Shown: positions 1 to 28,716 of the stretch, in pieces
How positions within the stretch are numbered: position 1 is the first letter of the stretch
How the letters are laid out: each line of letters starts with the position of its first letter
IMG/VR virus record: IMGVR_UViG_3300042905_004616
Location: 1-28,716 of that record
DNA: 28,716 bases
Direction: 5' to 3' (one strand)
Source of the DNA: a virus
Translations under genes and position numbers: made by a program
The notes under the pieces: model-generated
Told to the model about the DNA's origin: nothing
Databases searched by the model: none
What the model saw: only the letters and a program-made list of their open reading frames with translations

Positions 1-985
1 CTACTTCTCCAAGGCTTGCAAATGGTATACCAGTAACTCTATTTCCAGCAACTGCTGTTCCCCAATATCTTAGTCCTACTCCAGTATATGTTGGAGTTTC
101 CCAGAAATCATGTGCTTGTGCCCAAACCTCTGTATTACCACCCGTACCTGATGTTCTTGCTGAAATAAGTCCAGTAGTTTCCAAAGTATTATTAAAGTGG
201 GGAGTTCTTCCAATTCCAACGTTTCCTGAAGAAAGAATACGCATTCTTTCTGTCCATGTTGCAGAACTTGATCTTGATTGAAATACTAAATCTGGATTAT
301 TTGCTAATGAAGATATTCTCCAGCCAGAGCCATTTGAATCTGCTCTAGTTTTAAATTCTAATCCCATTACCCCATCTAATGTATTGCTATATTCATTTAT
401 TACTAAACTTCCGCCCCATGTAGGATTTCCAATATTTTCATTAGAACCATTATTTACATATACCTTAGCTGAAGATGGTGGAGTTCCTGTTGCGACTCCA
501 CCAAATACAGATGTTCCTAAAGAAGTAATACGCATTCTTTCTAAAAGAGTTCCAGAAGAATTTACTGTTGAAAATGATATCTTTCCAGGAATAACATTTG
601 TTGATACAGTTCCGTCTGCTTCAAAAAGTATCTGTGAAGAAGTTACAAAATTTGTTCCGTCTGAACCCATTCCAGTTAATCTTCCAATAGGTGCCGTAGA
701 AGATATTGCAGAATGTGCTCCTACTGTATCAGATAAAGATTTTTTAAATTCTATTCCTGGGATAGCTCCAGTATTTGAGGTATATCTATGAAGGTCTAAA
801 GTGAAAGAAGTTCCTCCAATTGTTACTCTATTTGCTCCAACTGGGGCAAGGCCAAATCCGTTTTGTCCAGTAAATGTATTTGTATTTGCTATCGATGCCG
901 CACCAATTGCAGATGGGCTGGCGGTTCCTGGGGTACCTACTAATTCCCATTGACTTGTACTTGCATTCCATCTTTTAATTGCCAT
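1..985 (-). CDS. Tail fibre protein, C-terminus beyond window edge
   Basis: From the ATG at 983-985 the frame stays open for 328 codons to the window edge, so only the N-terminal part is visible. It opens MAIKRWN...QWELVG, almost the same as the next gene upstream (MAVKRWNGTAWEVYAG), so the two share an attachment or oligomerisation segment. ERMRI segments lie at about residues 149 and 246; the second runs into SSGNVGIG, a pattern typical of phage fibres that end in an S74-type chaperone domain. Such a domain would lie outside the window and is only inferred. The Shine-Dalgarno AAGGAG overlaps the stop codon of the upstream gene. Role: virion fibre, probably host recognition. Confidence 0.85.
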   Translation of the reverse strand, partial: MAIKRWNASTSQWELVGTPGTASPSAIGAASIANTNTFTGQNGFGLAPVGANRVTIGGTSFTLDLHRYTSNTGAIPGIEFKKSLSDTVGAHSAISSTAPIGRLTGMGSDGTNFVTSSQILFEADGTVSTNVIPGKISFSTVNSSGTLLERMRITSLGTSVFGGVATGTPPSSAKVYVNNGSNENIGNPTWGGSLVINEYSNTLDGVMGLEFKTRADSNGSGWRISSLANNPDLVFQSRSSSATWTERMRILSSGNVGIGRTPHFNNTLETTGLISARTSGTGGNTEVWAQAHDFWETPTYTGVGLRYWGTAVAGNRVTGIPFASLGEV

Positions 986-995
986 TTATATCTCC

Positions 996-2276
996 TTAAA
1001 ACTCTGCTGAAAAATCTAAATAATCATTTGCACCTACTAATGATATCATTACAGGAGTATTATTAGTAAGTCCAGATGGAACCCAGCAATCTAAATTTAA
1101 AATATTTTGCGATACTTGGTATACGTTAGAAAATGGTCCTACAGCAGTATTCCAATAGTAATTTGATCCTTGATTATATAAGGCTACACCTGATGTTTTA
1201 GTAAGACTTGGAATAGTACGTAAATTTACTGGAACTGATACAGAAACCATTGCTCTAGTTGTAGATATTGTATTTCCTGATGCAAAATACATTGTATTTC
1301 CTAATGCTGAGCTTGGTGTATATCTAATAAAATATCTTTGACATGCAGCAAGCTCCTGCTGAGGGTTTGCAGTATTTGTAGTAAATGGAGTAGCAATACT
1401 TCCTGCCTCTAGCTGAACCCCCCAAATATCTAAAGATAATCCAGCTGTTGGTACATAAGCAAAATATGGATTTAAATAGTTTCCAGCGCCTATTGTTTTT
1501 CCAGAAACTGATGGCATGTTAAATGTGGCAGAGTATCTTTGCCACCCAGTTGTTATATTAAAACCTGAAATAAATGTGCCAACGGTTGTAGACCCACCAG
1601 TTCCAAAACTTTGATTTGCTGCAACTTGAACATTTACTGCCGAACTTGCTTTAGCCCAAAATGAAAATGTTGCAGTCTGTCCTGCAAGTGTTCTTACATC
1701 TTCAATTTGAGTTCCAAGGTAGGCATCATTATTGCTTCCGAGAGTTGTTGTAGTTCTTCTTAAAAAGAATTGGCCTTCATATCCTGCAACTGGGGCAGAG
1801 CCTGGGGTAAATGTTTCTCTTGTAATGCTATGTGTTGTTGGAGGTGTCGAATAAGTTATATACCATCTGTCCGCTCCAAAACCTGCTCCAGGAAATGATA
1901 CACCTCTTTGCCAAATATCGAACCCGCCATTTAGAATCTTATTTTTACCTGTATTAAAATCACCTTGCCATCTTAATCCTGTACTAGTTGATGAATCTGC
2001 AAATAGGGATTCTCCATTGTTTCCCGCCGCTAATCTTGTATAAGCAGCATTTCCAGTTGCAACAAATGTATCGCCTTTTGTTGTTAATGCTGTTGGAACA
2101 ACTGCATTTGTAGTTGTATCTTGATCAATCCAAATATCTCCATCAACTTGTCCTGTAGGAGATGTAGCACCAATGAATGTAGTTTTACCTACTCTACCGT
2201 CGGTAACTTTGACGGGAGCTAGGTCGGCACCAGCATAGACTTCCCATGCCGTTCCATTCCATCTTTTTACTGCCAT
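996..2276 (-). CDS. Tail fibre protein with carbohydrate-binding-like module
   Basis: 426 residues. The N-terminus (MAVKRWNGTAWEVYAG) matches the downstream fibre gene. Residues 37-52 carry a short GATSPTGQ..GDIWIDQ segment also seen in the 536-residue fibre (SSPVTGDLWIDQ). Residues 111-138 hold KNKILNGGFDIWQRG...ADRW, the start of a beta-sandwich module common in phage tail proteins and often likened to carbohydrate-binding modules. It continues to a QELAACQRYF segment near residue 310 and ends in NDYLDFSAEF. Two neighbouring genes carry the same module and a similar ending, so they are paralogues. Start supported by AAGGGAG about 7 bases upstream. Probably a surface-binding fibre or tip protein. 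Confidence 0.85.
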   Translation of the reverse strand: MAVKRWNGTAWEVYAGADLAPVKVTDGRVGKTTFIGATSPTGQVDGDIWIDQDTTTNAVVPTALTTKGDTFVATGNAAYTRLAAGNNGESLFADSSTSTGLRWQGDFNTGKNKILNGGFDIWQRGVSFPGAGFGADRWYITYSTPPTTHSITRETFTPGSAPVAGYEGQFFLRRTTTTLGSNNDAYLGTQIEDVRTLAGQTATFSFWAKASSAVNVQVAANQSFGTGGSTTVGTFISGFNITTGWQRYSATFNMPSVSGKTIGAGNYLNPYFAYVPTAGLSLDIWGVQLEAGSIATPFTTNTANPQQELAACQRYFIRYTPSSALGNTMYFASGNTISTTRAMVSVSVPVNLRTIPSLTKTSGVALYNQGSNYYWNTAVGPFSNVYQVSQNILNLDCWVPSGLTNNTPVMISLVGANDYLDFSAEF

Positions 2277-2288
2277 TTTATATCTCCC

Positions 2289-3278
2289 TTATACTTCCGA
2301 TGACGCATAAACACTAAGAATTTCAAAATATCTATACTCTCCACTAACGTACATCCTTAATCCTCCTGCTGAAGCTTGAACTACTGGACTTAAATTGTGG
2401 ACTGGGCCTCCAGCTAGATAACCAGTTACCTTTAAGCTATTGGAGTTAAGGTCTATAAATGTAAGCGATGGAGATGTTCTCATATTTATTTTAAAAGGTA
2501 TATTTTGAGTATATGAGTTTGTATATGCAGACAAATAATTTGTTGTAACATTTAAATAGTTAGAAAATGTTTCCAATTGTTGAAAATATCTGTGACATAA
2601 TGAAAGCTCTTGTCCTATTGTACCACCTGCACGAGAAAATGTTGTTGGGATTGATCCTACTTCCAGCTGTGCTCCAGCAATTTCTAAATATTCATTTTCA
2701 GGAGCTGTTCCAGAGCAGGTAGCGTTTATAGAAACTCCCAGTCCTCTGGCATTTACTGGTACTGTTGCAGTTATTGAATATCTTACCCAAGATAAAGATG
2801 GATTTACATAAATTTCATTATTAACTAAACCAGGAACTCCGTCTCCTGGTCCAAATTGCGATGTTCCAGTTAATAAGCTCAAAATAATAGCAGTTCCAGT
2901 ATATGATGAGCTTTTTCTGGCATAAAAACTAAATGTTACAGTTTGACCTGCTAGCGCAACCACCATGCTTTCTTCTAGGCATTGGGTCATAGCATATGAA
3001 GAGGTATTTGAATTTCCTTGAATTCTGCTTATTCTACATCCATAGTTAACAGATATTGGAAGCTCAGATTTATTTATATCTATTCTTTCTGTTTTTTGTC
3101 CTGCTGCCCATCCACCTCTTACTGCACCCCATCTATCAGCAGTATACTTATTAGATGCACCTGTATTAGAAAATGTTGTGCCTCTTTGCCAAAAATCAAA
3201 TGCTCCATTAATCAATATATTTTTACCAGCGTATTGGTTGTTGAATGGGTTGAATGCATTATCTCTAGCTCTTGTCAT
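2289..3278 (-). CDS. Tail fibre protein, short paralogue
   Basis: 329 residues. It is nearly only the shared module: KNILINGAFDFWQRGTTF...ADRW at residues 19-50, LEVGSIPTTFSRAGG and ELSLCHRYFQ near residues 205-233, then a beta-rich C-terminal half. It lacks the N-terminal repeats of its neighbours, so it may be a cap or alternative tip assembled on another fibre. The SD (AAGGGAG, 4 bases before ATG) is fused to the stop codon of the upstream gene, which implies coupled translation. The C-terminus (FEILSVYASSEV) departs from the DYLxFSAE ending of the two paralogues. Confidence 0.8.
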   Translation of the reverse strand: MTRARDNAFNPFNNQYAGKNILINGAFDFWQRGTTFSNTGASNKYTADRWGAVRGGWAAGQKTERIDINKSELPISVNYGCRISRIQGNSNTSSYAMTQCLEESMVVALAGQTVTFSFYARKSSSYTGTAIILSLLTGTSQFGPGDGVPGLVNNEIYVNPSLSWVRYSITATVPVNARGLGVSINATCSGTAPENEYLEIAGAQLEVGSIPTTFSRAGGTIGQELSLCHRYFQQLETFSNYLNVTTNYLSAYTNSYTQNIPFKINMRTSPSLTFIDLNSNSLKVTGYLAGGPVHNLSPVVQASAGGLRMYVSGEYRYFEILSVYASSEV

Positions 3279-3287
3279 AGTTCTCCC

Positions 3288-4898
3288 TTATAACTCCGCC
3301 GAAAATCTTAAATAATCTGTTACGTTTCCTGCAAATCTTAAGAAATAAGTTGTTCCAGTCGACATGCCAGTCCTATAAGCATTTACAACAGCCATTGATG
3401 CATTTGTCATATTATCAATTGATATTGATGTTACAGACAATACTCCTGCTGATCCTAATATATAATAATTTGCTGCTGTTGGCGCTTGTAACGTAGGAGA
3501 TGTTCTCATTGTAACTGGAAACTGAACCACACCTCTAGCCCATCCAGTTTGGTCTGCAGTATTCATAATTAAAAAATCAGTATAGGGATTTGCTCTTTCA
3601 GCATTGTAATTATAGGGCAAAGTATAAAAATATCTTTGGCATTTTGCAAGTTCTCCCTGAATATCTCCACCTGCACGAGAAAACGGTGTTGCAACTGATC
3701 CTAATTCTAATTGAAATCCACCAATAGTTTGAAATTGTGCATTAGTTAATAAACCAGTTGTCCACTGTACACGTAAACTTTTTGCGGTATTTGGAACTAC
3801 AAATGTAGCGATATGTCTTTGCATTGTTCCAGTCATTGCTGGATAGGATAACGTTGTGCCGCTGCAATTTGTCCAACCAGCATCAAATAAACTAGCGTCG
3901 ACATTATTAGAATACTGAAGATTCATATAGTGTCCTGTAGTTCCCGTAGTTCCTGCAGCATAAAGAGATAAACAAACAGTTTGGCCTGCTAGGGCAATTG
4001 CATTTGAAGTTTCAACCATTTGATACCAATTCTGTGCACTTGATGATACTGTAGATGTAAATCTAAGTCCGTATCTTGTTCCTGGTGCATATAAAGAAGT
4101 ATCTTGTGTGATTGTTCCAGCGGCACCTGCATAACATGTCCACCTATCAACTGTATAAGCTGCATATCCTAATCCTGTAACTGCAAAAGAGGTGCCTCTT
4201 TGCCATACGTCCATTCCTCCATTAATTAAATAATTTTTTCCAGCTGCATCCAGTCCTGACTTAGACACATATAATGAATTAGACTGTGATTGTGTATATG
4301 CATCTGTTACTGAGAATAGGGGGTTACCAAAGATTTCTATTGTATCTCCGACTTCCGCCGCCTGTGTTAAAACAACAGATGTACCATTTGTAGCAGTATA
4401 ATCTTGGCCTCTTGTAATTAATACACCATTAATGTATACCTGCTCATTTCCAGATGTATATGATAAAGTTAAGTTATTGTCATCTAGCCCAGTTACGGTT
4501 GTTGTTGCAGATGCAACAGTTTTACGCCATCTGACTAATTGGATTCCATTTCCAGTTGTCTGGTCTATCCAAAGATCTCCTGTGACTGGAGAGGATGGAG
4601 TAACTGTTCCGCTATACACTCTAGAACCTAGAACTCCGTCTGTTGCTGTGTGCTGTTGAGGAGTTGTCCATTGTGTAGTTACGCCATTAGTTTGTAAAAA
4701 CTTATTGTCTTGGCTAGTCTGAAGAGGAAGTAATGCATTTAATGCATTGCCAGCGGTTGTCTGACCTGTTCCTCCCTGTGAAATTGGAAGGGTGGCAGAG
4801 GAAGTAACGTTACCAGCTGAATCTGTTGTTACAGGACCCGCTGTTGTAAGAGAGGGAACTTGTAAACCAGATTTTACTTTAAAGTTTTTATCTGCCAC
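3288..4898 (-). CDS. Tail fibre protein, long paralogue
   Basis: 536 residues, starting with GTG behind GGGAGGG. Modules in order: PISQGGTGQTTAGNALNAL at residues 38-56, the QGGTG-type repeat of phage fibres; a GDLWIDQ segment near 107; a beta module EQVYINGVLITRGQDYTATN (152-171) of the kind that decorates many tail fibres; KNYLINGGMDVWQRGTSF...DRW (221-253), shared with the two genes downstream; and the ending DYLRFSAEL. The mosaic order suggests exchange of modules among neighbouring genes. Probably a host-surface-binding fibre; receptor unknown. Confidence 0.85.
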   Translation of the reverse strand: MADKNFKVKSGLQVPSLTTAGPVTTDSAGNVTSSATLPISQGGTGQTTAGNALNALLPLQTSQDNKFLQTNGVTTQWTTPQQHTATDGVLGSRVYSGTVTPSSPVTGDLWIDQTTGNGIQLVRWRKTVASATTTVTGLDDNNLTLSYTSGNEQVYINGVLITRGQDYTATNGTSVVLTQAAEVGDTIEIFGNPLFSVTDAYTQSQSNSLYVSKSGLDAAGKNYLINGGMDVWQRGTSFAVTGLGYAAYTVDRWTCYAGAAGTITQDTSLYAPGTRYGLRFTSTVSSSAQNWYQMVETSNAIALAGQTVCLSLYAAGTTGTTGHYMNLQYSNNVDASLFDAGWTNCSGTTLSYPAMTGTMQRHIATFVVPNTAKSLRVQWTTGLLTNAQFQTIGGFQLELGSVATPFSRAGGDIQGELAKCQRYFYTLPYNYNAERANPYTDFLIMNTADQTGWARGVVQFPVTMRTSPTLQAPTAANYYILGSAGVLSVTSISIDNMTNASMAVVNAYRTGMSTGTTYFLRFAGNVTDYLRFSAEL

Positions 4899-4908
4899 TT
4901 AACCCTCC

Positions 4909-7900
4909 CTATAATTTAACTTTAGATAATTTAACTGCTACATTCGTGCTTGTTGCGTCTGTTATTGTTGCCTGCAGAACTCCGTCTGTTCCAGACACTG
5001 CTGCAGAAATTACCACACCAGAAATAACTCCGCCTGTTTCTGTAATTGCAAACTCTGTCATATCTACAGATGTTCCATTATTTTGTACAATTACCTTAGA
5101 GGTTCTTACTTTTGAACCCTGCTTTAGAGACACCATATATTCAATACTTGTGAATGCTGACAATGCTGTTGTGTCTACAGTTGTAGCAGTATTTGCTGTT
5201 ACAGTTGCTGTCTTTGTTTCGATTGGTACAACTAGTGTTGCCCAAGAAGCTGTTGAACCGTCTGTGGTAAGGTATTTTCCTGAATTATCTGTTTGAGTAG
5301 GAAGGCTTACTGGTGCAGCCGCCCATTCAATTCCATTTGTTGCAGATGAATTTGCTGTTAGTAGATATCCATTTGTTCCAGCTGCTAATTTTACTGGGGT
5401 ATTGTCCGCAGAAGCAACTAGAATATCTCCCTTTGTATCAAATAGAGACTCGTCAACTTTTCCGTCTAGTTGAGTTTGAATTGCTGAAGTTACACCGTCT
5501 ACATAATTTAATTCGGTTGTAGAAAGTGTGGCTCCATCAAGAATATTTAATTCTGCTGCTGTAGAAGTGACTCCGTCTAGAATGTTTAGCTCTGATGTTG
5601 ATGCAGTTACTCCGTCTAGAATATTCAACTCAGCTGCTGTGGAGGTAACTCCGTCTAGAATGTTTAATTCTGCAGTAGTTGAAGTTATTCCATCTAAAAC
5701 ATTAAGCTCTGTTGCAGTTGCTGTAAGAGCAACATCTTCATTAATTTTTGGAGATGTCAAAGTTTTGTTTGTTAGAGTATCTGTGCTTGAAGCAGAGATT
5801 TTACCATTAATTTGAGTCTGAATTGCCGAAGTTACACCATTAAGATACTGAAGTTCTGTATTTGAAACATCTCCAATTGTAGCCTCTGCTGCATCAAGTG
5901 CTCCTATTTTAAGCCCAGAGTATGATAATCCAGCTTCTGCAAAGTTTGTTGTGCCAGATGGCTTTGTTGTTGCACCATGGAATATCTTAACCACTCCATC
6001 AGATGCATCTCTTACAACTCCGCCAAATTTGCGTCTTGCGCCAACTGAGGCGGAGCCATTAGGAGTAACCGCAGCACTTGTGACGTTTGTTGCAGTCTTA
6101 GCATATGTAAATGTTGTTGTGGTTGGAACATCAATAATATTAAATGTTCCGTTAAATGTTGCGTCTACACCTGTAATTGTTACAACATCTCCATCTAAAT
6201 ATGTATGATTTGCTGATGTTGTAAGTGTAGCAATATTGTCAGTAAGTGCCTTATTTGTTACTGTAGCAGTAATTGCTGGTGACTGAGTAACAGCAAATTC
6301 TGTATAGATACCAAGATCTACAAGGTCTGCCTGATTATTTGTACCAACGAAAATTGCTGGGTCTGTAACAGCAAGGTTCTGTGTTTCTACGGTTGTTCCG
6401 CCACCGCCGAATGTAATAGTTCCTTGAATTGCTACGTCACCTTGAATATTAAGGTCTCCAGAGATACCGACTCCACCTACTACTGTAAGTGCTCCTGTTG
6501 TAGCACTTGTAGATGCTGTAGGAATTTCAATGTGAATATTTTGGTTTGGAGTAATTTCCATCTGTGTTGTACCAGTACCGAAACCACCTGCCGCAAATAT
6601 AATCTTGTTTGCTTCTCCACGGTTACCAGTTGCAATAACTAGATTTCCGTCTCCAGTTGTTCCTTCTGGTGCCTCAAAGAATAAGTATCCGTCGTTTGGT
6701 CCAGTAATTCCAAATTGTGGCTGGCTAAATTGGCTTCCAGTTACTCCAAGGTCGATCCATCCATGTGCATCTGTACCATTATCTGTATAAATAATAAGAT
6801 CGGCGGAAGAATCAGAATCTGGATTATGAACTGCAACCTGAGCATATGGATCTCCAGTAAGTGAAAATACTGCTGAAGGGTTTGTAAGTTGTGCTGTAGT
6901 TTCAAATGTTTCTGATGTTGCTCCAACGTATACTGTATCAGTAAGTCTAGCAATACCATTAATTGAAAGGTTTCCAGTGATTCCTGCTCCGCCTGCTACA
7001 GTAAGAGCTCCAGTTGTTGCAGAAGTTGAGTCTGTATCAATTTCAATATGAACATTTTGATCAGGGAAAATTGTCATCTGAGTATTATCAGACTGTAATC
7101 CGCCTGCTGCAAATACGATTGCATTTTCTGCACCATTTGCACCTGTTGCTAATACTAAATTTCCATTACCTGTGTGTTGAGTTGCTGTGCCAACTGGAGA
7201 AACTGCAGCAGATGTAATATTTGAATTTGTTTTTGCATAAGTAAACGTAGTTGTTGTTGGGGTTCCAGTAATTGTATATATTCCATTAAATGGTGCACCT
7301 ACTCCAGCAATTGTAACCTTTTTGCCAGTAGTAAATCCATGAACTGCAGCTGTAGTAAGAGTTGCAACGTTATCTGTTAATGCTTTATTATTAATTGAGG
7401 CTACTGTAGTAGCTGGGGCTTCCATAAATATGTATCCATCATTTTTACCAGTAATGGTAAACTCAGCATCACTAAATGCGCTAGAAGCAATACCCATGTC
7501 AATCCAGCCAGCTGTATCGTTTCCATTATCAGCATATGCAATGATATCTGTAGATGAGTTTACGCCGTTTCCTGTATTCTTGATAGCAAGTTGTGCGTAG
7601 TCTGAATCTGAATCAATTGAAAATACTGCCATTGGATTTGTGTAGGCATCAGTTGTTCTTAAGCCAAGGGACTGGGTACCTACATTTAATCCATTTCCAA
7701 ATGCTGGATCGGATACGGTAGCAATAGTTAAAGTATTAGCTACATCATCATAAGTCTTAGAAATGTTTGTTCCAGCTGTTAAAGCTAAATCAATTGCATC
7801 TTGAGCTCTTTCGTCTGTAAAATATTTATTTGTTGTTCCTTCTGCAACGTCATCTGTATCTAGTGTTGGAATGTCTGTTGTTAGCGCAACTGTTCCAGAT

Positions 7901-8289
7901 GAATTCGGGAAGGTAATTGTTCTATTTGCTGTAGGCTGTGTTGCAGTCAATGTTGTTGTATATGTGTAGTCAGCGTCGTCCCACAAAATTATAGAATTTT
8001 CTGGAACAAGTAGGTCTCCATTTGAGTCTAGCTCTGCTGGTCCGCCTGGAACTCCTTGATCGGCCAACTCAATATATGATGCAAGGCTACTTGCTAGGCC
8101 TGTTGAAGTTATATTTGCATAGGCTGAAATTGAATTCCATGCTGTACCAATTGCTGGTGCTGAAACTGTAGGCCCTATTTTAAATTTAAGTGTGTCTGTT
8201 TCTACTCCAACCTCGCCTGGGCGAAGAATTGGATTATTTTGTGACCAATTTGCTGCCGTATCTCTACGTAATTGAATTCTAACTGCCAT
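4909..8289 (-). CDS. Long modular tail fibre protein
   Basis: 1126 residues. The first 55 residues (IQLRRDTAANWSQNNP...GEVGVETD...KFKIG..AWNS) match the N-terminal domain found in Mtd-like and many other fibre proteins. Residues 217-437 and 469-610 are two copies of one long module (TNPxAVFS...GWIDxG...NDGY.F.EAP...FAAGG...STSATTGALTV). A 70-residue module (NKALTDN.ATLTT...TTTTFTYAK..) occurs at about 301-369, inside the first copy, and again at 679-747. Residues 861-934 hold six ELNxLDGxT units with an exact 13-residue period, a known fibre shaft motif. Start ATG has GGAGGGG upstream, within the end of the previous gene. Probably the longest trimeric fibre. Confidence 0.87.
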   Translation of the reverse strand: MAVRIQLRRDTAANWSQNNPILRPGEVGVETDTLKFKIGPTVSAPAIGTAWNSISAYANITSTGLASSLASYIELADQGVPGGPAELDSNGDLLVPENSIILWDDADYTYTTTLTATQPTANRTITFPNSSGTVALTTDIPTLDTDDVAEGTTNKYFTDERAQDAIDLALTAGTNISKTYDDVANTLTIATVSDPAFGNGLNVGTQSLGLRTTDAYTNPMAVFSIDSDSDYAQLAIKNTGNGVNSSTDIIAYADNGNDTAGWIDMGIASSAFSDAEFTITGKNDGYIFMEAPATTVASINNKALTDNVATLTTAAVHGFTTGKKVTIAGVGAPFNGIYTITGTPTTTTFTYAKTNSNITSAAVSPVGTATQHTGNGNLVLATGANGAENAIVFAAGGLQSDNTQMTIFPDQNVHIEIDTDSTSATTGALTVAGGAGITGNLSINGIARLTDTVYVGATSETFETTAQLTNPSAVFSLTGDPYAQVAVHNPDSDSSADLIIYTDNGTDAHGWIDLGVTGSQFSQPQFGITGPNDGYLFFEAPEGTTGDGNLVIATGNRGEANKIIFAAGGFGTGTTQMEITPNQNIHIEIPTASTSATTGALTVVGGVGISGDLNIQGDVAIQGTITFGGGGTTVETQNLAVTDPAIFVGTNNQADLVDLGIYTEFAVTQSPAITATVTNKALTDNIATLTTSANHTYLDGDVVTITGVDATFNGTFNIIDVPTTTTFTYAKTATNVTSAAVTPNGSASVGARRKFGGVVRDASDGVVKIFHGATTKPSGTTNFAEAGLSYSGLKIGALDAAEATIGDVSNTELQYLNGVTSAIQTQINGKISASSTDTLTNKTLTSPKINEDVALTATATELNVLDGITSTTAELNILDGVTSTAAELNILDGVTASTSELNILDGVTSTAAELNILDGATLSTTELNYVDGVTSAIQTQLDGKVDESLFDTKGDILVASADNTPVKLAAGTNGYLLTANSSATNGIEWAAAPVSLPTQTDNSGKYLTTDGSTASWATLVVPIETKTATVTANTATTVDTTALSAFTSIEYMVSLKQGSKVRTSKVIVQNNGTSVDMTEFAITETGGVISGVVISAAVSGTDGVLQATITDATSTNVAVKLSKVKL

Positions 8290-8294
8290 TTTAT

Positions 8295-8756
8295 TTAACC
8301 TACCCCTCCATCAATTATATCATCATTAGGTGTTGTGGTATAGTCTGTTGTTGCAGTTCCACCATCTAAAGAAACAATATAATTTCCGTATTCTACATAA
8401 TTTCCATAATCTAATGTTCTAACTCCACCCTCACCTGCAAAGTGTGTGTGGTCAAGTAATTCCTTTGGGCCAGCTACATCATACCATATTGTTCCGTTAA
8501 AAACTTTTATTGTATTTTCAGAAGAATCAAAATAGGTTCTTCCTTGTGCTGGTGCTGAAGGTGCTGTTGCTAAAACTTCAAATGAATTTGATGTACCAGA
8601 TCCTTCACCAGAACCAGTAAGCAAACTCCAAGTAGTTCCATTAAAAATTTTTAAAGCGCCTGATACGGTATTATAATATATCTCACCCGCATAAGTTCCA
8701 GACGGATCTGAATTTAATGCTGGTGGGGCAATGGGCGTTTTAAATTGCTTTGCCAC
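8295..8756 (-). CDS. Small fibre or baseplate-associated protein
   Basis: 153 residues. It contains two copies of a phage-fibre segment: GTYAGEIYYNTVSGALKIFNGTTW (about residues 20-43) and APAQGRTYFDSSENTIKVFNGTIW (about 68-91). The same GxIYYDTxxxxxYYYNG pattern occurs in the next gene, so it is part of the same fibre complex. The C-terminus ends DDIIDGGVG, and the G-rich codons of that tail form the Shine-Dalgarno sequence of the 1126-residue fibre gene. No enzymatic motif seen. Confidence 0.75.
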   Translation of the reverse strand: MAKQFKTPIAPPALNSDPSGTYAGEIYYNTVSGALKIFNGTTWSLLTGSGEGSGTSNSFEVLATAPSAPAQGRTYFDSSENTIKVFNGTIWYDVAGPKELLDHTHFAGEGGVRTLDYGNYVEYGNYIVSLDGGTATTDYTTTPNDDIIDGGVG

Positions 8757-8758
8757 GA

Positions 8759-10147
8759 TTACCCGCTAATAACTACTCGGTATGCTCCAGAAGATGGTGC
8801 GGTTGCAAATCTTATTGTTGCTGTTGTAGTTGATGTATGTTCTACATCTGTCTCAACAGAAGCATACGGTGATGCAACCTCATAGACTTGAACTAATATG
8901 TCTCTGGTACCAAGATTATGTGTAATTGTATAACTTGTTGCTGATGTTGATAAAGTTTCTGAATACTTGCGTACTACAGAGTGGAAATTTGTTCCATCAT
9001 TTGTAAGCGTCCAAGCATCGTCTGCTTCATTCCATAGAACAGACACATTTGTTGAAGTTCCACGCTCTACTTCAATACCAGCGTTTGCTACTGGTGAACC
9101 AGTAACATTGCTATTTAATACAACTACGTTATCTTCAATTGTTACTTGCTCTGTATTTAGAGAAGTAAGTGTTCCATTAACTGTTAGGTTTCCGCCAACT
9201 GTTAAATCGTTTGTAATTGTTACATTGTCTGGTAAACCGATTGTTACTGCTGAGTTTTCTGAACCTGAACCTGAAACTGTAATTTCGTCAGTTGTTCCAG
9301 CAATTGTTGCTATATAGTTTCCAGTGGTCTGTGTGGCAAGGTTAACATTTTTAATTGTTACTGCGCCATCTGTAACTGTAAAGTCTTCTGTAGCAAAGGA
9401 TGCAACACCTCGGTTTGTGGTAGTTGCAATTTCTGCATCAATTGTTAATGATCCTGTATTGGCATCATCATATGTTAAATCAATTCCTTCTCCAGCAACA
9501 AGTTGAGCACCAACAATATCTTGTACTCTCTCAACATTTAATACTACGTTTCCAGTTGTTACTGTAAAGTCTGTTGAATCAAATGAAGCAACACCCTTAT
9601 TCGATGAGCTCGCATCTTCTCCAGCAATTGTAATCGTATTATCTGTTACAGTGGTATTGATTCCTTCGCCTGCGGCAAATGTCAAGGTGTCTGTTAAAAG
9701 ATTTACTGTATCTGCTGTTCCAGATTCTGCAGCAATTGAAAGAGTTGTTGCTACTGTTACGGTTCCTGCGGCAGTCAAACGTCCTTGAGCATCTACTGTA
9801 AATGTAGGTATTGCTGTTTGTGATCCGTATGAACCAGCAGTTACTGCTGTGTTATCTAAATCTAATGTTGTGATTCCTGTTGAATCAACATATGTTGCTG
9901 TTAGGCCTGTTCCACCAGTTACAGATGACCCAATTACATCTTGAATAACTTCCGTTGAGCCAGACATTGGCATCCATGGACCATTTGGTGATGAGAGTCC
10001 ATTGTAGTAGTACATCGTGTTGTCTGATGTATCGTAGTAAATCTGACCTGTTACAGGATTTGGAACTGGTCCAGAATTATGATGAATTCGTGCCTTGATT
10101 AACTCATTCTGATTGAGATCAATACTTACTAAATATTTTCTTGCCAT
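8759..10147 (-). CDS. Tail fibre protein, cyanophage-like shaft type
   Basis: 462 residues. The N-terminus (MARKYLVSIDLNQNELIKARIHHN, then GQIYYDTSDNTMYYYNG) resembles the attachment domain of fibres known from T4-like cyanophages and other environmental phages. Residues 64-260 are repetitive: NKGVASFDSTDFTVTTGNV at about 181 and NRGVASFATEDFTVTDGAV at about 244. Near 310 follows NDLTVGGNLTVNGTL, then EDNVVVLNSN and a C-terminal beta domain (SATSYTITHNLGTRDILVQVYE) also common in fibres. The SD is AAGGGAG, fused to the preceding stop (TAAGGGAG). Virion structural role is well supported; receptor unknown. Confidence 0.83.
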   Translation of the reverse strand: MARKYLVSIDLNQNELIKARIHHNSGPVPNPVTGQIYYDTSDNTMYYYNGLSSPNGPWMPMSGSTEVIQDVIGSSVTGGTGLTATYVDSTGITTLDLDNTAVTAGSYGSQTAIPTFTVDAQGRLTAAGTVTVATTLSIAAESGTADTVNLLTDTLTFAAGEGINTTVTDNTITIAGEDASSSNKGVASFDSTDFTVTTGNVVLNVERVQDIVGAQLVAGEGIDLTYDDANTGSLTIDAEIATTTNRGVASFATEDFTVTDGAVTIKNVNLATQTTGNYIATIAGTTDEITVSGSGSENSAVTIGLPDNVTITNDLTVGGNLTVNGTLTSLNTEQVTIEDNVVVLNSNVTGSPVANAGIEVERGTSTNVSVLWNEADDAWTLTNDGTNFHSVVRKYSETLSTSATSYTITHNLGTRDILVQVYEVASPYASVETDVEHTSTTTATIRFATAPSSGAYRVVISG

Positions 10148-10159
10148 TTGCTAACTCCC

Positions 10160-10600
10160 TTAAGACAGGTACGCTGTCCCTGAAAATGGTTGGGCCATTG
10201 TCAGTGTAATTTTATTAATACTATTATAATCTATTCCAGTTTCTAATATGTCACCAGAACTTGCCTTGATGGTCACGTTTGGGTTATATCCCATATTATG
10301 ATTTATTTCTAAGGAATATGTTCCATTTACTGGACCTGTTACCTGAGAAAGCTCCCAAGGATAGGTCATTGTCATTGTGCTTAGTAAATAGTTTGTAGCG
10401 CCAGCCCAAGTTAGATCTGATAGCTTTGGTCCATAGAATCTAGTTGTGAGCTTGTCATAATAAAAGTCTCCTTCTAAACCAAGGTTTGCGGAAGGAACTC
10501 CATTACCGTTTAATATAGACTTTCCTCTTGGGCCTTGTGGTCCAGGAGTAGAAACGATTACATCATTTCTTATTTCCGTTACTATTACTGTTTCAGACAT
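10160..10600 (-). CDS. Small baseplate or fibre protein with collagen-like start
   Basis: 146 residues. Residues 18-28 read TPGPQGPRGKS, a short collagen-like stretch, followed by NGxGxPSxNLGxxGDFYYD, a junction seen in many phage tail proteins. The C-terminal part (NGTYSLEINHNMGYNPNVTIKASSG...INKITLTMAQPFSGTAYLS) is a small beta domain that resembles the C-terminus of the 462-residue fibre. Its ATG overlaps the TAA of the upstream gene by one base, so translation is probably coupled; no strong SD is visible. Confidence 0.75.
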   Translation of the reverse strand: MSETVIVTEIRNDVIVSTPGPQGPRGKSILNGNGVPSANLGLEGDFYYDKLTTRFYGPKLSDLTWAGATNYLLSTMTMTYPWELSQVTGPVNGTYSLEINHNMGYNPNVTIKASSGDILETGIDYNSINKITLTMAQPFSGTAYLS

Positions 10601-10947
10601 TAAATTGTCACCGATCTACTTAGAGTTAAAAATCCCTCTACGATTTTAATTTTATTTGCGTTTGAATCAGTCAACATAATATCATATGAAGACTTTGGGT
10701 AGAACAGTTTATTTGTTTGAGTAGGAGTCATCTTCATGGTTAATTTACCATTAGGACCGTCTATAGTTATACCACCAGCTGGCGAAGTTAAAGTAAATGC
10801 AAGTTTAGTTCCGCCTTTTGTATCACGGACCTGCATTTTTGCGGTAGACCCAGTTAAGTTAATGGGTAAACCGTTATTGTCTTTATATTCAACAATAAAT
10901 GTAAAAGTGGCATTTTGATCCACTTCGAAATTTTTTTGTCCTGCCAT
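10600..10947 (-). CDS. Baseplate upper-protein-like beta domain
   Basis: 115 residues. The layout NFEVDQNATFTFIVEYKDNNGLPINLTGSTAKMQVRD...GGITIDGPNGKLTMKMTPTQT...YDIMLTDSNANKIKIVEG matches the N-terminal domain of BppU-type baseplate proteins found across many phages (known family; assignment from memory of the pattern). First gene of the structural block after the hairpin at 10973-10998. An AGGAG lies 9 bases before ATG. Probably a tail adaptor to which the fibres attach. Confidence 0.72.
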   Translation of the reverse strand: MAGQKNFEVDQNATFTFIVEYKDNNGLPINLTGSTAKMQVRDTKGGTKLAFTLTSPAGGITIDGPNGKLTMKMTPTQTNKLFYPKSSYDIMLTDSNANKIKIVEGFLTLSRSVTI

Positions 10948-10972
10948 ATACTAGTACTCCTAAATAGGAAAA

Positions 10973-10998
10973 CTCCTATGCTTATTTTAGCATAGGAG
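10973..10998 (-). terminator. Perfect 10-bp hairpin between holin and structural genes
   Basis: CTCCTATGCT and AGCATAGGAG are perfect inverted repeats around a 6-base loop. Read on the minus strand the stem is followed by TTTTCC, a short U-tract, then by the SD of the 115-residue gene. It may be an intrinsic terminator, partly read through, that sets structural-gene expression below holin expression, or an mRNA-stabilising element. Confidence 0.55.
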
Positions 10999-11026
10999 CA
11001 GTCCTAATCTGTTGTTATGTTTTTCT

Positions 11027-11254
11027 TTACTTTGGTGCCTTAAAGCCGAAGTCTTGATTGCTTGGGCTTAGGGCCTTCAAAATAACTGGCGCAACTGCTG
11101 CAACTCCACCCAGTAGAAGGTCCTTTGGATTTGTGTTTCCAGTCATATACAAAGCAATGGCTGCCGAAAGGAATGCACGAGCATACGTTCCGAGAGCTGC
11201 AAGGATTTGTTCTGTCATTGTTATTACTCCATCATTATTAAGATCTTTTTTCAT
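11027..11254 (-). CDS. Holin-like small membrane protein with an EF-hand-type loop
   Basis: 75 residues from the preferred start. An in-frame ATG lies 12 bases upstream, but GGAGG sits inside that extension, 5 bases before the ATG used here. The N-terminus KKDLNNDGVITMTEQ fits the 12-residue calcium-binding loop DxNxDGxIxxxE exactly. After it come hydrophobic segments (about residues 19-38 and 46-62: AFLSAAIALYMTG and DLLLGGVAAVAPVILKAL) separated by a short polar turn, as in r1t-type holins of actinophages and others. C-terminus is short and charged. Role inferred: membrane permeabilisation for lysis. It lies upstream of the fibre genes, in the same direction. Confidence 0.62.
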   Translation of the reverse strand: MKKDLNNDGVITMTEQILAALGTYARAFLSAAIALYMTGNTNPKDLLLGGVAAVAPVILKALSPSNQDFGFKAPK

Positions 11255-11283
11255 TAGATCCTCCATCTTGGGCGGTGTGCCCA

Positions 11284-11310
11284 GGAATTTTGGGTTTTAC
11301 CCCAATTCTA
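11284..11310 (-). other. Leader hairpin upstream of holin-like gene
   Basis: Between the promoter at 11313-11341 and the holin start the leader can form TTGGG-(6)-CCCAA (11290-11305), followed by a second short hairpin, TGGGC-(5)-GCCCA, nearer the start. These could act as an attenuator or stabilise the 5' end of the late mRNA. Only base pairing supports this. Confidence 0.35.
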
Positions 11311-11312
11311 TT

Positions 11313-11341
11313 ATTGTACTACTATTATGCAGAAATGTCTA
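11313..11341 (-). promoter_or_regulatory. Sigma70-type promoter for holin and structural genes
   Basis: On the minus strand TAGACA (11336-11341) and TACAAT (11313-11318) are separated by 17 bases, five of six consensus positions at each box. It overlaps the 3' end of the ribonucleotide reductase gene and points at the holin and fibre genes, so it could drive the late block on its own. Confidence 0.55.
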
Positions 11342-13259
11342 CAAGCTCGCAATTTCCATCTGAGCTACAGGCTAAAGTAGCATTTGTAGAAGTTCCATCT
11401 TCTGTCTCATAAAAAGATAAATCTTCCCAACGAATATTGCTTGGCATCTTTGCAACAAGAGCATCATATTCTTCTTTGCTTACTTCTTGATAAGGAGCCT
11501 GCTTATATGTGTGATCTGAGTGTGGAAGGAATGAAATACCAGAGACTTCATCAAAATGCTTGTATACCCAAGCTCCGACTTCCATCCACTCATCTTCTTT
11601 TACAGATACTGTAATTGATGGCTTATGTTCACACCATGCACGTTGATAAACTAACCAAATATTAAGATGTTCAATAGCAGTTAAATCATTTCTTACAATA
11701 GCACCGTCTGGTGCTTTTACTGGAAATGAAAATACGTATGTGTCTGCTGGCTTCATGACATCATCTTCTACTGGAATTCCAACTTCCTTCAAAAATGTAG
11801 AGATTGGATCTCCCTTTGAACCACGAACTGTACGAATGTAATATGGTGAATGCCATGCATGCATTCCTGAAGATACCCCGACCAATTGAGACACTGTTCC
11901 AGAAGGTTTAACGCAAGTAATTGCGGCAGACTCAGGAATCCCAATTTTCCCAGCCTCTTCTTTATTTGTTGCTCTTGCTGATTCTCTAAGACTCATTAAA
12001 AATGCTTCTAGAGATACAAGGTCATCCTTGCCTGACATAAACTTATGCCCAAATTGTCCAGTTAAAGAAACTCCCAATAGTCGTTCCTCTTCTGTGTTGT
12101 CTTTCCAAATCTTACGAAGATATTTAAAATCAGTTAGAGTTGCTTGCCATGTTCCAAGAATAGTTGCTAGTTCGACTTTTCTTTCAATATCCTTTTTTGT
12201 ATCCTTTTCACGTAATACGACTTCTGAAAGATTACAAAACTGATAAGGACGTAAAATGATTTCTGAACATGGGTTCGTTCCATAATGTACTTCAGGGTCT
12301 CTGCGACCATACTTAGCTGCTTGCTTCTGCGCTGCTGCGACATTATAGATTCCACGTTCACCAGACTTTGAGTCATAAAGTGATTTCCACTCTGCAATAA
12401 ATTGCTCCATCTCTGGTTTGCGTGAATACGCAACAGAGTTATTTGAAAGTGCACGTTGTGTATTATTCTCCCACCAGTTACCAGATTTTGCTGATGCCAT
12501 TTCAATATCGTTAATGTTTGAAAGAGAAATCATAGCAGATCTGCGAACTCCACCTACAACAACTACTTCGCCAATCTTACACATAATATCATGTGCTTCG
12601 ATAGGCTTTATCTGACGACCAGCTGCATTTTTAAACTTTGCAATAGTAAAATCAAAAAGATTAATCAATGGCTGTGGACCAGATGAGCGACCACCCATTG
12701 TCTTGAGTCTTGCGCCTGCGGGACGAACCTTTGAAACATCAACTGCAGGAATTTGTCCTGACCAAAGTAGAGCTAATAGCTCACGGTATGCTTTTGCCCA
12801 GCCTTGCTTGGAATCTTCTACTGTAATAATTGTTGTTGACTTCTCAAATGATTCTGGAACGGCAGGAAGCTTGTTGACATACTTGTATTCAACAGAAAAC
12901 CCTACTCCAGTTCCGCACATAAGAATATACATTGTCTCATCAAATGAACGTGGTGAATCTACTGGGACAAATGAACAGTTATATCCAGCCACATTATCAC
13001 GCTCTAATGCTGCACCTGCTGTCATCACAGAACGCATTGATGGCATTACATTTCGATTAAACACTGCGTCCTTTAACTCTTTAAGAAGTTTATCGGACGG
13101 CTTATAGTTATGATTTTTATCTAGGTGCAATAGCATAAAGTCAAAATACCTATCAACAGTTTCACCCCAAGTTTCTCTACGGTTATCTTCAGAGATCCAT
13201 CTTGCATATCGTGACAATGCAATAAAGTTTTCATATGGGTTTTCAATAGTTCTTGACAT
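11325..13259 (-). CDS. nrdJ: Adenosylcobalamin-dependent ribonucleoside-triphosphate reductase (class II)
   Basis: 644 residues, near the length of short phage members of the monomeric class II family. It reduces ribonucleotides to deoxyribonucleotides with a B12-generated thiyl radical. Key residues visible: Cys95 in YNCSFVPV and Cys342 in QFCNL form the redox pair; Asn329, Cys331 and Glu333 in TNPCSEIIL are catalytic, with Cys331 the thiyl radical site. The Cys331-Cys342 spacing of 11 equals that of the Lactobacillus leichmannii enzyme. CGTGVGFS (115-122) and VKPSGTVSQLVG (450-461) are further family motifs. The C-terminal CSSDGNC (631-637) is the shuttle pair that exchanges electrons with thioredoxin. 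It supplies dNTPs for phage replication under any oxygen level if cobalamin is available. The SD is weak (AAGGTG, 13 bases off). Confidence 0.95.
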   Translation of the reverse strand: MSRTIENPYENFIALSRYARWISEDNRRETWGETVDRYFDFMLLHLDKNHNYKPSDKLLKELKDAVFNRNVMPSMRSVMTAGAALERDNVAGYNCSFVPVDSPRSFDETMYILMCGTGVGFSVEYKYVNKLPAVPESFEKSTTIITVEDSKQGWAKAYRELLALLWSGQIPAVDVSKVRPAGARLKTMGGRSSGPQPLINLFDFTIAKFKNAAGRQIKPIEAHDIMCKIGEVVVVGGVRRSAMISLSNINDIEMASAKSGNWWENNTQRALSNNSVAYSRKPEMEQFIAEWKSLYDSKSGERGIYNVAAAQKQAAKYGRRDPEVHYGTNPCSEIILRPYQFCNLSEVVLREKDTKKDIERKVELATILGTWQATLTDFKYLRKIWKDNTEEERLLGVSLTGQFGHKFMSGKDDLVSLEAFLMSLRESARATNKEEAGKIGIPESAAITCVKPSGTVSQLVGVSSGMHAWHSPYYIRTVRGSKGDPISTFLKEVGIPVEDDVMKPADTYVFSFPVKAPDGAIVRNDLTAIEHLNIWLVYQRAWCEHKPSITVSVKEDEWMEVGAWVYKHFDEVSGISFLPHSDHTYKQAPYQEVSKEEYDALVAKMPSNIRWEDLSFYETEDGTSTNATLACSSDGNCELVDISA

Positions 13260-13351
13260 TTTTTAGTGACACCTTTTCTTCCGCCTTACGGATTAATTTA
13301 AAATTTGAATGAGATCTAAGTGTACCAAAAAATCTTTAGCGGGGGAAGGGG

Positions 13352-14347
13352 TTATTTAAATTTTTTAAAAATATGGTCGAAGGCTTTATTGGTCAACTGC
13401 AACCAATTATACTCTTCGTGTACCCTAGATGCCTGTGCAAAGTAATATCCTGAGTATGCGTTATAATTCATAGACACATCTCTCATAAGCTCAAGTAGGT
13501 GTTTATAGTTTGGTTCAAAAACTTTTCCTTCATGTGGGAATGGCCATGGAGAATCAATTACTTCCGATCTTAATTTGAGAGGACCTAAGTAATCTTTATA
13601 ATGTGCCCAATCATAAGTTGATATAACTGGCATTCCAGTTGCAAGGGCTTGTAGTGGAATAAATCCAAAACCCTCTCCGTATGTTGGATAAATTAAAACA
13701 TCATGGTCGTGATAGAGGTTTACCATTTGCTCATCTGATATAGGATCTGTTATTACTTTAATATTACTATACAAATTATCTGGTAGCCCGATTATATTCT
13801 TTTCTATATAGTTATTATATATACGTGTTGTATTATGAGTATGCGCTTTAATAGTTAAAGAGTAAAAGGGATCATTTCCAAAAAGATGAACGAATGCATC
13901 AACTACCATCTGCCCAGCTTTTCTAGGTGCTGGTTCTCCAACATGCAAAAACTTTAATGGTCTTCCATGTCTGAGTTGTCTGCGCTTTGGTGACCATATA
14001 GGATCTATTCCATGTGGAAACACTCTTACATCAGAGTAACCGTTTTTTTCAAAAACTTCTTTACACCAATCTGAAGTTGTCCATATCTCATCTACTGCAT
14101 CTAAGTATTCTTTCCAGTCTGCTGGGATTGTTGTTGATTCCCATGGAGTATAACCAATCTGATATTGGTTTCTATGTAACTTAAAGTTTGTTGGTTGAGA
14201 AAAATTTAATTGTACTGGAGCCTTAGCGTCTTGAAATGGAACTATATTTCCTAAGCTAGTCAACGACTCTACTATTTTTAATCCAGCATGACCGTACCCA
14301 TTTGCCGTTCGTAAATTAACTTTAGGCGTAGAAAAGGATATATTCAT
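13352..14347 (-). CDS. GT4-type glycosyltransferase
   Basis: 331 residues with a GT-B layout. N-terminal part: NGYGHAGLKIVESL; middle: YTPWESTTIPADW...DEIWTTSDWCKEVF (67-99) and FPHGIDPIW (110-118); C-terminal Rossmann part: FLHVGEPAPRKAGQMVVDAF (133-152) and IYPTYGEGFGFIPLQALATGMPVIST (219-244). The last is the donor-binding EX7E region of family GT4, but the second glutamate is Gln233 here. It could glycosylate virion proteins, phage DNA or the host surface; no acceptor clue is visible. Probably cotranscribed with the reductase, which follows 92 bases downstream. Confidence 0.85.
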   Translation of the reverse strand: MNISFSTPKVNLRTANGYGHAGLKIVESLTSLGNIVPFQDAKAPVQLNFSQPTNFKLHRNQYQIGYTPWESTTIPADWKEYLDAVDEIWTTSDWCKEVFEKNGYSDVRVFPHGIDPIWSPKRRQLRHGRPLKFLHVGEPAPRKAGQMVVDAFVHLFGNDPFYSLTIKAHTHNTTRIYNNYIEKNIIGLPDNLYSNIKVITDPISDEQMVNLYHDHDVLIYPTYGEGFGFIPLQALATGMPVISTYDWAHYKDYLGPLKLRSEVIDSPWPFPHEGKVFEPNYKHLLELMRDVSMNYNAYSGYYFAQASRVHEEYNWLQLTNKAFDHIFKKFK

Positions 14348-14361
14348 CTTATCTTTCTTAG

Positions 14362-14400
14362 TTGACTAACTTGACACCTACTGTCAAGTAATGTTACTAT
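14362..14400 (+). promoter_or_regulatory. Divergent promoter with TTGACA palindrome
   Basis: CTTGACA-CCTAC-TGTCAAG (14370-14388) is a perfect 7-bp inverted repeat that gives a TTGACA on both strands. On the plus strand TTGACA (14371-14376) is 18 bases from TACTAT (14395-14400), pointing at the lysozyme gene. A further TTGAC starts at 14362. The minus-strand copy lacks a good -10 toward the glycosyltransferase. The TGTCAAG half-site resembles the core of actinophage stoperators, so it may also be an operator. Confidence 0.55.
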
Positions 14401-14433
14401 TATAGTTCGTTATCTCTAAAGGAGGAAATGCCA

Positions 14434-14985
14434 ATGGAGAATATAAAACAACAGTTAAGCGATGTTGTGCATAATATGGTTACGATAGTAATGATAACAT
14501 TATTTTTGTTTCCTGTACAGCCAGCAAATGCTTTAACAGTAAAACCTTTAGTGAAAACTGAAGCCCAATTAAAGCAAGAAGTCTTAGATAGTTTTAGTAA
14601 AGAGATTTACAAGCCATCTGAGATGCTTACAGACAAAGAGCTAAAACTATTGCTTGAGACTGTAGGATTCGAAGGATTAGGCCTTAAAAAAGCCTGGTCA
14701 ATAGCAAAGCGTGAATCTAACGGAAGACCGCTTGCATATAACGGGAATAAGCAAACTGGAGACAGTTCGTATGGAATTTTTCAAATTAACATGATCGGGA
14801 ATCTCGGTCCTGCAAGACTAGAAAAATTCAATCTAAAGAGTAACAAAGAGTTATTCGACCCAGTAACAAACGCAGAGATAACGTACTACATGACTAATGG
14901 CGGTAAAAATTGGTCAGCCTGGAAAGGTTTAACCCCAAGGGCAAAGGAATGGCTTTTGCAATTCCCCACTGACACAGCGAAGTAG
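14434..14985 (+). CDS. Secreted lysozyme / lytic transglycosylase-like endolysin
   Basis: 183 residues from the ATG that lies 8 bases after GGAGG; another ATG 6 bases upstream is too close to it. Residues 1-34 form a Sec signal peptide: polar start, hydrophobic core VTIVMITLFLFPV, cleavage-like PANA before LT. The catalytic domain has AWSIAKRESNGRPLAYNGN (Glu94, the expected catalytic acid), TGDSSYGIFQINM and FDPVTNAEITYYMTNGGKNWSAW, the pattern of the lysozyme-like / SLT superfamily that cleaves peptidoglycan glycan strands. The signal peptide suggests export without the holin. It is the first gene right of the divergent promoter. Confidence 0.85.
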   Translation: MENIKQQLSDVVHNMVTIVMITLFLFPVQPANALTVKPLVKTEAQLKQEVLDSFSKEIYKPSEMLTDKELKLLLETVGFEGLGLKKAWSIAKRESNGRPLAYNGNKQTGDSSYGIFQINMIGNLGPARLEKFNLKSNKELFDPVTNAEITYYMTNGGKNWSAWKGLTPRAKEWLLQFPTDTAK

Positions 14986-14990
14986 GAATA

Positions 14991-15206
14991 ATGAAGATAC
15001 AGTATGTATCTAGATATATAGCCCTTTCAGAGGAAGGTCTTGTTCCAAGGTTACAATGCCCTATGGATCAAGGCCTTCTTCTCTGTAATCAGGACAATTT
15101 GGACATGCTATATCTATACTGTCTATCCTGTGAATATAAAAATTTTATGGGTAGCCAGTTTTACGACCAGATTGTAACATCGGTAAAGAAAGTAGAATCT
15201 ATATGA
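14991..15206 (+). CDS. Small zinc-ribbon-like protein
   Basis: 71 residues, function not recognised. Cysteines at CPMDQGLLLC (23 and 32) and CLSC (44 and 47) form a plausible zinc-binding set, followed by EYKNFMG and a polar C-terminus. It follows the lysozyme gene by 5 bases and overlaps the next gene by ATGA, so the genes are cotranslated. Confidence 0.7.
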   Translation: MKIQYVSRYIALSEEGLVPRLQCPMDQGLLLCNQDNLDMLYLYCLSCEYKNFMGSQFYDQIVTSVKKVESI

Positions 15207-15355
15207 ACACAAATTGCAAAAACGGTAGCTGCTCATGCGAACAGGAAAATAACTTTTTCCACGTAAAAATTTTGCGGGATGGGCAGCCAATGATTGAAAC
15301 AGACGCCATGGGGCGGGAAAAATTTTGGGAAGACCTAGGAAGAGAAAATGACTGA
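15203..15355 (+). CDS. 50-residue Cys-containing micro-protein
   Basis: MNTNCKNGSCSCEQ... with Cys at 5, 10 and 12, then FFHVKILRDGQPMIETDAMGREKFWEDL. Its ATG overlaps the previous stop (ATGA), and its end overlaps the next gene by 8 bases, which supports it as a real coupled gene although short. Function unknown. Confidence 0.6.
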   Translation: MNTNCKNGSCSCEQENNFFHVKILRDGQPMIETDAMGREKFWEDLGREND

Positions 15356-15557
15356 AGAAAACTTTGAGCCAGTACCACTAGATCAAAATTTACCTATGGT
15401 AAATTATATTATGCTACACAGGATTTATGACCTATTGACGCTAATTGCGACAAAGATGGTCGGACCAGAAGATGTGTCTAAAATGGTTTCATACCATGAC
15501 CAAGGATTCCTTCTGGGGCCTCAGCCATCATATACCCCATCGCCAGAAGAAGAATAA
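15348..15557 (+). CDS. Hypothetical 69-residue protein
   Basis: Acidic, Pro-rich tail (LGPQPSYTPSPEEE), with an amphipathic helix in the middle (VNYIMLHRIYDLLTLIATKM). No family recognised. Last gene of the lysozyme operon; a promoter and terminator unit follows. Confidence 0.6.
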   Translation: MTEENFEPVPLDQNLPMVNYIMLHRIYDLLTLIATKMVGPEDVSKMVSYHDQGFLLGPQPSYTPSPEEE

Positions 15558-15563
15558 AAGTTC

Positions 15564-15592
15564 TTGACTTTGAATGATAGTTATCTTACAAT
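15564..15592 (+). promoter_or_regulatory. Sigma70-type promoter
   Basis: TTGACT (15564-15569) and TACAAT (15587-15592) are 17 bases apart, five of six matches at each box. It starts a transcript just before a terminator, with no gene in between. Confidence 0.6.
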
Positions 15593-15598
15593 TAAGTA

Positions 15599-15690
15599 GT
15601 ACGGGTTGAGCATTTATGTTCCTCGTATAATGTATCTTAGGATACTAGAAAAGCCCATTCGGATCCGCCTCTGAATGGGATTTTTTCTTT
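15599..15690 (+). ncRNA. Candidate small RNA of about 90 nt
   Basis: The predicted start is about 7 bases after the TACAAT at 15587-15592. The RNA would hold a hairpin GTATC-TTAG-GATAC (15632-15645) and end in the terminator at 15654-15686. No SD-ATG reading frame of note lies within it. It may be a small regulatory RNA, or simply the attenuated leader of the next gene. Confidence 0.45.
15654..15686 (+). terminator. Intrinsic terminator
   Basis: CCCATTC (15654-15660) pairs with GAATGGG (15673-15679) around a 12-base loop and is followed by ATTTTTTC. Confidence 0.7.
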
Positions 15691-15698
15691 TATCGGTG

Positions 15699-15704
15699 TA
15701 TAAT
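15699..15704 (+). promoter_or_regulatory. -10 box of a leaderless-type promoter
   Basis: TATAAT lies exactly 6 bases before the ATG at 15711 and no SD sequence fits between, so transcription should begin at or next to the start codon. Confidence 0.55.
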
Positions 15705-15710
15705 TAAACC

Positions 15711-15986
15711 ATGATAAAAACTAAATTAGTTACAGCAAATGCAACTCCAGTAGAGCTAAGCTTTGCCAGTCCAGTTAAAGGACATTATAAAATAATAATC
15801 ACAAACACCAGCGCAAACAAACACGTACTAATTGGAGGAAGTGATCTTTCTTTAACTAATTATGGATTACGAGCCGAACATGACGCCCCTCCAGTTATTA
15901 TAGAAAACGTTCCTTTTCAAGATAGCATATACGCAATATCAGAAGACGGCTCAAATATTACTGTAGCCGTAATGGTAATTGAATAA
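15711..15986 (+). CDS. Small beta-rich, possibly virion-associated protein
   Basis: 91 residues. The pattern IIITNTSANKHVLIGGSDLSLTNYG (about residues 28-52) and SIYAISEDGSNITVAVMVIE at the end resemble small beta-sandwich proteins that decorate phage particles; this is similarity by pattern only. The start has no SD but a -10 box 6 bases upstream, so the mRNA is probably leaderless. Confidence 0.6.
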   Translation: MIKTKLVTANATPVELSFASPVKGHYKIIITNTSANKHVLIGGSDLSLTNYGLRAEHDAPPVIIENVPFQDSIYAISEDGSNITVAVMVIE

Positions 15987-16241
15987 TTAGTGCGAAAAAA
16001 GTGCGAAAAAGTGCGCCGACGAGAGAAGACCCATTTTCAAATCTTATCCATTTTCTAGAATACCCCTCATAAATGCCCTACAGGGCTTCTAAGGCCCGAA
16101 TAGGGTCTTTTGCTACCTTCGGTATATGATGACCCTTAAAAGGGCGGGAGATAAAAAGATACGCTTTACGGATATATATAAGCCAATATAACAGCCAAGT
16201 AATATACAGCCAAGATAGCTAGTATCGACCTAATGAAGATT
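15987..16241. other. Non-coding stretch between convergent genes
   Basis: About 255 bases without a convincing gene. It starts with GTGCGAAAAA repeats (about 15991-16016), holds two or three hairpins (16075-16111 and CCCTT/AAGGG near 16132-16144), and then three spaced AGCCAA units (about 16180-16215). It most likely ends transcripts from both sides. Confidence 0.5.
16075..16111 (+). terminator. Tandem hairpins, likely terminator
   Basis: GCCCT-AC-AGGGC (16075-16086) is followed by AAGGCCC-GAATA-GGGTCTT (16091-16109) and TT. It lies 90 bases after the plus-strand gene and could work in both directions for the converging HNH operon. Confidence 0.5.
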
Positions 16242-16388
16242 TTAGAAGAGTTCCTCATCAATATCTTCTCCAAGGTCAAAGTCAAAGATATCATCTAGTC
16301 CCGCCTTTTTTAAAAATGAAAACATAGCATATCCAGAAAGGATTGCTGTTGCCAGCAATACCATTAGAGAAGTAAATTTCTTATTCAT
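16242..16388 (-). CDS. 48-residue single-span membrane micro-protein
   Basis: MNKK, then a hydrophobic helix (LMVLLATAILSGYAMFSFL, about residues 8-26), then a very acidic tail (LDDIFDFDLGEDIDEELF). Predicted to sit in the membrane with the acidic tail on one face. TATAAT lies 6 bases before ATG and there is no SD, so it is probably translated from a leaderless mRNA even though it lies downstream of the HNH gene. Function unknown. Confidence 0.62.
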   Translation of the reverse strand: MNKKFTSLMVLLATAILSGYAMFSFLKKAGLDDIFDFDLGEDIDEELF

Positions 16389-16394
16389 TATTGT

Positions 16395-16400
16395 ATTATA
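16395..16400 (-). promoter_or_regulatory. Extended -10 of a leaderless-type promoter
   Basis: On the minus strand TGGTATAAT ends 6 bases before the ATG of the 48-residue gene. It overlaps the end region of the upstream 36-residue gene. Confidence 0.5.
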
Positions 16401-16408
16401 CCATAATC

Positions 16409-16519
16409 CTAGTCAACTGCAATTCTATCTGCATGATCATCACAATAATAGATCTTGGTTCCATGTAGTGTTACTTTAGATGTATATGATAACTTATCGC
16501 AATATGTACAAAATTTCAT
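16409..16519 (-). CDS. 36-residue zinc-finger micro-protein
   Basis: MKFCTYCDKL...IYYCDDHADRIAVD. CxxC at residues 4-7 and CDDH (CxxH) at 26-29 make a compact Cys3His site. It starts 2 bases after the HNH stop codon, so it is likely cotranslated with it. A second protein of the same plan lies at 16876-17016. Confidence 0.58.
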   Translation of the reverse strand: MKFCTYCDKLSYTSKVTLHGTKIYYCDDHADRIAVD

Positions 16520-16521
16520 TT

Positions 16522-16803
16522 CTATCCTGCCTTCCGTATTTTTCTTTCATGAGTTCTTGCCCTATGGCAATTTGAGCAAACTACTTCACACTTAGCTATT
16601 TCTGCATCTATTCGTTTCTTTGATAACGTACTTATGAGTTCTGCTACGTTTGCTTGCTTCCGCCCTCTTACATGATCAAAGTCCATCATATAATACGGAT
16701 AGGATACTTTGCAGTCCATGCAAGGATTACGTTCTTTGATTTCTTTAATATACCGTGCCAAATACTCTTTTTGTTTCTTAACAGAAAGTTTTTCTGGAGA
16801 CAT
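16522..16803 (-). CDS. HNH endonuclease
   Basis: 93 residues. Basic N-terminal helix, then CMDC (28-31), DFDHVRGRK (41-49, with the catalytic-type His) and CEVVCSNCHRARTHER (72-87). This is the treble-clef HNH fold with a structural zinc site, as in many small phage nucleases used in homing or DNA packaging. It is on the strand opposite to its plus-strand neighbours, which suggests a mobile or homing role. Start: ATG at 16801-16803, with TATAAT 6 bases upstream and no SD. Confidence 0.85.
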   Translation of the reverse strand: MSPEKLSVKKQKEYLARYIKEIKERNPCMDCKVSYPYYMMDFDHVRGRKQANVAELISTLSKKRIDAEIAKCEVVCSNCHRARTHERKIRKAG

Positions 16804-16809
16804 AGCTTA

Positions 16810-16815
16810 ATTATA
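16810..16815 (-). promoter_or_regulatory. -10 box of a leaderless-type promoter for the HNH gene
   Basis: TATAAT on the minus strand ends exactly 6 bases before the ATG, the same spacing as at 15699 and 16395. Confidence 0.5.
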
Positions 16816-16875
16816 TAGCACTATATTTATTAGTCGACTAGGATATTAGATTTAACAAAATGTTAACAAAATTTT

Positions 16876-17016
16876 TTATTTCGAATCTGCTGCTTTAGAG
16901 TACTTTCCAGATTTGATATCTGAATACTCCATGCCATGAGATATGCAAAACCATATGGCTCTGTCTTCTTTTAAATTAAACAATGCTGGTTGATTACATC
17001 TGGTACATCTATTCAT
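16876..17016 (-). CDS. 46-residue zinc-finger micro-protein
   Basis: MNRCTRCNQPALFNL...IWFCISHGMEYSDIKSGKYS. CxxC at 4-7 and CxxH (CISH) at 24-27 give the same plan as the 36-residue protein downstream of the HNH gene, so they may be related. AAGGA lies 5 bases before ATG. Function unknown; a nucleic-acid-binding or adaptor role is possible. Confidence 0.58.
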   Translation of the reverse strand: MNRCTRCNQPALFNLKEDRAIWFCISHGMEYSDIKSGKYSKAADSK

Positions 17017-17441
17017 ATATATCCTTATGTATTTTAATTGTTACTTGGGAATTAGATTTTTAGCAAAACCCCCCTTTCCCCCCTTTAACAAAAATGTTAT
17101 AGTTGAGTAAGGAGGAAGTTTGTCACTTGGTCTATTGAGTCCTTAGTGTAAACCCCCCGAAAACCAGATCTTAATTATAACATCAAAAATTTTCGTAAGT
17201 CAACAGTTTCAAATTTCTAAAAATGTTAATATATTTTTTTCTTGTATGATACACACTATTAAAAATGTCCGAATTGTCCGATAGTGCGCCCATAAATCGC
17301 TAATTTGTGACGCTTATCACTAACTAATTTTCAGAAATGTCCGAATTGTCCGTGTTATGTGTTGCAATTTGTCAGACCCCCCTGTTATGCTTAAGGTATA
17401 AAGAAAGTTAATCAAGGTGATTAACAAGAAAGGAAAACAAA
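17017..17441. promoter_or_regulatory. Divergent control region with repeats and first early promoter
   Basis: A 425-base gap between divergent genes. It holds C-tracts (17069-17074, 17078-17083), a possible nested hairpin at about 17103-17153 (TAAGGA/TCCTTA with AAGT/ACTT inside), and a 17-base direct repeat AATGTCCGAATTGTCCG at 17264-17280 and 17336-17352, 72 bases apart. A Crp-like palindrome TGTGA-N6-TCACT is at 17306-17321. The promoter TGTCAG-N10-TATGCT is at 17370-17391. An SD (AAAGGA) precedes the ATG at 17442. Confidence 0.6.
17264..17352 (+). repeat. Two 17-base direct repeats, candidate operators
   Basis: AATGTCCGAATTGTCCG occurs twice, at 17264-17280 and 17336-17352. Each copy is itself two TGTCCG half-sites 9 bases apart. 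The second copy ends 18 bases before the TGTCAG element of the promoter, a position suited to a regulator. Confidence 0.6.
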
Positions 17442-17669
17442 ATGTTTTCACTAAAGTATAAAGTAGAGATGAATACTAATCCTCTCTATCCTCTAAGTAG
17501 AGAGTTCTCTACTTGCTTAGGTGTTCTAATGAATACCGAACAAGATGCTAACGAGTATCTTGACCTACTAGCCCTAAGAGGCACTATCCTAGAGGTAGAA
17601 CTCGTAGAGTTAGAAAACTACACACCTAGCAATCGCAAGGTGTACGCTACTACTAGAAGTTGGGAGTAA
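17442..17669 (+). CDS. Hypothetical 75-residue early protein
   Basis: First gene of the rightward early block. Opens MFSLKYKVEMNTNPLYPLSREFSTCLGVLMNTEQDANEYLDLLALRG; alpha/beta with no family recognised. AAAGGA lies 9 bases before ATG. Controlled by the TGTCAG-type promoter at 17370 with a Crp-like palindrome upstream. Confidence 0.65.
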   Translation: MFSLKYKVEMNTNPLYPLSREFSTCLGVLMNTEQDANEYLDLLALRGTILEVELVELENYTPSNRKVYATTRSWE

Positions 17670-17673
17670 CCTA

Positions 17674-17778
17674 ATGAGCGACTATTTCGACTACATAGAC
17701 GAAATCTATGAAGAACTCGTAGAAGAGTTCGGACATGAGATAGAGGCTAAGTGTGACCATAATCACACTAACGCCTAA
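17674..17778 (+). CDS. 34-residue acidic micro-protein
   Basis: MSDYFDYIDEIYEELVEEFGHEIEAKCDHNHTNA. Starts 4 bases after the previous stop. Very acidic helix; function unknown. Its last codons (KCDHNHT) contain the exact Crp-type palindrome of the next promoter. Confidence 0.5.
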   Translation: MSDYFDYIDEIYEELVEEFGHEIEAKCDHNHTNA

Positions 17779-17818
17779 CGGCGTGTCTCCCCAATTTGTC
17801 ACACCTATGCACTACAAT
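17752..17818 (+). promoter_or_regulatory. Early promoter with exact Crp-type palindrome
   Basis: TGTGA-CCATAA-TCACA at 17752-17767, then TGTCAC-N10-TACAAT at 17797-17818. The palindrome centre is 53.5 bases before the -10 box. It serves the operon starting at 17854, whose start has the recurrent ACGAAAG sequence upstream. Confidence 0.65.
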
Positions 17819-17853
17819 TTCTACTATAACTACTAACGAAAGAAGAACAGACA

Positions 17854-18021
17854 ATGACTATCACTTACTCAATTTGGCAAGGCTCTAAACTAATCTCTAT
17901 TGACAATGTGGCGCATGACCCTAAAGCGATTGACCATCTAATCAACTCTCTTAATGCTAGCGAATTAGGCAAGGTTAAGAAGTTCACCGCTAATGTAATG
18001 TCTATCAAGGTAGGAGAATAA
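17854..18021 (+). CDS. Hypothetical 55-residue protein
   Basis: MTITYSIWQGSKLISIDNVAHDPKAIDHLINSL...KFTANVMSIKVGE. Small alpha/beta protein, no family recognised. ACGAAAGAAG upstream; the next gene follows after one TAA. Confidence 0.6.
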   Translation: MTITYSIWQGSKLISIDNVAHDPKAIDHLINSLNASELGKVKKFTANVMSIKVGE

Positions 18022-18024
18022 TAA

Positions 18025-18210
18025 ATGACTAAATGGGATACAATTCAGGCAGATGTAAGCGACATGTATGCACACCTACAAGAAGAAGAAATGTATGAGC
18101 AACTAATGGCAGAAGAAGAAGATGTGTTCGGATTTGTTAAGGCTATACAGATAGACCATTTAACAGATGAGCAACTAGACGAGGTCTTTAACATGTTCGG
18201 AGATAAATAA
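18025..18210 (+). CDS. Acidic helical 61-residue protein
   Basis: MTKWDTIQADVSDMYAHLQEEEMYEQLMAEEEDVFGFVKAI...LTDEQLDEVFNMFGDK. Long acidic amphipathic helix with a short C-terminal helix pair. GGAG lies 9 bases before ATG. No function assigned; low-complexity acidic proteins of this kind can act as DNA mimics, but nothing here proves that. Confidence 0.62.
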   Translation: MTKWDTIQADVSDMYAHLQEEEMYEQLMAEEEDVFGFVKAIQIDHLTDEQLDEVFNMFGDK

Positions 18211-18333
18211 ATGAATCGCTTACTTACTACGCTAGTGCAATTATCTATTGCGATCCCCGCCTTATACATGGGTCGCATGATGTGGCACGAATTAAAACAA
18301 GATGTGAGGGAAGTCATAAAAGATTTTCGCTAA
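18211..18333 (+). CDS. 40-residue membrane micro-protein
   Basis: MNRLLTTLVQLSIAIPALYMGRMMWHELKQDVREVIKDFR: one hydrophobic segment (residues 4-20) followed by a charged helix. It starts directly after the previous stop codon. Function unknown. Confidence 0.5.
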   Translation: MNRLLTTLVQLSIAIPALYMGRMMWHELKQDVREVIKDFR

Positions 18334-18347
18334 CTAACGGCGTGTCG

Positions 18348-18384
18348 GCTTGACAAAATCAAGCTGGCCCGCAATATGTTGCGG
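18348..18384 (+). terminator. Two adjacent hairpins at operon end
   Basis: GCTTGA-CAAAA-TCAAGC (18348-18364) and CCGCAA-TATG-TTGCGG (18369-18384) are perfect inverted repeats just after the operon. There is no U-tract, so termination is likely but not certain. Confidence 0.45.
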
Positions 18385-18516
18385 CGTCGGGCGTGTCGTT
18401 ACGGAAACGTTATAAAAACCCCCAAATTTTGTGAGATTAATCACATGGCTTGAGCGTCTCACTATTTGGAATTACTGGTTAGTAGGTAGAAAAATGTCAG
18501 ACCCCTAGGCTATAAT
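18367..18516 (+). promoter_or_regulatory. Regulatory cassette 1 (repeat, Crp-type site, promoter)
   Basis: Parts in order: GCCCGCAA at 18367, TTACGG at 18399, CCCCC at 18419, exact TGTGA-GATTAA-TCACA at 18430-18445, TGTCAG at 18495-18500, 10 bases, TATAAT at 18511-18516. The palindrome centre is 73.5 bases before the -10. ACGAAAGG and the ATG at 18548 follow. Confidence 0.7.
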
Positions 18517-18547
18517 TACGGCATAGAAACAAACGAAAGGACAACTC

Positions 18548-18748
18548 ATGTCAGCAAATGTCTATACTATCGAAAGCCTACTTGTAGGAAAACTCTATCG
18601 CTCAAAAACTTTAACGGGCGAAATTATCTCAGCGGAAATCCACCCAAAAGCGGTATGGTATCAAGGTTGCGAAAGTTATCTTGTAGAAATTCGCAACTCT
18701 AACGGCGGTTATGCTTACCGCACTTTAGCAGTTAAGGTAGGTGAATAA
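18548..18748 (+). CDS. Hypothetical 66-residue protein
   Basis: MSANVYTIESLLVGKLYRSKTLTGEIISAEIHPKAVWYQGCESYLVEIRNSNGGYAYRTLAVKVGE. Reads as a small beta-barrel (SH3-like) fold by its strand pattern. GAAAGGAC 8 bases before ATG. First gene of a run of overlapping small genes up to 19626. Confidence 0.65.
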   Translation: MSANVYTIESLLVGKLYRSKTLTGEIISAEIHPKAVWYQGCESYLVEIRNSNGGYAYRTLAVKVGE

Positions 18749-18750
18749 TA

Positions 18751-18873
18751 ATGGGATACATTGAAATTTTTCGCCTAGATAACGAGGGTGCTGGTTGGGT
18801 AGATTTATCCGAAGCAACACCCGATGAATTATTCCAAATCGAAATCGGACTACTAAACGAGGGGGCTCTCTAA
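18751..18873 (+). CDS. 40-residue micro-protein
   Basis: MGYIEIFRLDNEGAGWVDLSEATPDELFQIEIGLLNEGAL. GGTG and AATAATAATG upstream; its TAA shares a base with the next ATG. Function unknown. Confidence 0.55.
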   Translation: MGYIEIFRLDNEGAGWVDLSEATPDELFQIEIGLLNEGAL

Positions 18874-18989
18874 TGAACTTAGAAGAATTCAAGAAGCACG
18901 TTATTGCACAACGTGAAGCAAGCAAGGCGGAAGCCTTGTCAGTGCTATCTGCTACAATTACCAAAACAAACGAAGGGGAAAACCTATAA
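18873..18989 (+). CDS. 38-residue helical micro-protein containing a promoter
   Basis: MNLEEFKKHVIAQREASKAEALSVLSATITKTNEGENL. Both ends overlap neighbours by one base (TAATG). The segment ALSVLSATITKTNEG is encoded by the TGTCAG-type promoter and ACGAAGGGG ribosome site of the next gene, so this sequence serves two functions. Confidence 0.52.
   Translation: MNLEEFKKHVIAQREASKAEALSVLSATITKTNEGENL
18937..18958 (+). promoter_or_regulatory. In-gene early promoter
   Basis: TGTCAG-N10-TACAAT, with TGC just before the -10. ACGAAGGGG follows 10 bases later, 10 bases before the ATG at 18989. No Crp-type palindrome is seen upstream. Confidence 0.5.
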
Positions 18990-19132
18990 TGGGAAACATA
19001 CTAGATGAACTAAAAGACATTCTTGCTATCGAATGCAACGAATGCAACGGCGCAGGATTTATTTTCTTTGGCGATGAAAATAATTTTGATGTAGAGCCAT
19101 GCGATTGCGTAACTGATGAGGAGTTAATCTAA
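18989..19132 (+). CDS. 47-residue DnaJ-type zinc-finger micro-protein
   Basis: MGNILDELKDILAIE then CNECNGAGFIFFGDENNFDVEPCDC. CxxCxGxG and CxC resemble half of a DnaJ cysteine-rich zinc site. TAATG overlaps at both ends. Function unknown. Confidence 0.58.
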   Translation: MGNILDELKDILAIECNECNGAGFIFFGDENNFDVEPCDCVTDEELI

Positions 19133-19332
19133 TGTATAAATTAACTATCGCCTATGATGGAGAACCGATTGCTGTTTGGACTTATTCAGATGCCGTCGAA
19201 GCCGTTCACATGTTTGATAGATGTAACGACCACGGAGATGCAAAAGAATACGCAACTTATAATTTGTCAGAGCCTTCTGGTAAAATGCACACTAAGAACT
19301 TCTACCGAAATGGAAAGGTAACACAAAAATGA
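19132..19332 (+). CDS. Hypothetical 66-residue protein
   Basis: MYKLTIAYDGEPIAVWTYSDAVEAVHMFDRCNDHGDAKEYATYNLSEPSGKMHTKNFYRNGKVTQK. Small alpha/beta protein. It overlaps its upstream neighbour by TAATG and the next gene by 4 bases (ATGA). A further TGTCAG-N10-TAAAAT lies inside it at 19265-19286. Confidence 0.62.
   Translation: MYKLTIAYDGEPIAVWTYSDAVEAVHMFDRCNDHGDAKEYATYNLSEPSGKMHTKNFYRNGKVTQK
19265..19286 (+). promoter_or_regulatory. Possible in-gene early promoter
   Basis: TGTCAG-AGCCTTCTGG-TAAAAT keeps the 10-base spacing, but the TG before the -10 is replaced and the usual ACGAAAGG is absent downstream. Weakest of the 14 sites. Confidence 0.35.
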
Positions 19333-19520
19333 TGACACGAAAAGACTATGTAGCAACCGCAGAAATTCTAAAGTTTGCTAGCGATAAAGCGCACCCCGCT
19401 TTATTTTCTAAAATCGTAAATGATTTTGCGGTGATGTTTGCACAAGACAATCCTCGTTTTGATGTAAATCGTTTTCACGAAGCGAGTGGATACAATGTTC
19501 CAAAATTCACTTCTAGATAA
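19329..19520 (+). CDS. MTRKDY-type conserved actinophage protein
   Basis: 63 residues (62 if the second ATG is used). MTRKDYVATAEILKFA....FSKIVNDFAVMFAQDNPRFDVNRFHEASGYN matches, from memory, a short protein common in actinobacteriophages with the pattern MTRKDY...DNPRFDxxRFxxACG. The role is not known. GGAAAGG lies upstream. Confidence 0.72.
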   Translation: MMTRKDYVATAEILKFASDKAHPALFSKIVNDFAVMFAQDNPRFDVNRFHEASGYNVPKFTSR

Positions 19521-19626
19521 AGTTAGACGCATTCAGGAATTGCGTCGCAGTAATGCGGCGCAACCTGTTCGCAATAAAAAAAAGTACACACGAAAAATAA
19601 AACATAAAAATAAAATGGATCAATAA
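19495..19626 (+). CDS. 43-residue basic micro-protein
   Basis: MFQNSLLDKVRRIQELRRSNAAQPVRNKKKYTRKIKHKNKMDQ: strongly basic, suggesting nucleic acid binding. It overlaps the previous gene by 26 bases in another frame, and GAGTGGA lies upstream. Last gene before regulatory cassette 2. Confidence 0.5.
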   Translation: MFQNSLLDKVRRIQELRRSNAAQPVRNKKKYTRKIKHKNKMDQ

Positions 19627-19646
19627 TAGTTTAACTTTCAACTAAA

Positions 19647-19779
19647 GCCCGCAACGTTGGCGGCTTATCCACAGGCTTACGGAAAGCTGTGGAAAACCCC
19701 TAGATTTTTGTGAGGTTAGTCACAAAAGCTGCGACACGCCCATAATGGATTAGGTAATGTCAGTGGCCTATGCTAAAAT
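19647..19779 (+). promoter_or_regulatory. Regulatory cassette 2 (DnaA-like box, Crp-type site, promoter)
   Basis: GCCCGCAA at 19647, TTATCCACA at 19665-19673 with an inverted CTGTGG at 19687, TTACGG at 19677, CCCC at 19697, exact TGTGA-GGTTAG-TCACA at 19709-19724, TGTCAG at 19758-19763, 10 bases, TAAAAT at 19774-19779. Palindrome centre to -10: 57.5 bases, out of phase with most others. AACGAAAGG precedes the ATG at 19809. Confidence 0.68.
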
Positions 19780-19808
19780 ACTCTTATTCCAACAACGAAA
19801 GGTATCAA

Positions 19809-20012
19809 ATGAAAATAGAACACAACCTAAAGTTTGTAACTGAGTTTACAGACAACCACCCAGTTACTTTGCAGGTTCAGGCACTCCCTGAGTCAATGCG
19901 TCTTGCTATGCTAGAAGGCATGCTAAAGGACTTAATTGCACCGCGACTACAACCAATTCTAGATGAGATAAATGCAAATGGCTCATACGCAATTCTAAAG
20001 GTGGCAGAGTAA
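19809..20012 (+). CDS. Hypothetical 67-residue protein
   Basis: MKIEHNLKFVTEFTDNHPVTLQVQALPESMRLAMLEGMLKDLIAPRLQPILDEINANG. The start at 19809 is chosen because ACGAAAGG lies just upstream; the longer frame would begin inside the -10 box. Stop overlaps the next ATG (TAATG). Function unknown. Confidence 0.65.
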   Translation: MKIEHNLKFVTEFTDNHPVTLQVQALPESMRLAMLEGMLKDLIAPRLQPILDEINANGSYAILKVAE

Positions 20013-20287
20013 TGCTATCAACCGCTATGGAATTATTAGAAGCAACTAAAGATAGCGTCTTTGATGACGAAATCATGGGGCTTGCAGGTGAATTGCACAC
20101 ACGCAGAAATGAACTTTCAGATGAAATTTTTGCTAAGTATTTATTTATGTATTCCTCTGCCGTTGCAAGCAAGGTAGCGGATAGTGTAACTAGAGTATTG
20201 CTAACTGATGAGCAAATGTCAGACCTATGCGATACAATAGCCGAAATGGACAACCTAACCGAAACTATCTTAGAAGGAGATAACTAA
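20012..20287 (+). CDS. Hypothetical helical 91-residue protein
   Basis: MLSTAMELLEATKDSVFDDEIMGLAGELHTRRNELSDEIFAKYLFMYSSAVASKVADSV.... Mostly helical and acidic. Overlaps both neighbours by TAATG. The C-terminal segment QMSDLCDTIAEMDN is encoded by a TGTCAG-type promoter. Function unknown. Confidence 0.62.
   Translation: MLSTAMELLEATKDSVFDDEIMGLAGELHTRRNELSDEIFAKYLFMYSSAVASKVADSVTRVLLTDEQMSDLCDTIAEMDNLTETILEGDN
20217..20238 (+). promoter_or_regulatory. In-gene early promoter
   Basis: TGTCAG-ACCTATGCGA-TACAAT, 49 bases before the next ATG at 20287, with AGAAGGAG as the ribosome site. No Crp-type palindrome nearby. Confidence 0.45.
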
Positions 20288-20559
20288 TGGGAAGCAACAT
20301 GGCTTATGATCTTGCGTCAGATGAATTAGGCTTAGACCTAGAAATGGCACTATCTATGCACTTACAAGGTAATCACTATCCACCCGTTCCCCTATCTATG
20401 GTGCAACCTTGCATCGAAGCAATTGACGCTTATTGGGACGAAGATTATAATAAACTAATCGAAATGCCCGAAGGTGTATTTTATCGTGGCGAGTCTTTCG
20501 CACCCGCCCACGCAATAGTAGACCAGCACCACTTACACGCTTGGCTACAAGAAGAATAA
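20287..20559 (+). CDS. Conserved actinophage protein of 90 residues
   Basis: MAYDLASDELGLDLEMALSMHLQGNHYPPVPLSMVQPCIEAIDAYWDEDYNKLIEMPEGVFYRG....PAHAIVDQHHLHAWL. I recall near-identical patterns (ALSMHLQxNHYPPVPLSMVxPCIEAI) in Streptomyces and other actinophages, of unknown function. TAATG overlap upstream. Supports an actinobacterial host. Confidence 0.72.
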   Translation: MGSNMAYDLASDELGLDLEMALSMHLQGNHYPPVPLSMVQPCIEAIDAYWDEDYNKLIEMPEGVFYRGESFAPAHAIVDQHHLHAWLQEE

Positions 20560-20560
20560 T

Positions 20561-20616
20561 TGTGAGGTAACTCACACCCGCAGGGGCTACTAAATGTCAG
20601 TAGTCCCTGCTATAAT
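20561..20616 (+). promoter_or_regulatory. Early promoter with exact Crp-type palindrome
   Basis: TGTGA-GGTAAC-TCACA at 20561-20576 directly after a stop codon, then TGTCAG at 20595-20600, 10 bases ending in TGC, TATAAT at 20611-20616. Centre to -10 is 42.5 bases, the shortest of the set. AACGAAAGG follows. Confidence 0.7.
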
Positions 20617-20642
20617 AAACCCCTAACGAAAGGAAATAAAAA

Positions 20643-20786
20643 ATGGAAATCGGACAGACATACACAACAACTGAAAGCGGTATTACAGGTATTATCAAGG
20701 CGGTTGATAATCACCCAAGCGGAGTAAATCGTATCTTGCTAGATGTAAATGGCACAGAGCGTTGGACTAGCGCATACGCTGAATAA
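20643..20786 (+). CDS. 47-residue SH3-like micro-protein
   Basis: MEIGQTYTTTESGITGIIKAVDNHPSGVNRILLDVNGTERWTSAYAE. The strand-turn pattern (GQxYxT..G.xGxI..V...PsG..RIxLDVNG) fits a small beta-barrel. GAAAGG upstream. Function unknown; similar layouts appear in other small phage proteins. Confidence 0.6.
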   Translation: MEIGQTYTTTESGITGIIKAVDNHPSGVNRILLDVNGTERWTSAYAE

Positions 20787-20857
20787 ATCGGAGGCACACA
20801 CCATAAAGGGTGCTAAGCCAAGACCTGAGTAAGTCTTAAAACTACTCCACAATTTTG

Positions 20858-20879
20858 TGTCGGTGGCAACTGATACAAT
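20858..20879 (+). promoter_or_regulatory. Early promoter, variant element
   Basis: TGTCGG-N10-TACAAT with TGA before the -10. No Crp-type palindrome is seen in the 70 bases upstream. AACGAAAGG lies ahead of the ATG at 20911. Confidence 0.55.
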
Positions 20880-20910
20880 ACAAACTAAACAACCAAACGA
20901 AAGGTAAGAA

Positions 20911-21327
20911 ATGAGTAGAGCAATCACAGTAAAGGTGGCAACACCAAAGGTAATCAAGGCTTTGGAAACAAAGTTGGAAACAATCAAGAAGGAATACGCT
21001 TCACAAGAAGCAAACGAAGCAAAGTATGAGAAGGCTCGTAAGGCTTGGCAGAAAGAGATTTCTGACTATGCTATTGCCAACATCAAGAAGGCAGAGAACT
21101 TCCGCACAAACTATCGTTCTTGGAACAACACTCTCAACATTGACTATGATTTGACAGTATCCGAAAAGGATTTGCCAAAAGAGCCTCAGCGTGACTTTAC
21201 AGTTATGCACCAGCACTCATACAATGAAATTGTAGAGGACATCACAAACGCTCTAACCATCTTAAAGATGACAGATGAGGAAACAGTAAATGCTTCTACA
21301 ATGAAGCAAATTGCTCGTTATCTGTAA
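20911..21327 (+). CDS. Coiled-coil protein of 138 residues
   Basis: Residues 15-62 (IKALETKLETIKKEYASQEANEAKYEKARKAWQKEISDYA) read as a long charged coiled coil, followed by NIKKAENFRTNYRSWNNTLNIDYDLTV and a C-terminal helical part (IVEDITNALTILKMTDEETVNAST). No known enzyme motif. ACGAAAGG lies 10 bases before ATG. Single-gene unit between its own promoter and the hairpin at 21338. Confidence 0.7.
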   Translation: MSRAITVKVATPKVIKALETKLETIKKEYASQEANEAKYEKARKAWQKEISDYAIANIKKAENFRTNYRSWNNTLNIDYDLTVSEKDLPKEPQRDFTVMHQHSYNEIVEDITNALTILKMTDEETVNASTMKQIARYL

Positions 21328-21337
21328 TTAAATAGTA

Positions 21338-21373
21338 GGGGGCTAGACGAACTCTAGCCCCCAATGCTATAAT
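21338..21373 (+). promoter_or_regulatory. Hairpin overlapping an extended -10 promoter
   Basis: GGGGGCTAGA-CGAAC-TCTAGCCCCC (21338-21362) is a perfect 10-bp stem with no U-tract. TGCTATAAT (21365-21373) starts 3 bases after it. The TGTCAG element is missing; the hairpin takes its place. It may terminate the upstream gene or be an operator for the next. Confidence 0.55.
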
Positions 21374-21400
21374 TCGTATCCCTACTAATAAAGGAATAAA

Positions 21401-21661
21401 ATGAAAAATCGTTTTCGTGTAGAAATCTATGACGCAAACAAAGCGCATGACCTAACAATCTATTCAGAAACTGGCGTTGATAAAGAGTATCTAACTGAAT
21501 TAGTTATTTCTAATCTACGTAAGTTTCAGGGAAAAGTTTCTGCTTATGTTTTTGATAATGTAAAGAAGAAAAAAACATCAGCGCTTATTCTTGATGAAGA
21601 CGTTGTAAATAAATTAAATAAGCCACGTACACTAACAGCAATTGAAATTGGCTTAGCATAA
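21401..21661 (+). CDS. Hypothetical 86-residue protein
   Basis: MKNRFRVEIYDANKAHDLTIYSETGVDKEYLTELVISNLRKFQGKVSAYVFDNVKKKKTSALILDEDVVNKLNK.... Alpha/beta with a basic KKKK loop. AAAGGA lies 7 bases before ATG. No family recognised. Confidence 0.62.
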   Translation: MKNRFRVEIYDANKAHDLTIYSETGVDKEYLTELVISNLRKFQGKVSAYVFDNVKKKKTSALILDEDVVNKLNKPRTLTAIEIGLA

Positions 21662-21666
21662 AGCTT

Positions 21667-21698
21667 GGGGCGGGATCTTGTTCTTTCTTTGCCGCCCC
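21667..21698 (+). terminator. GC-rich hairpin, likely terminator
   Basis: GGGGCGG (21667-21673) pairs with CCGCCCC (21692-21698) around an 18-base pyrimidine-rich loop; a TC-rich tract follows. It ends the 86-residue gene unit. Confidence 0.5.
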
Positions 21699-21707
21699 TC
21701 CTTCCCT

Positions 21708-21862
21708 TCTCACATACTGAGACGCCCCCAATATATTGCGGGGTTTTCCACAGGTTTAAGAGAGTTATCCACAATCCCCTGAAATTTGTGATATTGATCA
21801 CATCAGACAATTAGGACATATTGTAACTAACTGTTGATAATGTCAGCGCCACCTGTTATAAT
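21708..21862 (+). promoter_or_regulatory. Regulatory cassette 3 (DnaA-like box, Crp-type site, promoter)
   Basis: TCTCACATACTGAGACG at 21708, GCCCCCAA at 21724 within a CAATATATTG palindrome, TTAAGA in the TTACGG position (21756), TTATCCACA at 21765-21773, CCCC at 21776, exact TGTGA-TATTGA-TCACA at 21787-21802, a -35-like TTGATA at 21834, TGTCAG at 21841-21846, 10 bases, TATAAT at 21857-21862. Centre to -10 is 62.5 bases. Confidence 0.7.
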
Positions 21863-21893
21863 AAATCCAACAACCAATCGAAAGGAAAAATCC

Positions 21894-22901
21894 ATGGCTC
21901 ATAATCTAGAAATGGAAAATGGCGAAGTTGCTTTTGCTCTTCGTGGTGCCCCTGCATGGCACAATCTCGCAAACCGAATCTTTACAAAAGATGAGGAAGT
22001 TACAACTCAACTGATGCTTGAAGAAGCAAAGTTGGCTAATTGGAATGTTCGTTTATCTCCAATCACTGAGCATATTCCAGAATCTTGGAACGATGTCTCT
22101 ACTGCATCTCTTGTCATTCGTGACAATCCATTCAATGGCGGAACTGATGTTCTTGCAACTGTTGGAAAGCGTTACAAGCCTGTGCAGAATGAAGAACTAT
22201 TCGCATTCGCTGATGCAATTCACGATGCCAATGCTGATTGCCGTTGGGAATCTGCTGGCTCATTGAAAAAGGGTAAAGTTGTTTTCGGCACTGTCGATAT
22301 TCCCCGCACAATGGTGCTTGACCCACAAGGCGCTAACGATGAGACAAAACTTTATCTTATCGTATGGACATCTCATGACGGGTCTGTTGCTGTTCAAGCA
22401 GCGGTTACCCCTGTTCGTGTTGTATGCCAAAACACTCTAAACCTTGCAATGAAGAATGCTAAGCAATCTTTCAAGATTCGCCACACGCAATCTGTTGAAG
22501 GTCGCATTCAGGTTGCTCGTGAGACTCTTGGTCTTGCTCTTGGATACTTTGATGAATTTGAGAAAGAGGCGCAAGCACTCTATGCTCAATCTATTACTGA
22601 TGCTGAATTCTCAAAGTTGATTCAGGCAATTTATCCAAAGCCTGAAAAAGATGCTGCGAAAGTTGCGCTTACTAAGTGGGAAAATAAGGTTGTTCTTCTT
22701 GATGACCTTTATCATAACTCACCAACTAATGCTACAATCAAAGGCACAAAGTGGGGTGCATTTAATGCGCTTACTGAACGCCTAGATTATTTCCGCTCTG
22801 GTCGCGGAAATTCTGAAACCCTAATGGCGGGTGCAAGTGGTTTTGACCCAATCTTAACCGCAGAAAAAAATAAAATTCTTAAGTTGGTTAAATCCTTCTA
22901 A
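21894..22901 (+). CDS. DUF932 / TIGR03299 phage-plasmid-like protein
   Basis: 335 residues from the ATG behind CGAAAGGAA; the longer frame starts inside the promoter. The N-terminus MAHNLEMENGEVAFALRGAPAWHNLAN..., the middle segment LIVWTSHDGSVAVQAAVTPVRVVCQNTLNLAM and the RHTQSVEGRIQVARETLGLALGYFDEFE helix match the family of conserved phage and plasmid proteins with a DUF932 domain. Their molecular role is unsettled; they are often encoded in early or replication regions. Its codons are richer in C and T than those of the small neighbours. Controlled by cassette 3. Confidence 0.88.
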   Translation: MAHNLEMENGEVAFALRGAPAWHNLANRIFTKDEEVTTQLMLEEAKLANWNVRLSPITEHIPESWNDVSTASLVIRDNPFNGGTDVLATVGKRYKPVQNEELFAFADAIHDANADCRWESAGSLKKGKVVFGTVDIPRTMVLDPQGANDETKLYLIVWTSHDGSVAVQAAVTPVRVVCQNTLNLAMKNAKQSFKIRHTQSVEGRIQVARETLGLALGYFDEFEKEAQALYAQSITDAEFSKLIQAIYPKPEKDAAKVALTKWENKVVLLDDLYHNSPTNATIKGTKWGAFNALTERLDYFRSGRGNSETLMAGASGFDPILTAEKNKILKLVKSF

Positions 22902-22912
22902 AGAAAAAATCC

Positions 22913-22935
22913 TGAGCATGATTTAAAACTGCTCA
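22913..22935 (+). other. Hairpin between DUF932 gene and tRNA
   Basis: TGAGCA (22913-22918) and TGCTCA (22930-22935) are perfect inverted repeats around 11 bases, 12 bases after the stop codon and 6 bases before the tRNA. Possible mRNA end or processing signal. Confidence 0.35.
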
Positions 22936-22941
22936 CCATTT

Positions 22942-23017
22942 GGTTCCGTAGAATAGTTTGGTTTAATTCGCTACCCTGTCACGGTAGAGATCACGGGTTC
23001 AAATCCCGTCGGGATCG
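22942..23017 (+). tRNA. tRNA-Asp (anticodon GTC)
   Basis: All arms can be drawn. Acceptor GGTTCCG pairs with CGGGATC (two wobble pairs); D stem GAAT/ATTC; anticodon stem CTACC/GGTAG with loop CTGTCAC, so anticodon GTC at 22978-22980; 5-base variable loop; T stem ACGGG/CCCGT with loop TTCAAAT; discriminator G. CCA is not encoded. No own promoter is clear, so it is probably cut from the DUF932 transcript. Confidence 0.93.
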
Positions 23018-23035
23018 CTAGCTGAAAATTTAATA

Positions 23036-23143
23036 TCTCACATTGTGAGACGCCCGCAGCGTTAAGCGCATGAGCTCTGTGTTACGGATCACATAAAAAA
23101 AGCCCTGAATTCTATTGTAAATGTCAGTGACCAGGTGTATAAT
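23036..23143 (+). promoter_or_regulatory. Regulatory cassette 4 with leaderless-type promoter
   Basis: TCTCACATTGTGAGA palindrome at 23036-23050, GCCCGCA at 23052, near-exact Crp-type site TGTGT-TACGGA-TCACA at 23078-23093 that overlaps TTACGG (23082), CCC at 23103, -35-like TTGTAA at 23115, TGTCAG at 23122-23127, 10 bases, TATAAT at 23138-23143. The ATG at 23151 follows 7 bases later without an SD. Confidence 0.62.
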
Positions 23144-23150
23144 TCTCAGC

Positions 23151-23804
23151 ATGACCAACGAACTAGTATCAAGTAAATATACATTTGTCTGTGACCCAGA
23201 GGAATGCGATTGCTTAATAGAACTAACATCATCTGACGGGTTTGGATTCCCATCAGGTGTGACAGAACTAACATGCCCGTGTGGACGGAAGACCACATTG
23301 GTGTCAGTGGAACATGCTACAATACAACCTACACAAACGAAAGAGGAAAAAATGGAAACAACAGAACACCTAGTACCTGATACATATAACACAGACCTAC
23401 TCGTAACATATAAAAAGATTAATGGTTTTTCTAATCCTGAGTATATTACAGATAAGGTTCGCAACATTGAGTGGGAACTACACAATGCACGAACCAACTC
23501 TAAAGCAGTTGCAACAATGCAGTCAAAGATTGATTCAGTTAAAGATATCATTACTGATGCATATGCTGACTCAGGTGACCAAGATACTCTTCGTGCAATC
23601 GCAGAGGCGCTTGATATTGAATTAGTTAAGGAAGTTGAATGGACCGCATCTATTGAGGTTAGCGGAACATATTCATATAACATCCTTGATTCAGACTATG
23701 AGCCTGACCTTACAGATGAAATTACAGATGCTATCTATGCTGAATCTCATAACGGTAATATCGAAATTACCGACCAAGAAGTCTGCAATGTGAGAGAGTC
23801 CTAA
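23151..23804 (+). CDS. Two-part protein with an internal promoter and start
   Basis: The full frame gives 217 residues. Residues 1-51 (FVCDPEECDCLIELTSSDGFGFPSGVTELTCPCGRKTT) form a Cys-rich, zinc-ribbon-like unit. At Met68 (23352) a second start has its own promoter (23302-23323) and ribosome site (AAAGAGG). The 150-residue part from there (METTEHLVPDTYNTDLLVTYKKINGF...DQDTLRAIAEALDIELVKEVEWTASIEVSGTYSYNI) matches a protein I recall as a separate gene in Streptomyces-type phages. So the frame may produce a short and a long form, or be two genes fused in frame. Function unknown. Confidence 0.68.
   Translation: MTNELVSSKYTFVCDPEECDCLIELTSSDGFGFPSGVTELTCPCGRKTTLVSVEHATIQPTQTKEEKMETTEHLVPDTYNTDLLVTYKKINGFSNPEYITDKVRNIEWELHNARTNSKAVATMQSKIDSVKDIITDAYADSGDQDTLRAIAEALDIELVKEVEWTASIEVSGTYSYNILDSDYEPDLTDEITDAIYAESHNGNIEITDQEVCNVRES
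23302..23323 (+). promoter_or_regulatory. In-gene early promoter
   Basis: TGTCAG-TGGAACATGC-TACAAT with TGC before the -10, followed by ACAAACGAAAGAGG and the ATG at 23352. It is translated in the long form as part of VSVEHATIQPTQTKEEK. Confidence 0.6.
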
Positions 23805-24016
23805 TGTACTTTGAACTCACCGCTCCTAATAGGCTCTCCATGGAGAGGGCCTATTGGGATGCAGAAATAAACGGGCTAGACCCAATGGAGATGTCATCAT
23901 TGACATTCAATATTGGAACTGGTAGCATTGAGAAAGTAAGCAGGCTACGAGATAAATATAACTTAACTGAAAGTTATATCTCAGAATATGAGCCTACAGG
24001 ATATACAGGGAGATAA
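23804..24016 (+). CDS. Hypothetical 70-residue protein
   Basis: MYFELTAPNRLSMERAYWDAEINGLDPMEMSSLTFNIGTGSIEKVSRLRDKYNLTESYISEYEPTGYTGR. TAATG overlap with the previous gene. Looks like a conserved small phage protein, but no function can be given. Confidence 0.66.
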   Translation: MYFELTAPNRLSMERAYWDAEINGLDPMEMSSLTFNIGTGSIEKVSRLRDKYNLTESYISEYEPTGYTGR

Positions 24017-24017
24017 A

Positions 24018-24173
24018 ATGGATTATCAGAATGGTTTTGAAGACGGCGTAAAATTTGCCCGTGAAGTTATTATTGCCAACATTAGATTGTGGGCAGAGGA
24101 TAGCGATGACGGTCAGGCATATGATGACATTGCAGACCGAATTGAATTTGGAACCGTTGACTATGACATCTGA
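24018..24173 (+). CDS. 51-residue acidic micro-protein
   Basis: MDYQNGFEDGVKFAREVIIANIRLWAEDSDDGQAYDDIADRIEFGTVDYDI. The start is chosen because CAGGGAG lies 6 bases upstream; a longer frame would overlap the previous gene. Function unknown. Confidence 0.6.
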   Translation: MDYQNGFEDGVKFAREVIIANIRLWAEDSDDGQAYDDIADRIEFGTVDYDI

Positions 24174-24372
24174 AGATCTAACTAGATGGATTGGATGTGA
24201 CCAATGCGGTACAGCTCAGGCTATGTATATGGTTAAACTAGTAGATGGTGAGTTATTCTTTTGTGGCCACCACTACAACGCAAGCAAGCGAGGCCTTGAC
24301 AAGGTCGCATACGAAGTGATAGAATTAAATAAAAAAGAAGAAGCACCACAACTAACAGAAATGGCGGAATAA
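24163..24372 (+). CDS. Zinc-finger protein, DUF7455-like
   Basis: 69 residues. CDQCGTAQAMYMVKLVDGELFFCGHHYN (about residues 12-39) gives CxxC and CGHH metal ligands around a beta hairpin, the pattern of small actinobacterial and actinophage zinc fingers with CDxCGAxA...GGELLFCxHH. The start overlaps the previous gene by 11 bases. The tail is acidic. Function unknown. Confidence 0.72.
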   Translation: MTSEDLTRWIGCDQCGTAQAMYMVKLVDGELFFCGHHYNASKRGLDKVAYEVIELNKKEEAPQLTEMAE

Positions 24373-24373
24373 A

Positions 24374-24781
24374 ATGGGAGACAGAGCAAACTTCGGATTC
24401 GTACAACCGAACGGAAACACAATTGTGCTATACGGGCACTGGTCAGGCTATAACATGCTTGGGCGCTTAGCGGATGCAGTTATTGTTGCACGGCCAAGAT
24501 GGACAGATTCATCATATGCTACACGTATTGCGATTAGTCAAATAGTTGCAGACCAGTGGAATATGGAAACTGGATGGGGCCTCCATGTAAATGAGATTGG
24601 CGACAACGAGCACAAGATTGCTATCATCGATTGGGACCAGCAAACGTTTAGTCTTCACGAGCAGGCAGACTATCGTGATGAGTCTAATAAGATTCGTGGA
24701 ATGAAAAACGAGGCAATCTTTACAATGGACCTTGCCGCATTTTGCGAGAAGTATGCACTAGAAAATATTCTAGTTAACTAA
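24374..24781 (+). CDS. Conserved phage protein of 135 residues
   Basis: MGDRANFGFVQPNGNTIVLYGHWSGYNMLGRLADAVIVARPRWTDSSYATRIAISQIVADQW...GLHVNEIGDNEHKIAIIDWDQQTFSLH. The MGDRANxxF and LYxHWxG motifs occur in a family of phage proteins of unknown function. Start 1 base after the previous stop. Followed at once by a promoter for a candidate RNA. Confidence 0.72.
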   Translation: MGDRANFGFVQPNGNTIVLYGHWSGYNMLGRLADAVIVARPRWTDSSYATRIAISQIVADQWNMETGWGLHVNEIGDNEHKIAIIDWDQQTFSLHEQADYRDESNKIRGMKNEAIFTMDLAAFCEKYALENILVN

Positions 24782-24784
24782 ATA

Positions 24785-24793
24785 TGATATAAT
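24785..24793 (+). promoter_or_regulatory. Extended -10 promoter of the candidate RNA
   Basis: TGATATAAT begins 3 bases after the stop codon of the 135-residue gene; no TGTCAG or good -35 is present. Confidence 0.5.
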
Positions 24794-24799
24794 ATAAGT

Positions 24800-24938
24800 A
24801 GGCCTGGTGCCTTCTTAATGTGAGGTGCGGCTAGATTAGACACTCGTCAAGTCGCTAAGTAAAGCAGGGCTTTTTACTTTCGTTGGTAGACCTAGCAGCC
24901 TTACTATTTAAACCCCTAGCGCAAGCTGGGGGTTTTTG
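24800..24938 (+). ncRNA. Candidate structured RNA of about 140 nt
   Basis: It lies between its own extended -10 box and a strong terminator, with no convincing reading frame. Possible helices: GCGGCT (24827-24832) with AGTCGC (24850-24855), GTAAAGC (24859-24865) with GCTTTTTAC (24869-24877), and the terminator stem. I do not recognise a known RNA family. It could also be a long 3' untranslated region. Confidence 0.5.
24911..24938 (+). terminator. Strong intrinsic terminator with GCAA loop
   Basis: AACCCCTAGC (24911-24920) pairs along all ten bases with GCTGGGGGTT (24925-24934), closed by a GCAA tetraloop and followed by TTTG. Confidence 0.85.
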
Positions 24939-24941
24939 TAT

Positions 24942-25089
24942 GCCCGCAAAAAACAGAGGGTAGCATATCTCTTTTACGGAAGTCAATATAATTCCCCTGG
25001 ATTTTTGTGATCTTAACCACAAGCTGAATAAAATGTGGTGTGAAACACACCCAAATACTATTCCAAATGTCAGTGGTCCATTGTATAAT
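24942..25089 (+). promoter_or_regulatory. Regulatory cassette 5 (Crp-type site, promoter)
   Basis: GCCCGCAA at 24942, TTACGG at 24974, CCCC at 24994, TGTGA-TCTTAA-CCACA at 25006-25021 (one mismatch), TGTCAG at 25068-25073, 10 bases, TATAAT at 25084-25089. Centre to -10 is 70.5 bases. ATCAACGAAAGG leads to the ATG at 25117. Confidence 0.68.
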
Positions 25090-25116
25090 TAAGCCATATC
25101 AACGAAAGGATATAAA

Positions 25117-25890
25117 ATGCCAAATTGGTGTTATAACACATTAACTATACAAGGTCCTAAGTCTGAAGTAGATATGATTAAAGATAGACTTAATAAGCCA
25201 TTTGTATTAGCACAAGAGACATATGGTATGGGTGATATTAGTTCTTCAGGATTCCCCACCAAAATTAAAGAAGTAACTTATTCTAATCCTGTCTTTGCTT
25301 TCTTTAATATCCACTCATATAAAGATGACGGCATTACTGATGAGGAATATGCCTGCCAGCCAAATCGTGGAGATATTGATATGAAAGACCCTCAATGGTT
25401 TGCCAAGTCTGTTGAGTTTGCTAAGACTCAAAAGGATTGGTATTCATGGAACAATTCTAATTGGGGAACTAAGTGGGATGTGGCTGTATCTGATGATGAC
25501 AAATATCCAAACACAGAACTAATTGAATATAAGTCAGATGGTGATGATAATTGGCTTGTATACAAATATGAGACTGCATGGTCACCTGCTGTAACTATTC
25601 TAACTAAACTATCTAATCTTGTTCCCAACTGCCTGCTTACTTTAGAGTTTGAGGAAGAAACAGGTTGGGGTGGGGAATATGAGATTGTCCGTGGAGATGT
25701 TAAGACTATTTTAGAATATGAGAACCGTTGCTATGCTTGTGACTCATATGACACATTATCTTATTGCGAAGATGACTGTGGAGAATTCTGCTCCTCTTGC
25801 AATCAAGGTTCTTGGCAAGATGAGGAGGCCATGAAAGAATGTCAGACCCACATGGTACTATTGGACACTACAGAAAAGGTGGAAGCATAA
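25117..25890 (+). CDS. Api92 / DUF1281-like phage protein with Cys-rich tail
   Basis: 257 residues. MPNWCYNTLTIQGPKSEVDMIKDRL is the hallmark start of a phage family with a ferredoxin-like fold (Api92/DUF1281). It continues with FFNIHSYKDDG, WYSWNNSNWGTKWDV (about residues 108-122) and ETAWSPAVTILTKLS, all typical. The C-terminus adds a cysteine cluster (CYACDSYDTLSYCEDDCGEFCSSC, about 207-230) that looks like zinc binding. Function of the family is unknown. Controlled by cassette 5; its codon use is AT-rich like its neighbours. Confidence 0.86.
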   Translation: MPNWCYNTLTIQGPKSEVDMIKDRLNKPFVLAQETYGMGDISSSGFPTKIKEVTYSNPVFAFFNIHSYKDDGITDEEYACQPNRGDIDMKDPQWFAKSVEFAKTQKDWYSWNNSNWGTKWDVAVSDDDKYPNTELIEYKSDGDDNWLVYKYETAWSPAVTILTKLSNLVPNCLLTLEFEEETGWGGEYEIVRGDVKTILEYENRCYACDSYDTLSYCEDDCGEFCSSCNQGSWQDEEAMKECQTHMVLLDTTEKVEA

Positions 25891-26108
25891 TGGCTAGTTT
25901 CTTAGAAGATGTAAATCAAATGATACTTGACGCTGTAATGGTAGACATTGGAGCACAACTATTTGATGAATGGATGAATGCTAATTTAGATGAAGGTCAA
26001 TACTATGCAGACAAGCGGTTTGCAGAAATGTCAGGAGATGAGTACGTAATGCATGAATTTAATAAATTCTACGAACTTAAAGAGGAAGACGAGGATTACC
26101 TATGCTAG
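25890..26108 (+). CDS. Acidic helical 72-residue protein
   Basis: MASFLEDVNQMILDAVMVDIGAQLFDEWMNANLDEGQYYADKRFAEMSGDEYVMHEFNKFYELKEEDEDYLC. Start chosen at the TAATG overlap. Very acidic and helical; function unknown. Confidence 0.62.
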   Translation: MASFLEDVNQMILDAVMVDIGAQLFDEWMNANLDEGQYYADKRFAEMSGDEYVMHEFNKFYELKEEDEDYLC

Positions 26109-26275
26109 GCTATGATGAAGAGGATTTAAATAGAATGATTAATGCCGTGCATGACGCAAAGCTTTTTTATCTTAGGGCTCAGTCAGACTTAATTGACAAG
26201 GAGCCTTTGATTAAAGATTTAGAAGATGTAAATAGTTTTCTACAAGGCCTGTGGGCGGAAGGATACTTTGACTAA
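26102..26275 (+). CDS. Hypothetical 57-residue protein
   Basis: MLGYDEEDLNRMINAVHDAKLFYLRAQSDLIDKEPLIKDLEDVNSFLQGLWAEGYFD. Helical, acidic; overlaps the genes on both sides (7 bases upstream, TAATG downstream). Function unknown. Confidence 0.6.
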   Translation: MLGYDEEDLNRMINAVHDAKLFYLRAQSDLIDKEPLIKDLEDVNSFLQGLWAEGYFD

Positions 26276-26406
26276 TGGTTTTATATGATTTAACAATTAG
26301 AGTCGATCAGGAATGGCTTGACATACTTGACATTATTTCTCGGCACCAAGAGGGATTTATGTGGCAAGATGTTGAGGCAACATATTGGGACGAGGTAAAG
26401 GAATGA
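26275..26406 (+). CDS. 43-residue micro-protein
   Basis: MVLYDLTIRVDQEWLDILDIISRHQEGFMWQDVEATYWDEVKE. TAATG overlap upstream and ATGA overlap downstream support it as a translated gene. Function unknown. Confidence 0.55.
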   Translation: MVLYDLTIRVDQEWLDILDIISRHQEGFMWQDVEATYWDEVKE

Positions 26407-26594
26407 CTAAGTCATCTGTATTTATAGAGTATATGAAGTTACATCTAACTAGTTTAGAACAAGATAAAGAGATGATATCTATAAATGATGAGCATAGTAG
26501 ATGTGTGGTAGCAGGACAAATTGAAGCAACCAAGCATTTATTGTCAGTGGCTCTTGATATAATGAACTCTACTAACGAAAGGTTATATAGATGA
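26403..26594 (+). CDS. Hypothetical 63-residue protein
   Basis: MTKSSVFIEYMKLHLTSLEQDKEMISINDEHSRCVVAGQIEATKHLLSVALDIMNSTNERLYR. The start is the ATGA overlap with an AAAGG upstream. Two helices with a short turn. Its 3' half carries the promoter and ribosome site of the next gene. Confidence 0.6.
   Translation: MTKSSVFIEYMKLHLTSLEQDKEMISINDEHSRCVVAGQIEATKHLLSVALDIMNSTNERLYR
26542..26563 (+). promoter_or_regulatory. In-gene early promoter
   Basis: TGTCAG-TGGCTCTTGA-TATAAT, with TGA before the -10, followed by CTAACGAAAGG and the ATG at 26591. A full match of all parts inside a coding sequence. Confidence 0.62.
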
Positions 26595-26869
26595 ACTCAG
26601 AAGATATTGGGCTCCCGCCCCATTTGCAACGCATGGTAAATGCAGGTGTTAATGGATTAGATATAATGCACGGAGAACTAAAGAATCTAATGTTAATTGC
26701 TGAGCAAGACTTAGCAGAGGCATTAGAGCAAGAGACAAAATCAGAAGAAGCAATGGATTCTATGGTCCGCACAGAATGTGAGGGGCGCCTAGATATTCTA
26801 GTAGAACTGTATAAACTAACATATGATTTATCATTTGCGATTGACGAAAAGGAGAAGCAAAATGTATAA
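26591..26869 (+). CDS. Hypothetical 92-residue helical protein
   Basis: MNSEDIGLPPHLQRMVNAGVNGLDIMHGELKNLMLIAEQDLAEALEQETKSEEAMDSMVRTECEGRLDILVELYKL.... Probable helical bundle or coiled coil. GAAAGG 8 bases upstream; ATGA overlap with the previous gene. Confidence 0.62.
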   Translation: MNSEDIGLPPHLQRMVNAGVNGLDIMHGELKNLMLIAEQDLAEALEQETKSEEAMDSMVRTECEGRLDILVELYKLTYDLSFAIDEKEKQNV

Positions 26870-27089
26870 TAAACCCAGTCTAGAAATCCTAGAAGTTAAT
26901 TATTCTGTATCACCTGGAGGTGTAGATGAGTTTGAGGTCTTTAGTCTTGATGAACGCGATAGTTTTGACCCTCCGATTTTTAGTTCTACCAGCCTTCATG
27001 AGGCCGTCCAGTACTGCTACGACCTCGGAAGAGACTTTATCGTCAGAACATTTGCGGAATGGGAAGAACGGGAGATGATGAATGCTTGA
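26862..27089 (+). CDS. Hypothetical 75-residue protein
   Basis: MYNKPSLEILEVNYSVSPGGVDEFEVFSLDERDSFDPPIFSSTSLHEAVQYCYDLGRDFIVRTFAEWEEREMMNA. AAGGAG precedes the chosen ATG, which overlaps the previous stop. Small alpha/beta protein, function unknown. Confidence 0.62.
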   Translation: MYNKPSLEILEVNYSVSPGGVDEFEVFSLDERDSFDPPIFSSTSLHEAVQYCYDLGRDFIVRTFAEWEEREMMNA

Positions 27090-27423
27090 CATGGACTTGC
27101 AAGACAAGACACGCATGCAAGATGTGTATCGTGATATTGAAGACATCATTGAGAAGATTAGCAAACTTCCCGTAGGACAACCCTTAGTTTGGGTATATGT
27201 TTGGGACGTTGCTCGCCAATTGTGGCATGACATCATGGAGGGACAGGAAGAAGAATTCTGCACAGCCATGGACGAAGAAGAGATGTGGGAACTGTTCTGG
27301 ACGCAAGCAGACAAGAACGGGTTCACATTAGAATACGGTACAGAGGACCTGTATGAGGCTGTGCGTGATTGGATGTTCGATCAAGGCATTATAGAAGAAG
27401 CGGTGGAAGATGAAGATGAGTGA
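27082..27423 (+). CDS. Hypothetical 113-residue acidic protein
   Basis: Helical N-terminus (MQDVYRDIEDIIEKISKL), then VGQPLVWVYVWDVARQLWHDIMEGQEEEFCTAMDEEEMWELFWTQADKNGFTLEYGTEDLYEAVRDWMFDQ, and an acidic tail EEAVEDEDE. Strongly acidic and rich in Trp. Overlaps both neighbours by 8 bases. Function unknown. Confidence 0.65.
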   Translation: MLDMDLQDKTRMQDVYRDIEDIIEKISKLPVGQPLVWVYVWDVARQLWHDIMEGQEEEFCTAMDEEEMWELFWTQADKNGFTLEYGTEDLYEAVRDWMFDQGIIEEAVEDEDE

Positions 27424-27547
27424 TGAGTACGTAGACTCAGTCCTCGCAGAGGCCCAACGGCTTCTGTGGGGCGGGTCCGAAACAGAGAACATTGAAGCTC
27501 ACAATCTTATATCTAAACTAATTAAAGATAGGATGCAGCATTCGTGA
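27416..27547 (+). CDS. 43-residue micro-protein
   Basis: MSDEYVDSVLAEAQRLLWGGSETENIEAHNLISKLIKDRMQHS. Overlaps the end of the previous gene by 8 bases. The EYVDSVLAEAQRL helix is a pattern seen at the start of several phage proteins. Function unknown. Confidence 0.52.
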   Translation: MSDEYVDSVLAEAQRLLWGGSETENIEAHNLISKLIKDRMQHS

Positions 27548-27585
27548 TCAGGGGCGGAATTACCTGGTTACGATCACAATTAAAT

Positions 27586-27629
27586 ATAGCCTGAAAGCTA
27601 TTTACAAATTCGTAAATAGTTGATATAAT
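27586..27629 (+). promoter_or_regulatory. Promoter with two overlapping palindromes
   Basis: ATAGC-CTGAAA-GCTAT (27586-27601) and CTATTTAC-AAATTC-GTAAATAG (27598-27619) are perfect inverted repeats that share bases; TGATATAAT (27621-27629) follows directly. The second palindrome covers the -35 region, as expected for a repressor or autoregulator site. No TGTCAG element. Confidence 0.62.
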
Positions 27630-27663
27630 AAATAAAACGACTATCTCTTGAAAGGGGATTAAA

Positions 27664-27813
27664 ATGACAACAAAGCGTGAATATCTAAAGCAGCAAGGAA
27701 TTACAGTAGGGGCCCGTGGACGTTTCTCAGGAGCAGCGAAGACAGCTCTCCAGGAGGCAGCAAGCAAGGGTGTAGTTTTTACAGCAGAGAAGCCAGCACA
27801 AAAGGCTAAGTAA
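27664..27813 (+). CDS. 49-residue basic protein with RGR motif
   Basis: MTTKREYLKQQGITVGARGRFSGAAKTALQEAASKG...KPAQKAK. The helix-turn pattern REYLKxQGITVGxRGRFSxAAK matches short basic proteins I recall from actinophages; the RGR resembles an AT-hook/Lsr2-type DNA contact. A strong SD (GAAAGGGG), own promoter, operator-like palindromes and own terminator make it a separate, probably highly expressed unit. DNA binding is inferred. Confidence 0.72.
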   Translation: MTTKREYLKQQGITVGARGRFSGAAKTALQEAASKGVVFTAEKPAQKAK

Positions 27814-27819
27814 TATAGT

Positions 27820-27865
27820 TAGGGAGGGTCGACTACCTTTCGGGTTGACCTTCCCTACTTTTTTT
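27820..27865 (+). terminator. Strong intrinsic terminator
   Basis: TAGGGAGGGTC (27820-27830) pairs with GACCTTCCCTA (27847-27857) and is followed by CTTTTTTT. The end of the U-tract runs into the next -10 box. Confidence 0.85.
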
Positions 27866-27873
27866 GATACAAT
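27865..27873 (+). promoter_or_regulatory. Extended -10 promoter abutting a terminator
   Basis: TGATACAAT begins at the last T of the terminator tract. It serves the 93-residue gene 27 bases downstream. Confidence 0.45.
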
Positions 27874-27899
27874 CGAAAGTTAACAGAGAGGCGGAGACC

Positions 27900-28181
27900 A
27901 TGAGTAAAGAACTAAAAGTAGGCGAAGCCATTGCAAATGCTGCAGAGGACCATTGGTTCAATCCAGCAACAATCGGTAGGTATCTAGCAGAACAACCATA
28001 TTACACCATTGACCGCATTTTGGAAATGGTTACATGGATTATCGAAAAGCAAGCCCGACGACATGAATTGGAGTCGGCAGCGGGGAACTCCTCAGAAGGA
28101 CTATTCCTTGCATATGAACTAGATAAGCATATAGACAAACTAAAGAAACAATATGTCTTGGATAACGTCAAGTTACCATAG
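27900..28181 (+). CDS. Hypothetical 93-residue helical protein
   Basis: MSKELKVGEAIANAAEDHWFNPATIGRYLAEQPYYTIDRILEMVTWIIEKQARRHELESAAGNSSEGLFLAYELDKHIDKLKKQYVL. The start is chosen for GGCGGAG just upstream; a longer frame would begin within the promoter. Helical, with a WFNPxTIGRYLAEQP stretch seen in small phage proteins. Last gene before the non-coding end. Confidence 0.66.
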   Translation: MSKELKVGEAIANAAEDHWFNPATIGRYLAEQPYYTIDRILEMVTWIIEKQARRHELESAAGNSSEGLFLAYELDKHIDKLKKQYVLDNVKLP

Positions 28182-28244
28182 ATTAAATATATATCGGATC
28201 GAACAGATATATCTATCTTAGTATTACTCTGATATAGCCCAAAC

Positions 28245-28275
28245 TTATCCACAGGTTATCCACAGCCTGTGGATA
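28245..28275 (+). promoter_or_regulatory. DnaA-box-like cluster
   Basis: TTATCCACA at 28245-28253 and 28256-28264 (spacing 11, one helical turn), then CTGTGGATA (28267-28275), the same box inverted. TTATCCACA is the strict DnaA consensus. Confidence 0.6.
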
Positions 28276-28309
28276 TTTTTGTGGAAAAATTAAGGGCGAG
28301 ATTGCCCCT

Positions 28310-28460
28310 TTACGACGACATGAAAAAAATCCCTGAAACTTCCCAGAATATAATAAAATAGATATAGAATCATATAGAAATGTCGACAAATAGATATATA
28401 TCTATGTCGAATTGTGGGCAAATTTTCCCCTTTACGGGGGCATATTTAAAATCCCTGAAA
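28310..28460 (+). repeat. Two copies of the TTACG-N-CCCTGAAA cassette core
   Basis: CCCCTTTACG...AAATCCCTGAAA occurs at about 28305-28337 and 28428-28459, 122 bases apart, with TTACG to CCC at 21 bases in both. The same core occurs in regulatory cassettes 1, 2, 4 and 5. Confidence 0.6.
28381..28410. repeat. Palindrome flanked by GTCGA
   Basis: ATAGATATATATCTAT (28390-28405) is a perfect 16-bp palindrome flanked by TGTCGACAA and GTCGA. It could extrude as a cruciform or bind a dimeric protein. Confidence 0.5.
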
Positions 28461-28683
28461 GCCACAAATGTCGACAAAATGCTTGACAAATCCGCATGGA
28501 TATGCCTGTATATCTAATATGGCGCAAGTATTGACATTACGTCTCATATAGTGGTATCGTTTAATTACATGTATATATATTTATCGACAAATCAATAATC
28601 ATTTAAAGAGTATCTATAGTATAAATTCTCCACAATGCTCCACTTTACTCCATAGAATAAGCCTTCTAAGGGGGTTTTAAGCC

Positions 28684-28716
28684 ATGTTTAGAAGCGGGGG
28701 GAATGTGGGGTTAGGG
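28684..28716 (+). CDS. Possible start of a gene cut by the window edge
   Basis: ATG TTT AGA AGC... runs open for 11 codons to the edge, with AAGGGGG about 9 bases upstream. Too short to judge; the G-runs here could equally be non-coding. Confidence 0.15.
   Translation, partial: MFRSGGNVGLG

Follow-up and report, generated by a model that had tools for sequence, protein, structure and literature searches.

A structured RNA family of freshwater phages with an invariant loop complementary to a ribosome-binding word of the phages' own genes

Genome comparison revealed a previously unlisted RNA family in a large group of freshwater phages whose hosts are probably actinobacteria. Its members fold as a three-way junction, and the apical loop of the third hairpin exposes an invariant word, CUUUCGUU, whose complement, AACGAAAG, is an extended Shine-Dalgarno word in front of start codons of the same phages. 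We consider it likely (probability about 0.68) that the RNA acts in trans as an antisense RNA which covers this phage-specific Shine-Dalgarno word and thereby represses a set of phage genes.

Results

An RNA locus directly behind gene A

The window, i.e. the whole stretch of DNA that was analysed, is one complete virus record of 28,716 bases. Its left part is encoded on the minus strand and holds genes for tail-fibre and other structural proteins, a ribonucleotide reductase and a glycosyltransferase. The right part is encoded on the plus strand and contains numerous small genes without assigned function, often behind sigma-70-like promoters; we call this region early by its gene order and promoter type only. 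Relatives in IMG/VR reach ∼118 kb, and no DNA match to the window was found in annotated phages. Among annotated phages, homologues of gene A, the constant upstream neighbour of the RNA, all occur in phages of Actinobacteria or in phages with a predicted actinobacterial host; the nearest belong to DSL-LC01 and to Streptomyces, Gordonia and Nocardia phages. The RNA was absent from the pieces of these gene A relatives that were searched. Because both the gene A homologues and the reductase, whose nearest relatives are Streptomyces phage reductases, point to actinobacterial phages, the host is probably an actinobacterium.

A preliminary description of this DNA had proposed a structured non-coding RNA between an extended -10 box and a GCAA-capped terminator. 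All these elements are present at 24785-24935 (Table 1), among small genes that have promoters of their own, and we count one more base pair in the terminator stem than the 10 bp given there. The promoter, whose extended -10 box starts four bases past the gene A stop, is a feature of the window but not of the family as a whole: an extended -10 box separates gene A from the RNA in only 37 of 94 relatives, and a terminator-like hairpin follows the RNA in 77 of 94. In many relatives the RNA begins 9-16 nt past the gene A stop in the manner of a 3′ UTR RNA; in these it would form the end of the gene A transcript or be released from it by cleavage. A coding role is ruled out, since 90 of the 94 relatives have no open plus-strand frame through the RNA core and no frame is conserved.

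Table 1. Coordinates of the RNA locus and of its proposed target sites in the window.
Feature	Position	Strand	Basis
Gene A (phrog_31860)	24374..24781	+	Constant upstream neighbour of the RNA
Extended -10 box TGATATAAT of the RNA promoter	24785..24793	+	Sequence
5′ hairpin	24797..24815	+	Fold; only in lineages with promoter, some relatives without
RNA core, predicted three-way junction P1-P2-P3, 85 nt	24820..24904	+	Alignment of 54 relatives, covariation, covariance model (84.6 bits)
P1 5′ strand, pairs with 24898-24904	24820..24826	+	Covariation
P2 5′ strand GCGGCU, pairs with 24850-24855 AGUCGC	24827..24832	+	Changes on both sides in up to 33/54
Linker J2/3 UAAGUAAA, conserved	24856..24863	+	Alignment
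P3 hairpin, one bulged base on 3′ side	24864..24896	+	Covariation
Seed CUUUCGUU, P3 apical loop	24877..24884	+	Identical in 54/54 aligned; single complementarity peak
Intrinsic terminator (GCAA-capped 11-bp stem, then a T run)	24910..24935	+	Sequence and fold
AACGAAAG before gene 17854	17835..17842	+	Proposed target; word search
AACGAAAG before gene 18548	18532..18539	+	Proposed target; orthologues with versus without RNA
AACGAAAG before gene 19809	19794..19801	+	Proposed target; word search and orthologues
AACGAAAG before gene 20643	20625..20632	+	Proposed target; word search
AACGAAAG before gene 20911	20896..20903	+	Proposed target; orthologues with versus without RNA
Near-match ATCGAAAG before DUF932 gene (start 21894)	21877..21884	+	Proposed target; full word in most relatives
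AACGAAAG before start at 23352	23336..23343	+	Proposed target; word search
AACGAAAG before gene B (start 25117)	25101..25108	+	Proposed target; word search and orthologues
AACGAAAG before gene 26591	26574..26581	+	Proposed target; word search and orthologues

Three side observations were made elsewhere in the window. Directly past the terminator lies GCCCGCAAAAAACAGAGGGTAGCATATCTCTTTTACGGAAGTCAA (24943-24988), which the window contains once; all relatives conserve it strongly, even where gene B lies elsewhere, and it may be an operator or a further RNA element. At 27820-27857, a strong terminator hairpin bears in its loop CTACCTTTCGGG, a partial copy of the seed; this arrangement is not general in the clade, and seed-bearing hairpins were dropped as a general second class. 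Finally, a TGTCAGTGG-like stretch stands a little 5′ of the -10 box of several proposed targets (20600-20620, 23310-23330, 25070-25085 and 26540-26560); the RNA's own promoter lacks it, and a strict pattern search for it gave no match.

Covariation defines a three-way junction

Folded on its own, the window sequence was not significantly more stable than shuffled sequences (z = -1.68 with the terminator, 0.09 without), and not all of its minimum-energy helices are the conserved ones. The case cannot rest on folding alone, because without the terminator the single-sequence fold is no better than shuffled. We gathered relatives through proteins A and B (78 and 80 loci) and found the homologous RNA directly 3′ of gene A in 94 distinct phage sequences, 54 of which were used for structural alignment and covariation analysis. 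The several helices suggested earlier for this stretch do not stand out in the window sequence by itself; the comparison supports a common three-way junction, with strong compensatory change of the kind that had been proposed as a check.

In the 54-sequence alignment 94.7% of cells were paired, and the covariation score was 0.439, versus 0.138 ± 0.011 for shuffled controls and ≤ 0.097 for slid partners. P1 closes with GGU/GCC and is freely variable beyond. P2 changes among relatives from GCGGCU/AGUCGC to GCAUCU/AGAUGC and GCCCCU/AGGGGU, and P3, which begins with GC, from AGG/CCU to AGC/GCU, AUCGG/CCGAU and AAAUCC/GGAUUU. The linker J2/3 reads UAARUAAA in most aligned relatives. Such agreement is far beyond chance, and the fold deduced from comparison is well supported. 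A covariance model applied to 100 loci chosen by a loose DNA pattern recovered 32 at E < 2e-12, with no further hit up to E 1. It gave no good match in the bacterial contigs searched with it (57 of 80) or in DSL-LC01, and a generic pattern scan of bacterial genomes returned chance matches only. As the preliminary description had recognized no family, so Rfam 15 at gathering thresholds yielded only tRNAs; the best sub-threshold hit was a terminator match (NsiR1, 21.9 bits, threshold 39).

Two candidate features of the fold were set aside. A pseudoknot between J2/3 (UAAGUAAA) and UUUACUU in the loop is possible in the long-loop subtype, and is not claimed because the other subtypes do not keep it. 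The resemblance of GGUGCGGCU in the window to the 3′ end of 16S rRNA was dropped, because P2 becomes GCAUCU and GCCCCU in relatives.

The seed loop is complementary to a start-site word

CUUUCGUU was kept in the P3 loop of every aligned sequence, with loop length and flanks varying. In the window, its complement AACGAAAG has eight copies on the plus strand, all of them followed by an ATG at a distance of 2-13 nt, and a single minus-strand copy, which is the antisense of the RNA loop itself. A nine-letter form of the word is present in 5-8 copies in 106-116-kb relatives, on one strand only and clustered within ∼7-11 kb (except one copy 40 kb off in genome G005). The earlier hint at a regulatory role agrees with an invariant loop whose complement is the extended ribosome-binding site of a gene set in the same phage.

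To profile complementarity, we matched each 8-mer of the RNA against the 24-base stretches in front of 2530 starts from 82 genomes. At the loop, the 8-mer had its complement in 311 of the 2530 start regions; counts fell off at neighbouring 8-mers and reached 0-5 clear of the loop. In these genomes, start regions are thus complementary to the loop and to no other segment of the RNA. As the word is partly a Shine-Dalgarno sequence, some match is expected for any anti-Shine-Dalgarno sequence; its AAC part is not explained in this way. We expect the 16S tail to end in CCUCCUUUCU, for which AAC is presumably not needed. By computed duplex energy, the loop binds more strongly than this expected tail at the nine proposed window sites and not at most other starts. 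In the window RNA the predicted apical stem of P3 takes up some of the seed bases, and base-by-base covariation between the flanks of loop and target is weak and confounded by the Shine-Dalgarno sequence. Taken together, the comparisons give good support to the AACGAAAG start-site word as the pairing partner of the loop. Loci of > 20 kb have ∼5-11 genes with the word per phage, among them those for the DUF932 protein and an Api92-like protein (gene B of the window, Api92/DUF1281-like); the others are mostly without assigned function.

We propose that the junction RNA presents CUUUCGUU in its third hairpin for pairing with the word 2-13 nt 5′ of start codons. The duplex would spread over the Shine-Dalgarno sequence and keep ribosomes off, so that initiation would fail at these ∼5-11 genes of the same phage, which are mostly small and have their own promoters. 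Since the 16S tail would not need the AAC part, the word would set apart one class of genes belonging to the phage itself, and host and late genes would be spared. A likely use would be to limit or shut off the gene set as infection proceeds. Family, fold, seed, complementarity and the tie of the word to the RNA are shown by comparison, whereas expression of the RNA, repression rather than activation, the timing and the advantage of turning off one gene class without touching host and late genes are inferred.

Real pairing could have another outcome: the RNA may stabilize or activate the mRNAs, or their leaders may serve as a sponge that titrates the RNA until it acts elsewhere at a later time. 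The comparisons give pairing and co-occurrence, not direction, but the predicted duplex covers the Shine-Dalgarno sequence itself just before the start, and a duplex in this position generally represses. We consider stabilization, activation or titration unlikely.

Occurrence of the word tracks that of the RNA

We assembled a sister clade through the DUF932 protein. None of its 80 loci had the RNA, and the covariance model found no match up to E 1; by pattern, the RNA was present in 73 of 80 loci of the window's clade. Of the seven others, six are pieces that stop short of the RNA position and the seventh is the L103 contig described below. AACGAAAG preceded 489 of 3400 starts in the RNA clade versus 48 of 3481 in the sister clade, where AGAAAGG (183) was commoner. 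Orthologues of gene 20911 carried the word in 78/80 loci of the RNA clade versus 0/76 of the sister clade, those of gene 18548 in 74/75 versus 0/64 (47 sister-clade members had AGAAAG), and those of gene B in 63/68 versus 0/16 (14 had AGAAAG); the DUF932 gene had CGAAAG in 81/81 versus 0/80. Two smaller families were less clean, with the word in 10/67 and 6/48 sister-clade members.

These genomes are mosaic, which allows a gene to be separated from its genomic background. The distant DUF932 allele had CGAAAG in 9/9 loci with the RNA and in 0/82 without, and the near allele had AGAAAG in two loci (L155 and L156), both without the RNA. For gene B the word likewise tracked RNA presence. By this comparison, the word goes with the RNA and not with the allele of the gene. 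Since many of the loci are near-copies of one another, the association, though strong, rests on few independent gains and losses. In the sister clade, a search for an analogous RNA directed at AAGAAAGG gave no conserved candidate.

Separately, we observed in L405-L484 versus L485-L564 that the sense strand of the RNA clade seems to avoid CCTTTCG, CCTTTCTT and, except within the RNA, CTTTCGTT. Avoidance was gauged against the reversed words; the RNA-less clade shows none, and codon use may contribute.

The lake phage DSL-LC01, assembled from a metagenome and with a predicted actinobacterial host (PMC10611076), has CGACGAAAGGACAA or CGACGAAAGG before ∼20 genes; it lacks the RNA, and its early strand carries no long complement of the word. 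A CGAAAGG-type site can therefore exist for other reasons; the word may have been there first and the RNA fitted to it, or DSL-LC01 may have an unrelated RNA that we did not recognize. As a side observation, an intergenic region of this phage (L402, 4230-4320) contains GTCCTAAGGTAGCGA followed by CACTTTCGTTG; the former corresponds to a conserved stretch of 23S rRNA.

The seed is kept or rebuilt where the fold is lost

Three lineages have lost or rebuilt the fold. In L073 the RNA is reduced to a bare hairpin, GGTGGGGAGGTTTCCTTTCGTTCTCCCTCCCCAC, with the seed still in its loop. L090 has an RNA behind gene A that lacks the seed (30 bits) and, ∼2.5 kb further on, the hairpin GGGGAGGTTGGTTCCCTTTCGTTGCCAACCTCCCC. 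In L103 it is the P2 loop that reads seed-like (CCCTTTCGG). All three retain AACGAAAG words before genes, and these exceptions suggest that selection maintains the display of the word and not the three-way junction itself.

These lineages bear on two further explanations. The first is that AACGAAAGG is kept for another cause (a translation factor of the phage, for example, or the ribosomes of a certain host), and that the loop is unrelated or only secondarily fitted. The occurrence of CGACGAAAGG in DSL-LC01, which lacks the RNA, speaks for this explanation; yet within the two clades the word tracks the RNA and not the allele, the loop is invariant while the stems around it vary, and the seed is rebuilt where the fold is lost. 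In addition, three actinobacterial genomes, which may not be kin of the true host, showed no excess of AACGAAAGGA. We regard this explanation as unlikely. According to the second one, the RNA is a scaffold for a protein or senses a ligand, and its loop sequence is needed for this interaction. The compact junction and its conserved linker UAARUAA do exceed the needs of a simple antisense hairpin, but the bare hairpin of L073 retains the seed and complementarity along the RNA shows a single sharp maximum, at the loop, which makes this role very unlikely.

Gene B and action in trans

In the window and in many relatives gene B follows the RNA. In others gene B lies ∼2 kb upstream of gene A; the RNA stays behind gene A, and gene B keeps the word there, which argues that the RNA acts in trans. 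At the level of sequence, the RNA has what is generally asked of a trans-acting antisense RNA, namely a seed complementary to the start regions of several mRNAs encoded elsewhere. An attenuator or riboswitch in the leader of gene B, suggested by gene B lying 3′ of the RNA with a ribosome-binding site complementary to the loop, is largely refuted by the terminator and new promoter between RNA and gene B, by the lack of a fixed position upstream of gene B on the same transcript, and by the word at many other genes.

Discussion

We found no description of such an RNA in the openly licensed literature, and by the features tested it is a member of none of three systems that resemble it. The alpha-r14 or 'cuckoo' sRNAs of alphaproteobacteria, e.g. 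NfeR1, carry an anti-Shine-Dalgarno word in the loops of diverging stems (PMC10746234). As in these sRNAs, an identical anti-Shine-Dalgarno word stands in an unpaired loop on widely different stems, with many predicted mRNA targets; this is a likeness of mechanism, not membership. The alpha-r14 sRNAs are bacterial, usually have three hairpins and carry CCUCCUCCC, which is not found in the hairpin loops here, whereas the phage RNA has one loop with CUUUCGUU, and its seed extends past the Shine-Dalgarno sequence into a word common to the phage's own genes.

Phages P1 and P7 encode the c4 antisense RNA (PMC12197685), which is likewise structured, has its complementary parts in loops and binds a phage mRNA at and near the ribosome-binding site. 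In contrast to c4, which has one target (ant) and acts in immunity, the word of the RNA described here is common to ∼5-11 genes, all of them other than ant, and the c4 Rfam model gave no match on the window at any reported threshold. The RegB endoribonuclease of T4 inactivates early mRNAs at GGAG Shine-Dalgarno sites (PMC3014915). The analogy, a functional one only, is that a class of the phage's own early mRNAs is turned off at a Shine-Dalgarno word; RegB is a protein that cleaves, whereas the phage RNA would pair.

In Streptomyces phage StarPlatinum a tmRNA gene (L399, 6418-6697) sits directly behind the gene A homologue. Neither the window nor its relatives have a tRNA-like domain or a tag frame at the RNA position, and the 85-nt core has another fold. 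Position alone is common to both, and we rejected the idea of a tmRNA remnant.

Phage antisense RNAs treated in review mostly have one phage gene or host genes as targets. A broader proposal, to which we would give even odds, is a phage-wide translational switch, in which a private extended Shine-Dalgarno word and one dedicated RNA would shut off a whole early gene class and spare host and late mRNAs, word and seed being kept together through gene swaps and through loss or rebuilding of the fold. The pairing yields sharp predictions that can be tested by compensatory mutation, and the comparison offers a route to further circuits, through ribosome-binding words that differ between sister clades and RNAs that bear their complement. 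If true, the RNA would be a counterpart of T4 RegB, and one RNA with one word would control a whole class of phage genes post-transcriptionally.
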